Shown here: piece by piece, positions 1 to 64,000 of the stretch | Numbering within the stretch: the stretch's first letter is position 1 | Layout: every line of letters begins with the position of its first letter | Assembly: GCA_032139905.1 (NCBI GenBank) | Contig: JAQJDB010000006.1 | Coordinates: forward strand, 1,178,001-1,242,000 | DNA: 64,000 nt | DNA from: Nitrospira sp. MA-1 | GTDB taxonomy: Bacteria; Nitrospirota; Nitrospiria; Nitrospirales; UBA8639 | Reading direction: 5' to 3' | Notes under the pieces: generated by a model | Database searches by the model: none | Told to the model about the DNA's origin: nothing | The model's input: the letters and a program-made list of their open reading frames with translations, nothing else | Made by a program: the position numbers and the translations under genes

Positions 1-1752
1 GGCGATGGGGGCACGAGTGCCAACTACGACACGACGGTGACGATGGCCGCGGTCAATGATGTGCCGGTGAATACGGTGCCGGGGGCGCAGGTGGTGGCCG
101 AAGATACGGCGCTCACGATCACGGGCCTCTCGGTGACGGATGTGGACGGCAACTTGAGTGCGGTGCAGTTGGCGGTCGGGCAAGGGACGGTAACGGTGAG
201 TGGGGCGGCGACGATCAGTGCGGGGGCCAATGGCACGAGTTCGCTGACCCTCTCGGGCAGTGAGGCCGACATCAATGCGACCTTGGCCTCGGTGAGCTAT
301 CAAGGCAACCTCAACTATACGGGCGCGGACACGCTGACGGTGACGAGTACGGACGGCAACAGTGCGACGGACGTGGATATGGTGGGCATCACGGTGACGG
401 GGGTCAATGATGCGCCGGTGCTTACCAGTGACGGGGGTGGGCCGACCGCGGCCGTCAATGCACCAGAAAACCAAACGGGCGTGACGACGGTGACCGCGAC
501 CGATGTGGATCTGCCGGCGGACACCCTGACCTATACAATCACCGGCGGGGCGGATGCGGCGCGGTTCAGCCTCGATCCCACCAGCGGGGTGTTGACGTTC
601 ATCGTCGCCCCCGACATTGATGCACCGACCGATGCGGGTGCCAATAACGTCTATGACGTGGTGGTACAGGTGAGTGACGGCAACGGCGGTGCGGATTCCC
701 AAGCAATCGCCGTGACAGTGACGGATGCCAACGATGTCCCAATAATTACCAGTAACGGCGGGGGGGCGACGGCGGTGGTTAATGTGGCCGAAAACCAAAC
801 CTCGGTGACGACGGTGACCGCGACCGATGTGGATGTGCCGGGGGATACATTGACCTTTACGATTTTAGGTGGGGCGGATGCGGCGCGGTTCAGCCTCGAT
901 CCCACCAGCGGGGTGTTGACCTTCACGGTGCCCCCAGACTTTGAAACGCCGGCCGACGCCGACGCGAATAATGTCTATGAGGTCACCGTACAGGTGAGTG
1001 ATGGCAACGGCGGGGTGGATTCTCAAATGATTCAGGTGACCGTCACGGATGTTCAGGAAGGCCTGTCCCAACTGCCTCCACCGCAACCAGGTCCCACGCC
1101 CACGCCTGCACCCAGTCCTCCGCCAATTCCGGAGTCGCCACTTGATACCAATACTTCCCCCATGGGTACACCCCAAATCGAGTCTCCGGGTCCCTTTGCT
1201 GGTCAATCCTCACCGGGACGGGATCTTTCGCGTCATCCTCATCTTCAGCCGGCTCCAGACTGGAACAGAGTCTTGGAGATTGCCCCGTTCCTGCGCCCAG
1301 CGGCTTTTGAAACCACCTCGGAACAAATTCTATCGTACGCTCCGGCACCGGTGCTGCTCTCTCATATCGAACTGGGTCATGAATTTCTTCAACAGTTGAA
1401 TGCATTTTCCGATCAGTTAGCAGAGACCACCCAACAAACTATCGACGAACGGTCCTTGTTCGTCAAAATGATGGAATATACGGGGCTTGGTGTCTCGGGA
1501 GTCCTCGTGGCGTGGCTGGTGAGAAGTGGGACGCTGGTGGCGAGCATGTTGGCTGCGCTCCCGGCCTGGCGCAGCTTTGACCCTATTGCAATTCTGGATA
1601 TGGATAAACAGGGTCGAGAGAATTTGACGAAAAAGATGAAAGAAGCCGCAGAGAAAGAAGCCTGGGAGCATCAAGGATTGGATCGGATATTAGACCAGAA
1701 GAATATCAAATCTCCTCCACCTTTCTCGACTGTTCACCCAGGGTCCTCATGA
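1..1752 (+). CDS. C-terminal part of a giant cadherin/VCBS-repeat surface protein (5' end outside window)
   Basis: The frame is open from base 1, so the gene begins upstream. The visible 584 residues contain a VCBS/Ig-like module, then two cadherin-like modules of 108 residues each with calcium-type acidic loops (ATDVD, VSDGNGG), then a Pro-rich linker at about residues 355-385. The C-terminal region carries one hydrophobic segment (about residues 500-530, VSGVLVAWLVRSG) followed by a charged tail of about 50 residues. This tail is typical of very large repeat-type adhesins held in the envelope. The repeat part is clearly more GC-rich than the neighbouring genes. The stop codon overlaps the start of the next gene (ATGA), so the two are probably co-translated. 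Role in adhesion or biofilm is inferred from the architecture. Confidence 0.8.
   Translation, partial: GDGGTSANYDTTVTMAAVNDVPVNTVPGAQVVAEDTALTITGLSVTDVDGNLSAVQLAVGQGTVTVSGAATISAGANGTSSLTLSGSEADINATLASVSYQGNLNYTGADTLTVTSTDGNSATDVDMVGITVTGVNDAPVLTSDGGGPTAAVNAPENQTGVTTVTATDVDLPADTLTYTITGGADAARFSLDPTSGVLTFIVAPDIDAPTDAGANNVYDVVVQVSDGNGGADSQAIAVTVTDANDVPIITSNGGGATAVVNVAENQTSVTTVTATDVDVPGDTLTFTILGGADAARFSLDPTSGVLTFTVPPDFETPADADANNVYEVTVQVSDGNGGVDSQMIQVTVTDVQEGLSQLPPPQPGPTPTPAPSPPPIPESPLDTNTSPMGTPQIESPGPFAGQSSPGRDLSRHPHLQPAPDWNRVLEIAPFLRPAAFETTSEQILSYAPAPVLLSHIELGHEFLQQLNAFSDQLAETTQQTIDERSLFVKMMEYTGLGVSGVLVAWLVRSGTLVASMLAALPAWRSFDPIAILDMDKQGRENLTKKMKEAAEKEAWEHQGLDRILDQKNIKSPPPFSTVHPGSS
421..1068 (+). 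repeat. Two tandem 324-bp cadherin-module repeats
   Basis: Two in-frame units (about 421-744 and 745-1068) share long nearly identical blocks, for example GGATGCGGCGCGGTTCAGCC at about 551 and again 324 bp later. They encode the 108-residue cadherin-like modules of the surface protein. Strong nucleotide identity suggests recent duplication or ongoing recombination between units; more units probably lie upstream of the window. Confidence 0.85.
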
Positions 1753-3263
1753 AACGACTGACACCCATTTTTTGGATGAGTCTGGGTTTGGTATCCCTTA
1801 CTCTGAGTATCCTCTTAATCTGTGACCTGATGATCGGCCTCATTCCGGACCAAGCCGCTCAAATCTTTTCCTATCGGCAAAAGTATAGCGAAGCCATAGC
1901 CGTTCAGTATTCCATTCTGGCGCAGAGGGAGGATGACCAGGCCATCCAGCAGGCCTTGGATCTGTTAGTTGAACGGAATGCGGATATCCAATCAGTGGCC
2001 CTGGTCTTGGAAAATGGTGAGATTATGGCCATGGCCGGGCCCCATCGTGCTCTTTGGATCCAGCCATCCGGAGACCGCTCTACGCTCGATCATATTCAGA
2101 TTCCTATTTTTAACGGGGACCTGCATTGGGGAACGTTACAACTCCGATTTCCTTCTATGGATACTGGGACCTGGACCCATGTCCTTGATAATGCCTGGGT
2201 GCGATTCCTTGCCCTGGTCATGGTCTACGGGTTTTTGGGCTATTTTTTGTATATGAAAAGAACGTTGCGGCAACTCGATCCCAGTTCAGTGGTCCCCATG
2301 CGGGTGCAGGCCGCGTTTGATGTGTTGGCAGAGGGTGTGGTGTTCCTGGATGGTGATGACCGAATTGTGTTGGCCAATCGAGCCTTTAGTCTCATTGTCG
2401 GTGTTGATCCTCATGACCTGATTGGGAGCACACTGGATGGTTTTGAATGGACGTCTCCCGACCCGGTCACCCCGCTGATCACCTACCCTTGGAAGACGGC
2501 GCGACAGGACAAAACCTTGAATTTGGATGTGCCCCTGGTTTGGGAGAGGCCAGGGAAAACCGTAAAAAAATTTCGAGTCAATTGCACCCCCATTTTTGGT
2601 GCATGCAAACAGGTCCGAGGCATTTTGGTGTCGTTCAATGATGTGACGGTATTGGAAGATACGATTCAGGAGTTAGAGTTGTCAAAAACCGAGCTGGAAA
2701 AACTGGCTCACCGAGATCCTTTGACGGGTTGTTGCAACCGGCGAGCCTTTTTCGAAGCGTTTGAAGATCAGTGGGAGCGGGTCCAACGTGACGGGACAGA
2801 TTTGGTTTGTATTATGGCGGATATCGACCATTTCAAGTCGTATAATGATCGGTTTGGTCATGCGGTGGGGGATCAAGTGATTCAAATCGTGGCGCAAGTG
2901 TTATCCACAGCTTTACGTCCTTTGGACATTATTGGCCGGTATGGGGGAGAGGAATTTTGCATTCTCCTGCCTGGGCAGACTTGTGTCGAGGGCATGTTGG
3001 TGGCCGGACGGTTACGGGAAAACATTGAACGCTTGGCCAGTACGGCTATTCGCACGACGTCCGGGCAGAAAATTACAATGAGTTTTGGTGTGTCAGCCGC
3101 CAGTTTAGGTGCTTCTGATCATTTGGACTTGGTGGCCCAAGCCGACAAAGCCCTATATGTGGCCAAAGGGAATGGGCGGAATCGGGTGGAACAGTGGACG
3201 GTTGATGAAGCGGTCGCTAAATCGGCCCAACACGAGAAATGGATGAGTCATTCAGTATCCTAG
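1749..3263 (+). CDS. Membrane diguanylate cyclase with PAS domain
   Basis: 504-residue protein predicted to make c-di-GMP from two GTP. Order: transmembrane helix 1 (about 8-31), an extracytoplasmic sensor region of about 120 residues, transmembrane helix 2 (about 152-169), a PAS domain (about 185-300), a short coiled linker (305-320) and a GGDEF domain (about 322-490). The active-site motif is GGEEF at 399-403 and the inhibitory I-site RxxD (RPLD, 390-393) sits exactly five residues before it, so the enzyme looks active and subject to product inhibition. Its ATG overlaps the stop of the adhesin gene, suggesting that c-di-GMP made here is linked to that surface protein. Confidence 0.92.
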   Translation: MKRLTPIFWMSLGLVSLTLSILLICDLMIGLIPDQAAQIFSYRQKYSEAIAVQYSILAQREDDQAIQQALDLLVERNADIQSVALVLENGEIMAMAGPHRALWIQPSGDRSTLDHIQIPIFNGDLHWGTLQLRFPSMDTGTWTHVLDNAWVRFLALVMVYGFLGYFLYMKRTLRQLDPSSVVPMRVQAAFDVLAEGVVFLDGDDRIVLANRAFSLIVGVDPHDLIGSTLDGFEWTSPDPVTPLITYPWKTARQDKTLNLDVPLVWERPGKTVKKFRVNCTPIFGACKQVRGILVSFNDVTVLEDTIQELELSKTELEKLAHRDPLTGCCNRRAFFEAFEDQWERVQRDGTDLVCIMADIDHFKSYNDRFGHAVGDQVIQIVAQVLSTALRPLDIIGRYGGEEFCILLPGQTCVEGMLVAGRLRENIERLASTAIRTTSGQKITMSFGVSAASLGASDHLDLVAQADKALYVAKGNGRNRVEQWTVDEAVAKSAQHEKWMSHSVS

Positions 3264-3347
3264 CTGCAGCGGGGGAGGTAGTCGGATCATATGCAATTTA
3301 CGGATGATTTTTACTCAAGCTCTAGTCAAAAAAAATGCCCCTCGTAG

Positions 3348-3662
3348 GTGCAATCGAAGTGGATGAAGGAATTTTTGGCGGTAAGAATGGAAAGCGGGAG
3401 TGTAGTCCTATGGGATGACTTTACGATGGACTTATTCTGGGCGATTTTTGGAACTGCAGTGCAATTAATTTTGTCTTTTATTGCACCACTTTTTCTGTTA
3501 ACTGGAGAACTTTTTCTTGGTATTTTGAGCTTAGGGTATTTTCGACCTCAACTTAAAAAGGAGGCCCTTAAAAGCGAACTGCCATGCAGAGAGGTCAGTT
3601 TTTGGTTAGGTCTAACAATTTGGATTGGCATTCTTCTTTATTTTTCATACCCTCAAGAGTGA
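3348..3662 (+). CDS. Small membrane protein, unknown function
   Basis: Predicted 104-residue protein starting at GTG, with two hydrophobic segments (about residues 30-57 and 85-100) separated by a short charged loop. In-frame ATG codons at 3363 or 3426 are alternative starts; no convincing ribosome binding site distinguishes them. No family recognised. It stands alone between the diguanylate cyclase and a convergent TIGR04255 gene. Confidence 0.4.
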   Translation: MQSKWMKEFLAVRMESGSVVLWDDFTMDLFWAIFGTAVQLILSFIAPLFLLTGELFLGILSLGYFRPQLKKEALKSELPCREVSFWLGLTIWIGILLYFSYPQE

Positions 3663-3747
3663 ATATGGTGGAAAGAGGAGAGTACTGAAAATTTGAGGAC
3701 CATTTCTTGAAAATTTCCTGCTTCGAGCCGCGAAGAATGCACCCAGC

Positions 3748-4464
3748 TCAGGTCGTTGGTTTCATCGCCTGATGCAATATATCGGTGATCCATAATTTGA
3801 AAAATCGTTGGGCGGCTTGGTGATATTCTGTGAGTTTGCCTGCGATCTCTGTCATTGCAAATTGTCCACTCACAAAGAAATCATGATCGATGAGATAGCC
3901 CAATTCTTGTACAGGTTGTGCGATTGGAACGAGTCCATGTCGCACGCACACCAGGTCATCTCCGCCATTCAGTCCCATCACCACTTCACTGTATGTGGCT
4001 TTCATGGCTCCGGCCACCTCAGCCCAGGCGAGATCTGCTGTCCATTTGTTCTGTAACAGTTGATTCCAATCTTTGTTCGTAAGGCCAAGGGCGGACCTCC
4101 GGATGATATTTCTGAAACGTAATCCGACACGGGAGAGATATGGTGGGGGATATTCATTCTCCACTGCGTTCGTCGCCAACCGGATATGCGTCTGAAAGGC
4201 GTCCCAGCCTTCATACTGCCTGGCGACCACCGCAAGAGATCCCGGGCTTAAGACCAGTTGCCAGCCCTGATCGGCACTGAGGAAATTATAGGATGCTTTA
4301 TCTTGTGTAAGAGAGAAATTTGGAAAAAGATTTTTGACTCTTTCTTGAAAATTGACCGGCGGAGCGGAAGATATTTGTAAATTTTGTGGGAAGGTCATTT
4401 GGAAGGTGACATCAAGTAACGGAGTCTTTTGGTACATGACGGACGAGTGCGTTTTTGTGGTCAT
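3748..4464 (-). CDS. TIGR04255 family protein
   Basis: Predicted 238-residue soluble protein of the sporadically distributed TIGR04255 family, function unknown. The family signature is visible: an N-terminal KTPLLDVTFQ strand, a central segment with YEGWDAF, and SRVGLRFRNII. The ORF stays open upstream to a TTG at 4563, but that extension is low-complexity and the family normally begins just before the KTPLL motif, so the ATG at 4464 is preferred. It lies 85 bp downstream of the HDOD gene on the same strand and may be co-transcribed with it. Members of this family often occur in accessory regions; no partner is obvious here. Confidence 0.7.
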   Translation of the reverse strand: MTTKTHSSVMYQKTPLLDVTFQMTFPQNLQISSAPPVNFQERVKNLFPNFSLTQDKASYNFLSADQGWQLVLSPGSLAVVARQYEGWDAFQTHIRLATNAVENEYPPPYLSRVGLRFRNIIRRSALGLTNKDWNQLLQNKWTADLAWAEVAGAMKATYSEVVMGLNGGDDLVCVRHGLVPIAQPVQELGYLIDHDFFVSGQFAMTEIAGKLTEYHQAAQRFFKLWITDILHQAMKPTT

Positions 4465-4549
4465 AGGACTCAGCCTTTTTTGAGTGGAGGGTGCATTCCA
4501 GCGTCCAGATTTTTCGTTGGACCCGTTGACACTCAGTTCTTTCTTGTCT

Positions 4550-5416
4550 TTAAGAGGCTCCAACGGGTTGGTGTGCTTCCTTCATGAGATCTAACATGCC
4601 GGAGAGCTGCTTGCCGGCTTCTGTCATGCATTCTATGAGGCCTTCCTCATCCAGACCCGTTAATTTCCAGGATTCGGGAGCCACCAGGTGTTGCCATGGG
4701 GCATGCCCATTGGGTGCCTGGAACCCTTCCGTGAGTGCGCTCGCCATATTGAGGAGCGCGGCCTCAAATGCGTGATCGGTGCTGCCGGATGGATTGTTCT
4801 GATACCGAATGGCGATTCCGAAATTTTTTGGTAGGTGCCATTCCTCAATGAGTGTCTGGCCCACTTCCGTAAAATCAAAGCCCAATATCCGTTGTTCCAT
4901 AATATGAATGGGCGTCCCGGTCGTAGCGGACTCTCGTAACACCTGTTCCGACGGTTCGGGGAGTTGTTCATAGAGGATGAGATGTCCAATATCTCTTAAC
5001 AAACCCTCTACAAACATCCGTTCACTGTCCACCAGAAAACACTTTCTTGCTAATTCCCGCGCGACCAGTCCACTAAAAAAGCTGTTTGACCAAAATACGC
5101 TCATACTCATCACTTGTTGGTTAAGGCCGGAAAAAGTTTGGGTGACAGAAATGGCGAGCGTCAAATCGTGGAGGGGTTGCATACCGAGGATTCCGACAGC
5201 CCGAGAAATGGTCTCGACTTTTCGAGGCATCGCGTAAAACGCGCTATTGACTAACTTGAGGACGGCGACAGTCATGCCGGGATCAATGCTAATCGCCCTG
5301 GACAGATCGGCCATGGTGGACTCAGGATTATCAATGACCTTTTTGACTTGCAGATAGACGTCCGGCAGCGTAAAAAGTTTCGTGCAGTTTTTTACGAGTT
5401 CTTCGGCTGTCAGCAT
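4550..5416 (-). CDS. HDOD domain protein
   Basis: 288-residue protein made almost entirely of an HDOD domain (about residues 12-210), the non-hydrolytic relative of HD phosphohydrolases found in signalling proteins. Visible signature: LPDVYLQVKKVID, then SIDPGMTVAVLKLVNSAFY, then the LLRDIGHLILYE helix. The start at 5416 is chosen because AGAAGGG precedes the ATG at proper spacing and the domain begins right after it; the frame stays open to 5569 but that extension looks unconserved. HDOD proteins generally act through protein-protein contacts in c-di-GMP or chemotaxis-like regulation. A second HDOD protein is at 30347-31333. Confidence 0.85.
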   Translation of the reverse strand: MLTAEELVKNCTKLFTLPDVYLQVKKVIDNPESTMADLSRAISIDPGMTVAVLKLVNSAFYAMPRKVETISRAVGILGMQPLHDLTLAISVTQTFSGLNQQVMSMSVFWSNSFFSGLVARELARKCFLVDSERMFVEGLLRDIGHLILYEQLPEPSEQVLRESATTGTPIHIMEQRILGFDFTEVGQTLIEEWHLPKNFGIAIRYQNNPSGSTDHAFEAALLNMASALTEGFQAPNGHAPWQHLVAPESWKLTGLDEEGLIECMTEAGKQLSGMLDLMKEAHQPVGAS

Positions 5417-5669
5417 GTTGATCCCTTCTGGTGCAGCTCTGGTGTTCAATGGCGAAAAATTTGCCTCTTTCTTGTAGTTCTCGGACATTTCCCTGGGGTA
5501 CTTAAAGTGAATTCTTTTCATTTCCAGGTTTGCTGCTGGGTCATGCAGCTGGTTGGGGTCGGTTTTCAAATGGGATGTCCGTTCAGAAGCCAGGAAGGAG
5601 TCTGTCGCTGCCCTGAGAGGTCAGGCTTCATTCATGTTGGCGAAGGAACGAGGAGAATGGGCGTAATAA

Positions 5670-7067
5670 TTAGGAACGATCGGGGCTATGAGAGACGGAG
5701 GGTTGGGTCGTTGCTGATATTTTTTTATGGATGCGATTTCTGCCCCATGTGATGATGGCAAATGAGAGGCCCAGGGCGATGGGCACAAAAATCCCAGAGG
5801 CTAATTCATATTTGTCCAGCCAACCGAGTTCGTGGAGGGCCTTAAAGAGATAGTTGGCTAGGCCACTCACGTAATAGGCAATCACGATCACGGAGAGGCC
5901 CTCTACGGTGTGTTGCAAGACGACTTGGCTTTTTGTGGTTTTATCCAAGCTGGCCAGGAGACTCACGTTTTGATCTTGTTGCGCCAAGTTTTGCTCTTGT
6001 AAAAGTAGCTCCACCTTGGTGCGGAGGACTGCAATGGTGCCCTCAAAGTCCTGCTCTAAGGCCTGAATGCGGGTCAGTAATTGCTGATATCCATCGGACA
6101 CCCCTGTAATTTTCCATTGAAAATAATCGATGAGCGTTCGACCGTAGGGCAGGGGATGTTCCTGAAGTGCCAGGGTATTACTGTGCACAATCCGATCGTA
6201 AGGGACCGAAGCCGAAAGGCGATAACGCAGCGAAGCGGTCAACCTCCCCACTTCAAGGAAATCATGGGTTAACGCTTCCAGCCACTGTTGAAGGGTACTA
6301 TGTGTCGCTCGGTTCAGTTCTTTCGTGATAAGGGTCCGTTGATAGAGCTGACGCTGTTCGAAGATTTGAACCTGATCGACCGACCGGGAGAAGGCTGGAT
6401 AGGGAAGGAGAATCAGATGGGTATAGTTTTCAAGTGTGGTCAAAATTGTAATCAGTCTGGCCAGTTTTTGGCGTAGTAAAACAGGATCGGGCGCCCAAAT
6501 GAGATATCGTTCTCGATCATGTTCGTCCGGAGTAAAGCTGGTGGCCACGGAGATGTCCTCCCCCAGAACCTTGCTGGCATACATTTGTGGCCCGGGGAGA
6601 AGGGTCCCCAATTCCTCCTGGTCGTAGGTACGCGCCGAGATGACCAACACATCCAATGCGTTCACCTGGATGCCCAACGGAGAAAAAGGAAATACATACC
6701 CGGGAAATCCCAACGGTCCGAATCCTAATGGTTGGGTCGCGTCAGAGGGGATATGCCAAATCTGGTAGCTGTAATATTCTGTGTGGGCTTCCCAAATGGC
6801 AATGAGTTTGTCCCCATTCGTTCCTTTCTTGACTCCGAATCCAACCTTATCTTCCAGGACAACGTGAGAAGATTCGATCTCCAAACAGTTCAGCAGTTGT
6901 TGGAACTCTTTTCGGCTTTGGGGGCGTTCACTTGCCGGATTCGCCATGCGATACGCTGTGTGATGCACATGGGCGGGAACACCCAACCAGCCTTCCAAAT
7001 ATCTTTCCTGCGCCTTATGCATTTGGCGAAGAATTCCTTTTCCTGGGGAACCGGGTTTTAATTTCAT
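5670..7067 (-). CDS. DUF3422 family membrane-anchored protein
   Basis: 465-residue protein. The N-terminal two thirds is soluble and contains the DUF3422-like EAHTEYYSYQ motif (about residue 92). A coiled-coil region lies at about 330-385, and the C-terminus has two transmembrane segments (about 398-415 and 428-447), the first preceded by TVEGLSVIVIAYYVSG, which is very close to the family consensus. Function is unknown for the family; the topology suggests a large cytoplasmic or periplasmic head tethered to the inner membrane. The start at 7067 has only a weak ribosome binding site; Met16 is an alternative. Confidence 0.75.
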   Translation of the reverse strand: MKLKPGSPGKGILRQMHKAQERYLEGWLGVPAHVHHTAYRMANPASERPQSRKEFQQLLNCLEIESSHVVLEDKVGFGVKKGTNGDKLIAIWEAHTEYYSYQIWHIPSDATQPLGFGPLGFPGYVFPFSPLGIQVNALDVLVISARTYDQEELGTLLPGPQMYASKVLGEDISVATSFTPDEHDRERYLIWAPDPVLLRQKLARLITILTTLENYTHLILLPYPAFSRSVDQVQIFEQRQLYQRTLITKELNRATHSTLQQWLEALTHDFLEVGRLTASLRYRLSASVPYDRIVHSNTLALQEHPLPYGRTLIDYFQWKITGVSDGYQQLLTRIQALEQDFEGTIAVLRTKVELLLQEQNLAQQDQNVSLLASLDKTTKSQVVLQHTVEGLSVIVIAYYVSGLANYLFKALHELGWLDKYELASGIFVPIALGLSFAIITWGRNRIHKKISATTQPSVSHSPDRS

Positions 7068-7243
7068 TGGTGCGCGAAGACTTGTGACTGGAATCGAAAC
7101 TGGAAGGAAAGGTTACTCATTTGAACAGAGTTCTACCCTACCTGATAGGTCTCAGGCAAGAGGAGAATGGGAATGAAGGCAGCTGAGTGTTTAAAGGGGT
7201 TTGGATGGCATTCACACGGAACGAGTTCAGGCACCAATGGTGG

Positions 7244-8251
7244 TCATGCTGGGGCGAGTTGAGCCTGAATCCATTCACATATTCGATTTTCCGCCCAAAA
7301 GGGGTCCTCATGGCTATGGTGCCGTTGAAAAAACCCGCAATGACCCCCATGTGCAGGCGCCTCAAGGTGGATGAAGGGATTGGAGTGGAGACCAGGGTCG
7401 GCAAACATGGGGTAGGGGATAAACGGGTCGTCTTGGGCCGTGATCACGAGGGTCGGAATTTTGATTGAAGACAGCGTATTACGAGCGGCGCTTTGTTCGT
7501 AATAGTCTGCGGCATCCCGATACCCTCCGTCTGGAGCGGTATAGATCTCATCAAATTCCCACATAGTACGAATATGAGAGAGGTGTGAGAGATCCCACCG
7601 ACCCGGGAATAGTTGGGATTTTTTTCGTAATTTGGCGGTTAGGCTTTTGAGGAAATAGCGATGATAGAGCCAATTGGAGGGACGTTGCAGTGCACGTACG
7701 CAGGCTGCGGGTTGGATGTTGGGACAGACGGCTGCGACTCCACGAAGGGAGGGGAGGGTGGTTCCATGCTCGCCGGCTAATTTGAGTGTGAGATTGCCTC
7801 CCATGGAATACCCGATGAGCCACACTGCCGTGCAGCCATCCTCTTCGGTAATTTCTTGAATAATTCTGGCGTAATCCTGGCTGAGCCCATTGTGATAGAG
7901 AGTGTGAGTGAGATGTTCGGATCCCCCGCAATTTCGTTGATTGATGCGAATACTATTCCATCCTGCATCCCAGCATTTCCTGGCCAGACCCCTCATATAG
8001 TGTGATTCGGTACACCCTTCGAGGCCATGAACTATCAGGATGGTGGGGTGTTGTGAGGGGGAGGGTTGCCAATGACATTTTGTCAGAAGGCCCACCTGGG
8101 GGGAGACCTGAAAGATGCGTTCTTGTGTGGGCATTCCGGATGGAAAGTTACCGCGTGGCCACCAGCGTGGGAGAAGGGTCATACGGTGTGGGTCAGCTAG
8201 CCATGGGTGTGGAATAAATGCCTCGGATGGCCACAAGGAATGATTAAGCAT
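7244..8251 (-). CDS. YheT-like alpha/beta-hydrolase
   Basis: 335-residue alpha/beta-hydrolase of the COG0429 (YheT/ABHD1-3) type. It has the N-terminal 'ADPHRMTLLPRW' motif of this family, the oxyanion segment VHGLEG, the nucleophile elbow GYSMGG, an acid-bearing ITAQDDPF loop and a late catalytic His in HGGHCGF, so all triad positions are present. Relatives are esterases acting on small or medium-chain acyl esters; the substrate here is unknown. The ORF could extend to a TTG at 8332, but the ATG at 8251 fits the family start better. Confidence 0.85.
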   Translation of the reverse strand: MLNHSLWPSEAFIPHPWLADPHRMTLLPRWWPRGNFPSGMPTQERIFQVSPQVGLLTKCHWQPSPSQHPTILIVHGLEGCTESHYMRGLARKCWDAGWNSIRINQRNCGGSEHLTHTLYHNGLSQDYARIIQEITEEDGCTAVWLIGYSMGGNLTLKLAGEHGTTLPSLRGVAAVCPNIQPAACVRALQRPSNWLYHRYFLKSLTAKLRKKSQLFPGRWDLSHLSHIRTMWEFDEIYTAPDGGYRDAADYYEQSAARNTLSSIKIPTLVITAQDDPFIPYPMFADPGLHSNPFIHLEAPAHGGHCGFFQRHHSHEDPFWAENRICEWIQAQLAPA

Positions 8252-8518
8252 GGGTGGGGATAGAGTTTTATGATGAGGGCTTTTCCTCTGTCTCTCATGA
8301 TTGGGATACCAAAACTCCTGTGTGTGAAACAAGTCTGGATAACGGAAATGGTTCAGTAGAGACTGGTCAATCAGGTGGGTGTGATCACATTGAACGTGAG
8401 TACTTATTTGACAGGGCAGTGGAAATTTCGGTAGACCACCTCAGGTTTTTATTCGTTGTTGGCCCATCTTGTTTGGCCGTATGCTGTCAATCTTTACCGT
8501 AGGATCGTGGAAGTGTCT

Positions 8519-9061
8519 ATGAAAAAACCGAAGTCCTTACAAACCTCAGGAAGCCGGGAAACGTTTCTTATTTTTATGGTGGTGGCCTGCGGGATTATGG
8601 CGACTCTTTCAGTGAATCTGTTCAATCAATCGGCATCGGACCCTAGCGAAGCAAATATAGGGGAATCCACCCGTTCGAACCAATCACAGTCTGTTCCAGA
8701 GAAAGTCCCGTCGGTGAAACTCACCGATGTGCCACTGGCCACGGGCACCGAGCCGCTGGAAAAGTTGTTTGTGCAATCCGGCTGTGCGGTGTGTCATACC
8801 ATTCCAGGTATTGCCCCGGCTCTGGGGCGTGAGGGACCTCGGTTAGTCTTAGGGACGAATGGCCCCCTTCGATTGGCAGACCCTCAATATCAAGGGACGG
8901 CGACAACCGTTCGAGAATATATCCAGGAATCCATTTTGAATCCAGGCGCGTATGTGGTGCCCGGATACTCCGATAGGGTGATGCCCCGGTGGTATGGGAC
9001 GCGGCTCAATGCGCTGGCATTGAATCGTATTGCAGAGTATTTAGAAAATGTGAAGGAGTAA
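8519..9061 (+). CDS. Membrane-anchored monohaem cytochrome c
   Basis: 180-residue protein with one N-terminal hydrophobic segment (about 15-34), which serves as an anchor or uncleaved signal, a polar linker, and a cytochrome c domain (about 78-178). The haem attachment site is CAVCH (89-93), and Met155 in SDRVMPRW is the likely distal axial ligand. It should carry electrons on the periplasmic side of the inner membrane. The start codon ATG at 8519 follows GTGGAAG; an upstream in-frame start at 8456 would put a non-signal-like extension in front of the anchor. No oxidase or reductase genes adjoin it, so its redox partner is unknown. Confidence 0.88.
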   Translation: MKKPKSLQTSGSRETFLIFMVVACGIMATLSVNLFNQSASDPSEANIGESTRSNQSQSVPEKVPSVKLTDVPLATGTEPLEKLFVQSGCAVCHTIPGIAPALGREGPRLVLGTNGPLRLADPQYQGTATTVREYIQESILNPGAYVVPGYSDRVMPRWYGTRLNALALNRIAEYLENVKE

Positions 9062-9106
9062 AAAATTCCCGGACAGCTTCAAACGACGTGAATACGTCAG
9101 TTTGTC

Positions 9107-9674
9107 TCATGTCGTCTTACTTTTTCCCAACACCTTGGAGAACATAAGTTTCCATGTTGATGGTGATCTAACCCTAGGAATGCCTGGCATCGTAGGGAGG
9201 TTGGGCTGTGCGAATGTTAGAGTTAGAATCGAATTCCCAATAACATACCGATGGTGGTTGCTACTCACCTGATTCGGTAGACCCAGAGCCTGGAAGGTGA
9301 AAATCAGCGTGGTTGCCAGGGACATGGCCTGACTGCCTTGGTCATGATTCGCATAGACAAGCTCCACTCCGCCAAAATGAATGATGGTGACTGGAACGAC
9401 CGGAATGTGATACCGGCCGATTCAAGTGGAGGTAATCTGAGTGAGGCCTTCGGCAGGGGAAATCAGGAGTTGTGGGCCGACCGGGAATTATGAGCCCAGA
9501 AAATAGTGTACCTGGCAACTGAGCGTGAACACGGTATCATCGGTGGGTATCTGCCAGGAACTCGGTATCCGTTCCAAACTCCAACTGGTTTTCTGCCCGT
9601 AGGGACGTACTAGAGAGAGCAAAGAGGAGAGCTAGCAGGGCCACGATAGTTTTTATCCACTTATCGACCATCAT
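9107..9674 (-). pseudogene. Decayed outer-membrane beta-barrel protein gene
   Basis: Reading leftward from ATG at 9674, which follows an AAGGGGG ribosome binding site, there is a clean signal peptide (MMVDKWIKTIVALLALLFAL, then a likely SLRA cleavage site) and about 18 mature residues before a stop. After a frame change near 9540, recognisable barrel-like text continues (DDTVFTL, then VGPQLLISPAEGLTQIT, then GGVELVYANHDQG), broken by two in-frame stops, and ends at 9107. Taken together this is best explained as a small porin-like or OmpA-like barrel gene killed by one frameshift and at least two nonsense mutations. Sequencing error could explain the frameshift but hardly the two additional stops. 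Confidence 0.5.
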
Positions 9675-9979
9675 GTCGTTCTTGCCCCCTTTTGGTTAAA
9701 CACGAAATGTGAGCAGTGGGACTCAACTCCGCATTATTTGTGAATTATCCCTTGAGCATCCGTGTTGAGGTTTTCGTCTTAGCTCAGGTTTGTGTTCACA
9801 ACAAAACCTACCCCCCCTCTTCCCTGGATTCTGATGGTATGACATTCACCATCTGAATGCACAAGAAAAAGAGGAAGATGAGATCTTTTACCCCTCCCCT
9901 ACCTGCCGTTGGCAGTTCAAGCTGGAAACTGTGGGAGGGTGGCAGGTACTAGCAGCGAGGTGAATAAAGGAAAGCCTCC
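9675..9979. other. Intergenic region without recognised gene
   Basis: About 300 bases with no convincing ORF. The only structure seen is an 8-bp inverted repeat TACCTGCC/GGCAGGTA at about 9900-9947, downstream of the lipoprotein gene on the minus strand; it lacks a T-tract on either strand. Confidence 0.5.
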
Positions 9980-10246
9980 TTAATGTTTCGCGGCATCCTC
10001 TGCCATATGTTCGGTACTTTCCATTGCTTCGTGGGCGGCTTCTCCCGTTTGCTCGGCAGCATTGTCCATGGCTTCACCCGTGCTTTCCATGGCGCTATTG
10101 ACGGATTCGGATGTTTTTTCGGCCGCTTGATCAAGATTCTTTCCAGCCTTTTCGGCAGGGCCCTCTGTTTCCCCGCACCCTGATAGTGAAGCCACCAGTC
10201 CAAATGCACAAACAAGACTTAGCCCTAATAAGGGGAATCGATTCAT
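9980..10246 (-). CDS. Small amphipathic lipoprotein
   Basis: 88-residue precursor with a typical lipoprotein signal ending in LSGC (Cys24), so the mature protein is lipid-anchored and about 65 residues long. The mature part is almost wholly Ala/Glu/Lys/Ser with an 11- or 7-residue amphipathic periodicity (repeated AxExTGEAxxxAxE), predicting one long helix or coiled coil. A perfect AGGAGG lies 8 bases before the ATG, and a promoter-like sequence is found at 10385-10412, so strong expression is likely. Small Ala-rich envelope lipoproteins of this kind are often stress or envelope-spacing proteins; the exact role is unknown. Confidence 0.75.
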   Translation of the reverse strand: MNRFPLLGLSLVCAFGLVASLSGCGETEGPAEKAGKNLDQAAEKTSESVNSAMESTGEAMDNAAEQTGEAAHEAMESTEHMAEDAAKH

Positions 10247-10384
10247 AGCAGAAACCTCCTGTTTAAAGTGGGAAACACGTGCTTGTCCATCCTGTTTGGT
10301 CTCTCGTTCCAGTGGGATCTTAGGGTCAGGAGAAGGGTGTTGAATGGAATACGAGGACCATTCATGCGTGAATGAACTTAATCT

Positions 10385-10412
10385 ATTGTACTCTAAATTG
10401 AAGAAAGATCAA
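10385..10412 (-). promoter_or_regulatory. Candidate sigma-70 promoter for the small lipoprotein gene
   Basis: On the minus strand TTGATC and TACAAT are separated by 16 bases, matching the -35 and -10 consensus at 4 of 6 and 5 of 6 positions. It would give a 5' leader of about 130 bases to the ATG at 10246. The rest of the 10247-10699 gap holds nothing I recognise. Confidence 0.4.
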
Positions 10413-10699
10413 TGAGTCGTAAGTAATTTGTTTTACGTGAATGTCTCCTATGACCGGAGACCTGATTGAACCCCAAAACTTCAGGGATGGTTCAGATTCA
10501 AGCCACTGGGCGTTTTGGATGAGGACTTCCTGAGGAATGTTTGGGTTGGCTGTCGGTATGACACGAGATGACTCTGTTCATAGGAAGGTCGTGCGTTTCG
10601 TGTTTTTTGTCTTAACTTTTTTGAGCAACGGTCGATAAGAACTAGTACGTCTCATTGGAATAGTAAGCAAAAACCAACAATTATCCGGTTGAGGTTGTT

Positions 10700-11377
10700 A
10701 TGGCAAAACCAGTTGGAAAACTTCGAAAAATAAATTTAAGTGAAGTGTGGGGAAATGAGGCCGACGGGTTTGCCTCGTGGCTTCAACAAGAAGAAATTTT
10801 AGATATATTGGGTGAGACGATCGAGCGAGCCCTCAAGCCCGCTGGAAGTGACATTCCTCTCAGTATTTTGTCCGGAGGCGTCCTCGCCAAAGATGCGAAG
10901 ACCGGGAGTTACGTGATTGTGTTGGGTCATTTGGAGGGCATTGATCCCGACGCCCTGGGTAAACTGATCATGTATGCTGCGGGCCTTGATGCGAAGACGG
11001 TGGTGTGTGTGGCCCAGGCCATTTCTCCGGAAATTCGCCAGACCCTGGATTGGCTGAATGGAGTTTCCCGTGATGAAGTGAAATTCTATGGGGCTGAACT
11101 CGAATTATGGCGCATTGATGATTCCGTCCCTGCTCCCAACTTTCACCTTGTTTGTCAGCCCAACCTGTGGGCGAGACAATTGAAAAATGGTCAGGATGAG
11201 GGTGGGGAATCGAAAGCGGCAAAGGGATCTGAGTTCTCCGAATTGAACGCGCACAATGAAGAAGCCTCGAAAGGGACAAAAGAGAAAGGGGTAGCTCCAC
11301 AAGGAAAGACGGCTCCAGTAGGGAAAGATGGGGTCTCCGTGCGTCAGAATTTTGTCTATACCAAAACCTTCTCTTAA
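10700..11377 (+). CDS. PD-(D/E)XK-fold (DUF4268-type N-terminal domain) protein, apparently catalytically dead
   Basis: 225-residue soluble protein. Residues 5-160 match the nuclease-fold domain found at the N-terminus of DUF4268 proteins: GKLRKINLSEVW at the start, then VLAKDAKTG, DALGKLIMYAAGLDA, TLDWLN, and a terminal PNLWARQ. In active relatives, as I remember them, an Asp precedes the 'ILA-D' strand and the next strand carries an E-N-Q triad. Here the corresponding residues are Gly59/60 and LGH (75-77), so the metal-binding site is lost. The last 60 residues are charged, low-complexity and probably disordered. A non-catalytic DNA-binding or inhibitor role is possible. It stands alone, with a 450-base gap before it and a 600-base gap after it. 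Confidence 0.65.
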   Translation: MAKPVGKLRKINLSEVWGNEADGFASWLQQEEILDILGETIERALKPAGSDIPLSILSGGVLAKDAKTGSYVIVLGHLEGIDPDALGKLIMYAAGLDAKTVVCVAQAISPEIRQTLDWLNGVSRDEVKFYGAELELWRIDDSVPAPNFHLVCQPNLWARQLKNGQDEGGESKAAKGSEFSELNAHNEEASKGTKEKGVAPQGKTAPVGKDGVSVRQNFVYTKTFS

Positions 11378-11986
11378 AACAAGTTTCCGGTCCTTCCGCC
11401 AGTCCGTGGTTACCCTAATCTTCTACCACCCCCCACGGATATCACAGGGACTGTGTCTTTTGGATGGCGTAAAAACGCTCCTCCTTCCCCGTCGCTCCCT
11501 CCTCTCCCAATGCACGATTTTTTGTAATTCACTGTAGAAATCTCCCAATTTTTTTCTTGTTGGTTTACCATCTGTCCATAAAGTCAGGGTTTTTCCTGCT
11601 TAATAAACCGACTATTCCTCATTCTCCCGGGAGATCCAAACCGGGGGATATGCTGAATCGGATTGTCTTTGTCTCTTCACAAGCCGTGCGAATTAGTCTC
11701 GAGAGTTTCGACGTTCCTGTCTTATCTGCCTTGTTTGGGCAATCAAAAGGGATCGGATTTTGTCTCCCTTGTATTGAGAGTTGGCGTGGCTCATGGTAGC
11801 GTGGGGGATCGGTCTTCTGAACGGAAAACAACACACAGGTTGCAAAAGAGGTATTGGGAGAGGCCTGGATCATCCTTTCACGAGTTTCTATGTGCTGATT
11901 GATGGAAACCAAAGAAACCGGGTTTTGTTCCTGTAGATGCGATTACTTTGAAATTCTGGCATTAATTTTTCGGAAAGCTTGTAATT
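11378..11986. other. Intergenic region of about 600 bases without recognised gene
   Basis: Several short overlapping open frames occur on both strands but none has a ribosome binding site, a recognisable motif or protein-like composition. A T-rich stretch precedes glnS. No RNA structure was convincing. Confidence 0.5.
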
Positions 11987-13675
11987 ATGTCGTCACTTGA
12001 CCAACATTCTTCCATCGACTTTATCAGAGCAAAGGTTTCTTCAGATCTGGAACGCCAGGCTATTCCCCACCAAGTGCATACCCGTTTTCCCCCCGAGCCC
12101 AATGGACATTTGCATATTGGCCATGCGAAATCGATTTGCCTGAATTTTGGCATTGCCCAGGAATTCGGTGGTCTGTGTAATCTTCGTTTCGATGATACGA
12201 ATCCGACCAAAGAGAACATGGAATATGTCTCCTCAATTCAGGAAGATGTCCGGTGGTTAGGCTTTGATTGGGGCGATCGCCTCTTTTTTGCCTCAGACTA
12301 TTTTGAGCAGCTCTATCAGTTTGCGGTGCGACTGATTCAAACCGGCCACGCCTATGTTGATAGTTTAACGGCCGAAGAGATCCGGGTTTATCGCGGGACT
12401 CTGACGGAACCGGGGAAGGATAGCCCACACCGGAACCGCACCATTGAAGAAAATTTGGCCTTATTTACTCGGATGCGGGCCGGAGAATTTGGGGATGGGG
12501 TGTATGTGTTGCGGGCCAAAATTGATATGACCTCTCCAAATATTAATCTGCGTGATCCTGCCTTGTATCGTATCCGACATGCCACGCACTATCGGACAGG
12601 TGATGACTGGTGCATCTATCCTACCTATGATTTTGCGCATCCGCTTTCCGATTCCTTGGAGGGCATTACTCATTCGTTATGTACCCTGGAGTTTGAGGAT
12701 CACCGACCCCTATATGATTGGCTCCTCCAGGTATGTGAAGTCTCGTGCTATCCCCAGCAAATTGAATTCGCCCGTTTGAACCTCGGGCATACCGTGATGA
12801 GTAAGCGCAAGCTTCACCAGTTGGTTGAGGAGAAGCATGTGGACGGGTGGGGGGATCCCAGGTTGCCCACCTTGAAAGGGCTTCGGCGTCGGGGGTACAC
12901 CCCTGAGGCGATTCGAAATTTTTGTGAGCGTGTGGGGGTGGCGAAACGTGACAGTGTGATTGAAATGGCTTTGTTGGAGCATGCCATTCGGGAAGATTTA
13001 AATCGGTCGGCGCCACGGGTGATGGCGGTCTTGCATCCACTGAAAGTCATAATTGAAAATTATCCGGTTGGGAAGGTTGAGGCTTTAGAGGCCGTCAATA
13101 ATCCTGAGGATCCCACCCAAGGCAAACGGGAAATAGCTTTTTCTCGTGAACTGTATATTGAACAGGACGATTTCCGTGAAAATCCGCCTCCAAAGTTTTT
13201 TCGCTTATCTCCAGGGCAGGAAGTACGCCTTCGTTATGCGTATATTATTCGCTGTGTCGGTGTTGAGAAAGATCCAGAAACAGGGGAAGTCACGGCTCTA
13301 CGATGTACTTTCGATCCTGAGACGAAAAGTGGAGGAAATCAATCAAGTCGAAAGGTAAAAGGGACTCTCCACTGGGTTTCAGCTCAGCATGCCCTTCCTG
13401 CCGAAGCGCGACTGTATGAGGCCTTGCTGACTCACACAAATCCCGGTTCAGGTGGTGAGCCTCAGGACCTTCACCGGTTGCTCAATCCACATTCCTTGAC
13501 GGTACTGTCTAATTGCCGGGTCGAATCCGGTCTCAGAGGAGCGCCATCAGGTAGTCGGTTTCAGTTTGAGCGGCAGGGATATTTTTGCCTGGATCCGGAC
13601 TCTACTCAGGAACGGTTAGTGTTCAACCGGACGGTGCCTCTTCGAGATACCTGGGCGAAAATTGATAAGAAATGA
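11987..13675 (+). CDS. glnS: Glutamine--tRNA ligase
   Basis: 562-residue class I aminoacyl-tRNA synthetase that charges tRNA-Gln. The catalytic signature [15 protein letters not shown] (HIGH at 43-46) and the KMSKS-equivalent VMSKR (270-274) are intact. The C-terminal anticodon-binding beta-barrels run to the end ([11 protein letters not shown]). Length and motifs fit bacterial GlnRS rather than GluRS. Presence of GlnRS means direct Gln-tRNA charging is possible. The gene is apparently monocistronic and convergent with the pseudouridine synthase gene 19 bp downstream. Confidence 0.96.
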
Positions 13676-13694
13676 AAGCTTCTTGAGCAGGAAT

Positions 13695-14321
13695 TCAACC
13701 CGTATGTATGGGGATTTTAAACATAGTCAGCAATTGAGTCTCCTCGTCCGGTGTTGAAAATCTCCATGCCCCTACCGGGATATCCAAAGTCAATGGGCCG
13801 ATTTGTATTCGTTTGAGGTCGAGAACTTTGAGCGGCGTATGAAATTTTGGATCCTTTAGGGCATGAAAGATTCGACGGAGATGACGGTTTTTCCCTTCCC
13901 GTAAGACGACCTCTAGTTGTGTTTTGGGTCCGACTTCTCTTTTTTTTGTAATCCTGTGTACTTTTAATGGTCCGATGGAAGTGGAAACTCCCTGTAACAC
14001 CCGGGATAGGTCATTGTCTGAAATTCTTCCCCTGATCTCAATCGCATAAGTTTTTTCGCATCCGCCTGGCTCAGTGAGGCGGTCAACCATTGTTCCATTT
14101 TGGGTGAAGAGCAGGAGGCCACGGGAGTCTTTGTCCAGTCGGCCGATGGGTACCCATCCTTCCTGCAATAGGAAAGGCGGTAGGACATGATAGACCGTTT
14201 TTCTCTCCCTCTCATCCTTTCGAGTGACCAGATACCCTTTGGGCTTATGGAAAAGGATGACGGTGGTTCGTGCCGGACGAGGAGGCTGTGCTTCTGTGAT
14301 CGACCTCTCAAAGTCAGACAT
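13695..14321 (-). CDS. RluE/RsuA-family rRNA pseudouridine synthase
   Basis: 208-residue protein with the RsuA/RluB/E/F fold and no S4 domain, which favours an RluE-like enzyme modifying 23S rRNA. Motifs: KPKGYLVTRKD near the N-terminus, GRLDKDSRGLLLFT containing the catalytic Asp, and EGKNRHLRRIF near the C-terminus. ATG at 14321 is used; the frame extends to a GTG at 14396, but the extra 25 residues look unconserved and neither start has a strong ribosome binding site. Target base is not determinable from sequence alone. Confidence 0.88.
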   Translation of the reverse strand: MSDFERSITEAQPPRPARTTVILFHKPKGYLVTRKDERERKTVYHVLPPFLLQEGWVPIGRLDKDSRGLLLFTQNGTMVDRLTEPGGCEKTYAIEIRGRISDNDLSRVLQGVSTSIGPLKVHRITKKREVGPKTQLEVVLREGKNRHLRRIFHALKDPKFHTPLKVLDLKRIQIGPLTLDIPVGAWRFSTPDEETQLLTMFKIPIHTG

Positions 14322-14736
14322 GGTTGGTTTTTTGTTGGAATCGACACCTAAGAAGTAATTCGAGATCTTTGATAGTCCTTGTACTAGGGAGCTCACATGT
14401 TCTGCCTATTTTTGTTCTAATGTATTGATTTTTAACAGAAATATTTTCATCAATCGTTTTTGGTTTTCTGATCCGATCCCGTCTGAACTGATGAGGAATG
14501 TACCAATTGCCTGTGATCCATTTTTTATAAACGTATTCTGGATTTTGGTGATTTACAGGAAAAATAGATGAAAATTAAGGAATGGAAAATCTTGCCCATT
14601 GTTTTGTAGAATTTTTGGAGTTATTTTCTTTAAAGAAGGGTATGTTTTTTAGGTATCTAGTAAAGACCTGTAAAAACTCTGCCGATACAGAGAGTATTGG
14701 CAGGCATGAAGAACCGCTATCCTGGGGGTCTTCGAC
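14322..14736. other. AT-rich intergenic region
   Basis: About 400 unusually AT-rich bases (especially 14400-14640) upstream of the pseudouridine synthase and before a small ORF. No gene or defined structure recognised. Confidence 0.5.
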
Positions 14737-14868
14737 ATGATAGGGAAAATTTGTTTTGTCTTGGCCATGGTTGCTTTAGCTTGTTTCGTGACGGTGCTCT
14801 CCTGGTTTGGATGGGTCCATGGGGTCTCTTGGTCAAGGCGCAAAACCTGTTCTCCTCATCATGAATGA
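14737..14868 (+). CDS. Possible 43-residue membrane microprotein
   Basis: A short frame starts at ATG 14737 behind a G-rich stretch (CTGGGGGTC). It encodes a single hydrophobic helix (about residues 5-27, containing CFVLAMVALACFVTVLSW) with a basic tail SRRK. Too short to assign to a family. Composition fits a one-pass membrane peptide; chance is possible. Confidence 0.35.
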   Translation: MIGKICFVLAMVALACFVTVLSWFGWVHGVSWSRRKTCSPHHE

Positions 14869-15009
14869 AAATCCCTCAGTTCGTCTCCCGACACCTGCCT
14901 CTTTTATTCGTGCCGTAGTTTGAGAATCGACAAAATCCTTTTTTAAACCGGGTTATCAGTATACCTGAGTGCCTGCGGGTTTGAGGGTGGTCGCTGGAAT
15001 GTCACGTGA

Positions 15010-15045
15010 GCCGGGACTGACGGTCTTTGGCTGTCTTCTCCCGGC
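15010..15045 (+). promoter_or_regulatory. GC-rich two-tier hairpin upstream of the BrxD-like locus
   Basis: GCCGGGA (15010-15016) pairs perfectly with TCCCGGC (15039-15045). Inside, GACGGT (15019-15024) pairs with GCTGTC (15030-15035) using two G-U pairs around the loop CTTTG. It ends 62 bases before the ATG at 15108 and is not followed by a T-tract, so it is more like a structured leader than an intrinsic terminator. Confidence 0.4.
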
Positions 15046-15107
15046 ACGAAAGTACCTAATATCCGGCATTCTACCATTGAATATTCCCGAACAGGAGGTC
15101 CTGCAAG

Positions 15108-15848
15108 ATGTCTAGCAGTAAACGACCGCCCAAGGAAATACACGGGCATCCCCGAGTGTCAGTCCCCGTTCCTAACTGGAAGATTGAGGAGACCTATCCC
15201 TGCGCTCAGAGTTTAAACGATACATTTTGGCGGTGGGAGTTTCTCCGTCGGCGTTCAGATTACCGGAAGGATTGGGAACAACATTACCTACAAACATATG
15301 ATTTTGATCTGTCCTGTGCCAAAGATCCTCAGTATCCCACCCGGTATCGCAAAAAAGTTTTTTCGCCGGATCATCCGGCATTTAAAGCTCGAATGCCAAA
15401 TTCATTAGAAAAATACCATCTCAGTGGGCTTCCCAATCCCTCCATTGCGAAACCCTGGATGTTGTCCTTTGATTCGAATTACGGTCGGATCTATTTCGGA
15501 CAGGGACCGGATTGGCTGGGGGGAGGTGAAGAGGTCACCTTGTGTTTGTCGGAATGGCGAATGGCGGCCGTGTTTGATCTGAAAAAGCCCTTATCGGGTC
15601 AAATTGAAAAAGTTAAGGCAGATCTTATGGAATGGCAAAAACATCAAGTGGGTCGAAGTCTCGAACGGCGAAAATGTCGTGATGAATGGCCAATGTATCT
15701 ACGTGTGTTGGATGCGGTGGATCTGGGTGTGCCGTTTCATGAAATCGGACGAACCTTATTCAATCTTCACGATGATGAAATATGCGAAGCACGAGCCAAT
15801 CAATTGTTTAAACGTGCCTGTCAAATCAGTGTGCATTTTCCTGTGTAA
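15108..15848 (+). CDS. DUF2285/transcriptional-regulator-like protein in the first BrxD-like locus
   Basis: 246-residue soluble protein. Residues 39-56 (FWRWEFLRRRSDYRKDW) resemble the 'transcriptional regulator-like' domain that precedes DUF2285 in many proteobacterial proteins. The C-terminal 50 residues (MYLRVLDAVDLGVPFHEIG...) resemble the DUF2285 helix-turn-helix end. The middle part (70-190) is not recognised and has conserved-looking W/G/P patches. AGGAGG lies 9 bases before the ATG. The BrxD-like ATPase gene follows 114 bp downstream on the same strand, so the pair is probably one transcript. A DNA-binding partner or regulator of the ATPase is the natural inference; the family match is moderate. 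Confidence 0.55.
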   Translation: MSSSKRPPKEIHGHPRVSVPVPNWKIEETYPCAQSLNDTFWRWEFLRRRSDYRKDWEQHYLQTYDFDLSCAKDPQYPTRYRKKVFSPDHPAFKARMPNSLEKYHLSGLPNPSIAKPWMLSFDSNYGRIYFGQGPDWLGGGEEVTLCLSEWRMAAVFDLKKPLSGQIEKVKADLMEWQKHQVGRSLERRKCRDEWPMYLRVLDAVDLGVPFHEIGRTLFNLHDDEICEARANQLFKRACQISVHFPV

Positions 15849-15962
15849 GGGATTTATGTTTAGTGGAGCCTGTCAAAGTATGGTCAAGGATGGTCATGGA
15901 ATAAGGTGTGGAGTGGTGAAATCTGAAATTTTCAGAATGTTCATGGGGGAAGGAACCGTACA

Positions 15963-18524
15963 ATGAGCAAATTAATTGAGGCCTTGAATCGTTTACAGTC
16001 CGTGAGAACAGAAAAGGAGCTGCCTTCCTCCCCCTCTTTGCTCAATGACATACGTCAGGACGAGTTTGAATGTGTGCAACAACATCAGTCAGATTCGAAG
16101 CCATCGCCAAAGAAAAATATTCACCCCGAGGAGGGTCCACGATTTAATCTGGATCTCCGAGAATGGCTGGGCATCCTTCACCATGAATATCTTGGGAGTT
16201 TCGTCCGTGAGGGGGGAGGGGCGGTCAAATTTGCCGTGTTCCCGGGTGAAGACGTCTTGAGAACCTGCCAACAGGAATTGGAGGGACTCGCCAAACGTGA
16301 AAAATATGTGTTGGCAAGAGTCGACGCGCGATTCACAAAAGCCCACATGGTCGAGCGACTGTTTCAAAAAATTGCCAAACAAATAGATTGGGATGAACTT
16401 GCCTATAGATTTCTCCAACGGTTGCTCGAAGAGCATGGGCATCAAATTCCTTCGGACCGGCAAGAATTTTCGTTGCGGCAGGTTGCAATGGTGAATGAAC
16501 GGAAGGAGCCGATGCTCCGCCGGGACATTCAAACATGGATGGAGAAAGCAATTGAAGGCGATTCAGGCCTGTGCCGTGAATTTCGCATGGCGATGATTCG
16601 GTTGTGCATGGCTCAGTTAGATGCGGGCGATTCGGATCGTGTCTTGGCCACAGCCGTGAAAGAGTGGCTGTGTGGAGACCTTCGGCTTGTGACTGGAGTC
16701 AAAAAGGCTCTCATCTATCAAAAAATCTCGCGTCATAATGCACGGCACATGCTGTCTTCTTTAACCCGCTGGCTTCGATTAACGGGACAGGGAGGCCTCC
16801 TTCTCTCACTCGATATCTCCCGGTATTTTATTAAAAAGGATGCGTTGCCGACTGATGGCTCTCTGTCCTTTTCTCCTTCAGCCACCATGGATTTATATGA
16901 ATTGCTTCGTCAATTTATTGATTCGGCTGATGAGATGGAAGGCTTGCTGATGGTGATCCTGGCTCCACAAGATTTTTTGACCGATGCCCGCCGGGGCGTG
17001 GATCGGTACGAGGCGTTGAAGCTGCGAGTGTGGGATGACGTTCGTCCGAAACACCGCCAGAATCCATTGTCGTCGCTGGTTCGGATTCAAGATGACCATG
17101 AGTCGGTGTCTGAAGGAGAGACCGGTTCTTCCACCGGGATGCCAAGGAGAATGGCACCTGATGGAGAAGCCCGTCGTGTCATTGAAGGTCTGCGGGCTGG
17201 GGTTCCGAACCGGCATGTGGTGACGACGCTCGGATGTCTTCAGCCTGAGGTGGAGGGACGTTTTCGGCGGTTATTAGAAGCTACACAGCAAAATATTACG
17301 ACGGGTCCGTGCCCTCGTGGCATGGTGATCGAGGGTGAGTTTGGCAGTGGGAAGTCGCATATTCTGGAGTATCTCCAAAACCTGGCGTTGGATGCCAATT
17401 TCATCTGCAGCAGGATTGTGATCAGTAAGGAAACGCCTCTGTATCACCCTGTCCGTCTGTATTACTCCGCGATCGAGGCTGCCGTAATCCCTGATAAGCG
17501 AGGGGAAGTGTTTTCGGAAATCGCGGGTCAATGTGATGTCTGGGCACCCCGCTATAGAGAGCTTGTCACGTGGGTGAATAATCCGGAGAGTCAGATTGAT
17601 TCGAGGTTTGCGGCGACGTTGATGCTGTATGAACGATTGAGCTCCGATATGGAGTTGGGTCACCGAATGACCCGATTTTGGACGGGAGACCCCATCGGGG
17701 TAGGCGATTTAAAAAAGTACCTGCAAGAGGCCGGATTTGGAGAGCGATATGCGTTTGGCAAGATATCGGCTGCAGAGTTGGCGCTTCAGCGTTTTCAGTT
17801 TGCGGCTCGTCTGATGCAAGCTGCGGGGTATGCCGGGTGGATTTTGCTGGTCGATGAAGCCGAGTTGATCGGCCGATATTCGGTGAATCAGCGGGCGAAA
17901 TCCTATGCTGAAGTGGCACGCCTCATGAATTTGGATGGCGGTCCTACTCTGCCGGGATTGGGTACTGTGCTGGCATTAACCAATGACTTTCGAGAAGAGG
18001 TCTTAGAGAAAAAAGGTGACAAGATTAAACTCTTGGAGAAACTTCGAGCCAAGAATACAGAGGACGAGCGTATATTAGCCGACAAGGCAGAGAAAGGCAT
18101 GGGCTTATTGGAGTCGCAACGTATTCCCCTCGGACAGCCACCGAACGACATAATTCAAGAAGCCTATCAGACGATTCGATCGCTTCATCTGAAAGGGCAT
18201 GGGTGGCATATGTGGGAAAATGCGGCGAATGATCCGGCCCAAATAGTCCCAGGAACCAGTATGCGGAAATACGTGAAGAGTTGGGTGACGCATTGGGACT
18301 CCCTTCGTTTCTATCCTGGAGAAGAATGTGAAATTGAAGCCTCGACATGGAAACCCTCTTGTATTGACCAAGTAAATCTCCAGGAAGAGGATGTCCAGGA
18401 GGAAAGCCATGCGGGCCGCTTTGCTTCGGATCCCGAGTCGGTCACGGGGGAATCGCCTGAAGAACAGGAATTCGTTTCCCATGGGATTCGAGGTGTGCCT
18501 GATTCTTCTACTAACCTTCCATAG
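15963..18524 (+). CDS. BrxD/DUF2791-like ATP-binding protein, paralogue A
   Basis: 853-residue NTPase. Residues 1-55 are a unique N-terminal extension. Residues about 60-365 form a P-loop-like module with a degenerate Walker A (GGGAVKF, 84-90) and a Walker-B-like strand ending in LSLDIS (Asp284, no following Glu). Residues about 400-800 form an intact BREX BrxD/DUF2791 domain: RAGVPNRHVVTTLGC lead-in, Walker A GEFGSGKS (458-465), VISKETPLY, and Walker B ILLVDEAE (627-634) followed by IGRYS. The C-terminal SMRKYVKSWVTHWD segment is the family's end motif. It probably hydrolyses ATP and may bind DNA, by analogy to ORC/Cdc6-like BREX ATPases. It follows the DUF2285-like gene. No BREX core genes are near. 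Confidence 0.85.
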   Translation: MSKLIEALNRLQSVRTEKELPSSPSLLNDIRQDEFECVQQHQSDSKPSPKKNIHPEEGPRFNLDLREWLGILHHEYLGSFVREGGGAVKFAVFPGEDVLRTCQQELEGLAKREKYVLARVDARFTKAHMVERLFQKIAKQIDWDELAYRFLQRLLEEHGHQIPSDRQEFSLRQVAMVNERKEPMLRRDIQTWMEKAIEGDSGLCREFRMAMIRLCMAQLDAGDSDRVLATAVKEWLCGDLRLVTGVKKALIYQKISRHNARHMLSSLTRWLRLTGQGGLLLSLDISRYFIKKDALPTDGSLSFSPSATMDLYELLRQFIDSADEMEGLLMVILAPQDFLTDARRGVDRYEALKLRVWDDVRPKHRQNPLSSLVRIQDDHESVSEGETGSSTGMPRRMAPDGEARRVIEGLRAGVPNRHVVTTLGCLQPEVEGRFRRLLEATQQNITTGPCPRGMVIEGEFGSGKSHILEYLQNLALDANFICSRIVISKETPLYHPVRLYYSAIEAAVIPDKRGEVFSEIAGQCDVWAPRYRELVTWVNNPESQIDSRFAATLMLYERLSSDMELGHRMTRFWTGDPIGVGDLKKYLQEAGFGERYAFGKISAAELALQRFQFAARLMQAAGYAGWILLVDEAELIGRYSVNQRAKSYAEVARLMNLDGGPTLPGLGTVLALTNDFREEVLEKKGDKIKLLEKLRAKNTEDERILADKAEKGMGLLESQRIPLGQPPNDIIQEAYQTIRSLHLKGHGWHMWENAANDPAQIVPGTSMRKYVKSWVTHWDSLRFYPGEECEIEASTWKPSCIDQVNLQEEDVQEESHAGRFASDPESVTGESPEEQEFVSHGIRGVPDSSTNLP

Positions 18525-18585
18525 TCTCCATTGTAAGGTTCCGGCCTTTTGGCGGAACTCCTCGCTTTCATGATAGTGTAGAATC

Positions 18586-18614
18586 TTCACGAAAGGGTCG
18601 CTCCCTTTCGTGAA
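18586..18614. terminator. Perfect 12-bp stem-loop after BrxD-like paralogue A
   Basis: TTCACGAAAGGG (18586-18597) and CCCTTTCGTGAA (18603-18614) are perfect complements around the loop TCGCT. It lies 61 bases after the stop at 18524. There is no T-tract on either side, so it may stop or stabilise the transcript rather than act as a classic intrinsic terminator; a protein-binding palindrome is the alternative. Confidence 0.5.
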
Positions 18615-18752
18615 TGACCTCCTGCTGTACTTTCCCAGGCAATGAGCTATATGTAGTTGTGTATAATCGTATTCGCATTTCGTTTCTTCTCAGCTTTCCT
18701 GCCCATGTCGGACTCTGAGCGAACATGTTTATTTTGAATCACTCGTCGTTTC

Positions 18753-20084
18753 GTGGCTACTAACTCGCCCGGTCTCCTTACACCTTTCTCTCCGTACCAC
18801 ACAATTTTCCGCATGTGGTGGCCCTTGGCCACGAGTTGGATGCTCATGGCCCTCGAGTTTCCACTGGTGACGGCCACGGTTTCACGCCTTGTTGATCCGG
18901 AGATCCATTTAGCGGCTTATGGTGGAGTGGTTTTTCCTCTCTCCCTCATGATCGAAGCACCCGTCATTATGATTCTGGTTGCGTCAACCGCATTATGTAA
19001 GGATTGGTTAGCCTACCGGCTTATTCGCAATTTCATTGTGGCCTTAGGAAGTATTCTGACAGTCATTCATGTTGTGGTGGCCTTTACCCCCGTGTATGGG
19101 ATCATTGTTCAAGACGTGTTGGGAGTTCCCGAGGTTATTGTGGAACCGGCCAGAATGGGTCTCCAGTGCATGACGCCTTGGACGCTCTCCATTGCGGTGA
19201 GAAGGTTTTTACAAGGAGTGGTCATTCGCGCAGGCCAGACCCGCTTGATTGGTCTGGGAACGTTGGTCCGATTAATTGTGAGTAGTGCTGTCCTTCTTGG
19301 AGGATTAGCCGTATCCAGTTTTCCCGGAATTGTCGTGGCAACTGTCGCGATGTCCTCCGGAGCGATGGTCGAGGCCGGCTTTATTCTTATTTTTGTGCGT
19401 CCAATCCTCCGAAATCTTAAGGCGAGCCCGGCGCATTCTTCGCCTCTCACGTTGAAACAATTGAGCGTGTTTTATTGGCCTCTCGCCTTTACTCCACTGA
19501 TTTCCCTTGGGAACTTACCGATTGTCAGTGCGGCCATCAGTCGGATGCCGAACGCAATAGAGTCCTTGGCTGTATGGCCGGTATTGGGAGGGCTCTCATT
19601 TGTGTTTCGGGGTGGAGGATTGGCGATGCAGGAAGTGGTTGTTGCCCTGTGTGACCGGCCACACTTTCTGGTTCCTTTGAAGAGATTTGTGGCAATGATT
19701 TCCATGTGTACGAGCGGAATGCTTTTCGTGATTGCCGCGACTCCACTCTCTACCCTCTGGTTTGAATGGGGCGCGGCTCTGACTCCTGAGCTGACCATGT
19801 TGGCCTCGACAGCGCTCTGGCTTATGGTGATTTTCCCTGCTTTGAGTCCATGGGAAAGTTTTTTTCAAGGTCAGTTCGTTCATCGTGGGGCCACTTCCAC
19901 CATTACTCAAGCTGTCTGTTTGTATCTGACTGGAAGTTCCATCTTCTTACTGGTCGGAGTTCTTTATGGGAAAATAACCGGCTTATATGTGGGATTGGCC
20001 GCGATGCTTACCGGCTTTGGATTTCAGCTATGGTGGTTATGGAGGAACAGTCGACGATTTAAGGACCGCTCATCAAATACTTAA
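18753..20084 (+). CDS. Polytopic MATE/ANKH-like membrane transporter
   Basis: 443-residue inner-membrane protein with about 12 hydrophobic segments spread over its whole length. The N-terminal WWPLATSWMLMALEFP segment, SxLxxPEIHLAAYG and the repeated two-bundle layout resemble bacterial MATE/MOP-superfamily proteins related to ANKH. Such proteins export small molecules or flip lipid-linked substrates; the substrate here cannot be told. The start is a GTG at 18753; Met at 18813 (MWWPLATS) is a reasonable alternative that begins directly at the first helix. It is the last gene downstream of BrxD-like A on the same strand but is separated from it by a stem-loop. Confidence 0.7.
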   Translation: MATNSPGLLTPFSPYHTIFRMWWPLATSWMLMALEFPLVTATVSRLVDPEIHLAAYGGVVFPLSLMIEAPVIMILVASTALCKDWLAYRLIRNFIVALGSILTVIHVVVAFTPVYGIIVQDVLGVPEVIVEPARMGLQCMTPWTLSIAVRRFLQGVVIRAGQTRLIGLGTLVRLIVSSAVLLGGLAVSSFPGIVVATVAMSSGAMVEAGFILIFVRPILRNLKASPAHSSPLTLKQLSVFYWPLAFTPLISLGNLPIVSAAISRMPNAIESLAVWPVLGGLSFVFRGGGLAMQEVVVALCDRPHFLVPLKRFVAMISMCTSGMLFVIAATPLSTLWFEWGAALTPELTMLASTALWLMVIFPALSPWESFFQGQFVHRGATSTITQAVCLYLTGSSIFLLVGVLYGKITGLYVGLAAMLTGFGFQLWWLWRNSRRFKDRSSNT

Positions 20085-20378
20085 AGAATTACCGTGTGGG
20101 TGTCTCAGTTCGTTCTAGGTCCCGTCAGGTTATTCCAAGGTTCATTAGGGAGTGGATGGGGATCATTGAATGCTAATCCCTGCATATTGAATGTTTAGAC
20201 CTTCATATTGCAAACGAAAATATTTCCGAGTTTAATTCGTAAGTATTTGTTTTTATGAGTGAATAATTACATTAGGCCATTTTAATTGAGAAGGAACGTA
20301 AATTGCTCGTTTACCGGAGGAGAAAGTTGCGTTTTGTTCTATGGTAACGGTTATTTTCATTTTATTTGTGAATAACTT

Positions 20379-20759
20379 ATGGTTAACTCAATGAATAGAA
20401 TTTTGGTGATTGATGATGATATTCAGGTGAGAGAGTCTCTTTCTCTTTCTTTGGAATCAGCCGGGTATACAGTTATGGCCGCAGGGACCTGTCAGGAAGG
20501 TCTTCAAAATCATGTAAATTTTCAAGCGTCCCTGATTATTATGGATGTGGTGGCCATGGAAGAGAGGGAAGACGAACCCACAGGGCTTGGTTCCGGACCA
20601 TCTCCAAGTATTCCGATGATTACTTTGACGGGCAATATTCCCACACCGGGCGGAACGATGAAGGGCCCTCATCAACAATTCCAGCCGATCTGTACCTTGC
20701 AAAAACCCTTTACTGTAGATGAGCTTCTCCAAACCGTGAAAAGGGCTTTGGTATATTAA
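20379..20759 (+). CDS. Stand-alone receiver (REC) domain protein
   Basis: 126 residues forming a single CheY-like receiver domain. Visible elements: acidic pocket IDDD near the N-terminus, phospho-acceptor Asp in LIIMDVV, the conserved Thr in ITLTG, and the Lys in LQKPF. An insertion of about 15 residues rich in Glu/Gly/Pro/Ser follows the phospho-acceptor strand, unlike typical CheY. No output domain and no adjacent kinase. Met5 (20391) is a likely alternative start. About 290 AT-rich bases without a gene precede it. Confidence 0.75.
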   Translation: MVNSMNRILVIDDDIQVRESLSLSLESAGYTVMAAGTCQEGLQNHVNFQASLIIMDVVAMEEREDEPTGLGSGPSPSIPMITLTGNIPTPGGTMKGPHQQFQPICTLQKPFTVDELLQTVKRALVY

Positions 20760-20850
20760 GTCGGTACTTTTCCTGTTTCTGCTCCATTTTCATAACAGTC
20801 ATTTCTCCCTTTGGCTCAACTCAATCTTTGAGTAAGATGAGGTTGGGTGG

Positions 20851-21318
20851 TTAATCATTGGGAGGTTCGAAATGTCCTGGAGGTCTCGACCCCCATGGGA
20901 CAGTGGTGGGGCGTATCTGTTTGAAGAGACTTTGAAGATTGACCTGAGCCGCGCGAATTAATTTAGGATCACCGTGGTGAAGCAGGCTGGTGAGTAGGAC
21001 GAAGAGGTCCTGGTGGTCACGGCTTGTCTGGATCAGTCGTTGAAACAGGGGATCGGGAGAAGCCAGGTTCGGAAGTTCAGGATTATCCTCGTCCGGGTCA
21101 TTCCATAATCGCAGAAGGGTCCTGGGATCATGATGGAGCCAGGCATCAGGCACATTCAACGATTGGGCAATCAAGGTCATAATGGATAACGGTGGGTCCC
21201 AGTTTCCATTTTGGAAATCCTGTAAGGTCGTGAGTGGCACTCCCGTTTGTTGGCTAAGGTCGGCCAGAGAGAGTCCTCTTGTTTGACACCACTGCCCCAA
21301 ATGTTGATGAATGGACAT
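20851..21318 (-). CDS. XRE-family helix-turn-helix regulator
   Basis: 155-residue protein with an N-terminal XRE/Cro-type HTH (about residues 5-60; GLSLADLSQQTGVPLTTLQDF) and an unrecognised C-terminal half that is mostly helical. It is divergent from the ogt gene with about 93 bp between the start codons, so it may control itself and ogt. Confidence 0.8.
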   Translation of the reverse strand: MSIHQHLGQWCQTRGLSLADLSQQTGVPLTTLQDFQNGNWDPPLSIMTLIAQSLNVPDAWLHHDPRTLLRLWNDPDEDNPELPNLASPDPLFQRLIQTSRDHQDLFVLLTSLLHHGDPKLIRAAQVNLQSLFKQIRPTTVPWGSRPPGHFEPPND

Positions 21319-21411
21319 GATTCGATCATAGGAAAATATTGATTAGCCTGTCCATCCTCAATTTTTACCAAACCCGAACGTGCTTCACTTTCTACAATCG
21401 TGAAACTCACT

Positions 21412-21930
21412 ATGAGGAAGCCACCTGTGACTCAAAAGTCATCCAAGGAATTAGAGGTATCCTACTGGATTAGTCCAAGTCCGGTTGGCCGGCTTCTATT
21501 GGTGGGAAGCCCATATGGGTTGCATGCTCTGCAGTTTCAAGATGGAGCCCACCCCCTCGACATCCTGCCGACCTGGAAAAAATCGCGTGAGCCATTTCAT
21601 GCCGCACTGGAGCAACTGAAGGAATACTTTGACGGTTCCCGAACACAGTTTCAGATAGCATTGAACCTTCAAGGGACCTCCTTCCAACGACATGTGTGGA
21701 AAGCTCTCCAAGGCATTCCCTATGGTCGCACGGTGTCGTATGGTGAAATTGCCAGGCAGGTGGGCAGCCCGAAAGCTTCACGGGCCGTGGGGGCTGCTAA
21801 TGGCCAAAACCCTGTCTCTATTATCGTGCCATGCCACCGGGTGATCGGATCTAGTGGCAAGCTGGTGGGCTACGGCGGCGGGTTACCCATAAAAACCGCA
21901 CTTCTGGCATTAGAACAGTTGAGGCATTAA
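21412..21930 (+). CDS. ogt: Methylated-DNA--protein-cysteine methyltransferase
   Basis: 172-residue suicide repair enzyme that transfers the alkyl group from O6-alkylguanine to its own Cys141 in the PCHRV motif (IIVPCHRVIG). The DNA-binding helix FQRHVWKALQGIPYGRTVSYGEIA and the SRAVGAANGQNP turn are intact, and an N-terminal Ogt-type domain is present. The ATG at 21412 is preferred over an in-frame GTG at 21400. Gene is divergent from an XRE regulator. Confidence 0.93.
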   Translation: MRKPPVTQKSSKELEVSYWISPSPVGRLLLVGSPYGLHALQFQDGAHPLDILPTWKKSREPFHAALEQLKEYFDGSRTQFQIALNLQGTSFQRHVWKALQGIPYGRTVSYGEIARQVGSPKASRAVGAANGQNPVSIIVPCHRVIGSSGKLVGYGGGLPIKTALLALEQLRH

Positions 21931-22088
21931 AACGCTTGTCATTTTCGCCAGGCCCCTTACCTCACGTCTGGAATAGTAGCTTCGACCGTAAACAAATCCT
22001 TTGCCCCATTTTATTGTCCACAATTATTCCTATGAATCTTTTTTTTAACCATTTATCTTGATTGAACCACTTCACTGCCGGTCGACGG

Positions 22089-22718
22089 TTAGGACGAATA
22101 AAATGACGGAGGCTTTTTGGTGGGGACGACGGCGGAATGGGTTTGCGCAGTGGCTGTTTGGATATCCTTTACGTATCGAGTTAACGATTCATGGATGACA
22201 GGAAAGGCCAGATGCTCCCAGGGGATGTCGGCCAAGGGGACCAGTTGGACATCCAAGCTTTCCGGGCCGGGTTTAAAGTTCAGATTCTGTAAATGTGCCC
22301 GGTAGACCACGTAGACCTGAGAAACATGTGGAAGGCTAAAAATACCCAATAAGCTATGAATGGCGATTTCCGCATGCGCTTCCTCCAGGGTTTCCCGGGC
22401 TGCCGCCTCTTCGGTGCTCTCACCTAATTCCATAAATCCAGCCGGAAAAGTCCAGAGCCCTAATCGTGGCTCAATGGCCCGCCGGCATAAAAGAATTTTA
22501 TCTTCCCATTCAGGAATACTGCCCGCCACGATTTTGGGGTTTTCATAGTGGATGATATGGCAGGATGGACAGACGGCTCTGAGAAGGGTTTCGCCTGAAG
22601 GAATTTTTTCTTCAACGACGGATCCGCATTGAGCACAGTATTTGATGTTGTTGGGCAAGGTGGTAGATCGAAATTTAGATGAACAGGTCGTTGAGCGAGA
22701 TACTTGAGCGTGTTTCAC
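22089..22718 (-). CDS. Nudix hydrolase with N-terminal zinc ribbon
   Basis: About 209 residues. A zinc ribbon (CAQC...CPSC, about 28-55) is followed by a Nudix domain whose box GFMELGESTEEAAARETLEE keeps the metal-binding REx2EE. The Gly that normally follows the EE is replaced (EEAHAEI). Such proteins cleave nucleoside-diphosphate-linked substrates, often NADH or ADP-ribose type; the exact substrate is unknown. The start is a GTG at 22718; the first 20 residues are not conserved-looking and a later start just before the zinc ribbon is possible. Confidence 0.85.
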   Translation of the reverse strand: MKHAQVSRSTTCSSKFRSTTLPNNIKYCAQCGSVVEEKIPSGETLLRAVCPSCHIIHYENPKIVAGSIPEWEDKILLCRRAIEPRLGLWTFPAGFMELGESTEEAAARETLEEAHAEIAIHSLLGIFSLPHVSQVYVVYRAHLQNLNFKPGPESLDVQLVPLADIPWEHLAFPVIHESLTRYVKDIQTATAQTHSAVVPTKKPPSFYSS

Positions 22719-22970
22719 GATCTGAAAGACCTGGGTTGCGTGGGCCTTTCTTTAGCATACTCTGTCTCGCCCGTAATTCAATGCCGTGCTTTACAATGAG
22801 CCCTTTCCATTATGCGGAGCATATCTCAGTCACGTTTTGAAGGGAAGGGGCTCACTTCCCAGCCTGGATTGTGAATCCTCGTATTCCTTTGGTAAGGTTG
22901 GCATCTGCATGTGTCTTCTTGCAACCCTGACAAATCTTGGATCGCGTAAGAACTGATTGGAGCGAATGGC

Positions 22971-24656
22971 ATGAGTACGAATGATCGGCAAATTATTTTT
23001 TCATTGGTGGGTGTGGGACGCATTCATCCTCCGAAAAAACAGGTCTTGAAAGATATCTACCTCTCATTTTTTTACGGGGCCAAAATCGGAGTGTTGGGAT
23101 TGAATGGATCGGGAAAAAGTACGCTCCTCAGAATTATTGCCGGCCTGGATACCAATTATATCGGGAACATTACCTTCTCGAAGGGATATTCCATAGGCCT
23201 TTTCGAGCAGGAGCCGTATTTGGAGCCTGGAAAAACGGTGAAGGAAGTCGTTGAGGAAGGGCGGGCCGAGGTTGCCAAGCTGCTCTGGGATTACGAAGAG
23301 ATCAGTCAAGCTTTTTCGGGAGATGTGAGTCCTGAGGAGATGGAAAAGTTACTTGAGCGGCAGGGGAGACTGCAAGAGCAAATCGAGGCAGTCAATGGGT
23401 GGGAATTGGAGCATCAATTAGAGATCGCTATGGATGCCCTCCGCTGTCCACCTCCGGATACTAAAGTTGACCTCTTGTCCGGCGGCGAACGTCGCAGAGT
23501 GGCTTTGTGTCGATTGTTGATCCAAGAACCAGATATCTTGCTGCTTGACGAGCCCACCAATCATTTAGATGCGGAGACAGTGGGGTGGTTGGAGCAGCAT
23601 CTTCAGGAATATAAGGGCACGGTGATTGCGGTGACCCATGACCGGTATTTTTTAGATAATGTGGCTGGTTGGATTCTCGAGTTGGACCGTGGGCAAGGTA
23701 TCCCGTTCCAGGGCAACTATTCTTCATGGTTAGAGCAGAAACAGGCTAGACTGGCCCAGGAAGAAAAGTCCGAGTCGAAACGACAAAAAACTCTGGAGCG
23801 GGAACTTGAATGGATTCGCATGTCTCCCAAGGGTCGTCAGGCTAAGGGGAAGGCCCGTGTGACGAAGTATGAACAATTGGTGAGTGAAGAGCAGAGCCAA
23901 CAAACTGATGATTTGGAGATTTATATCCCTTCCGGCCCACGGCTTGGTGATGTTGTGGTGGAAGCCTCCAATCTCTCAAAGAGCTATGGGGATTGTCTGC
24001 TATTTGATGGGCTCTCATTTTCTTTGCCCAAAGGCGGTATCGTTGGTGTAATCGGGCCGAATGGGGCGGGAAAGTCCACCCTGTTTAAAATCATTGCCGG
24101 GATGGTTAAACCGGATACGGGCGATCTGATTTTGGGTGAAACGGTTACCCTGGGCTATGTCGATCAGAATCGCGAGATTGATGGCAATCTGAATGTCTGG
24201 GAATGTATTTCTGATGGAAAAGAAACCGTCGCATTAGGGAAAATGGAAGTGAATTCGCGTGGCTATGTGTCACGGTTTAATTTTTCCGGGTCTGATCAAC
24301 AAAAAATGGTTAAGGATTTATCCGGTGGAGAACGCAACCGGGTTCATTTAGCCCGCACCCTGAAGGAGGGTGCGAACTTGTTATTACTGGATGAGCCGAC
24401 GAACGATCTGGATGTCAATACCCTGCGGGCTTTAGAGGAGGGCTTGAATCATTTCGGGGGGTGTGCGGTGATCAGCAGTCATGACCGATGGTTTCTGGAT
24501 CGTGTGGCCACCCATATTTTAGCCTTTGAAGGGAACAGCCAGGTGAGTTGGTATGAAGGCAATTACAGTGAATATGAGGCTAATCGCAAAAAGCGACTGG
24601 GGAAGGCTGCTGAACGTCCCCATCAAATCAGATACAGAAAACTGACCAAATCCTGA
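22971..24656 (+). CDS. ettA: ABC-F translational throttle ATPase EttA
   Basis: 561-residue soluble ABC-F protein with two nucleotide-binding domains and no membrane segment. Domain 1: Walker A GLNGSGKST, signature LSGGERRRVALCR, Walker B ILLLDEPTNHLD. Domain 2: GPNGAGKST, LSGGERNRVHLAR, LLLLDEPTNDLD. The N-terminal VGRIHPPKKQVLKDIYLSFF is close to EttA, as is the linker (about 250-320) and the length. EttA binds the ribosomal E site and gates entry into elongation depending on the ATP/ADP ratio. Confidence 0.92.
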   Translation: MSTNDRQIIFSLVGVGRIHPPKKQVLKDIYLSFFYGAKIGVLGLNGSGKSTLLRIIAGLDTNYIGNITFSKGYSIGLFEQEPYLEPGKTVKEVVEEGRAEVAKLLWDYEEISQAFSGDVSPEEMEKLLERQGRLQEQIEAVNGWELEHQLEIAMDALRCPPPDTKVDLLSGGERRRVALCRLLIQEPDILLLDEPTNHLDAETVGWLEQHLQEYKGTVIAVTHDRYFLDNVAGWILELDRGQGIPFQGNYSSWLEQKQARLAQEEKSESKRQKTLERELEWIRMSPKGRQAKGKARVTKYEQLVSEEQSQQTDDLEIYIPSGPRLGDVVVEASNLSKSYGDCLLFDGLSFSLPKGGIVGVIGPNGAGKSTLFKIIAGMVKPDTGDLILGETVTLGYVDQNREIDGNLNVWECISDGKETVALGKMEVNSRGYVSRFNFSGSDQQKMVKDLSGGERNRVHLARTLKEGANLLLLDEPTNDLDVNTLRALEEGLNHFGGCAVISSHDRWFLDRVATHILAFEGNSQVSWYEGNYSEYEANRKKRLGKAAERPHQIRYRKLTKS

Positions 24657-24666
24657 TGGTTTGAGG

Positions 24667-24933
24667 ATGTCAAAAGAACCTGTCCATATGCCATCTTCCT
24701 CAGAGAAGTCTCCTCCCGTTGCAAGATCGAGCGGGAAATCTGGTTCCATCATGATTGCCAGAGTTATAGGGATTCTGTGTGTCGCGGTAGGGTTTATGTT
24801 GGGTATTCAGGGATTAGAACATCCTGGCTCTCCCATGCTTCCGACCGCGTTAGGGATGATTGCGACAGGCTTAGTCGCCCAAGTGTTCGCTTTAGTGAAG
24901 GCTTGTTTTGCAGGTTCACAGGGCAAGGGGTGA
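24667..24933 (+). CDS. Small membrane protein downstream of ettA
   Basis: 88 residues; a polar Ser/Pro-rich N-terminal 28 residues followed by two hydrophobic segments (about 29-48 and 55-78) and a short tail. It starts 10 bp after ettA and its stop overlaps the next start (TGATG), so the three genes form an operon. No family recognised. Confidence 0.6.
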   Translation: MSKEPVHMPSSSEKSPPVARSSGKSGSIMIARVIGILCVAVGFMLGIQGLEHPGSPMLPTALGMIATGLVAQVFALVKACFAGSQGKG

Positions 24934-25385
24934 TGGCTGAATCATCTGGGGGCATGTCGCCTCATCGTTTTAATGTGAACCTATTTATTCCAGGTCTGGT
25001 CCTCATGCTCTGTCTTGGACTCGTTGCCTGTTCTCACTGGCGCGATAGCTATTTCGACGATGGCGTGGGGGAGTTAACGCAGGCGGATATCCAAGCGAAG
25101 TTGGGGAAACCTCATATGGTCAAAGATCCATTGCTTTCAGACAAGACCACTTGGACCTACAGATTTGCCATGTCTGAAAGTGAATTGGATCCGTCTGGAG
25201 TAAAGGCCTTAGGCAAGCAGGCTGGAAGCCTGATGGGTGGGGCTCAAGGTGGCCCACGTGAAAAGGTGTTTTGTTTTATGTATATTTTGACCTTTGATAA
25301 AGAGGGGATCCTGCGTCAATGGGAGCGGGATGTCTGTCCAATTCCCCAACCTCCCGATCCATTTCAGAGTGGTCTTTCCGGGTAA
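24933..25385 (+). CDS. Lipoprotein with BamE/SmpA-like domain
   Basis: 150-residue precursor. The signal peptide ends in a lipobox (LGLVACS). The mature part contains LTQADIQAKLGKPHMV followed by a WTYRF strand, the pattern of the small BamE/SmpA/OmlA fold. The start at 24933 overlaps the previous stop. Function: outer-membrane or periplasmic lipoprotein, possibly scaffold-like; exact role unknown. Confidence 0.72.
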   Translation: MAESSGGMSPHRFNVNLFIPGLVLMLCLGLVACSHWRDSYFDDGVGELTQADIQAKLGKPHMVKDPLLSDKTTWTYRFAMSESELDPSGVKALGKQAGSLMGGAQGGPREKVFCFMYILTFDKEGILRQWERDVCPIPQPPDPFQSGLSG

Positions 25386-25471
25386 GTTTGGTCCTATATA
25401 TAGTAAGTGATGAATAAATCCTCAAGAGGTGAGGTCATTCTTTTTACAAGAGAATTGATGGGATTAATCGT

Positions 25472-25816
25472 ATGAGCGTGCATAAAAGCGGAGCTTTTCT
25501 TCAACAATGTTTCTCCGTACACCCGCTGTGCCTGAATGTTAAACTTGTTTCTCCCCCGCAAATTGTCGGGGTGCTTTGTACGAATTGTCAGATGCGCCAT
25601 CGTTTGACCCTTCCCGAAGCGTCGGTATCCTCAGAAGAGACTACCGGAATTGATAGCCATGAACTACTTCGGCTTCAAGAATGTGTTCAGAGCCATCCCA
25701 AAGAGGTCAGGGTCAGCTTGGTTCATATCGAACAGTCTGCCGTAGAATTCAGATGTGGGTCCTGTCATTGCAACTATGCGTTGAATGTGGCCCTATTTGA
25801 AACCCATCAATCCTGA
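25472..25816 (+). CDS. Small CxxC zinc-ribbon-like protein
   Basis: 114 residues with two CxxC knuckles about 62 residues apart (CTNC and CGSC), suggesting a single zinc site bringing the two halves together. No signal peptide and no known family. A weakly similar arrangement of paired CxxC motifs is seen in the small protein at 58177-58569. Confidence 0.55.
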   Translation: MSVHKSGAFLQQCFSVHPLCLNVKLVSPPQIVGVLCTNCQMRHRLTLPEASVSSEETTGIDSHELLRLQECVQSHPKEVRVSLVHIEQSAVEFRCGSCHCNYALNVALFETHQS

Positions 25817-26155
25817 CTGATCTTTTTCTAGAATTTGTTCCCGTCCCTTATCAAATTCTTGTTGGTTGCCCCACAGCAGTTTTCCAATGAGGAGCGTTCT
25901 GAGAAGGACCGAAGGGAAACAATTCCGGATTGGGGATATTCAACATATCTGTCCGTGCCCTCCCCCCTCGCGCTCAATTCCGAGGACCTATTTCCTTCTG
26001 GCTTTTTATCGTCTCAGGACGTTTGCCATTCTGACCGTAGACCGAATCATTACACAGTCCTGCTTAATAGAAATGCTGCATTATGAGCCATAAGACGGAC
26101 TTGCCAGATCAGAAATTGTCAGGGGAGACGAGGACAAGGAATGGATGAATCACGG
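25817..26155. other. Intergenic region without convincing gene
   Basis: Two short overlapping open frames (75-83 codons) cover 25835-26093 but both have skewed, non-protein-like composition and no ribosome binding site. A strong stem-loop follows at 26156. Confidence 0.5.
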
Positions 26156-26192
26156 GCAGCGCCACACTTGTGTGGCGCTGCCTCAGTTTTTT
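26156..26192 (+). terminator. Strong stem-loop with T-tract
   Basis: GCAGCGCCACA (26156-26166) pairs perfectly with TGTGGCGCTGC (26171-26181) around a CTTG loop, and a run of six T follows after five bases (26187-26192). It fits an intrinsic terminator for plus-strand transcription from the zinc-ribbon gene region. It may also end the convergent peroxiredoxin transcript, whose stop codon is at 26201. Confidence 0.65.
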
Positions 26193-26200
26193 GGGGGGCT

Positions 26201-26836
26201 CTAGCGGTTGGGTTGCGGGGTGAAGCGAAGATAGGGTTTCACCGCACGATGACCTTTAGGAAATAGTGCGGGGATTTCTGCATCCGTCACAGCGGGCGTG
26301 ATGATACAGTCTTCTCCGTCTTTCCAATTTGCCGGGGTGGCAACTTTATGTTTGGCGGTTAGTTGCAGTGAGTCAATCACACGAAGAATTTCATTGAAAT
26401 TTCTGCCAGTTGAGGCGGGATAGGTCAGGGTTAATTTGACTTTTTTATCTGGTCCGATCACGAACACCGAGCGAACGGTCATATTGTCGAGGGCATTGGG
26501 ATGAATCATGTCATAGAGATTCGCGACCTTTTTTTCTGGATCGGCAATAATGGGATAACTCACCGTGCAGTGTTGAGTTTCATTAATGTCCTTGACCCAG
26601 CCATTATGAGAGTCGAGCGGATCCACGCTGATAGCCAACACTTTCACGTTTCGTTTTTTAAACTCCTCTGTCATGTTCGCCATTGTTCCCAATTCCGTGG
26701 TGCAAACCGGAGTGAAATCCTTGGGATGCGAAAAAAGTATGCCCCACCCGTCCCCAAGCCATTCATGAAAATTCACGGTGCCTTGCGTCGTTTCTGCTGT
26801 AAAATTTGGTGCTTCATCTCCAAGACGTATTGCCAT
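26201..26836 (-). CDS. 1-Cys peroxiredoxin (Prx6 type)
   Basis: 211-residue AhpC/TSA-family peroxidase. The peroxidatic Cys45 lies in FTPVCTTELG. The long C-terminal domain (NWKDGEDCIITP...) and overall length are of the Prx6 class, which reduces H2O2 and organic hydroperoxides with an external thiol. The ATG at 26836 follows GGGAGAG. Protects against peroxides formed during respiration. Confidence 0.92.
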   Translation of the reverse strand: MAIRLGDEAPNFTAETTQGTVNFHEWLGDGWGILFSHPKDFTPVCTTELGTMANMTEEFKKRNVKVLAISVDPLDSHNGWVKDINETQHCTVSYPIIADPEKKVANLYDMIHPNALDNMTVRSVFVIGPDKKVKLTLTYPASTGRNFNEILRVIDSLQLTAKHKVATPANWKDGEDCIITPAVTDAEIPALFPKGHRAVKPYLRFTPQPNR

Positions 26837-27085
26837 ATTATTTCTCTCCCATTATGAATAAAGTGAGTAATATATCTCTGCGGTAGAAAACCCGCGAGAA
26901 AATTGGTCGGCTCCTATTGGGAATTTCCTCAAAAAATTCAGAGGCATTTTAGTGTAAGACAGTTCCCGTTATATGGTCAACTTGGGTCGAAATGCTCTAA
27001 GGTAAGCCCGTTTAATTGAGACATGGACTTTTTCCCCACCCATTATCATATAAGAATAACAAATTAAGAAGGAGTACAAGAGGTT

Positions 27086-27574
27086 ATGGCTGAGTCATCA
27101 TTTCAGGTCGCGATTATCATGGGGAGTCAATCGGATTGGGAAATAATGCAGTTGGCCAGTGAGACGCTTACTAAGCTGCATATTATCCATGAGAGTCGGG
27201 TCCTTTCTGCGCATAGGGCTCCGGATGTTTTGATGGAGTTTATTAGTGAGGCGGAATCTTGTGGAGTGCAGGTGCTTATTGCCGGGGCTGGGGGGGCAGC
27301 CCAATTAGCCGGAGTGATTGCGGCGAAAACCCAATTGCCTGTGTTGGGTGTTCCCATGCAATCAAAGTCCTTGCAAGGCCTCGACTCCCTCTTGTCGATT
27401 ATTCAAATGCCCAGAGGTATTCCTGTAGGAACCTTGGCGATAGGGAGCGCGGGTGCCGTGAATGCGGCGCTGTTGGCTGCTGCGATTTTAGCATTGGCAG
27501 ATGATTCCCTCTCTAGACGGTTACAAGCGTATCGAGAAGAACAAACGCGTTCGGTATTAGCCGAACAGTTGTGA
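27086..27574 (+). CDS. purE: N5-carboxyaminoimidazole ribonucleotide mutase
   Basis: 162-residue class I PurE, converting N5-CAIR to CAIR in purine synthesis. Motifs: GSQSDW near the N-terminus, LSAHRAP with the catalytic His, [13 protein letters not shown], and the [12 protein letters not shown] loop. AGAAGGAG is seen about 15 bases upstream of the ATG. purK does not follow; the next gene on this strand is far away. Confidence 0.95.
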
Positions 27575-27848
27575 GTGTCGGTGGAGAATTTCGCAAATAG
27601 TTTGCGAAAAAAGGTGTATGACAACAGGCAGGGCGCTTGATGAGGAGAGTGCATAGAAGCCTCCCGAACCAGAGTGTTGGATATCATGTCCGGCTGCCCG
27701 ATATTGACAAGGCAACCCATCCCAGAATTGGGAGGGATGAGTACCACGATGTAAATCGCCTTTCTTGAATCCGAAGAGGAAAGACATTCTGTCTGACCAG
27801 ACGAGTTACGAGTCATCTCATCACGTTTTGATGGTCGTGGCGTCCATT

Positions 27849-28106
27849 TTAGTTTTTTACATCGTCGATCCTTTCAAATCTGCAGACTAGTTTTCCCTCC
27901 ATTTCAATTTTCTCACAGAACATCTTGGCCGGTCTGACCCAAAGGCCGCAATCGCCATAGAGTGCGCGGTAGACCACGAGCTCTTCTTCTGTTTCGGAAT
28001 GTTTGGCGACGCCAATGACCTGGTATTCTTTCCCTTTATAGTGACGATATCTACCGGGTTGAATCGTTGGGAGTTGCTGGTCTTGAGGCGAGTGTGATGT
28101 GTCCAT
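27849..28106 (-). CDS. DUF1653 family protein
   Basis: 85-residue soluble protein; QPGRYRHYKGKEYQVIGVAKHSET...VVYRALYG is the classic DUF1653 pattern (short all-beta domain of unknown function). The frame stays open upstream to 28274, but that region overlaps the preceding methyltransferase gene and is not conserved-looking, so ATG at 28106 is used. It follows the SpoU methyltransferase by about 70 bp on the same strand. Confidence 0.82.
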   Translation of the reverse strand: MDTSHSPQDQQLPTIQPGRYRHYKGKEYQVIGVAKHSETEEELVVYRALYGDCGLWVRPAKMFCEKIEMEGKLVCRFERIDDVKN

Positions 28107-28177
28107 AAGGCGAATGGGTGTTGTTCTGTTCGAATGGTGCCACAACCGGTTACGAAGTACGGTCCGATCGCCATTGG

Positions 28178-28945
28178 TTAGTCCTGTGAGTGGTATTGGC
28201 GATAGGCATAGAGGGCGATACTTCCTGCGACTGTGGCATTTAATGGGATCGAGGGATGGATTTGAGGAATACACAGGCGTTCCGAAAACTGAAAGGGTGG
28301 CACACCGACGCCTTCCTCTCCAATAAGGAGTCGGACATGCTTAGACCATTTCACGGTAGAGATATTTGTCCCGTGCAAATCTAAAGCGGTAATCCATTGC
28401 AATGTGTCAGGAGCATTCAGGTCGGTAATGGAGTCTGCCCATTGTAACGACTGGACAAATACCGCGCCGCTACTGGCACGAATGACCTTCGGGTGGAAGG
28501 GGTGAACGGCTTCCTGAAGCAACACCACCGTTCGCACGTCAAACGCTCGACAGCACCGGAGTAAGGCCCCCAGGTTCCCAGGGTCTCCAATTGGACACAA
28601 GACTTCCAATCCGTTTGGAGATCGGCTTAGATTTGCCTGAGACATTTCGGGAACGCCGCAGACCAGGAGCGGTTCTTTCGTTCCAAACACGTCCAATTCC
28701 TGAAACAGGGAATGAGACAGTTGATAGGGGATGGCCTGAGATGGGAGGTCCTCTCTGTAGCTCCACGATGGGGGAAGTAAGATTTCATGGACCGTCACCT
28801 CAGAATTCGATCCGATTTCCTTTCGGAGTTTATGCCCAGAAACAAGGCAGAGGCGATGCCGTTTAATCCCATGAGAGTCAAGTAATGATACCCATCGCTT
28901 GAAGTGGGCATTTTGTCTACTGGAGATCGGGTGTGGTTGATTCAC
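28178..28945 (-). CDS. SpoU/TrmH-family RNA 2'-O-methyltransferase
   Basis: 255-residue knotted methyltransferase using S-adenosylmethionine. An N-terminal substrate-binding domain (1-100) is followed by the SPOUT domain with all three motifs: GDPGNLGALLRC (motif 1), LLIGEEGVGVP (motif 2) and PLNATVAGSIALY (motif 3; here PLN instead of the usual SLN). RlmB- or TrmH-like; the RNA target is unknown. Confidence 0.88.
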   Translation of the reverse strand: MNQPHPISSRQNAHFKRWVSLLDSHGIKRHRLCLVSGHKLRKEIGSNSEVTVHEILLPPSWSYREDLPSQAIPYQLSHSLFQELDVFGTKEPLLVCGVPEMSQANLSRSPNGLEVLCPIGDPGNLGALLRCCRAFDVRTVVLLQEAVHPFHPKVIRASSGAVFVQSLQWADSITDLNAPDTLQWITALDLHGTNISTVKWSKHVRLLIGEEGVGVPPFQFSERLCIPQIHPSIPLNATVAGSIALYAYRQYHSQD

Positions 28946-29168
28946 GAGCCTTTAGAGAAATTGGAGTGAACGAGGTAAACGGGGATCAAGAAATCCCTTT
29001 AGCCCTACTGTTTGTAGCTATTGGGAGAGAGCATAACAAAAAGTGACTCAAGAGACCTAGAGTAAATGCCGATAACTGAATGAAACAGTTACCCCGCTCG
29101 GCCCATGCATTCGCTGGATGTTTGACTGAAACACATATAGGCAGAAGTGACTTGAAGAGGAGGACGAC

Positions 29169-30320
29169 ATGTTAGGATCTTGGTCCATTGGGAAAAAAGA
29201 TCAATCTGCTAATGGGTCCCAAAAGGAGCAAGACGCAAACGAATCTAGGCCTACAGGAGAATCGGGAGAATCCGACAAGGCTGCAGAAACCTTAGCCAGG
29301 GTTTTGCGATGTCTGGGCCGTCATGCGATTGAACTAGACCACCTTTCGGAAGATGAGATAGAAAAGGAGTTTGAACGGTGGGCGAGACATGTATTGGTGG
29401 GTGCCCAGATCGGCGACGAGACAAAAAAAGGGGATGCAAGCCCACGACGGGATTGGGGGGCACTCACTCAATTTGTCAATGGCCATCGTCAACAGGAAAA
29501 ATCCTATGTGACACGCAATCTTCAAGATATGCGAAATGTTCTTTGCGAATTTACCAATATCATGGGACGCACATTTGTGGAGGATCAGGAAACTGATCAA
29601 CAAGTATCCAATCATTTGGGCCAATTACGTACGGCAATCGAGGACGGTTCTTTACAGGATGTGAAACAAGCCCTCTTGGCTGTGGTTGAAGGTATCAGTG
29701 CTCTTGTGGATGAACGAAAAGAACGTCAGCAACAACGCTTGGAAAGTCTTGGAGAAAAATTGCGTGTTGTTGAAGAGGAGCTGGGTGGCGCACGAAAGCT
29801 CATGACGCTGGATGCTCTCACTCAACTCTATAACCGCGGAGCGTTGGATCTTCAATTAGAGCGAACAGCCGGCATGAGTTTCTTCTCCGGGACGTTGGCC
29901 TGTATTTTAATGGTTGATGTCGATCATTTTAAGCATGTCAACGATACCTATGGCCATCCGGCAGGCGATGTGGTGTTACAGCAACTGGCGAAGCGCCTGG
30001 TGTCGACCTTTCCCAGAAAAACCGATTTTATTGCCAGATATGGAGGGGAGGAGTTTTGTGTTTTGCTTCAGGGAGCCGGAGAGGAACTGAGCCAGCGATT
30101 GGGTGAGCGTCTGTTGGATGCTGTGAGAAGAGAGGAATTTTCCTACCAAGACATCACTATTCCGGTCACGGCATCGATCGGATTGGCAGAGTTACTCCCT
30201 GGGGAAACCGTGTTCTCATGGATAGAACGTGCAGATCGTGCGTTGTACCGGGCAAAGGACAACGGGCGGAATCAATTGTGTCTGGCAACTGATAATGTTG
30301 GAGTGGGGAAGAAAGACTGA
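29169..30320 (+). CDS. Soluble diguanylate cyclase
   Basis: 383 residues without membrane segments. A helical sensor region (about 35-180) of unknown ligand leads through a coiled coil (180-212) to a GGDEF domain (213-370). Active-site GGEEF is at 292-296 and the I-site RKTD at 283-286, so activity with feedback inhibition is expected. GAGGAGG lies before the ATG. Convergent with the HDOD gene, 26 bp apart. Confidence 0.92.
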   Translation: MLGSWSIGKKDQSANGSQKEQDANESRPTGESGESDKAAETLARVLRCLGRHAIELDHLSEDEIEKEFERWARHVLVGAQIGDETKKGDASPRRDWGALTQFVNGHRQQEKSYVTRNLQDMRNVLCEFTNIMGRTFVEDQETDQQVSNHLGQLRTAIEDGSLQDVKQALLAVVEGISALVDERKERQQQRLESLGEKLRVVEEELGGARKLMTLDALTQLYNRGALDLQLERTAGMSFFSGTLACILMVDVDHFKHVNDTYGHPAGDVVLQQLAKRLVSTFPRKTDFIARYGGEEFCVLLQGAGEELSQRLGERLLDAVRREEFSYQDITIPVTASIGLAELLPGETVFSWIERADRALYRAKDNGRNQLCLATDNVGVGKKD

Positions 30321-30346
30321 GTCAAAATGGTAGGTATGAGCTTCGT

Positions 30347-31333
30347 TTAGCCGAATAATTGAGGATCAGTAGAGCTCAGTTGTTGTAAGGCTAATTGATG
30401 GATGTGGGCCATGTCTTCAAAGTTCCCAATCCGGCTGTGGAAAAAACTGGCAATTTGTGGAATTCCCGCCATGATGTGCCCCAGAATCGGTTCCCAGTCT
30501 TCCGGTTGAACGGTTAAGCGCCCCTGACTGTTCTTCTGGGCTGAGGCAATGGCAGCGTTGGTATCGGGATTGGTCCAGATGTCCGCAATGATACCGGAGA
30601 GTGCAACGGTATCTACTAGAGGCTGAAAGTCCAACGGAGTCTCAAATAATTCAGGTGTATGGCTATAGAGAATGGCCATCTGAAACTCCTCAGGAAGTTG
30701 CCAATGCTGGGCCAGCCAGGCTCCCACCTGTGAATGATCGACTCCCAAGTGTTCAAGTTCATACTGGTGTAATGTGGCATGATTGTCCTGATTGTGTTCC
30801 TGGAGGGAAGCAATTTCACCCGAGGCCACCTCGTTTAATGCTAAGAGGCCGATATCCTGAAGCAGGGCACCAAGAAACATGAGTTCTACGTCCGGAAAAG
30901 AAAAGTGTTTTCCAATGGCACGAGCTGCCACACTGGCCAGAATGGATCGCCGCCAAAATTTTACATGGTCAATCCCGGAAGTTGAGACCTCTTTCATATC
31001 TTTGATTAAACGATAAAAGCAAAAAGACAAAGCCAGATTGGCGATCGTTGAAAATCCAAGCAGAGTCACGGCCTGTCCGATGCTGGTCACCTTGTGTCGA
31101 GATCCACCGTAATACCCCGAATTCGCCATAAATAAAATTTGAGCGGCCATTCCTGGATCCTGGCTTATGATCGTGGCCAATTCTGAGGCATCAGTTTTTT
31201 CATTTTGGCACATTTTGAGAATGGTCGAGGCCAGGGGAGACAAAATGGGCAAGGATTTACAGCCTTTTATCCTCTCAAAAATCGTGGAACGCTCTTCGTC
31301 TTGAACGGGATCTAATGGAAGTGTGAGTTGCAT
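30347..31333 (-). CDS. HDOD domain protein
   Basis: 328 residues; HDOD domain from about 20 to 220, with LPILSPLASTILKMC, ISQDPGMAAQILFMANSGYYG and LLQDIGLLALNE, then a helical C-terminal extension. The catalytic His-Asp of true HD enzymes is absent. ATG follows AGGATTC. Convergent with a diguanylate cyclase gene, which suggests a joint role in c-di-GMP regulation. Confidence 0.86.
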   Translation of the reverse strand: MQLTLPLDPVQDEERSTIFERIKGCKSLPILSPLASTILKMCQNEKTDASELATIISQDPGMAAQILFMANSGYYGGSRHKVTSIGQAVTLLGFSTIANLALSFCFYRLIKDMKEVSTSGIDHVKFWRRSILASVAARAIGKHFSFPDVELMFLGALLQDIGLLALNEVASGEIASLQEHNQDNHATLHQYELEHLGVDHSQVGAWLAQHWQLPEEFQMAILYSHTPELFETPLDFQPLVDTVALSGIIADIWTNPDTNAAIASAQKNSQGRLTVQPEDWEPILGHIMAGIPQIASFFHSRIGNFEDMAHIHQLALQQLSSTDPQLFG

Positions 31334-31500
31334 GAAAGAATCCTAGTGAAATGAAAAAAAAGCGATAGAGATTAAAACTTCGTTGCCTCTTTAACGTCTT
31401 TCCTTTTTTCGGTCAAAACAAGGCATGGCTTAAGCAGGGTCCCCATAGATTCATGGGGGAATATGGGGTGATGACGTATCTGTCATATTTTTCGGCATCA

Positions 31501-33468
31501 TTACCGAACTGAAAATTCTGGCCTATATTCCAATCCCAAACGAAAGGTGAATGGTTGAGCCGGGAAGCCGGCAAACTGTTCATAGGAAGCGTTGGTGACA
31601 TTTTCGAGGGCTGCGTAGCAACTCCATTCGGTAAAGGGATGGTAATTAACCGTGATGTCTGCCTTGGCAAATCCTCCTACTCGTGTGGTTTGGGTAGGAA
31701 CTTGAAAATCAAAACTGGAACTGACCCATGTAACTTGGCTTTTGACATTGAGGGTCGAAGATAGCTTCATCGTAACCCCAAGCCATCCGCGCCATTTTGG
31801 GCGGTTCCTTAGTTGATCTCCAGTTTCCGTCACTCGAGTGGTGAGGTGGGTGAGACTCGACTGGAAAGTAATAATAGGGATTGGCGTAAGAGACAGGGAA
31901 ATATTCCAACCATGAGTTTCTGTCTCATCAATATTGGCCAAGCGAATAATTCCTTGGTTGAGGAGGTCGGGATCGAGGTCAATAAGGTTCCTGAACCGGT
32001 TGTGAAAGTATTCTATTGTTGCGGTAAAGCTTTCATCGACTGTGTGATAGTCTAGGCCGAGATCCCACCCGACACTGGTTTCGGGTTTTAAGGACGGGTT
32101 CCCAATTAAGGGATCTCCTAAGCTGGATAGGCTCGGCAATTTGAACCCCCTTCCATAGCCACCACGAATCTGGATTGAGTCTACCAGTTGATATTTCGCT
32201 CCAATCCTGGGACTAATCTTCGGCTGGAACCCTTGTGAGATATCGGCTCGAACACCGGAATTCAGGGTCAGTTTTTGCCACAAGACCGATGTGAGTTCGG
32301 CAAAGGTCCCACCGAGTGTTCGCCGAATGGCAAAGTCATCTGGTTGGTCGGAGGGGCCTCCGAAGGAACTCAAGTTTTGCGTCCCGTTCCGTCTTCCGCG
32401 TTCATGAGTCAGCTGTTCACCAAGGGAAAACTTCCATTGTGGGTTGATCGTCCATGTTGTCGTCATGCGTGTTTGAAAACGGGTGTAGAGGGTTTCAAAG
32501 TCAGTCGGAGGCAGGGCATAGGTGGCGGGAGTCGCAAGAATTCCGGGGTTGGAGACGTCTTGAAGTCTCCGAGTGACGCTCAGAAATACCTGATGCTGCC
32601 AACCCGAAGGCATGTGAAATGAGGCTGACAAACCGGTCAGAAATTCTTGGGTCTTTCGACGTTCGGTTTCCCGGAGCAAAGCGAATTCCAAACCACCGCT
32701 GCCTTCTGGAAAACTCCGTACCGTTGAATCTGTATATTGCCCGTTTAGTTGAATGTCAAAGTTGGGATCTGTCTGAATGGAAAAATTCCATCCAGCCGAG
32801 TCCATCAAAAATGAATCTTTCTCGATTTGCTCTCCATTTTGGGTATGGGACAGCGTCAGATTGGCGGACAATGGTCCAAGTGATCCTCCGGTTTGGACAA
32901 GCCCTTTGAGATAATCGTATCGACCTCCTTCGCCCAAAAGGCGAAAGGAGGGAGTCGTGGAAGCAGATTTGGTAATGAAATTGATTGCGCCCGCCATAGC
33001 TTCAGAACCATAAAATGCCGAGAGAGGCCCCCGAACAATTTCTACTCGCTCGATCCGATCAATAGGAATAGTGGAAAGATCAACAGAACCGCCTCGCTGG
33101 TTGGTTGAGTCATTCATGGGGACCCCATCCAGCATAATCAAGGTGAAGTTGGGATCGGCCCCTCGGAGATACACTGAGCTGATTCCACTTCTCCCGCTCA
33201 TCTCATCGGTATGGAGTCCTGGGACTTGCTGGAGGATGGTCGTTACCCGATTGGGCTGAAGGGGGGCAATCTGTTCGGCATTGAGGGTCGTAATGCTTTG
33301 AGTTGATTGGTGAGATTGGGTGGGTTGGGCGGAACCTGTGACAATCATCGTATCAAGAGTCGGAACCGATGATTCCCCGGACTGTACCGGCGTGGGAAGC
33401 CATATCCTTATAACTGAAAGACTGACCAAGAGAATTTTGCCTGGGAATGGCAGAAATGGGGTCGGCAT
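31501..33468 (-). CDS. TonB-dependent outer-membrane receptor (BtuB-like)
   Basis: 655 residues with N-terminal signal sequence, a TonB-box-like DTMIVTGSA at about 39-47, a plug domain (about 55-165; SSVYLRGADPNFTLIMLDGVPMND, shown in part by YLRGADPNFT and VEIVRGPLSAFYGSEA) and a 22-strand barrel to the C-terminus. The plug resembles BtuB/CirA-type receptors; the ligand could be a cobalamin, siderophore or other chelate. I find no cobalamin riboswitch in the 122 bases before it. Divergent from the POT transporter gene. Confidence 0.88.
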   Translation of the reverse strand: MPTPFLPFPGKILLVSLSVIRIWLPTPVQSGESSVPTLDTMIVTGSAQPTQSHQSTQSITTLNAEQIAPLQPNRVTTILQQVPGLHTDEMSGRSGISSVYLRGADPNFTLIMLDGVPMNDSTNQRGGSVDLSTIPIDRIERVEIVRGPLSAFYGSEAMAGAINFITKSASTTPSFRLLGEGGRYDYLKGLVQTGGSLGPLSANLTLSHTQNGEQIEKDSFLMDSAGWNFSIQTDPNFDIQLNGQYTDSTVRSFPEGSGGLEFALLRETERRKTQEFLTGLSASFHMPSGWQHQVFLSVTRRLQDVSNPGILATPATYALPPTDFETLYTRFQTRMTTTWTINPQWKFSLGEQLTHERGRRNGTQNLSSFGGPSDQPDDFAIRRTLGGTFAELTSVLWQKLTLNSGVRADISQGFQPKISPRIGAKYQLVDSIQIRGGYGRGFKLPSLSSLGDPLIGNPSLKPETSVGWDLGLDYHTVDESFTATIEYFHNRFRNLIDLDPDLLNQGIIRLANIDETETHGWNISLSLTPIPIITFQSSLTHLTTRVTETGDQLRNRPKWRGWLGVTMKLSSTLNVKSQVTWVSSSFDFQVPTQTTRVGGFAKADITVNYHPFTEWSCYAALENVTNASYEQFAGFPAQPFTFRLGLEYRPEFSVR

Positions 33469-33590
33469 TATAGAATGACATTCCGGTGGGGACGGAGGTT
33501 TGCCTGGCGGACTGACACAGCCGTTCTCACCGGATAGGATCTATACGAATTTTCAATGGTTGTCCACTTCTTACAGATGAAAGTTGGTTC

Positions 33591-34937
33591 ATGAAAAAAC
33601 ATGAATATCGAACAGAACCCATGACCACGGCTTCCATGCCATCGGGGGTCCTGCATTTAGTTGTCAATGAAGGCGCTGAGCGATTTAGTTACTATGGCAT
33701 GCGTTCCATTCTGGTCGTGTTTATGACCGGGATGTTACTGAATACCCAGGGAAGCCTGGATCCCATGGGCGAGGCTGAAGCAAAAAGTTATTTCCATCTG
33801 TTTGCCTCGGCAGTGTACTTTTTCCCGTTTTTGGGAGCGATCTTGGCCGATGCCTTTTTGGGGAAATATAAAACGATCATTCTTCTTTCTTTGGTGTATT
33901 GTGGGGGGCACGTCGTTTTGGCTCTCGATCACACCCGATTCGGCCTACTTCTTGGGTTGATTTTGATTGCGATCGGCTCCGGGGGCATTAAGCCCTGTGT
34001 ATCAGCGAATCTGGGGGATCAGTTTGGTATTGCCAATGCGCATCTTTTAACCAAGGCTTTTGCCTGGTTTTACTTCGCCATCAACGTCGGAGCTTTTGGG
34101 TCTGTAATGCTGACCCCATGGCTTTTGGAGCATTATGGCCCGGGTCTAGCCTTTGGGGTGCCTGGCATCTTGATGTTTGTGGCCACCATCATTTTTTGGT
34201 CTGGCCGGACTCACTATGTCCATATTTCTCCGGACCGGGCAGGGGTGCTTCAAGCGCTTTCAAGCCCACAGGTCTGGCGAGCGATTGGAAAGTTGGCGGG
34301 GATTTATGTGTTTGTCGCATTTTTTTGGTCTCTCTATGACCAAACGGCTTCAGCATGGGTTCTTCAGGCCCAACACATGAACCGTGTTTGGATGGGTATT
34401 GAATGGTTGCCTTCCCAAATTCAGGCAGTGAATCCCGTCTTGATCATTCTGTTTATTCCTTTGTTTACCTATGTGGTCTATCCGGTTTTGAATAGAATAG
34501 TCCTCCTCACATCATTGAGAAAGATGGCCTTGGGCTTTTTTATGACGGCTGGGGCTTTTCTGATCTCAGCCTATATTGAGCAACAGATTGAATTGGGGAT
34601 GAAGCCAGCAATTGGCTGGCAGTTATTGGCCTTCGTGGTGATTACGGCTGCGGAAGTCATGGTGTCTATTACCTGTCTCGAATTTTCCTATACCCAGGCT
34701 CCACTTAAACTCAAATCGCTTCTCATGGGCTTGTTTTTGCTTTCGGTGTCTTTAGGAAACGGGTTTACCTCCTTTGTGAATTTCTGGATTCAGAATGCAG
34801 ATGGGACTGTTGCGTTGACCGGTCCCGACTACTATTGGTTTTTTGCGGGCGTCATGTTTCTTGTGGCCTGCTTGTTTCTTTTGGTGGTAAAAGGTTACGA
34901 GGAAGAAACGTATTTGCAGGGAACAGGACAGGGATGA
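33591..34937 (+). CDS. POT/PTR2-family proton-coupled oligopeptide transporter
   Basis: 448-residue MFS protein with about 12 transmembrane helices. The proton-coupling ExxERFxYYG motif is visible as EGAERFSYYG near the N-terminus, as are GSGGIKPCVSANLGDQF and FYFAINVGA typical of PTR2 proteins. Imports di/tripeptides with protons in characterised relatives. Shares a 122-bp divergent promoter region with the TonB receptor gene. An 8-bp inverted repeat (34982-34989/35005-35012) follows it. Confidence 0.9.
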   Translation: MKKHEYRTEPMTTASMPSGVLHLVVNEGAERFSYYGMRSILVVFMTGMLLNTQGSLDPMGEAEAKSYFHLFASAVYFFPFLGAILADAFLGKYKTIILLSLVYCGGHVVLALDHTRFGLLLGLILIAIGSGGIKPCVSANLGDQFGIANAHLLTKAFAWFYFAINVGAFGSVMLTPWLLEHYGPGLAFGVPGILMFVATIIFWSGRTHYVHISPDRAGVLQALSSPQVWRAIGKLAGIYVFVAFFWSLYDQTASAWVLQAQHMNRVWMGIEWLPSQIQAVNPVLIILFIPLFTYVVYPVLNRIVLLTSLRKMALGFFMTAGAFLISAYIEQQIELGMKPAIGWQLLAFVVITAAEVMVSITCLEFSYTQAPLKLKSLLMGLFLLSVSLGNGFTSFVNFWIQNADGTVALTGPDYYWFFAGVMFLVACLFLLVVKGYEEETYLQGTGQG

Positions 34938-35111
34938 TCTGACCGGAGATTCAAGTTTCTCGCCCATCCAGACATTAATAATCCTCACGATCCTTCCTTA
35001 TAACCGTGAGGAGTAGGGGAATATTCTTTCCCTTCCTGTGAATGTTGAAAAATTATAATTTCCAATGGCATATTGACCCACAGGCACGTTGCATATTAGA
35101 GGCCTCGGGAC

Positions 35112-35226
35112 GGTTCAAAAAAGTCGTCCAGCAAGGTCGCAGTCATTTTTGCGCGCAGAGCGTACTTCCAGTACGTGAGCACGGAAAAATGGCGAGAACG
35201 CCGCTGGCGGCTTTTTTCAACAGCCC
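35112..35226 (+). repeat. Long imperfect-palindrome intergenic repeat
   Basis: About 115 bases whose ends are near-complements (GTTCAAAAAAGTCGTCCAGC against the reverse of GCTGGCGGCTTTTTTCAAC). Inside are further paired parts, including CGTAC/GTACG at 35161-35175 and ATTTTT/AAAAAT arms. The whole can fold into one long hairpin. It resembles dispersed intergenic elements I associate with Nitrospira genomes; only one copy was seen in this window. The remaining bases of the 34938-35349 gap carry no gene. Confidence 0.6.
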
Positions 35227-35349
35227 CTTCCTGTAAACCAGGGCCCTACGAACAACCCTATAACCATCTGATGGAGATACAAGCTTTATAAGGAAGAGGG
35301 GAAATCTACAAAAAAACGGGAGAAAAACCGAAGACAGGTCATTGAAGAA

Positions 35350-36123
35350 TCAAGGCAATTTTCTTTTTTGACTAAGATACAGAACTTGATTCACCCGAAA
35401 GGCCTGGTTGTAGTGGCCGGATTGGATATACTGAGAATGAAAACATCGACCATCAAACATCATCAACCTGTTTGGGCGCATTTCGATGAGTTTCAGCAAT
35501 TCCCAATATTCATTTCCGTCGTTGATATACCTATTGTCCCGACAAGCGAAGAGTGGATTGAAAATCATGCTGTTTTGGAAGTTTTCATACCCTTCCGGGC
35601 TGGTAAAAAATTCGTCGCTCAGTTCCAGTTGGTTCGCAAGCTGTCGGATCGTCGCGTCCGGTATCGGAGGTACCCGTTCGAGTCCTGTCGGTCGATGGCG
35701 ATATAACCCGGTTCCACCCGCACAAGAATCTACAGGATTAAGATAGACCATGGCGGTGACATCCTGATCGATGTGAGGTTGTCGTTGCCCGACGTTTAGT
35801 CGGTAGTTGTCAGTCTTGATACCTTGAAAGACGACTGGTTGGGGAGAAAAAAATGTGAAGAGAGGGCATCCCCAAAGGGCGCTTAGCGATTCTACCAATT
35901 TTCGGTGCTCATAATTGAGTCGTGCTCGAACTCCAGGAAAATTCCCTACGAGTTCGAAACGGTCCGTATAGGGGAGGTTTAACGCGATTTTGAGGATTTC
36001 TTCAGGATATTGATAGAAATCATCTACGATCACGACCTGATGTTGTCCCAGTCCAACGCGTTGAATTGATACTGTTTGGTGTGGATTGAGGGCCAGAAGA
36101 TCCGAGCGAATGTAATTGGACAT
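35350..36123 (-). CDS. DUF6445 family, 2OG-Fe(II)-oxygenase-like protein
   Basis: 257 residues with a double-stranded beta-helix pattern. Iron-binding residues are visible: H117-x-D119 in QPHIDQD and H229 in GRCFHSQYI, with Arg243 in FRVNQVLYL as the likely 2-oxoglutarate anchor; GGTGLYRHR (about 136-144) is typical of DUF6445. It would hydroxylate or otherwise oxidise a small molecule. It is divergent from the PLP decarboxylase gene (155 bp apart), which could provide or use its substrate. Confidence 0.75.
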   Translation of the reverse strand: MSNYIRSDLLALNPHQTVSIQRVGLGQHQVVIVDDFYQYPEEILKIALNLPYTDRFELVGNFPGVRARLNYEHRKLVESLSALWGCPLFTFFSPQPVVFQGIKTDNYRLNVGQRQPHIDQDVTAMVYLNPVDSCAGGTGLYRHRPTGLERVPPIPDATIRQLANQLELSDEFFTSPEGYENFQNSMIFNPLFACRDNRYINDGNEYWELLKLIEMRPNRLMMFDGRCFHSQYIQSGHYNQAFRVNQVLYLSQKRKLP

Positions 36124-36278
36124 GGAGTCCCTATTGGTATTCGACTAGGATGACGTTAAAAAAACGGGCCTATAGTGAACCTTGTTTCAAGAGGAGTCAA
36201 GGGGGTTACGTAAAATTGGCCTGGAGAGAGAACGATCACCCTATGAGGCCAGCAAGGCATTGAGAGGAGTCTGGAGAC

Positions 36279-37922
36279 ATGGGAGCTATATATAGAAACG
36301 TCTTAGAGCAGATTCGCATGGCCTTTCCTCAGCCGGTGTCTGACCGAGTCCATGATTCCTATTTTGTTCATAGCATCATGAGGGCCGTTGAAGCAGTGGA
36401 TGCCATGAAGAGTGAGCGACCGATTCTCGGTGAGCGTGGTGAATTGGATTATCACACGGCTCGGCTTAGCCGGTTAGCTGAAAAGGGCAGCAGTGTTGAG
36501 GCTGTCACCCAGGAGTTGGTGCAGTATTGTTCGGGGCTCACTGTCTGGGGGCACCCCCGGACACAGCAAAATGTTGTTCCCCCCGTCACGATCTCTTCTC
36601 TAATTGGTGTGTTGCTCGCTTCACTCTATAACCCGAATTTGGCGTGGGATGAATATAGTCATCGGGTGGGTTTAGCTGAAGTAGAAGTGGTCGGGATGAT
36701 GGCTCAATTATTAGGCTATGATTCTGAGCTAGCCGGGGGGATGTTTACTTTTGGCGGAACGGGAACCACGCTGTACGGCATGAAATTAGGCTTGGAAAAA
36801 TCACTCCCTGGTTCCATGGAGCATGGGATTCGTGAAGATGCGGTGGTGTTTGCAAGCGATAGTAGTCATTATTGTCGTTACAATATTGCAGGGTGGTTGG
36901 GGTTGGGGAGTCATAATCTTATAACCATTCCTACCACTATTCACAATGAGATCAATCTCAAGGTGCTTCGGGAGCAAGCTGTACAGGCCTTACAATCGGG
37001 TCGAAAAATTGTCGGCATGATCGCCACGCTGGGGACAACGGATGCATTCGGGCTGGATGATCTCCAAGGTATGGTGACGTTGCGGAATGAACTCGTCCAG
37101 GAGTTTTCTCTGCCTTATTGTCCCCATATTCATGCGGATGCAGTCATTGGATGGGCATGGTCCGTCTTTACCGACTATCCCTTTGAAGCGAATCCGTTAG
37201 GGTTCCGTCCTCGGACTGTGCGGGCCTTGGCTGGAGCCTGCAAAAAAATTCGACATCTCTCTTTGGCAGATTCAATTGGAATTGATTTTCATAAGCCAGG
37301 GTTTGTCCCCTATATTTCAAGCTTAATTCTCGTTCGGCAAAAAGAAGATCTCGATTTGCTACAACGTCCCCCGGATCAGATGCCCTATCTGTACCAATTT
37401 GGTGAACAGCGGCCCGGCATGTATACCTTGGAGACATCACGATCGGGTGGGGGAGTGCTTGCTGCCCTGGCAAACTTAAAATTGTTTGGGAAAGAAGGGC
37501 TGCGAGTCATCATTGGCCATATTGTAGAAATGGCGCAACTTTTGAGGGAGCACCTGGAGAGTCATGAATGTATGACGGTGGTCAACCGGGATAACTTTGG
37601 CCCCGTCACTCTCTTTCGGGTGTATCCCGAAGGGGTGGACACATTCCAGATAAAGGAAGCGGAGATGCATGATGTCGCGTTCCGTGACATTCTGTTGGAA
37701 CACAATGCGTTCAATCGAAAGGTTTTTGATTTTGTGCATCAGGAAGGCATGGCCGGGCGTGGAGTAATCCTCTCATTGACAGATTGCTACCGTCATACCG
37801 ATTATGGGGAACCAATCGTGGCCTTGAAATCATTTATTCTTTCGCCCTTTGTGGATGAAAACAATGTGGAAGCGGTGGTTAATAAGGTGTTAGAGGCCAG
37901 AAAGTTGCTGACGTTGTCCTAA
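36279..37922 (+). CDS. PLP-dependent group II decarboxylase-like enzyme
   Basis: 547 residues of the glutamate/tyrosine/aromatic amino acid decarboxylase fold. HADA (285-288) carries Asp287 that contacts the pyridine nitrogen; Lys339 in IDFHKPGFVPY is the Schiff-base lysine. GGTGTTLYGMKLGL (about residues 160-175) forms the phosphate loop. The substrate is not predictable: glutamate, aspartate, 2,4-diaminobutyrate or an aromatic amino acid. Divergent from the DUF6445 gene. Confidence 0.85.
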   Translation: MGAIYRNVLEQIRMAFPQPVSDRVHDSYFVHSIMRAVEAVDAMKSERPILGERGELDYHTARLSRLAEKGSSVEAVTQELVQYCSGLTVWGHPRTQQNVVPPVTISSLIGVLLASLYNPNLAWDEYSHRVGLAEVEVVGMMAQLLGYDSELAGGMFTFGGTGTTLYGMKLGLEKSLPGSMEHGIREDAVVFASDSSHYCRYNIAGWLGLGSHNLITIPTTIHNEINLKVLREQAVQALQSGRKIVGMIATLGTTDAFGLDDLQGMVTLRNELVQEFSLPYCPHIHADAVIGWAWSVFTDYPFEANPLGFRPRTVRALAGACKKIRHLSLADSIGIDFHKPGFVPYISSLILVRQKEDLDLLQRPPDQMPYLYQFGEQRPGMYTLETSRSGGGVLAALANLKLFGKEGLRVIIGHIVEMAQLLREHLESHECMTVVNRDNFGPVTLFRVYPEGVDTFQIKEAEMHDVAFRDILLEHNAFNRKVFDFVHQEGMAGRGVILSLTDCYRHTDYGEPIVALKSFILSPFVDENNVEAVVNKVLEARKLLTLS

Positions 37923-38034
37923 ATGAGGTGAGAGGTAGACGGAATTTCACATGCTTGGCTCTGTGTGAGGTATGCGAAGGCTAATGAGTGCCAAATTTGA
38001 TGATTTTTTGTTAATGGGAGAGAAAATTGAGGTG

Positions 38035-38574
38035 CTAAAGAGTACCGCTAGAGAGTGAGTCAAGAAGCAACGGTGCGTAAATTCTGCTCTCGACAGCTAA
38101 TATTCCCCGATCTCGAAACCCATGATAGGTAAGCGCGATTTCGGTATCTGGACCCCGCCAGTTGTACTGTTGAGCACGGATCATGGATCCATAGGGATCG
38201 TTAGATTTTCCAAATTCATTTTCCAGATACTGCAAGAGGGAATTATGGGTAGCTTCTCCTTTGTAATGGAAGAGGGCTCGAACATACTTTCCATCTATTG
38301 TATAGAGTTTGACGGATTCCAACTCAATGGATCCGAGCTGGGGTGCTCCGAGTTTAATTGTATAGATTTGCAAGGAATTAAGTGAGTCGATTTGCTTAAG
38401 ATCTGAGCGTTCCCGAAGAGAATGGCCCCAGAGGCTGCCGAAAAACCCTTTGGGATCATTTTCAATTGGCGTAGCACTTAAGGCGGGTGTCCACGGGAAC
38501 TGGCAGAAGCAAATTATGAAAAGTATTCTAAGGCTGATTGTAGGATAGGGGCGGGTAAATGATTGGAGACTCAT
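38035..38574 (-). CDS. Exported protein, unknown function
   Basis: About 179 residues from ATG 38574 (38580 also possible) with an N-terminal signal sequence (LRILFIICFCQFPWTPALSA). The mature domain (about 130 residues) has a mixed alpha/beta pattern similar in layout to the exported protein at 58652-59218: short N-terminal segment on allele-like start, then an Arg/Lys-poor beta-rich core. No family recognised. Lies 129 bp downstream of lpxC on the same strand. Confidence 0.6.
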   Translation of the reverse strand: MSLQSFTRPYPTISLRILFIICFCQFPWTPALSATPIENDPKGFFGSLWGHSLRERSDLKQIDSLNSLQIYTIKLGAPQLGSIELESVKLYTIDGKYVRALFHYKGEATHNSLLQYLENEFGKSNDPYGSMIRAQQYNWRGPDTEIALTYHGFRDRGILAVESRIYAPLLLDSLSSGTL

Positions 38575-38703
38575 GGTCATCCCAGACGCTACCACGCGCA
38601 GGGGATGAAGACAATGGAGAAAATGATTTCTTCCTATTTGTTGATGAGCAGATATCAAACGCAAGGATTGTTAAGGGCATACCATGGCAAATGGGAGACG
38701 GAA

Positions 38704-39654
38704 TCAGAACGCATGAAAAGCAGGTTGGAGTTCCGGTAGGTGAATCGTTGAATTGGAGGAATTCTTTCCGTTGAAGATGCCATCCTTTCCGGTTTCTCCA
38801 GCATTTAACATAATCCACTTGTCAGGGTTATGCATGATGGCTTGGACCAATTGGGTATGGAGCGCGTGTCCCGCGCATTTTGCAATGAAATGACCAATAA
38901 CCGGAATTCCTAATAGCGACAGGTCGCCAATGAGATCGAGAATTTTATGGCGAACGCATTCGTCCGAAAAGCGTAGGTCCTCATCATTGACCAATCCGGT
39001 ATCAGAAAAAACGACCGTATTGTGTAGTGACCCCCCGAGCCCCAGTCCTCGGGACCATAAAAATTCGACTTCTTTTTGAAAGGCAAAGGTACGGGCTCCG
39101 GCAATATTTTTACTATACTCATGAGGCGTACAAAAATGGTGATATTCTTGTTGTTGTATAAGGGGATGAGGGAAATCAATGTTATAGGTTATTTGGGGAA
39201 GTGCCGAGGGAAGGACACTGATGGATCGGTGATCGTCTTCCACAGTGATTGGTTGAACAATTTTAAGGTATTTGCGTGATACATCCTGAGTGAGGATACC
39301 GCTTTGGTAAACCATGTCCACAAATGGTGTGGCGCTTCCATCTGCTGCCGGGATTTCGGTGCCAAGCAATTCCACGTAAGCATTATCGATTTCCAGGCCG
39401 GCTAGTGCACTTAACACATGCTCAACCGTCTGTATGCCAAAATCACCAGCTTGAAGTGTGGTGCAATGATCTGTCTGGCCCAAAAATGAAATGCCAGCAG
39501 GGCATGATTGAATTTGATCAGCATTATGCTTCATGACAAAGACCACCCCGGTGTTAACCGGAGCCGGGTGAATGGCAATTGAGGCAGGGTTGCCAGAATG
39601 CAGACCAATGCCAGATACAAAAGATGATGTTTCGAGAGTTTGTTGATGACGCAT
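38704..39654 (-). CDS. lpxC: UDP-3-O-acyl-N-acetylglucosamine deacetylase
   Basis: 316-residue zinc amidase for the committed step of lipid A synthesis. Zinc ligands H79 (TVEHVLSAL), H236 and D240 (DECVRHKILDLIGDL) are present, together with the general base E78 and His263 (AGHAL). Shows that the organism makes lipid A and so has an outer membrane with LPS. No fabZ fusion is present. Confidence 0.95.
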   Translation of the reverse strand: MRHQQTLETSSFVSGIGLHSGNPASIAIHPAPVNTGVVFVMKHNADQIQSCPAGISFLGQTDHCTTLQAGDFGIQTVEHVLSALAGLEIDNAYVELLGTEIPAADGSATPFVDMVYQSGILTQDVSRKYLKIVQPITVEDDHRSISVLPSALPQITYNIDFPHPLIQQQEYHHFCTPHEYSKNIAGARTFAFQKEVEFLWSRGLGLGGSLHNTVVFSDTGLVNDEDLRFSDECVRHKILDLIGDLSLLGIPVIGHFIAKCAGHALHTQLVQAIMHNPDKWIMLNAGETGKDGIFNGKNSSNSTIHLPELQPAFHAF

Positions 39655-39852
39655 AAGAGACCGGTAATCTTAAGTATTCAATGTGCAAAATTTATACTAA
39701 TTGAGGATTTATATAAAGGCAGTGTTTTTAGGGACAAAATAATCATTTTGTTTCTGATGTGTTGCAGAAACCAAACAAATGTATACTTTTCCACTAATTA
39801 GGGTTTAATGATTAAAGGAGGAGGAGTTGGAGTGTCGTGTGGGAATTGTTGG

Positions 39853-40206
39853 TTAAGAAGTGGATTCGTGTGGATTTGTTGAGAAATTTTCAAGGAAGCG
39901 ACGCGATTCAGGGGCTTCAGCTACAGCCGAATAAGGAGAAAGAGCTAATTGTTCAATGATTCCTCGGTGCTTTTTTTGTAAGCCAGAGGCTAGGAAAATT
40001 TCCTGAAAAACTGCCCACTTTTTTGACGTATCTTGTAACAGTCCCTGACAGAATTCTTCAGGTCTTGTCCTGAGAGTATTGGAAAAATGCTGGACTGCTT
40101 TTTCTATGCTGTGATAAGGAGGAGCCAAATTGAGATGAGTGTAGAATTCTTGAAGGTGGCTTCTGAATTCTTGTCGAAGTTTGAAAATAGAGTCTGATGG
40201 CAACAA
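39853..40206 (-). CDS. Hypothetical helical protein
   Basis: 117 codons from a TTG; predicted helical and soluble, with no recognised domain, no internal Met and no good ribosome binding site. Lies between lpxC and the sigma factor gene on the same strand. Coding status uncertain. Confidence 0.35.
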   Translation of the reverse strand: MLPSDSIFKLRQEFRSHLQEFYTHLNLAPPYHSIEKAVQHFSNTLRTRPEEFCQGLLQDTSKKWAVFQEIFLASGLQKKHRGIIEQLALSPYSAVAEAPESRRFLENFSTNPHESTS

Positions 40207-40360
40207 GGGCGCTAGTCTTTACACATAGATGAAACAGGAGTTGAATTATCCGATGTTAAAGCGGTGAATGGTCGATTGACAAGTCCTTGCTTGAAATAAC
40301 AGATTCAAAGCAGGAGGTCTCAGAATACATGGGTAAGTAGAAAAAGTTCGCAACAATTAT

Positions 40361-41500
40361 TTACTTAATGGAAAATAACAAATCCTTCATAGCAGGTTCC
40401 TTTAACTTTTGAAGGGCTTTGGCTTCAATTTGGCGGACACGTTCACGGGTAACGGACATACTTTGGCCGACCTCTTCAAGGGTCCAGGGTTCGTCCTGGC
40501 CAATGCCAAAACGGAGGCGAATCACCATTTGTTCCCTTGGAGTCAGGGAATCCAAGATCCGTTCGACTTGTTGGTTCGTTTCCTGGCGCGAGACAGGTCC
40601 ATCGGGCGTCAAAGTTCCCATATCAGGAATGAAGTCTGTGAGAAAGGTTTCTCCATCTCCAACCGGAGTCTCTAGCGATATAGGATCCTGAAATGCTTGA
40701 ATGGTGTCATGAACTTTTTCCACACTCAATTTGAGTGCTTCTCCAATGTCATCCAACTGAACCGGGCGGGCATACTGTTGGGTCAATCGTTTTGAGGCGC
40801 GAGCTATCTTGTTGGAGATTTCATTTAAATGGACAGGAACGCGAATGGTTCTGGATTGGTCAGCGAGTGATCGGGTAATCCCTTGTCGAATCCACCACGT
40901 GGCGTAGGTGCTGAACTTAAATCCTTTGCGATATTGAAATCGTTCTGCCGCCTTCATAAGCCCAATATTGCCTTCTTGGACTAAGTCCAGAAAGGCTAGG
41001 CCATGACCCGTATAGCGTTTCGCGATGTCGACAACCAGGCGAAGATTTCGCTGAACGAGTTCGGATTTCGCTTTTTCTAGTTGGAATTTGGCTTTTTGAA
41101 GTTGCTGACAGAGATCCTGAATGGATGGGTGTACTGAGGGATAGGTTTGGCCTAAGTCCAACAAGACAGATTTTAGTTTTTCAATTGCTGGAGCCGAAAG
41201 GCCGCTTAAGGCAAATGTTTCCTTAAGCAGAGCAATGGTCCCATCCCTTTGTGGTCCCTTTTTTAAAGGCTGTGTGAGATGAAGGCTCTGCTTGATAATG
41301 AGCCGGATTGCTCTGGACGCCTGATCAATTTCCTTCGCCAATTCGATTTCAGAATCCTTATTAAGAAGAGGCCGACTGCCAAATGATCGGAAGTATAGTG
41401 ATTCGAGAGCTGGCCCGAATCCCGAAGGCTTGATCCCCTCAGTTTTTACGGTAGTGAGTTCGATCTCTGTGGGCTCATCCAAAACGGTTTGGTTTTCCAT
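40361..41500 (-). CDS. RNA polymerase sigma-70 family factor (RpoD/RpoS-like)
   Basis: 379 residues. Region 1.2 begins near residue 30; regions 2.1-2.4 are evident (NLRLVVDIAKRYTGHGLAFLDLVQEGNIGLMKAAERF, cited here in parts: DLVQEGNIGLM, FSTYATWWIRQ), then region 3 and region 4.2 with VTRERVRQIEAKAL. It is shorter than a typical primary RpoD and lacks region 1.1, so it is more likely a group 2/RpoS-like alternative sigma factor. An insertion of about 70 residues lies between regions 1.2 and 2. Target promoters unknown. Confidence 0.88.
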   Translation of the reverse strand: MENQTVLDEPTEIELTTVKTEGIKPSGFGPALESLYFRSFGSRPLLNKDSEIELAKEIDQASRAIRLIIKQSLHLTQPLKKGPQRDGTIALLKETFALSGLSAPAIEKLKSVLLDLGQTYPSVHPSIQDLCQQLQKAKFQLEKAKSELVQRNLRLVVDIAKRYTGHGLAFLDLVQEGNIGLMKAAERFQYRKGFKFSTYATWWIRQGITRSLADQSRTIRVPVHLNEISNKIARASKRLTQQYARPVQLDDIGEALKLSVEKVHDTIQAFQDPISLETPVGDGETFLTDFIPDMGTLTPDGPVSRQETNQQVERILDSLTPREQMVIRLRFGIGQDEPWTLEEVGQSMSVTRERVRQIEAKALQKLKEPAMKDLLFSIK

Positions 41501-41913
41501 AATAGTTTCCCTGTGGGTTTATGTTTTCAGGTGACCTATTTAGTTCAGCAACAAGTTGAACAGTTGATAAATTCTTTCAAAGCAAAAAACACGCCAATGT
41601 TAGGTTTTAAACCTTCCACCCATCAATGCAAAGCAACTCAATGCCATATTTTGAAATGTTGGGTTTCCTTCATTGTGACAGTTTGGCAAAAGCCTCTCAT
41701 TTCATGAAATGTAAAACAATTTGAAACAAAAGGATAAAACTGACATCCGTGGAATTTTTCCAGAATTATAAGATGGTATTTTAGCTATTAAAGAAATCGG
41801 TAGCCCATCCAATTCCCTGGATAGTGCGAAAGGGGAAAGACTAACAAGTTTCAAGATGGTGGAAGATGCGGAAGGAAAAAGTGCAGAGCTAATTGACAGA
41901 ACTGTTATATTTC
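41501..41913. other. Intergenic region
   Basis: 413 bases between two minus-strand genes. It is AT-rich with no convincing ORF; it should hold the sigma-factor gene's promoter, but I could not identify a confident one. Confidence 0.5.
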
Positions 41914-42603
41914 TTACACGTTATTGCAAAAACGGTCTAAATCTTCTTCCCGGCCAATCATAACCAGCACATCACCTTTTTCAATGACGTCATCCGGTTT
42001 GGGAGTGAAATTAAAGATTTCTTCTTTCATCATACGTCCTTTGACCATCCTGGTAACTTGTTTTTTTATCCCAATCACATTCAAGTTATGCTGTCCGCGT
42101 AATTTAACATCCTCGAGACTTAATCCGGACAAGCTCTCTGAAACGGACACTTCCTCCACACTGAAGCCCGGAGCCAACTCTAAGTATTCAAGTACGCTGG
42201 GGGAAACCAGGCGGTGGGCGAGACGGACGGCCGCATCCCGTTCGGGATAGATAACCTCATCAACCCCCAGATTCATTAGAATTTTTCCCTGAATTGGGGC
42301 CACGGCTTTGGCCACAATAGATTTTACCCCCATTTCCTTGAGTGTTTGAACAATAAGGATGCTAGCCTCAATGTTTTCACCGATACTGACGACTGCGACA
42401 TCGACGTTTTGCGCGCTTACCGCTTTTAACGCTCGTTCATCAGTCGCATCGCATTGGACAGCGAAGGTGGCAATGTCACTGATCGCCTGGATTTTTTCCT
42501 CATCCTTGTCGATGGCAAGTACTTCGCATCCTTTGGTAACCAATCCTTGTGCAACGCTATAGCCGAAGCGCCCAAGGCCAATGACTGTGAAAAGGCGTTT
42601 CAT
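41914..42603 (-). CDS. Ktr/Trk-type K+ transport regulatory subunit
   Basis: 229-residue peripheral protein with an N-terminal Rossmann NAD(H)/nucleotide-binding domain (GLGRFG at 9-14, later AIDKDEEK) and a C-terminal RCK_C domain (about 145-225). It gates potassium uptake through a TrkH/KtrB-type channel. That channel gene is not in the window. Confidence 0.88.
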   Translation of the reverse strand: MKRLFTVIGLGRFGYSVAQGLVTKGCEVLAIDKDEEKIQAISDIATFAVQCDATDERALKAVSAQNVDVAVVSIGENIEASILIVQTLKEMGVKSIVAKAVAPIQGKILMNLGVDEVIYPERDAAVRLAHRLVSPSVLEYLELAPGFSVEEVSVSESLSGLSLEDVKLRGQHNLNVIGIKKQVTRMVKGRMMKEEIFNFTPKPDDVIEKGDVLVMIGREEDLDRFCNNV

Positions 42604-42962
42604 AATAGATTAGGTCACGACTACTGTTCTCGCCACGCGACTATTCCTGTTTTAAGAGCAGCAAAAATTGCTGTGGAAGGGAATCCTTCTGATCCGTTTT
42701 AGAGCGGCGGTTCGGTATTTTGCATGTTGAGAACATACGCACAAGGGGGGCACTTTCAAGGTTAAAGAATCTGGTCAATTGGAAAAATTCGTAGCGTAGG
42801 GATGTCACGACTGAAGTTACTCAATCATACGTCTGAATGAGGAGGGTGTCAAGAATTTTCAAATTGAAATGTCGACGGGTTGTCGCGTCAAACTTTTCAT
42901 GAAGTCTCCATCATTATGATGGGTATCAAATTGAAGAAAAGCCTTGCTAAGATGCGTGCCTT
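42604..42962. other. Divergent intergenic region between ktr-like gene and trmI
   Basis: 359 bases between divergently transcribed genes; must contain both promoters. No distinct palindrome or RNA structure stood out. Confidence 0.5.
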
Positions 42963-43862
42963 ATGAAAATTTTTCAATCTGGGGAACGGGTTCATTTAAT
43001 CGACAAGAAAGAACGGCCGTATGCCGTCACACTGAAAGCCGGAGAAATCTTCCAACATAGTGGAGACCGGATTGCCCATGATGACATTATTGGAAAACCG
43101 GATGGTACTGTGGTCCAGTTTTCCAATGGAAAGTTAATGGTTGCCGTTCATCCAACATTAGCTGAGTATACCTTGAAAATGCCTCGAGGAGCTCAGGTGA
43201 TTTATCCCAAAGACTTGGCCGTCATCCCAATGTGGGCTGATATTTATCCAGGCGCCAGGGTCTTTGAAGCTGGTGTAGGATCGGGAGCCTTAACCATGGC
43301 CCTTCTGCGTGCGGTGGGGGATCGGGGGTGTGTGGTGAGCTATGAAATGCGGGAGGATTTTGCGGCTACCGCTACGAAAAATATCGAACGGTTTATGGGA
43401 AAGGTTCCCAACCATTTTCTTCAGATTCGTGATGCCTATGAAGGTATCGAAATTGGGGAAGGGACGTCTTCCTGGAGGTTTGATCGGGTCGTGTTGGATC
43501 TTCCAGAGCCATGGAGGGTAGTTCCTCATGCCGCCAGGGCATTACGTTCGGGGGGGCTGTATCTGAGTTATGTCCCGACGGTGCCGCAGGTCATGCAAAC
43601 GGTACAGGCTTTGGAGCAGAGCCGGGTTTTTACCATGGTTCAAAATTTTGAAACGTTATTGCGGACTTGGAACATTAAAGGCCGAAGTGTCCGGCCTGAC
43701 CATCGTATGGTTGCCCATTCAGGTTTTATCACCGTGGCCAGAAAAGTCGAAAAAAATATTTGGCAAACGGAGCAATCGAATACTATCGAACCTGAATCCC
43801 AGTCAGAGGATCAACTCATCAAGGAGGATGAATATGCCGGCAATGGATTAGATACTCCCTGA
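42963..43862 (+). CDS. trmI: tRNA (adenine-N1)-methyltransferase TrmI
   Basis: 299-residue class I SAM methyltransferase for m1A58 in tRNA. N-terminal beta domain typical of TrmI, SAM-binding motif EAGVGSGALTMALL (about 102-115), and catalytic segment LDLPEPWRVVPHAARAL (about 179-195). The C-terminal 35 residues are a charged extension. First gene of a likely operon with the REC and HD-GYP genes. Confidence 0.92.
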   Translation: MKIFQSGERVHLIDKKERPYAVTLKAGEIFQHSGDRIAHDDIIGKPDGTVVQFSNGKLMVAVHPTLAEYTLKMPRGAQVIYPKDLAVIPMWADIYPGARVFEAGVGSGALTMALLRAVGDRGCVVSYEMREDFAATATKNIERFMGKVPNHFLQIRDAYEGIEIGEGTSSWRFDRVVLDLPEPWRVVPHAARALRSGGLYLSYVPTVPQVMQTVQALEQSRVFTMVQNFETLLRTWNIKGRSVRPDHRMVAHSGFITVARKVEKNIWQTEQSNTIEPESQSEDQLIKEDEYAGNGLDTP

Positions 43863-43896
43863 GCCCTAATGGGCCAACCAGCAGGAAATCATTACC

Positions 43897-44274
43897 ATGG
43901 TGGGTCCCGTAAAAACGATCATCATTGCCGATGATGAGGAAGATCTTAGGCTGTTGGTCCAAGTCACCCTTGAAAACCCCTCCTATCGGATTCTCACCGC
44001 AGTTGATGGTTGTGCAGCCATGGATGCAGTTTGCACTCACATACCCGATCTGTTGATTCTCGATTGGATGATGCCGGGTCTCGATGGGTGTGAGGTGGTG
44101 CGAAACATTCGCTTACGCTCCGATACGGCCAGAATTCCAATTGTTATGTTAACCGCGAAAGATGGGATAGATGCACGTGAGCAGATGGCTTCCCTTAACC
44201 TTGCAGGCTATTTGGTCAAGCCATTCAGCCCATTAGAGTTGATTCAAAAAGTTCGCGAGGTACTTGCCTCATGA
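43897..44274 (+). CDS. Stand-alone response regulator receiver
   Basis: 125 residues; DDEED acidic pocket, phospho-acceptor Asp in LLILDWMMPG, Thr in VMLTAKD, Lys in LVKPF: all active-site residues present. No output domain. Its stop overlaps the start of the HD-GYP gene by 4 bases, so the two act as a split REC-HD-GYP response regulator. Confidence 0.9.
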   Translation: MVGPVKTIIIADDEEDLRLLVQVTLENPSYRILTAVDGCAAMDAVCTHIPDLLILDWMMPGLDGCEVVRNIRLRSDTARIPIVMLTAKDGIDAREQMASLNLAGYLVKPFSPLELIQKVREVLAS

Positions 44275-45146
44275 GGAAGGGTAAGCCCGCGGAGGATGGG
44301 ATTCCTTCTTCATCCTTAATGGGTCATTCAAAGGACGAAGCTTCCCAAGAATCTGCCACAGGGAAACTTCAGGCGGCTCGCTTGCAGCTCATGGCCTATG
44401 CCAAAGATCTCAAGCAGATGTTGGAACAGGAAGGTCAGAAAACCCAACAGCTTAAAAAAGCTCATGCCCAAATGCTTGCCTACGCCAGGGACCTTAAACT
44501 GTCATTGGAAGCAGAACAACGGAAGAATAGTGAATTGGAGCAGGCCTATGCCGATACTATTCTTCGCTTAGCCCGTGCGTCACGCTATAAAGATGAGGAA
44601 ACCGGTGCGCATATTGAACGATTAAGCCATTACTCGCATTCGCTTGCGTTGGCTATTGGCTGGGATCAGCCACGCGCTCGTTGCTTATTTGCGGTTGCTC
44701 CAATGCATGATGTTGGGAAAATTGGGGTGCCAGATGCTGTGCTTGGCAAGCAGGGGCCATTGACGGAAGAAGAATGGCAATCGATTAAGCAACATCCTTT
44801 GTTGGGAGCGAGTCTATTGGATGGCTCGACGTCTCCCTTGCTAGAGATGGCTAAAGAAGTCGCGCTGACTCACCATGAACGTTGGGATGGAAGTGGATAT
44901 CCTCGAGGTCTAAAGGGAACACAGATTCCCCTAACCGGGCGGATTGTGATGCTGTGTGACCTTTACGATGCTTTACGGAGTCGACGACCGTACAAAGCAG
45001 CGTTTACCCATGCGAAGACATGCGACATCATTTTGAACGGGAACGACCGTACAAAGCCGACACATTTTGATCCACTTCTTTTGGAAGCCTTTCGGGAGAT
45101 GCACCAGAACTTTAACGGCATCTATTCCACCGTGGCGGAAAACTAA
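44271..45146 (+). CDS. HD-GYP c-di-GMP phosphodiesterase
   Basis: 291 residues. The N-terminal 100 residues form a coiled coil with an internal duplication (QLMAYAKDLK..., MLAYARDLK...). The HD-GYP domain (about 100-280) has HDVGKIG and HHERWDGSGYPRGL intact, so it should hydrolyse c-di-GMP or a related cyclic dinucleotide. Co-translated with the receiver protein upstream. Confidence 0.92.
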   Translation: MRKGKPAEDGIPSSSLMGHSKDEASQESATGKLQAARLQLMAYAKDLKQMLEQEGQKTQQLKKAHAQMLAYARDLKLSLEAEQRKNSELEQAYADTILRLARASRYKDEETGAHIERLSHYSHSLALAIGWDQPRARCLFAVAPMHDVGKIGVPDAVLGKQGPLTEEEWQSIKQHPLLGASLLDGSTSPLLEMAKEVALTHHERWDGSGYPRGLKGTQIPLTGRIVMLCDLYDALRSRRPYKAAFTHAKTCDIILNGNDRTKPTHFDPLLLEAFREMHQNFNGIYSTVAEN

Positions 45147-45172
45147 TGTACTTTGCAGCAGGCTGTCATTGA

Positions 45173-45592
45173 TTACTTGGGGTGTTCAATAGAATATCCA
45201 GCTTCTGTCCAGGCATTCATACTTCCTTCCACATTATAGACATTCTGATAGCCCAACCCCATTAAGGTTTCGGCAGCAATATTGCTGCGGTGTCCGGATT
45301 GGCAGTACACCACGATGTGCTGATCCAGTTTCGCGTTGAGCTCTCGGTGTCGTCCTTGCATTTCTCGAAAATCGATATTGAAATCCGTTCCGGGAATGAA
45401 GCCACTCATATGTTCGTCCGGACTCCGAACGTCGATGAGCACAAATCCTTTTTGTTTGGACTGGGAAGACTTTTCAAGTCCTGCTTTAAGTTGCTGAACT
45501 GTTAAAAGATAGGGCTCAGCAGTAACGATGGGGAGATTCCACCATCCCGAGAAAAGAAGAGCGATTGTTAGGGAGAAAAATAAACGTTTCAT
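45173..45592 (-). CDS. Exported rhodanese-like sulfurtransferase
   Basis: 139 residues with a signal peptide (LFFSLTIALLFSGWWNL, cleavage near VTA) and one rhodanese domain with active-site Cys97 in VVYCQSGHRS. It would handle persulfide or thiosulfate sulfur in the periplasm. Convergent with the HD-GYP gene. The following 306 bases (45593-45898) contain no gene. Confidence 0.88.
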   Translation of the reverse strand: MKRLFFSLTIALLFSGWWNLPIVTAEPYLLTVQQLKAGLEKSSQSKQKGFVLIDVRSPDEHMSGFIPGTDFNIDFREMQGRHRELNAKLDQHIVVYCQSGHRSNIAAETLMGLGYQNVYNVEGSMNAWTEAGYSIEHPK

Positions 45593-45898
45593 GGTTATCC
45601 TCCATAGTATTGGGAATGGCTTTCTTGTTTTGAAGAAGTTAAGGAAAATGGCATTGTCCCATTTGAAAAGGAAATTGAGCAGGATATTGTTGAGCGATTG
45701 TTTTAAAATTGTATGGTTGGTTAGGAGGGACGGTCAAGCGAGTTATCCCGAATAGAAGAGTCCCGCCAAGGTTATGAAATTGAAAAGGGCATCATCGATT
45801 AATTTGAGATGGATCGTGTTAGAAAAATAGGATGCCTACCCGTTGAGGCTGTAAGGATTGGCTGAGGTGTCCAACCGTGGGGGGAATAGTTTGAGGAC

Positions 45899-46492
45899 TT
45901 ACCGGGTGGAAGGAGAAGTTTGTCTTAAATCTTCCAAGGTGAGAAGGGGGAGCAATTGAATGCCCATGTGGGCCAGATGGCTTTTCCCTTCATTTCCGGA
46001 TCGATCCACAACTACTAACCCATGTGTCACAATTAAGCCCTGAGCGCGAGCTGATTCTGCGGCCTTTACCAATGATCCGCCTGTTGTTAAGACATCGTCG
46101 ACCACTAAAGCTGTTTCCCCGGGATGAATAGTGCCTTCAATTAATTTGCCCAATCCATGATCCTTAGGTTGTTTGCGTACGACGAACGTTCGCCATTCCC
46201 GCTGTGGATCGGCTCTATAGCCAAAATCCGAAATGCAGGTGGCCAGGGGAATCGCTCCGATTTCCAACCCGCCAATAAGCGTGAAATCTAAGGATTTAAG
46301 CCGGTGATAGGCTAATTGAGCCACAAGATGACGTGAGTGCGGATGAGCCAATACAATACGACAGTCAACATAATAGGGGCTGGTTTTCCCTGAGGCGAGG
46401 CGAAAGCCTTCTTGCTGATTCCATTTGAAGGCTTCCAGCTGATGGAAGGCCTGAATGAGGGCATTTTTGGGCATAGGAAGTTTATAGGACAT
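45899..46492 (-). CDS. pyrE: Orotate phosphoribosyltransferase
   Basis: 197-residue type I phosphoribosyltransferase for UMP synthesis. PRPP-binding motif VVDDVLTTGGS and FRLASGKTSPYYVDCR near the N-terminus are diagnostic for PyrE. Stands alone, separated by about 200 bp from the next gene, which is divergent. Confidence 0.94.
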   Translation of the reverse strand: MSYKLPMPKNALIQAFHQLEAFKWNQQEGFRLASGKTSPYYVDCRIVLAHPHSRHLVAQLAYHRLKSLDFTLIGGLEIGAIPLATCISDFGYRADPQREWRTFVVRKQPKDHGLGKLIEGTIHPGETALVVDDVLTTGGSLVKAAESARAQGLIVTHGLVVVDRSGNEGKSHLAHMGIQLLPLLTLEDLRQTSPSTR

Positions 46493-46693
46493 TATGGTTG
46501 AGTCATAGGCGAATTCCTTCTACCATTACGACTTCAAGATCTGCAACAGGGCGCGGAAAAGATTATGGTGATATAAGGGGAATGTTCGAGTGAAATCGGA
46601 ATGCGATGGTGTTGGGCGAATCTTGCCTCCTCCCCCCTTGAGCGTTAAGAACTCCAAGGCCAAAAAAGAACTCAGCGTGAAGGAGTGTATCGA

Positions 46694-47551
46694 ATGTTTA
46701 AAGTAAAAAAACGTCCATTGAAAAAAGAAAAGCCTCCGGTTCTTTATAATATTCTAGAGAACTATACGGATTATGATCCCCCTGGAAATGTAATGGTGTG
46801 CGGAATGACGGAACCCGAAGATCTGGAGATGCATGCACGAGTCCTGTCTGAAAGTTATGATATTCCTCTTGAAGACATAACGGGCGTGCTTCAAGACGGG
46901 GGGGTTTATCTCTATCCGCATGAAGGTACGCTGGTTACAAAAGGCGCATTCGTGTGTCGCGTGGATCCTCTTGGCAAAGATCCGAAACACACGTGGGTCA
47001 TGGATCTTGAGCAATATGCGGCGGCGGAGCGCATGCGTCAAAGTTATGGTGTGACGTTGGAAGAAGCCATGGAGCGGGTTTTTTATCGAGGACTTCCTCA
47101 GGAATTGCAGGATCGGTTGCGGCAAAAAAATTTAGGAATTGATTTGACAAAAGTCGACTCGGGTATCTCGTGTGGTGGAGACATTCAATTTATTGATTTT
47201 CGAAAAGATTGGTCTCCTCATTTTAAACGAAAATGTGTCATGCCTGATGGACGATTGATTGAGATCAGTGGGCTCCATGATTTTGCGCAACTGCATGGCA
47301 TCAGCATAGAGGAGACCCGTGCGTTGTTCGATCACGGGGGGACTCTTGCGCTGAAAGATGGTGGGGGCCTTGCCTGTCAGATTATCAATGGCCAGCCATC
47401 CGTGGCTCGCTTTAATTCACGCCAATTCAGTAAAGCCAAAGCTCTCGCCAAGGAAAAAGGCCTTCATATGTTGGACGCCTTAAGTGAAGTGGCTTATCAA
47501 GATCCCGTGTTGATGCGAGCGCTTCGTCGTGCAGAAAACCCCTCATTCTAA
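46694..47551 (+). CDS. Protein of unknown function with internal repeats
   Basis: 285 residues starting at ATG 46694, which is preceded by AAGGAG at 7 bases (the in-frame GTG at 46685 lacks this). No known family was recognised. A short helical motif repeats four times: ARVLSESYDIPLEDITGVL (49-67), AERMRQSYGVTLEEAMERV (111-129), FAQLHGISIEETRAL (198-211) and ALAKEKGLHMLDALSEV (250-266); between the copies are beta-rich stretches including GGxLALKDG. Soluble, no signal peptide. Possibly a repeat protein binding another macromolecule; function unknown. Confidence 0.7.
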   Translation: MFKVKKRPLKKEKPPVLYNILENYTDYDPPGNVMVCGMTEPEDLEMHARVLSESYDIPLEDITGVLQDGGVYLYPHEGTLVTKGAFVCRVDPLGKDPKHTWVMDLEQYAAAERMRQSYGVTLEEAMERVFYRGLPQELQDRLRQKNLGIDLTKVDSGISCGGDIQFIDFRKDWSPHFKRKCVMPDGRLIEISGLHDFAQLHGISIEETRALFDHGGTLALKDGGGLACQIINGQPSVARFNSRQFSKAKALAKEKGLHMLDALSEVAYQDPVLMRALRRAENPSF

Positions 47552-47669
47552 ATGTTCCTTGATTTTCCTGTGGGGCAAGTTCCAATACCGGATTTGCTCA
47601 AGGTGATAACCTCCAAGGATAGCGTCTTGAGCTGTCCTCACGCCATTTCCTTCATGTTCCTTCCCTGAT

Positions 47670-48101
47670 CTATTCCCAACCAATCGAATCGTAACCTCGT
47701 TCCGAAAGACATCGGTTGACGAACGCCTGGTGGGCTGGTGTGGGTTGCGAAGCCTGGAATAAGCCACGAATAAAGCCAATGGTCGCACCTGTCGCGGCAC
47801 CTATGGCTGCTCCAATACCCACTCCTCCTCGAAGGGCGCCACTGACTGCTCCGACGGCACCCCCTGCTCCCGCCCCAACGGCAGTATTCCCGGCCACTGT
47901 CGAGGCTTCGTGTTCTGGGACATAATCCTCTGCAAGCTGTTTGCATTCCTCAATGTCCTGTTCAGCTCGATCGGGGCCAACTTGTTGAAGATGATCGTTG
48001 GGATAGAGGACCGGGCGAGGGCCAGAACACCCAAAGCCTAGAATGCAGACACTAGAGATGCTAAGAGAGACAATAAAGGACTGAAAATGGGAATGGGGCA
48101 T
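47670..48101 (-). CDS. Glycine-zipper lipoprotein
   Basis: 143-residue precursor with lipobox GFGC at about residue 25. A long Gly/Ala helix (AVGAGAGGAVGAVSG..., 75-115) holds many GxxxG steps, as in the glycine-zipper/YmgG/SlyB-like outer-membrane lipoproteins. AGGAG lies 8 bases before the ATG at 48101. Probable envelope integrity or stress protein. Confidence 0.82.
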   Translation of the reverse strand: MPHSHFQSFIVSLSISSVCILGFGCSGPRPVLYPNDHLQQVGPDRAEQDIEECKQLAEDYVPEHEASTVAGNTAVGAGAGGAVGAVSGALRGGVGIGAAIGAATGATIGFIRGLFQASQPTPAHQAFVNRCLSERGYDSIGWE

Positions 48102-48135
48102 GCTCTGTGCTCCTTTAATATAGGAAATCGTGTGT

Positions 48136-48960
48136 TTAATGAGAGAGGGTGTTTGGTGGCCGAACAAATCTGGCGCTTAGACGCATGAGCCATTTTTTAG
48201 GAATGAATGGAGTGATCCAGTGTGTTGCCAGTCCTTGCCACCCAATAGTCACGAGGGATTGCTTGGATTTTAGGGCCTTTAATGATTTTTGTACGACGTC
48301 CCGTGGAGTGTGAGGGGAAGCCATGTGGCGTGGACAATGTCCTGCCGTTTTATGGAAATCGGTTTCGGTATAGCCGGGACAGCACACCTGGATGGTCACC
48401 CCCCTTTCCCTGGCCTCCATCGCCACGGCTTCAGAAAAAGATATGATAAAGGCTTTGGTGGCGGCATATTCCGCCATATAGGGAATTGGGAAAAATCCTG
48501 CTACGGACGCCACATTGATAATTGCACCCTGCCGTCGATTCATCATATCGGGTAGGAAGAGTCTTGTGCTTTCTGTGGTCACATGGATATGGACCTGTAG
48601 CATGTCTTGAATAGTTGGGAGTGACATGTCTGCAAATAAACTATACAGGCCAAAACCGGCATTGTTGACAAGCAATGACACATGAGGCCGAAATGATTGA
48701 GCCAAACTGTAAAGGATTTCCGCCGCGTGAGGTCTGGCCAAATCCAGTGTTTCTGTCCAGACCTGAATAGAAGTGGTCTGTTGAATCTCCTTGGATAATT
48801 CAAGTAGACGGTTTTGGTCCCGGGCAACCAAAAGAAGGTCAAAACCTTGAGTTGCTAAGGCTCTGGCATATTCGGCTCCAATCCCTCGTGAAGCTCCTGT
48901 GATGACAGCAAATGGCGTGATATTTTCCATGGAAAAAATCTGAATAAATCGTTCAACCAT
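48136..48960 (-). CDS. Short-chain dehydrogenase/reductase
   Basis: 274 residues with Rossmann motif TGASRGIG (21-28), NNAGFG, the Ser of NVASVAG and YxxxK (YAATK): full SDR catalytic set. The C-terminal CCPGYTETDFH is typical of classical SDRs of the DltE/YqjQ type. Its substrate is unknown. Starts at ATG 48960 or the internal ATG 48930. Confidence 0.88.
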   Translation of the reverse strand: MVERFIQIFSMENITPFAVITGASRGIGAEYARALATQGFDLLLVARDQNRLLELSKEIQQTTSIQVWTETLDLARPHAAEILYSLAQSFRPHVSLLVNNAGFGLYSLFADMSLPTIQDMLQVHIHVTTESTRLFLPDMMNRRQGAIINVASVAGFFPIPYMAEYAATKAFIISFSEAVAMEARERGVTIQVCCPGYTETDFHKTAGHCPRHMASPHTPRDVVQKSLKALKSKQSLVTIGWQGLATHWITPFIPKKWLMRLSARFVRPPNTLSH

Positions 48961-49118
48961 AAAAGGCTTTCTTCCTACAGGTCAACTCTGGATTGAATGT
49001 TAAGCGCTGAGCATAAAAAAGTCGTTATGGGTTTTAAACAAAGCATGATCATGAAATAAGCCGGAAATTATTAAGAATTATCGAGGATGTGCCGAATAAA
49101 ACCGGTATGCGCCGATCA

Positions 49119-49178
49119 ATCGGTTATTTGAAGCCGATTGCCTGAATTCACCACAAACCAGAGGACTCGATAACCGAT
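49119..49178 (+). promoter_or_regulatory. Inverted repeat ending at the start codon of the second BrxD-like locus
   Basis: ATCGGTTAT (49119-49127) is the perfect complement of ATAACCGAT (49170-49178), which directly abuts the ATG at 49179. Folding would sequester the region between GAGGA (49161) and the start. Could be a translation control or an operator; chance not excluded. Confidence 0.35.
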
Positions 49179-50072
49179 ATGAGTGCCGACGGAATTGACA
49201 ATAGGTTGAAAGCCTGCGGGTCGAGCTCGGCGATTGGTGTGCTTGAGTTGCCTGATGCCGCCACACCATCAAAGGCTGTCATAAAAAACGTCAATTTAGA
49301 GCAGGCCCTGGCTGATATTGAAGAACAAGCCGGAGGATTAGTAAAGACGACAAAGCAGGTGATGGCCTCGTTTAAAAAAATTAAAGATGCCGCAAAAGTG
49401 GGGGATTTGATCAATCTTCGAAAATTATTAGAGGAAGGGAAAGAGGTGACGCTGAGTTTGGGTTGTGACTTTGTGAAAACCCAGGAACGTCTGAACTTTG
49501 ATGAAGCCGGGTACCTGGAGGGCAAAGCGTTTCGCCAGGAACTTCTCACGACTGCACAGCAAATGGGTGTCAATCTCTATGAACACGATGGGTATTTGTT
49601 TTCCTATCCAGTCTTATTGCGCATACTTCATAAAGAACGGGCGGTCGCCATTGACCGAATGCGGGAAAATCGGCTTCGTCCTTCGGTCTTAGTCAAACGA
49701 TTAAAGGAAGTTCAAAATAAACCCCTTCGATTTAAACCACAAACGTTTCTCGAGATGGTTTTTACGGCCTATTCCATCGTGGTGGCGGGCCGAGGGAAGC
49801 ATCTCATTGGTAAAGGAACGGTGATTCCACTTTTGGAACTCTATCAACTTCTTACGCTCCTTCCTTGGCAGGCCAGTGAATACACGAGACAAGAATTTGG
49901 GCGGGACGTCTATTTACTGGATAAAAGTGGAACCATTACCACCAAAAACAATCATCGGGCAAACTTTCATGCGAGTACCGGGGTGCGGGATGCCACCAAG
50001 ACGTTAACCGTGATTGCGCAAGGGGGACGGGAGAAAACTTATTATGGAATTTCCTTTGTCCAGGCGGGATAA
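49179..50072 (+). CDS. Uncharacterised accessory protein of the second BrxD-like locus
   Basis: 297 residues, soluble, no signal. Helical N-terminus (about 40-110; a charged region likely coiled coil). A C-terminal part with TFLEMVFTAYSIV (about 189-201), IPLLELYQLLTLLP (about 213-226), EFGRDVYLLDKSG (about 235-247) and a terminal beta-hairpin REKTYYGISFV. The sequence is similar in my memory to proteins encoded next to BrxD-like ATPases elsewhere, but I cannot name a Pfam family. The BrxD-like B gene follows at 81 bp. A role as adaptor or cofactor of the ATPases is inferred from position only. Confidence 0.6.
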   Translation: MSADGIDNRLKACGSSSAIGVLELPDAATPSKAVIKNVNLEQALADIEEQAGGLVKTTKQVMASFKKIKDAAKVGDLINLRKLLEEGKEVTLSLGCDFVKTQERLNFDEAGYLEGKAFRQELLTTAQQMGVNLYEHDGYLFSYPVLLRILHKERAVAIDRMRENRLRPSVLVKRLKEVQNKPLRFKPQTFLEMVFTAYSIVVAGRGKHLIGKGTVIPLLELYQLLTLLPWQASEYTRQEFGRDVYLLDKSGTITTKNNHRANFHASTGVRDATKTLTVIAQGGREKTYYGISFVQAG

Positions 50073-50152
50073 GCGGGTCGGGATGGTATTTAAGTTTCCC
50101 TAGGGTGAGCCGAGAAGACGAACTAGATTAACAGGATATTGAGGAAAAATTT

Positions 50153-52429
50153 ATGTCTCCACAGGAATGGTTGAACGTTCTGAAATCCGCCTATCTCCAA
50201 GGGTTTATTCGTCGGGGAGGATCGGCCGTCAAATTTGCGGTGGTGGAGGAGGCTCAGAACACCAAGTCTGTGAGCATGGAGGTGGGGGACCTGTCACGAG
50301 AGCAGGGCTTTGTCACGATTCACGCAGATTCTTGTTGTACGAAAGTTCAACTCATTGATCTTCTGTTTAAGGAAATGGCCAGACAAATCGATTGGGATGC
50401 CTTGGCATTTGAATATGTCCAAAAGCTGTTTCGAGAACATCAATGGAAGATTCCTGAACGGAGGGAGGAATGTTGCTGGTCTTCTGTTGCCACTCTCAAT
50501 AGTTGCGATGAATCCATGATGAAGCGAGAAATGAATGCCTGGTTGGAAGGGGCCTTGTTTCAGGATTTTCACATGAGTCGGGAATTTCGATTGGCCATGA
50601 TTCAGTTGTGCTTAGCCCAGCTGGAATTACCTGACAGTCCGTCTAAAGAGCCGGCAGCGATCAGGGCCTGGCTTCGAGGCGAACTGAAGCAAATGGCTAC
50701 TCTCAAAAAGTTATTAATATTTGAAAAGGTCACCCGCAGTAATGCGCGTGACCTCATTGCGTCCTTGTCCCATTGGACCCGCCTGGCGGGAAAACCCGGT
50801 ATGGTTCTGACCATCGATATTTCAGCCTTTACAGGCGGGAAGGATGTCGGGGCCAACTCTTTGAATTATTCGCCCTCTGCGGTCATGGATGCCTATGAAA
50901 TGCTGAGACAATTCATTGATGGCAGTGATGAAATCGAAGGGTTGTTGGTCGTGGTTGTCACCTCACAAGCCTTTCTCTCGGATCAACGGGTGGGGCTGAA
51001 TCGGTATGAAGCCTTAAAGCTTCGAATCTGGGATGATGTCCGGGATAAAACCCGTCAAAATCCTTTTGCGCCCATGGTCAGACTGACCGACCAGACCGAA
51101 AAATTTACCCAGGGCAGTCTCCTGGCAAGAGTGGGAAGCCGAAAAGAAGATGTACAGCATCAACGGGTCATTGAATCCTTGCGGGCGGGTGTACCGAGTC
51201 CGGGCGTCGTCAAGGCGTTAGGCTGTCCACAACCGATGGTCAAATCCAAATTTCAACAGATGTTACAGGATGCCCAGGCCAGCATACATAAGGGTTGGAC
51301 TACAAAAGGGATGTTGATTGAAGGAGGATTTGGAACGGGAAAATCCCACCTACTGGAATCCTTAAGCCACATGGCCTTGGATTCCAGATTTGTATGTAGC
51401 AAGGTCGTGATCAGTAAGGAAACACCTCTGTATAGTCCCGCATTGATGTTTCGATCTGCCATTGAGTCTGCTGAAATCCCCGAAAAGCGAGGAGATGTCT
51501 TGGCGGAGGTGGCAGCAGATTTGAATTTCAAGAGTCCTCAGTATGCAAATTTTTACGAATGGGTGCATCGTCAAGGCGGGGAAATTGATGGGCGCTTTGC
51601 TGCCACGGTATTTTTGTACGAACGCATGGTCAATGACCCGGAACTCAGTCATCGGATCATTCGGTTTTGGGCAGGGGACCCCTTGACCGATGCTGAAATC
51701 AAGCGATATCTCAAATCCTGCGATGCCAATGTCTCTTATCGATTTGAACGGGTCTCGCCAATGGAGATGGCGTTGCAACGGTTTAAATTTGTTTCACGAC
51801 TCATGATTGCGGCTGGATATTCTGGTTGGATTTTACTGATCGACGAAGCGGAAATTATTGGACGGTACTCCTTTAAGCAGCGAGCCCAATCCTATGCGGA
51901 ATTAGCCAGGTGGCTGGGTAGACTGGAAGCTTCCAGCTTTGCGGATCTTGGCTATAAATCCGGATTGGCGGCGGTGATGGCGCTAACCGATGATTTTCAA
52001 AGTGCGATTCTGGATGAAAAAGGTGATCGGGAAAAAGTGCCAGAAAAACTGCGTGAAACAGGATCAGAAACCGATTTAGTGCTGTCCCGCCAAGCGGAAC
52101 AGGGCATGCGACTCATCGAATGCGAGCGCATACCCTTGGTTGGTCCCTATGATCAGCTGGTGGAGGAAATCTACCATAAAATTCGTTCCATTCATGGTGC
52201 GGCGTATGGGTGGGAACCACCTCAGGTCCCCACGATTGAGCGGTTATCCAGCACCCGGATGCGTGAATATGTCAAAGGTTGGATTACCGAATGGGATTTA
52301 ACGCGTCTTGATCCAACACAAAAAGTCGAAATTGAACTAACGGAAATTCGACAAGATTATTCAGAAGATCGTGAATTAGAAGGTGATCAGGAAGGTATGC
52401 TTCACCCGGCACTCTCCGAGTCCATTTAA
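50153..52429 (+). CDS. BrxD/DUF2791-like ATP-binding protein, paralogue B
   Basis: 758 residues, same layout as A without the N-terminal extension. Residues about 5-310: degenerate module with GGSAVKF (about 22-28) instead of a P-loop and a Walker-B-like MVLTIDIS (no Glu). Residues about 340-740: intact BrxD domain with RAGVPSPGVVKALGC, Walker A GGFGTGKS (391-398), VISKETPLY, Walker B ILLIDEAE (560-567) followed by IIGRYSFKQRAQSY, and the end motif STRMREYVKGWITEWD. Expected to bind and hydrolyse ATP. It follows the accessory gene and is followed by paralogue C, all on the + strand. Confidence 0.85.
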   Translation: MSPQEWLNVLKSAYLQGFIRRGGSAVKFAVVEEAQNTKSVSMEVGDLSREQGFVTIHADSCCTKVQLIDLLFKEMARQIDWDALAFEYVQKLFREHQWKIPERREECCWSSVATLNSCDESMMKREMNAWLEGALFQDFHMSREFRLAMIQLCLAQLELPDSPSKEPAAIRAWLRGELKQMATLKKLLIFEKVTRSNARDLIASLSHWTRLAGKPGMVLTIDISAFTGGKDVGANSLNYSPSAVMDAYEMLRQFIDGSDEIEGLLVVVVTSQAFLSDQRVGLNRYEALKLRIWDDVRDKTRQNPFAPMVRLTDQTEKFTQGSLLARVGSRKEDVQHQRVIESLRAGVPSPGVVKALGCPQPMVKSKFQQMLQDAQASIHKGWTTKGMLIEGGFGTGKSHLLESLSHMALDSRFVCSKVVISKETPLYSPALMFRSAIESAEIPEKRGDVLAEVAADLNFKSPQYANFYEWVHRQGGEIDGRFAATVFLYERMVNDPELSHRIIRFWAGDPLTDAEIKRYLKSCDANVSYRFERVSPMEMALQRFKFVSRLMIAAGYSGWILLIDEAEIIGRYSFKQRAQSYAELARWLGRLEASSFADLGYKSGLAAVMALTDDFQSAILDEKGDREKVPEKLRETGSETDLVLSRQAEQGMRLIECERIPLVGPYDQLVEEIYHKIRSIHGAAYGWEPPQVPTIERLSSTRMREYVKGWITEWDLTRLDPTQKVEIELTEIRQDYSEDRELEGDQEGMLHPALSESI

Positions 52430-52437
52430 TCTGGGGT

Positions 52438-52533
52438 TTGACCAAAATCGCCGTCATCAGGATTTTTGAATATGACGAGCAAGGTGTTCAAATCGAAATT
52501 TTTGAGGACGGAGAACACGTTTCTTCATCATAG
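52438..52533 (+). CDS. Possible microprotein between BrxD-like B and C
   Basis: 31 codons from a TTG, starting 8 bases after the stop of B. The product (KIAVIRIFEYDEQGVQIEIF...) alternates hydrophobic and charged residues like a genuine beta-hairpin, unlike typical chance ORFs. No strong ribosome binding site. Could be a real small gene, a remnant of a longer one, or chance. Confidence 0.25.
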   Translation: MTKIAVIRIFEYDEQGVQIEIFEDGEHVSSS

Positions 52534-52610
52534 ATCTTGGTCTTCTCCTCAGCCTGTAAAAACCAACCCGCGTTCGCATGTGACTTTCTAACCTGTGAAG
52601 GAAACGACCA

Positions 52611-54935
52611 ATGGAGTTACGGCCTCAAGAATGGTTTCATACACTTCGGCAAGAATACCTTCAACGATTTATTGGGCAAGGAGGCTCATCGGTCAAGTTT
52701 GTGGTGACAGACTCTGATCGGGATAGAGTAGACATCCAAAATCAATTGGCGGTCTTGGCTCAGCAGGAAGGGTATGCGTGCATTTCGGTTGATGCCAAAG
52801 ACACCAAAATTCATATGATGGATAAGTTCTTTCATCAAATTGCTCGGCGAATTCCATGGGATGACCTGGCTTCACAATTCGTTCGGCGACTTCTTCAAGA
52901 AAATGGGTACCAAATCCCGGAGAACAAAGAAGAGTTTTGCATGGCTGGAGTCGCCCGGATGAATGAAAGGGCGGAACCCTTATTGCGACGAGATTTAAAT
53001 AGTTGGTTAGAGCGGGCCATCTATCGAGATACGCAGATGTGCCAGGAATTTCGTATGGCCATGATCCGATTGTGTTTGGGCCAAATGGACTCTGGCTCGG
53101 AAGTCCCCTTTATGACCGAACCGGTTAAGTCCTGGCTGGGCGGGGAGATTCGTCAGATTTCAGCTCTCAAAGAAGCCCTTATTTTTCAGAAAATTAATCG
53201 GACGAATGCTCGATATATGTTTGTTTCGTTATGCCGTTGGTTACGATTAGTAGGAAGAACAGGGTTAGTCGTGTCCCTGGACTTGAGTCGATGTTTGCTC
53301 AGTAAGAAACCGGACTCTCCTGAAGGCTTATATTATGGCGTTTCAGCCACGTTAGATGCCTACGAAATGCTTCGCCAGTTTATTGATGGGACGGATGAAT
53401 TGGAAAGTTTTCTGCTGGTGGTCCACGTACCGCAAGAATTTCTGACAGATGAGCGTCGGGGGCTCAATCGGTATGAGGCGCTGAAGTTGCGTATTTGGGA
53501 CGAAGTCCGTGATCGTCAATACCAAAACCCATTAGGGGCTTTGATTCGTGTGGGATCTCAACAGCCCGGGGACGCCCACGATACCGGAAAGAGGGAATAC
53601 ACTGATCGGCCTGCCATGGCCAATGGTGATGTTGGACATCAACGCGCCATGGAAGCCTTGCGATCCGGGGTGCCGAATCGTGATGTGGTGCAGGTACTTG
53701 GAAGCCACCAACCGGACCTGGAGGGAAAATTCAGACGGCTGATTCAACAGATGGAGGCAAACGTTCCTCATGAAATGCCTACAAAGGGTATCGTGATTGA
53801 AGGAGGGTTTGGGAGTGGAAAGTCCCATCTTCTTCATGCGTTGCAACAGGTGGCGCTGGAGCAGAACTTTGTCTGTAGTCCCATTGTAATCAGTAAGGAA
53901 ACTCCATTGTACAATGGAGTGCCCTTCTTTCGTGCAGCCATGAACAATGCCGTTGTTCCCGGTAAACATGGCGATGCTCTAACCGAAATAGCCGGTGAAC
54001 TGAATTTCCAAAGCCCGCAGTATGCCGATTTATTTGATTGGGTGCATCGGAAGGACCGGGTCTGCGATTCCCGATTTGCTGCCAGCCTGTATCTCTATGA
54101 GCGAATGATCAATGATCCAGAGCTGAGTCATCGTATGATCCGGTATTGGTCAGGAGATCCTATAAGTAATAGCCAACTCAATAAATACCTTCAGGGGTGT
54201 CCGCCGGAAAACCCGTATGTGTTTAATAAAATGTCCAGTCAGGATTTGGCCTTGGACCGGTTTCAATTTGTTTCGCGCTTGATGGTCGCTGCCGGCTATA
54301 AAGGGTGGATCCTGTTAATTGATGAAGCGGAGATCATTGGTCGGTATTCCTTTAAGCAACGGACTAAGTCTTATATGGAGGTGGCGCGGTGGATGGGGGT
54401 GCTAGCCGATCATTCCTGTCCGGCTATTGGGGCCATTGTGGCTTTGACCGATGATTTTCAAAGTGTGGTCTTGGAAGAAAAACAGGATTCTCAGAAAATT
54501 GAGCAGATGTGTCAGGAGGAATCGACGGATGAAGCTCATATGCAAGCCTTGCAGGCGGTCCAGGGTATCCGGCTTATTGAACAGGAGGGCGAACCATTAG
54601 TTCGTCCCTATGAATCAATGGTAGATGCGTTATATGAGCGGCTTCGGACGCTTCATGGGTCCGCCTATAGCTGGACACCGCCACCCGTTTCCGCTGTAGA
54701 AAAATTATCCAGTACCCGGATGCGCGAGTATGTGCGAGGGTGGATTACCGAATGGGACTTGCGACGATTGTACCCTGATGCCCAGTTGGACATTGAAATT
54801 CTTGATGTGCGGCAAACGTATGACGAGGATCAGGAACTGGAGCCCAGTATGGGTGATGACACTGACCCTAGAAAGATATCAGAGTCTGAAGAATGCTTGA
54901 TGGCAGTCGCCTTACAAAATCAAGCTCCCGTGTGA
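52611..54935 (+). CDS. BrxD/DUF2791-like ATP-binding protein, paralogue C
   Basis: 774 residues. N-terminal degenerate module (GGSSVKF about 25-31; Walker-B-like LVVSLDLS without Glu) followed by an intact BrxD domain: RSGVPNRDVVQVLGS, Walker A GGFGSGKS (398-405), VISKETPLY, Walker B ILLIDEAE (567-574) with IIGRYSFKQRTKSY, and STRMREYVRGWITEWD at the end. B and C are more like each other than either is like A in the Walker B region (IDEAEIIGRYSFKQR). AAGGA precedes the ATG. It is the last gene of the locus; a 650-base gap follows. Confidence 0.85.
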   Translation: MELRPQEWFHTLRQEYLQRFIGQGGSSVKFVVTDSDRDRVDIQNQLAVLAQQEGYACISVDAKDTKIHMMDKFFHQIARRIPWDDLASQFVRRLLQENGYQIPENKEEFCMAGVARMNERAEPLLRRDLNSWLERAIYRDTQMCQEFRMAMIRLCLGQMDSGSEVPFMTEPVKSWLGGEIRQISALKEALIFQKINRTNARYMFVSLCRWLRLVGRTGLVVSLDLSRCLLSKKPDSPEGLYYGVSATLDAYEMLRQFIDGTDELESFLLVVHVPQEFLTDERRGLNRYEALKLRIWDEVRDRQYQNPLGALIRVGSQQPGDAHDTGKREYTDRPAMANGDVGHQRAMEALRSGVPNRDVVQVLGSHQPDLEGKFRRLIQQMEANVPHEMPTKGIVIEGGFGSGKSHLLHALQQVALEQNFVCSPIVISKETPLYNGVPFFRAAMNNAVVPGKHGDALTEIAGELNFQSPQYADLFDWVHRKDRVCDSRFAASLYLYERMINDPELSHRMIRYWSGDPISNSQLNKYLQGCPPENPYVFNKMSSQDLALDRFQFVSRLMVAAGYKGWILLIDEAEIIGRYSFKQRTKSYMEVARWMGVLADHSCPAIGAIVALTDDFQSVVLEEKQDSQKIEQMCQEESTDEAHMQALQAVQGIRLIEQEGEPLVRPYESMVDALYERLRTLHGSAYSWTPPPVSAVEKLSSTRMREYVRGWITEWDLRRLYPDAQLDIEILDVRQTYDEDQELEPSMGDDTDPRKISESEECLMAVALQNQAPV

Positions 54936-55589
54936 GTAAGGGGGCCAGCCGGGAAGGGTCGACCGAAATGCGTAGCGGCCATCCTATCGTCGGGGAATGA
55001 GTGGCTTAATTTAGTAGCGTGAGGGTCGGATTGTCTTCCAATCGGCTGGCTTCTGCTTCGGTGGCATTCTTTGCGATGGATGTTAGCTCCCAGTGCAATA
55101 CCTCGTGAGCAATTTTACCCAATTGGGATTCCCTTCTTCCCCTCCATCCCTTCCAGACGTAATCAGGTCTGATTAGTTGACGTGCCAGTCAAGACTGGCG
55201 GTGCAAATTCCAAATTTTCACCGGGAACAATAGGATGGCAGTCCCAGGTTATTGGTGGAGAACGGTCATGATACAGGAGCCCAGATGAGACCCATCGGTG
55301 GCTTCTGATGTGCTTCCCCTCCTTTCCGCTCTCACATTGAAGGTACGGAATCATATCAATGATCGGATGTTAATGATTTGAACAGTTTGATCTACATATG
55401 GCGGCCGATTCAGGCGCAATCCCTTGGAAGAAATCGCAAGCCAACATTATCGGGGCCATGGAGTTGAGGGAAGGCTCAAAATTGGAGCGAGGCTCAATTT
55501 AGTTGGTAATGATCCGATAGCGTAAGGCAGAGGACCGCCCTCGAAGAGGGAGGGGTTTGAAAAGCCTGAATTGAGAATAGGAAAGACCT
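54936..55589. other. Long intergenic region after the BrxD-like locus
   Basis: About 650 bases without a convincing gene. Two small palindromes lie next to each other: AATCA-GGTC-TGATT (55161-55174) and GCCAGTC-AA-GACTGGC (55184-55199). Neither has a following T-tract. They might be protein-binding sites or a transcript end; nothing else recognised. Confidence 0.5.
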
Positions 55590-57332
55590 TTGTCTGTATC
55601 TGAGTTGACGCCTCGTAAAGAATTGCCATTGTCGGTTTTGAGACTGTGGCGCATCTGTGTGAACAGGATCATGGGAGCCATGGAGCTCTTACACCAGCAT
55701 ACGATTTTGCTGTTATCCGTGCTCTTTGGACTTTGCCTTATCGTGATTTATTTGCATATTTCCCAATTGAAATCTCAAATGGTGACGGTTATGGCCTTTC
55801 GGGGATCCGAGATCTATACCAGAGCGTTGAATGAGATGCGGATATGGTACACCGTCGAGGTTGTTCAACGTCTTCATGCTCAGGGAATCGAAGCCTCGGA
55901 AGGGTATCGAGACCATCAGGGCGAAATCCCTCTCCCTGCGACTCTAAGCCGGGATCTGGGTCGTCGATTGGTGGCCGGGCGACCAGGCGAACAATTGAAG
56001 TTAATGAGCCCCTATCCGTTTCAAAATAGAGTGAAATCAGGGGGACTTATGGATAGCTTCCAGGGAGAGGCCTGGGAATTTTTCACGCAACATCCTGATT
56101 CTGATGAGCCATTCTATCGGTTTGAACAAGTCGATGGGCGTGAGTCCCTCCGTTTTGCGAAAGCCGATCGAATGCAGAAGGAATGTGTGGAGTGTCATAA
56201 CAGACATCCGGATAGTCCGAAGCGTGATTGGCAGATCGGGCAAGTGGGCGGCTTGTTGGAGGTTGTCTATCCCATTAATTCGGTAGAGACAATCATGGGC
56301 ATGAGTTGGCTCGGAACTTATGGATTGATGGGGATGTTGGTCGTTATTTGGATGGGAGGATTCTGGTTAGTCGTCTTAAAGCTCGGACGGGTAGCAAGCG
56401 AATTGGAAGAGGAGGTTCGAGACCGAACCGGCGCGCTGCAAAGTGTCAACAAACATTTGGAATTAGAGATTCATGATCGCCAATTGGCCGAAGATACCCT
56501 TCGGCAGGCGAAAGATAATCTGGAAAAGCGAGTCCAGGAGCGAACGGGAAAGTTGGCTGCCTCAAATGCGGAACTCATTCGGGAGGTGGCAGAGCGGAAG
56601 CGGGCCGAGGAGGACATACGCAAACTCAATTCCCAGTTGGTTCAGCGTTCGGCGCAACTTGAGGCGAGTAATAAAGAACTTGAGGCATTTAGTTATTCGG
56701 TCTCGCATGACTTGCGGGCCCCCTTGCGGGGCATTGATGGGTTTAGCCAGGCGGTACTGGAAGACTATGATGAAAAGCTTGATGAGTCAGGGCGAAGTTA
56801 TTTGCGTCGGGTGCGGACTGCCAGTCAACGAATGTCTCAGCTAATAGATGCCATGCTCAATCTTGCCAGATTGACTCGGGCTGAAATTCATACACAGACC
56901 TTTGATATGAGCGCCGTAGTTCGGGGGATTCTTGACGACTTGCAGAAGGTGGAGCCGGACCGGCAGGTAGAATGTATTGTGGCCAATGATGTATTCGCCA
57001 CCGCTGATCCGCAATTACTCCGGGCGGTTCTAGAAAATTTGTTAGGTAACGCGTGGAAGTTTACCCAGCAACAAGCTCACCCTCGTATCGAATTCGGTTA
57101 TGGGCAATACAAAGGGCAGGCCGCCTACTTCGTCACCGACAATGGGGCGGGTTTTGATATGACCTATGTGCATAAACTCTTCGGGGCGTTTCAACGGCTT
57201 CATGCCTATACTGAATATCCGGGAGTGGGTGTGGGACTGGCGACGGTGCATCGGATAATTCAACGGCATGGCGGTCAGATTTGGGCAGAGGGAGTCGTAG
57301 GCAAGGGCGCAACCTTTCATTTTACGTTGTAA
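55590..57332 (+). CDS. Membrane histidine kinase with DUF3365/haem-c-type sensor domain
   Basis: 580 residues. Transmembrane helix 1 (about 38-56), an extracytoplasmic DUF3365 (Tll0287-like) domain with a c-type haem motif CVECH (199-203), transmembrane helix 2 (about 240-262), a long coiled coil (270-365), then HisKA with phospho-acceptor His373 ([12 protein letters not shown]), N-box [16 protein letters not shown] and [13 protein letters not shown] phytochrome-like kinase core. Likely senses redox state or a diatomic gas through the haem and passes phosphate to the response regulator encoded 20 bp downstream. The start is TTG with AGGAAAG upstream; ATG at 55671 is an alternative. Confidence 0.9.
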
Positions 57333-57352
57333 GGGAAACGAAGGAGGAGACG

Positions 57353-57796
57353 ATGACGAACAAAGCAATTTTGTTAGTAGAAGATCATCCCGATGATGAA
57401 GAACTGACGATGCGGGCGCTCAAGAAAAACAATATAAAAAATGAAGTCGTGGTGGCCCGTGATGGTGTAGAGGCGTTGGAATATTTATTTGGAACCGGAG
57501 CTCATGCCGGTCGGGATTTAAGTAACATGCCTCAAATAATCCTGTTGGACCTCAAGCTTCCCAAGATTGACGGGCTGGAAGTGCTTCGACGGTTGCGAGC
57601 TGATGATCGGACAAAGTTTCTCCCGGTGGTTGTGCTCACGTCGTCCAAGGAAGAGCAGGACATTGTGAAAAGCTATCAACTTGGTGCCAATAGTTATGTT
57701 CGTAAGCCAGTGGACTTTCAAGAGTTCTCTCAGGCGGTTCAAAACCTTGGGCTCTATTGGCTGATTTTAAATGAATCGGCACCGGAAAGGGTGTGA
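57353..57796 (+). CDS. Rcp1-like response regulator
   Basis: 147 residues, single receiver domain of the Rcp1 subtype ([19 protein letters not shown]; phospho-acceptor Asp in ILLDLKLPK; Thr in VVLTSSK; Lys in YVRKPVDF). Starts behind GGAGGAG, 20 bp after the kinase stop, so it is the cognate partner. No DNA-binding output domain. Confidence 0.92.
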
Positions 57797-58176
57797 TACA
57801 TGTGAGGTCCATAGGGTTACTAACCTGGTTGGGGGGCGTCTGGTTGCTTTGCGAGGATCCGAGGGATGGTGCAGTCATTCCTGGTCGCGTATATTGAACA
57901 ACCTTTTCATGAGATTTGGATTATTCCCGCTCCCATTCTGTCTGTCAAAGGTTCCAACAGGTGTCAACTTTTCAGTGACATCAAATAAGAAAGAAATGCC
58001 CGTTCACCGCGCAATCTGCCTAGCTTCCTGAGTCCAGCCTTCCGGATCTTGAATCTCTTATCTTTTGTTTTCATAAGGTTTTCTCTTCTCTATCTTATGC
58101 AGTTTGGCCCCCGGCATATCCCTTGCTCCGGGTAATAGATACGAATCTTCCTACCAATCTTTCCAAGGAGGGGGCC
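57797..58176. other. Intergenic region
   Basis: About 380 bases, T-rich toward the end (58040-58110), with no convincing gene. It probably contains the promoter of the zinc-finger-like gene that follows; none was confidently located. Confidence 0.5.
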
Positions 58177-58569
58177 ATGAGACGAATGCTCACATGGGAT
58201 ATACCTGAATCCGTGATGACACAAGATCAAGCATGGAATCCAAAACGAAAATATATAGCCGAAAGCGTTGGGCTGGTGACCCACCGGGCGTCAAGAGGCA
58301 GTGGGATCGGTATAACCTGTTGTGCCAAATGTGGCAGTGAGGTCAAAGTCTTTGTTTCTCCCAGACGCAATCCCCATTCCAGTAAATTAGGACGTGCGGT
58401 TTCGTTAAAGGATCATGATCTGTGTCGGCGCTGTTGGCGGAAGTTGATGCATCAACAACGAAAAACGGGGGTGGTGACACTGCCCATTTCCTTCTTTGTG
58501 AAAGAGGAAAGTCTCCGACCTCGCTTGCTGGTGCCTACAATTGCTTCTGTGCCCAAACAAGCTTCCTAA
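58177..58569 (+). CDS. Small zinc-ribbon-like protein
   Basis: 130 residues with CAKC (about 49-52) and CRRC (about 82-85), a single four-Cys zinc site flanked by basic residues (RRNPHSS, KLMHQQRK). AAGGAGG lies before ATG 58177, which decides this start over the in-frame codon at 58123. Basic and cysteine-rich, so nucleic-acid binding is possible; no family recognised. Confidence 0.6.
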   Translation: MRRMLTWDIPESVMTQDQAWNPKRKYIAESVGLVTHRASRGSGIGITCCAKCGSEVKVFVSPRRNPHSSKLGRAVSLKDHDLCRRCWRKLMHQQRKTGVVTLPISFFVKEESLRPRLLVPTIASVPKQAS

Positions 58570-58651
58570 TCCTCAACACGAAGAAGGCTGAGGGAGAGGG
58601 GAATCGCCTCATCCGCAATGATATGTGGCACTTGGACTCCTGGCAGGAAGT

Positions 58652-59218
58652 TCAGTTAGACGAGGCAGTCGCCGCAACTTGGCTCTGTTGAATGAATCCT
58701 TTCGCAAGGGCCGCATTTTGATACACAACCTTCAACGCCAGGTTCCCGAACGGACGGCGTACGACCTTCAATAATACCTGTCCCTCTTCAAACCCCAAAT
58801 TCAGCTCGTTTTGTTTTCCAGCAAGAAACGATTGCTTGGTCGGTTCGGTGAGGTCCTGTGTGAGGTGATAACTATCTCCTAAGATTATTTGTAACTGCTC
58901 GAACCAGTCCTCCGTGAATTGCCCCATATCGATGGTAATTTTTGCCAGTTTCCGGACCGGTTCGGGTGTGCCTGGAACTGTGTCGGGTAAGTAGGTTAAC
59001 TCCAAATATCGATTTTTATCGGTCAATTCATAGAGGCATTCCGTCGAACTTTTGCAGGCAGGTAAAGCGGATACGTCTTGTTCCGTCATGCCAAATTTTA
59101 AATCGCGGAAGCCATCAATTCCGGGCTCTGCCAACCCTAGAGGTCCAAAAAGAAGGATGGAGGAATAGGCGAGGAGTGAGCAGGCGCGTATGCAGAGGAT
59201 GCGGGAAAGTAGTTTCAT
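58652..59218 (-). CDS. Exported protein, unknown function
   Basis: 188 residues with a signal peptide (about 1-30, cleavage near GLA) and a mature domain containing FRDLKFGMTEQDV at its start, a motif seen in many small periplasmic proteins whose domain begins 'LKFGMT'. Two Cys (CKSSTEC) may form a disulfide. AAGGA precedes the ATG. Role unknown. Confidence 0.65.
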   Translation of the reverse strand: MKLLSRILCIRACSLLAYSSILLFGPLGLAEPGIDGFRDLKFGMTEQDVSALPACKSSTECLYELTDKNRYLELTYLPDTVPGTPEPVRKLAKITIDMGQFTEDWFEQLQIILGDSYHLTQDLTEPTKQSFLAGKQNELNLGFEEGQVLLKVVRRPFGNLALKVVYQNAALAKGFIQQSQVAATASSN

Positions 59219-59473
59219 GACTGAAGGTTCCTTAATGGTGAAGATAGAAAATTAAAGAAAAAAGGCCGATCTAGGGGATTTAGGCTGATTTGCATGGGTG
59301 GTTCACCATAACAAACCTTTCCGGAAAAAGGCGATGAGGCACTGCACGAGGACTAACAGATTGAGGCAATAGTCTTTTTTGGGGTACTCAGAAAAGAAAT
59401 TGTTGAGCGGGGGCCGTGAGAATTGCGGCTTTTTTTAAGTTTCGGGTATTGATTACCGCTGGCCTGAGTAGTT

Positions 59474-60487
59474 TTAGGGAGATTCCTGATAAATCTGGAG
59501 AAGTGGCCCCATCCAATAGCGCATGGGTCGGTCCCCTTCAGCTGCCTTATGAGGAAGATGGGCGACATACCAAAAGACCACATTGGTCTCTTGGACGCTT
59601 TCATCACTTTTGGATTCCAAATCCCCACGTGCGCCGAATGGCCAGCCGGTATCTTCATCCCGGTAGAATTTTCGAATCGAGACATCACGATTTGAAAAAT
59701 TATTCGAATGGCCATCAAAAGGACCTGGAATAATCCAGACACCCTGTCCGGTGGGATAATCCCGCACAAACCAGACGCGATCCTGGTTATTGCTGGCGGG
59801 TTTCTTGGCATCCTCCTCAACCAGGTATTTTTCCCACCCCGACCCCCAACCGTTGTCGTTTGTAGAATTCCGGTCCAGGACAAAGACCTGATCCTGATCG
59901 GATCCGCCAATATCAAAATCCAGGCGCCAGTAGGCATGGTGATCATGGTCGGTATTACAGGAGAGATTCCAGCTCTGAACAATGGGATATAAACGACCGT
60001 CTTCGCTCAAATACCAGGCTTGATACAGATGGTATTGACCAATTTTGGCATAGACACCTAATTCCAACCACTTGACCCCTTGGATGGTATGTTCGGCCTG
60101 ACACAGCTGTTTGCCATCGCAGTTAGGATTCTTTTTAAGGCGCGGTGGGCTGATCCGGTCTTCGAATGGTCCGCATCGGCCACTGGCCCGCCCAAGCCCA
60201 AACCAACTAAACGGATGCCAGGCCGGCCACTCCCGAACATACTTGACCCGGATCACCGGCAAATCGGCTTTACCTAAAATCTGTTTGCCTTCATAAGACA
60301 CATTGCGTAGCCCGAGGCCAGCAGCATCCTTCATCTCAAGATGTAGGTCCCACGGTCCCCACGTAAACGGTTTGGATTCCCAGTCAGCCAAGGCGGGGCT
60401 GACAGCCAAGACACTGGTCAATGCGACACCGACGATGAAATATCGAAATGATGCCATGCGACCGACTTCTTGTTTGGGAATAGTCAT
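59474..60487 (-). CDS. Exported copper amine oxidase catalytic-domain-like protein
   Basis: 337 residues with a signal peptide (cleavage near ALA-D, about 34). The rest resembles the C-terminal beta-sandwich of copper amine oxidases: GLGLRNVSYEGKQIL (57-71), the HLYQAWYLSEDGRLYPIV strand pair (153-170), the copper-ligand-like HDHH cluster (181-184) in front of AYWRLDFDI, and FWYVAHLPH (305-313) holding a possible third His ligand. The region equivalent to the topaquinone motif (N-Y-D/E) reads GQYHLY (150-155), so cofactor formation is doubtful. About half the size of normal enzymes. Its ATG overlaps the stop of the preceding lipoprotein gene (ATGA). Confidence 0.6.
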   Translation of the reverse strand: MTIPKQEVGRMASFRYFIVGVALTSVLAVSPALADWESKPFTWGPWDLHLEMKDAAGLGLRNVSYEGKQILGKADLPVIRVKYVREWPAWHPFSWFGLGRASGRCGPFEDRISPPRLKKNPNCDGKQLCQAEHTIQGVKWLELGVYAKIGQYHLYQAWYLSEDGRLYPIVQSWNLSCNTDHDHHAYWRLDFDIGGSDQDQVFVLDRNSTNDNGWGSGWEKYLVEEDAKKPASNNQDRVWFVRDYPTGQGVWIIPGPFDGHSNNFSNRDVSIRKFYRDEDTGWPFGARGDLESKSDESVQETNVVFWYVAHLPHKAAEGDRPMRYWMGPLLQIYQESP

Positions 60488-61290
60488 TGGAGTCCTGCCT
60501 CCTTGCCTGCGTCCAAGACGGTCTGAGAAGTGAGGTCAACTCGGGCAAAGTAGAGTGCCGAACTCTCCGGCATTTCAGAAAATGTGACCCACAACACGCG
60601 GTCCCCAAATCCCGCTTCATCGCTCACCCAGAAATACCGGTATTCTTCAGGTGAGGTGAGAATGGCATGTCCGTGCAGATGCTGAATCTCTTGGGAAATT
60701 CGTTGATCTGCTCGTGCCAGTTCAATAGCGGCGGTGATTTCTTCTTCACCTTCTTCGGGTTGGTAGCCTTCACGCGGATCCTGCTGGACAGAAGACATTC
60801 GGTCGTTTTCCATGCAGACATGCACGGCCACATTGTGGGTGTAACTGTAGTAGGTTAACCGATAGGCCGAGGCATCGGAATTCGATGCCCGTTCGGTCGT
60901 TCGAGAGTTACTTGAGTCGTCTCCCTGTAGGATTACCAGGCATTGGTCGGCAGGGACTTTCTCGGTATTGATGTAGGCAAATCGCTCGCCCAATTGGGTC
61001 TTCACGTCCGGATCCCGTTCTGCTGTGGCACGTAAGCCAGATTGGTTGGAATCGACAATGATAATCTCCGGTCCGGGAGCAGATAGGGTCGTAGGAGACA
61101 TGGCATCGACGGGGCGTCGCGGACCGCCTTCTGGTGGTAATTCCAATGGTAATTCTACCAGTGGAGGGGGATGGAAGGGCAGGGGTTTTTTGGGAACCTT
61201 TGTCAGTTCGACGCTGGAACAGCCCAGAAAAAAGCTGCCAAGGACCCAACCGGCCACCATAATGATTTGCGAAGTCAAATTTGCCTTCAT
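60484..61290 (-). CDS. Lipoprotein with amine-oxidase N-domain-like region
   Basis: 268 residues; signal peptide with lipobox FLGC (Cys24), a Pro-rich spacer (35-75), and a C-terminal domain (about 175-265) with EEITAAIELARADQRI, then VLWVTFSEMP and ARVDLTSQTVLDA, the pattern of the N2/N3 domains of copper amine oxidases. The downstream gene, overlapping by 4 bases, encodes the catalytic-like domain, so the two look like a split enzyme, membrane-tethered through this subunit. Family assignment is moderate. Confidence 0.55.
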   Translation of the reverse strand: MKANLTSQIIMVAGWVLGSFFLGCSSVELTKVPKKPLPFHPPPLVELPLELPPEGGPRRPVDAMSPTTLSAPGPEIIIVDSNQSGLRATAERDPDVKTQLGERFAYINTEKVPADQCLVILQGDDSSNSRTTERASNSDASAYRLTYYSYTHNVAVHVCMENDRMSSVQQDPREGYQPEEGEEEITAAIELARADQRISQEIQHLHGHAILTSPEEYRYFWVSDEAGFGDRVLWVTFSEMPESSALYFARVDLTSQTVLDAGKEAGLQ

Positions 61291-61536
61291 GAGGCTGGCT
61301 CTCTAGGTCGAGAATGAAAAGACCTGTGTCAGCATTGATCAAACAGGATGACCTTAAGAATTCTGTGTAATAAAAGCAAGAGAGGCAGGACAATCACCTG
61401 GAAGGTGCCAAGGAAGATATTCGAAGCGTTGATGTGGTTTGGTCAGGGTTGTAATGAACGCTGAACTCATATGACTCTATTCCAAATGGCGGTTCGGGAC
61501 CTCAGGAGTAGAAAGTTTTCACCTACGGAGGCATGC

Positions 61537-62295
61537 ATGAAGCACCTTGTTCTGGGCATACGAATGACACGGTATTTGGTAAGCGTGTTTTTAATAAGTG
61601 GATTTTTGGGATTTGGACAGACTGTCCAGGCGAATGAATTTTTAAATTGGGATGCCTTACTCAAAAAGTATGTGGCCTCCAAGACTATCGAAGGGATAAC
61701 GCTGTATGCCGTGAATTACCAGGCACTTGGTCATGATCCGCTATACAGAAGAGTCATTGCCGATCTGGAGAAGGCACCAGTGGAGGGCTTCAGCACACAG
61801 GAAGAGAAGTTGGCTTTTTGGATCAACGCCTACAACATCATGGCCGTCAAAATGGTGTTGGATCATTATCCACTAAAAAGCATCAAAGATGCCGGAGGAT
61901 TATTTTCTTCGGTTTGGAAACTCAACGTGGGAACGGTTCGCGGGAAGGCACGAACACTCAATGAAATTGAACATGACATATTACGCAAAATGGGGGAACC
62001 CCGGATCCATGTGGCGATCGTTTGCGCCTCCTTGAGTTGCCCTGACATACGGCCGGAAGCCTATACGTCAGAGCGATTGCATGAGCAACTGGATGACCAG
62101 ATGAAGGCATTTTTAGCGAATCCGAACAAAGGATTGCAGGTGGAGGAATCCAATCATCGCCTGTATCTCTCCTCCATCTTTAAATGGTTTGCTGAGGATT
62201 TTGAGTCCAAGGGAGGCGTGCGTCCGTTTTTAGCCATGTATGTCCCTGAACGGGTTTCTGCCTATTTAAAAAACGAAACATTCAGATTGAGGTAA
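61537..62295 (+). CDS. DUF547 family exported protein
   Basis: 252 residues from ATG 61537 (GGAGG five bases upstream; an ORF start further upstream is less likely). Signal peptide (about 10-33), then a DUF547 domain: EEKLAFWINAYNIMAVKMVL, IKDAGGLFSSVW, LNEIEHDILR, HVAIVCASLSCPDIRPEAY. DUF547 is a papain-like fold family of unknown function, common in environmental bacteria; the Cys in CASLSCP is a candidate active-site residue. Confidence 0.87.
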   Translation: MKHLVLGIRMTRYLVSVFLISGFLGFGQTVQANEFLNWDALLKKYVASKTIEGITLYAVNYQALGHDPLYRRVIADLEKAPVEGFSTQEEKLAFWINAYNIMAVKMVLDHYPLKSIKDAGGLFSSVWKLNVGTVRGKARTLNEIEHDILRKMGEPRIHVAIVCASLSCPDIRPEAYTSERLHEQLDDQMKAFLANPNKGLQVEESNHRLYLSSIFKWFAEDFESKGGVRPFLAMYVPERVSAYLKNETFRLR

Positions 62296-62468
62296 TTGGA
62301 CTACAATTGGAATCTCAATGCATTCAAATAAGCTTGGAAGGTAGGCCTGAAGCCAATCCCTTGTGGGGGGATATAAACATGGACCTCGGTTCGATGGTTG
62401 CATGAAAGGTCCCATTCAAATGTAAAGCCTCATGGGAACCATGTGGCCGGTAATTATTCATCACCTGT

Positions 62469-64000
62469 TTATCGCTTTTTGATGCCGCGAGTAGGCGGGG
62501 CTTGGAGAGGGTCATCGGGCCAGAAGTGTTTGGGGTAGCGGCCCTTCAATTCCTTTTTAACCGCTTGATAACCGGTGGCCCAAAAACTCGTGAGGTCCTG
62601 TGTGACCTGAACGGGGCGTCTGGCCGGAGAGAGGAGATGAATGAGAACGGGGACTTTGCCGTTGACCAGGCGGGGCGTGTCGCATTGTCCAAATATTTCC
62701 TGGAGTCGGACAGCCAGAACGGGAATCTCACCTGACAGATAATCCAAGGGAATGTGGGATCCTGTCGGCACGGTGAGATGGGTGGGCGCCAGGGTGTCGA
62801 GTGTTTGCCGTTGTTCTGGGGAGAGGAGTGCTTGAAGCGGCCAGGCCAGATCGATCCGTTTCAGCTGATTGAGACTTGAGAGATTGGTGAGATAGGGGCC
62901 AAGCCACTGGTCCAATGTGTGAAGAAGTGTGTCATCCGAGACGTCCGGCCAGGTAGATCCCGGTTCCGTGACGCGTCGCAGAAATTGGACGCGCGCCTGC
63001 CAGTTTCTGAGGGTGGGGGTCCAGGGCAAACAGGGGAGGCCCGTGTTTCGAAGGCCTTCAAGAAGGACGGTCAACACCAAATCAGGATCGGGATCGGGAA
63101 GGCGGCTTTCCTCCAGAATGAGTTCTCCCAATCGTCGTTGCCGGATGGACCTGACCACTTGCGTTGATCCATCCCACATTACAGAATCCGTTGACTGTAT
63201 GAGATCCCCGCAATGAGTAATCAGATCTTCACGTGAAATCGGGACAGCCATATAGATGAGTGCCGTCGCTGGCGCTCCATTAAGGTCTGCGATAACGAGC
63301 CATTCTTCATGCTCCAATGGATCGGGGTGATGAAATCGCGCGCTTCGTCCATTGGCTAGGCGGTATCGTCTGGCCTCATCGGATTGTCGTTGCGCAATAC
63401 GGTCGGGGTAGGCCAGCGCCAGGAGTACACCCATCTGATCAATCTGCTGCTTGGGGACATGCCGGGGAGTCGTGATGTGAAGTGTTCGTTGCCATGCCTG
63501 AGAGACTTGGCGAATACGTTGGAGGGTTCCCCTATCAAAGAATCCGGTATCCCTCTGGGCATGGGCGCTACCATAAAGCACATCAAACCTGGCGCGAAGA
63601 TCGGCATGCTCTCGTGCCGTGGATCCCTTGAACAGGTCCCGTTCACTTAAGGATGCGGCGAGATCACAGGCCAAGGCTCCTGAGTCCAGCTCCTTCCCCT
63701 TCAGGACCATATGCGCAAGCCGCGGGTGCATGGGGAGCTCGGCCATAGACCGGCCATGATCGGTAATGTGGCCTTGGGCATCGAATGCGCCAAGGGAGTG
63801 AAGAAGTTGTCGTGCCTGAGCCATGGCCCCCGAAGGAGGAGAATCCAGCCAGAGCAATTTCTGTGGATCCTGAATGCCCCATTGTGCCAATTCCAACGCA
63901 AGAGAGGTCAGGTCTGCATCCAGAATTTCCGGTGCGGTGCGCGGGGTGAAGGTACGCTGTTCAGCCTCAGACCAGAGCCGCATACACAGACCGGGTTCCA
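62469..64000 (-). CDS. hrpB: ATP-dependent helicase HrpB, C-terminal part (5' end outside window)
   Basis: The frame runs off the right edge; the first visible residues EPGLCMRLWSEAEQRT match the end of the DEAH-helicase motif VI region of HrpB. The following winged-helix/ratchet part and the HrpB_C domain end with GRYPKHFWPDDPL, typical of HrpB. DExH-box RNA helicase. About 510 residues of an expected 830 are seen. Confidence 0.9.
   Translation of the reverse strand, partial: EPGLCMRLWSEAEQRTFTPRTAPEILDADLTSLALELAQWGIQDPQKLLWLDSPPSGAMAQARQLLHSLGAFDAQGHITDHGRSMAELPMHPRLAHMVLKGKELDSGALACDLAASLSERDLFKGSTAREHADLRARFDVLYGSAHAQRDTGFFDRGTLQRIRQVSQAWQRTLHITTPRHVPKQQIDQMGVLLALAYPDRIAQRQSDEARRYRLANGRSARFHHPDPLEHEEWLVIADLNGAPATALIYMAVPISREDLITHCGDLIQSTDSVMWDGSTQVVRSIRQRRLGELILEESRLPDPDPDLVLTVLLEGLRNTGLPCLPWTPTLRNWQARVQFLRRVTEPGSTWPDVSDDTLLHTLDQWLGPYLTNLSSLNQLKRIDLAWPLQALLSPEQRQTLDTLAPTHLTVPTGSHIPLDYLSGEIPVLAVRLQEIFGQCDTPRLVNGKVPVLIHLLSPARRPVQVTQDLTSFWATGYQAVKKELKGRYPKHFWPDDPLQAPPTRGIKKR

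What the first reader, a model, noticed from the sequence alone, without database searches (positions are those of the whole stretch)
59474..61290. Split, membrane-tethered copper amine oxidase-like pair
The overlapping gene pair encodes a lipoprotein with N2/N3-like text and an exported protein with the catalytic-core-like text, including a HxH-like cluster and a late His. Canonical enzymes are a single chain of about 650 residues with a topaquinone tyrosine in N-Y-D/E; here the equivalent reads GQYHLY. It may be a two-subunit copper protein with an altered or no quinone cofactor.
Basis: partly seen in the sequence, partly recalled or inferred. Interest (0 to 1): 0.6.

Follow-up and report, generated by a model that had tools for sequence, protein, structure and literature searches.

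The report
Copper amine oxidase split in two
Nitrospira-type bacteria carry a copper amine oxidase-like enzyme cut into two exported proteins, a lipid-anchored N-terminal subunit and a separate catalytic subunit, which keeps the copper ligands and the cofactor tyrosine but changes the residues on either side of that tyrosine.

Summary
Two overlapping minus-strand genes (ATGA overlap at 60484-60487) encode A, a 268-aa lipoprotein, and B, a 337-aa exported protein. B matches the copper amine oxidase (CuAO) catalytic domain in Pfam (E 2.1e-9), by HHalign against canonical CuAOs (E 8.8e-12) and by predicted fold (Z 26.0 to the Arthrobacter enzyme, 276 residues). A has the fold of CuAO domains D2+D3: its model aligns to Arthrobacter residues 14-196 and E. 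coli residues 98-285. The gene is therefore cut in the D3-D4 linker. The pair is conserved, A next to B, in about 50 Nitrospirales loci and on a Microvirga plasmid. In one Rokubacteria contig A and B form a single chain in CuAO order. In 78 aligned relatives Tyr152 (topaquinone position), His181, His183, Tyr83 and Asp110 never vary; His313 is present in all 76 rows that reach it. Only the consensus around Tyr152 has changed: Gln-Tyr-His here, other pairs elsewhere, including exact Asn-Tyr-Asp in one split paralog. Most likely this is a working two-subunit, membrane-anchored amine oxidase that still makes a quinone. Cofactor, activity and physical association were not tested. No description was found in the open-access library.

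The parts
60484..61290 (-). gene A: 268-aa lipoprotein, counterpart of CuAO domains D2+D3 (N2/N3)
   Evidence: two alpha-beta4 repeats in the model, top PDB matches nearly all CuAO, HHalign E 8e-4 to CuAO columns 11-196
61219..61221 (-). lipobox cysteine Cys24 of A (GSFFLGC|SS), predicted lipid anchor
   Evidence: sequence; same motif in same-genus orthologs
60769..61059 (-). D2 (N2)-like alpha-beta4 unit of A, about residues 78-174
   Evidence: model residues 49-145 of ma611e7983429
60487..60753 (-). D3 (N3)-like alpha-beta4 unit of A, about residues 180-268
   Evidence: model residues 151-239
60484..60487 (-). ATGA overlap: stop of A, start of B
59474..60487 (-). gene B: 337-aa exported protein, CuAO catalytic domain (D4)
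   Evidence: Pfam PF01179 E 2.1e-9; Z 26.0, rmsd 2.8, 276 residues to 1avk; HHalign E 8.8e-12
60386..60487 (-). signal peptide of B (residues 1-34, ..AVSPALA|DW)
   Evidence: sequence; no counterpart in the canonical D4
60239..60241 (-). Tyr83, counterpart of E. coli Tyr369 / yeast (HPAO) Tyr305 (cofactor hydrogen bond)
   Evidence: Tyr in 78 of 78 aligned rows and in E. coli
60158..60160 (-). Asp110 in CGPFxD, candidate catalytic base (E. coli Asp383 / Arthrobacter Asp298)
   Evidence: Asp in 78 of 78 rows, always two residues after Phe/Tyr; exact column ambiguous
60032..60034 (-). Tyr152, topaquinone-precursor position (context GQYHLY)
   Evidence: aligned with E. coli Tyr466 and Arthrobacter IGNYDY; Tyr in 78 of 78 rows
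59945..59947 (-). His181, first copper ligand (E. coli His524)
59939..59941 (-). His183, second copper ligand (E. coli His526)
59549..59551 (-). His313, third copper ligand (E. coli His689)

Best explanation
A and B are the two halves of a copper amine oxidase-type protein cut in the linker between domains D3 and D4. They are probably translated from one message with coupled stop and start, exported separately, and most likely reassemble in the periplasm. A (D2+D3) is anchored to a membrane by a lipid and holds B (D4). B binds one Cu(II) through His181, His183 and His313, and copper plus O2 most likely turn Tyr152 into topaquinone or a close variant. With Asp110 as base and Tyr83 as cofactor contact, it then oxidises a primary amine to an aldehyde, NH3 and H2O2. 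Shown by computation: the split, the two folds, residue positions, conservation and a natural fusion. Inferred: export, association of A with B, copper binding, quinone formation and amine oxidation. I put the anatomy at about 0.95 and the enzymatic mechanism at about 0.5.
For: B: Pfam PF01179 over cut-off; profile matches amine oxidases in PDB sequences; HHalign to canonical CuAOs E 8.8e-12 over 282 columns; fold Z 26.0 to the Arthrobacter enzyme, all 50 listed rows CuAO. A: two alpha-beta4 repeats, 39 of the top 40 Foldseek rows CuAO, aligned to Arthrobacter 14-196 and E. coli 98-285, HHalign to the same stretch. A and B fused in CuAO order in Rokubacteria L082. Pair conserved and under purifying selection. 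Tyr83, Asp110, Tyr152, His181, His183 in 78 of 78 rows, His313 in 76 of 76. Split paralog with exact NYD. Topaquinone still forms in Arthrobacter N381A (PMC9491219).
Against: [quoted passage not shown]). In the yeast (HPAO) enzyme N404A forms 5-10% topaquinone and E406Q slows its formation tenfold (PMC3382800). The placement of the catalytic Asp is ambiguous in the alignments. Both models have mean pLDDT of only 75. No aldehyde dehydrogenase, transporter or amine-use gene was seen next to the pair. Association of A with B is unproven.
Confidence: 0.55

Rival explanations
1. A split copper protein of CuAO fold without a quinone: Tyr152 stays an ordinary (or otherwise modified) tyrosine near a three-histidine copper, and the protein binds or stores copper, reduces it, or does another oxidation.
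For: Flanks that tune topaquinone formation are replaced by Glu/Gln and His, and by Trp and Arg in single-chain relatives; mutations at these places slow or lower topaquinone formation (PMC3382800; PMC9491219).
Against: The remaining catalytic set, including the candidate base Asp110 and Tyr83, is invariant, which a mere copper binder would not need; a split paralog with NYD exists.
Confidence: 0.3
2. B works alone or with another partner; A is a separate lipoprotein that merely kept the D2+D3 fold.
For: Association was not modelled; in Nitrospira loci further lipoprotein genes precede the pair.
Against: Constant adjacency, overlap or near-overlap of the genes, the order of domains, and the natural A-B fusion in L082.
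Confidence: 0.1
3. A frameshifted or decaying single-chain amine oxidase that only looks like two genes.
For: Some relatives hold only remnants of B (G008, G074, G251, G308).
Against: B has its own start and signal peptide; the arrangement is conserved in several genera; dN/dS 0.10-0.23.
Confidence: 0.02

Closest known systems
Bacterial copper amine oxidases (Arthrobacter globiformis AGAO, E. coli TynA; EC 1.4.3.21, Pfam PF01179)
   Same: D4 fold, D2 and D3 folds in the same order, three copper His, precursor Tyr, conserved Tyr284/369 counterpart
   Different: Two chains instead of one of about 650 residues, lipid anchor on the D2-D3 chain, shorter D4 (about 300 residues against about 400), consensus T-x-x-N-Y-D/E replaced by K-I-G-Q-Y-H; separated from them by a deep branch
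Single-chain relatives of 540-581 aa (Nitrospira L117-L120, Variovorax WP_162487223.1, Nonomuraea L140), annotated hypothetical where annotated
   Same: Closest single-chain clade; same His, Tyr and Asp set; same compact D4
   Different: One chain, W-Y-R at the cofactor site, no evident signal peptide in those read
Rokubacteria fusion protein (L082)
   Same: A-like and B-like parts with Q-Y-H, 40% identical to B in the catalytic part
   Different: A and B in one chain behind a single lipoprotein signal

Membership tests
Copper amine oxidase (topaquinone type) | Catalytic D4 beta-sandwich fold | tested here: met
   Z 26.0, rmsd 2.8, 276 residues to 1avk; HHalign E 8.8e-12
Copper amine oxidase (topaquinone type) | D2 and D3 domains before D4 | tested here: met
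   Present, but on the separate protein A; fused in L082
Copper amine oxidase (topaquinone type) | Three His copper ligands (HxH and a late His) | tested here: met
   Aligned with E. coli His524, His526, His689; invariant where present. Geometry not measured
Copper amine oxidase (topaquinone type) | Precursor tyrosine of topaquinone | tested here: met
   Tyr152 aligned with Tyr466/Tyr382; Tyr in 78 of 78 rows
[quoted passage not shown]
   Lys-Ile-Gly-Gln-Tyr-His in the window protein
Copper amine oxidase (topaquinone type) | Tyrosine that hydrogen-bonds the cofactor (HPAO Tyr305, E. coli Tyr369) | tested here: met
   Tyr83, 78 of 78 rows
Copper amine oxidase (topaquinone type) | Catalytic-base aspartate | tested here: inconclusive
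   Asp110 is invariant but the aligners place it a few columns from Asp383/Asp298
Copper amine oxidase (topaquinone type) | Single chain of about 650 residues | tested here: not met
   Two genes
Copper amine oxidase (topaquinone type) | Homodimer, bound copper, topaquinone, amine oxidation | not testable with these tools
   Needs purified protein

The most novel reading that the evidence does not exclude
A two-subunit copper enzyme that forms its quinone (or a new tyrosine-derived cofactor) in a non-canonical Gln/Glu-Tyr-His setting, anchored to a periplasm-facing membrane of nitrite-oxidising-type bacteria. It would show that neither a single chain nor the Asn-Tyr-Asp/Glu consensus is needed for this chemistry.
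Probability: 0.4. Interest if true: 0.7.

Novelty: new variant of a known kind. Interest (0 to 1): 0.5.

Why it matters
Copper amine oxidases make their cofactor from one of their own tyrosines, and which neighbours of that tyrosine are needed has been studied mainly with point mutants. This family is a natural series (Asn-Tyr-Asp, His-Tyr-Asp, Thr-Tyr-Asp, Gln/Glu/Ala-Tyr-His, Trp-Tyr-Arg) on an otherwise intact active site, and it includes a catalytic domain that stands as its own gene of only about 300 mature residues. If active, it would also give nitrite-oxidising bacteria a surface or periplasmic route from amines to ammonia and H2O2 that is not in their usual metabolic descriptions.

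Tried and rejected
A has no hit in Pfam or NCBIfam and none of note in PDB sequences, so its identity rests on fold, HHalign and the fusion. A Z of 8.5 alone would be near the noise for models without a clear match; it is accepted because the rows are consistently the D2-D3 stretch of CuAOs and because HHalign and the fusion agree. The single-sequence PDB hit of B to a ribokinase (E 0.045) and of A to an FMN transferase (E 0.61) were taken as chance. A joint alignment of L082 with separate A and B rows was tried in order to model the assembled protein, but MAFFT scattered A's second half, so the two proteins were modelled apart. A tree test could not tell one origin of the split plus one fusion from two splits (p-AU 0.16), nor whether the His-after-Tyr types form one clade (p-AU 0.152). 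Gene context gave no substrate: neighbours are a 188-aa exported protein without family, DUF547 and a helicase in the window, and helical lipoproteins in Nitrospira. Literature searches for Nitrospira with copper amine oxidase or for a split enzyme found nothing specific; one paper reports a transcribed 'amine oxidase' in Ca. Nitrospira; only the passage in its abstract was read, and it does not say which kind (PMC11327836).

Full report
What is there. On the minus strand, gene A (60484-61290) and gene B (59474-60487) overlap by ATGA. A starts with a lipoprotein signal (GSFFLGC|SS) and a proline-rich spacer; B starts with an ordinary signal peptide (AVSPALA|DW). B passes Pfam's cut-off for the copper amine oxidase catalytic domain, and it is the only match to that family in the window's genome. 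A matches no family.

Distribution. B occurs in 32 of 97 related genomes, and its profile in 40 of 295 genomes of the phylum. A scan of 84,980 species with two strict peptide patterns found 53 loci: 51 from Nitrospirota-type records (one is titled uncultured Nitrosospira, isolate NOB2), one Rokubacteria contig and one fragment in a contig titled Actinobacteria. A is the upstream neighbour of B in nearly all loci that reach that far. Plasmid records add a split pair in Microvirga ossetica and single-chain relatives in Variovorax and Nonomuraea. Between window and same-genus orthologs dN/dS is 0.10-0.16 for B and 0.17-0.23 for A. Some relatives hold only remnants of B, so the pair can be lost.

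Fold. A model of mature B (33 sequences, mean pLDDT 75, pTM 0.79) finds only copper amine oxidases among the 50 best PDB matches; VIA-align gives Z 26.0, rmsd 2.8 over 276 residues to the Arthrobacter enzyme. A model of A (34 sequences, mean pLDDT 75) shows a long spacer and two repeats of a helical segment followed by four strands. 39 of its 40 best Foldseek matches are copper amine oxidases, rank 35 being YpmB, and the aligned stretch is Arthrobacter 14-196 or E. coli 98-285, that is D2+D3 (Z up to 8.5). HHalign against seven canonical enzymes gives E 8.8e-12 for B over profile columns 232-607 and E 8e-4 (probability only 24%) for A over columns 11-196. The two proteins together thus cover D2-D3-D4 with the cut in the D3-D4 linker. 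In Rokubacteria locus L082 one 745-codon open frame holds a lipoprotein signal, an A-like part and a B-like part in that order.

Active site. Aligned with E. coli TynA, B has Tyr83 at Tyr369, Tyr152 at the topaquinone Tyr466, His181 and His183 at His524 and His526, and His313 at His689. The PDB-sequence profile search independently aligns the Tyr152 region with IGNYDY of the Arthrobacter enzyme. Across the aligned family, Tyr83, Asp110, Tyr152, His181 and His183 are found in 78 of 78 rows and His313 in 76 of 76; the rows are related and not independent. Asp110 always follows an aromatic residue by two positions, as the base Asp383 follows Tyr381 in the E. coli sequence (YLD), but the aligners do not agree on the exact column, so its role is an inference. 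[quoted passage not shown] Asn becomes Glu, Gln, Trp, Asn, His, Thr or Ala; Asp/Glu becomes His, Arg or Asp. L115, a split paralog with its own A gene, has exact Asn-Tyr-Asp. Cys123 and Cys129 come and go together in 76 of 77 rows and are probably a disulphide.

How it most likely works. Both halves are exported and reassemble, A giving the membrane anchor and the D2-D3 part. Copper at the three His and O2 oxidise Tyr152 to topaquinone, and the enzyme then turns primary amines into aldehyde, ammonia and H2O2. The chemistry is inferred from the invariant residue set. Changed flanks argue for slow or altered cofactor formation: the yeast N404A mutant forms 5-10% topaquinone, N404D halves the rate, E406Q cuts it tenfold (PMC3382800), and Arthrobacter N381A still forms topaquinone at 1/180 the rate with kcat 1/160 (PMC9491219). 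So the quinone is possible but unproven, and I keep about 0.3 for a quinone-free copper protein.

History. A tree of catalytic domains puts the split proteins, the fusion and the single-chain WYR proteins on one side of a long, fully supported branch from canonical enzymes. One origin of the split followed by one fusion, and one origin of the His-after-Tyr type, are both not rejected.

Relation to what is known. It has the fold and most catalytic residues of the copper amine oxidases, but two tested defining features (single chain; cofactor consensus) are not met, so it is best described as a split, lipid-anchored variant and not as a canonical member. No paper describing it was found in the open-access library searched; subscription literature was not covered.

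Noticed in passing
L057:3265-5203, L045:3481-5215: In Nitrospira proper, two helical lipoproteins and a 172-aa helical protein precede A-B in the same direction; none has a family. The middle one gave no match in the window's genome.
   Followed up: partly
L117-L120, L140, L141: Single-chain relatives of 540-581 aa with Trp-Tyr-Arg at the cofactor site and no evident signal peptide; the Variovorax one lies next to a galactose oxidase-like gene.
   Followed up: partly
L115:4125-6358, L116:5011-6836, L030:710-2916: A second split-pair type with NYD, HYD or TYD at the cofactor site; L115's B carries a C-terminal P-domain (PF01483).
   Followed up: partly
window 58652-59218, minus strand: A 188-aa exported protein without family follows B; its homologs follow B in same-genus loci that reach that far.
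   Followed up: no
G008, G074, G251, G308: Only 30-100-aa remnants of B were found in these genomes, a sign of repeated loss.
   Followed up: no
L139:2289-5073: Microvirga ossetica plasmid: the split pair, with B extended by a repeated C-terminal domain; the annotated start of B is probably too far downstream.
   Followed up: no
L145 (Leisingera caerulea plasmid): A canonical-length single-chain amine oxidase with His-Tyr-Asp instead of Asn-Tyr-Asp, annotated hypothetical.
   Followed up: no
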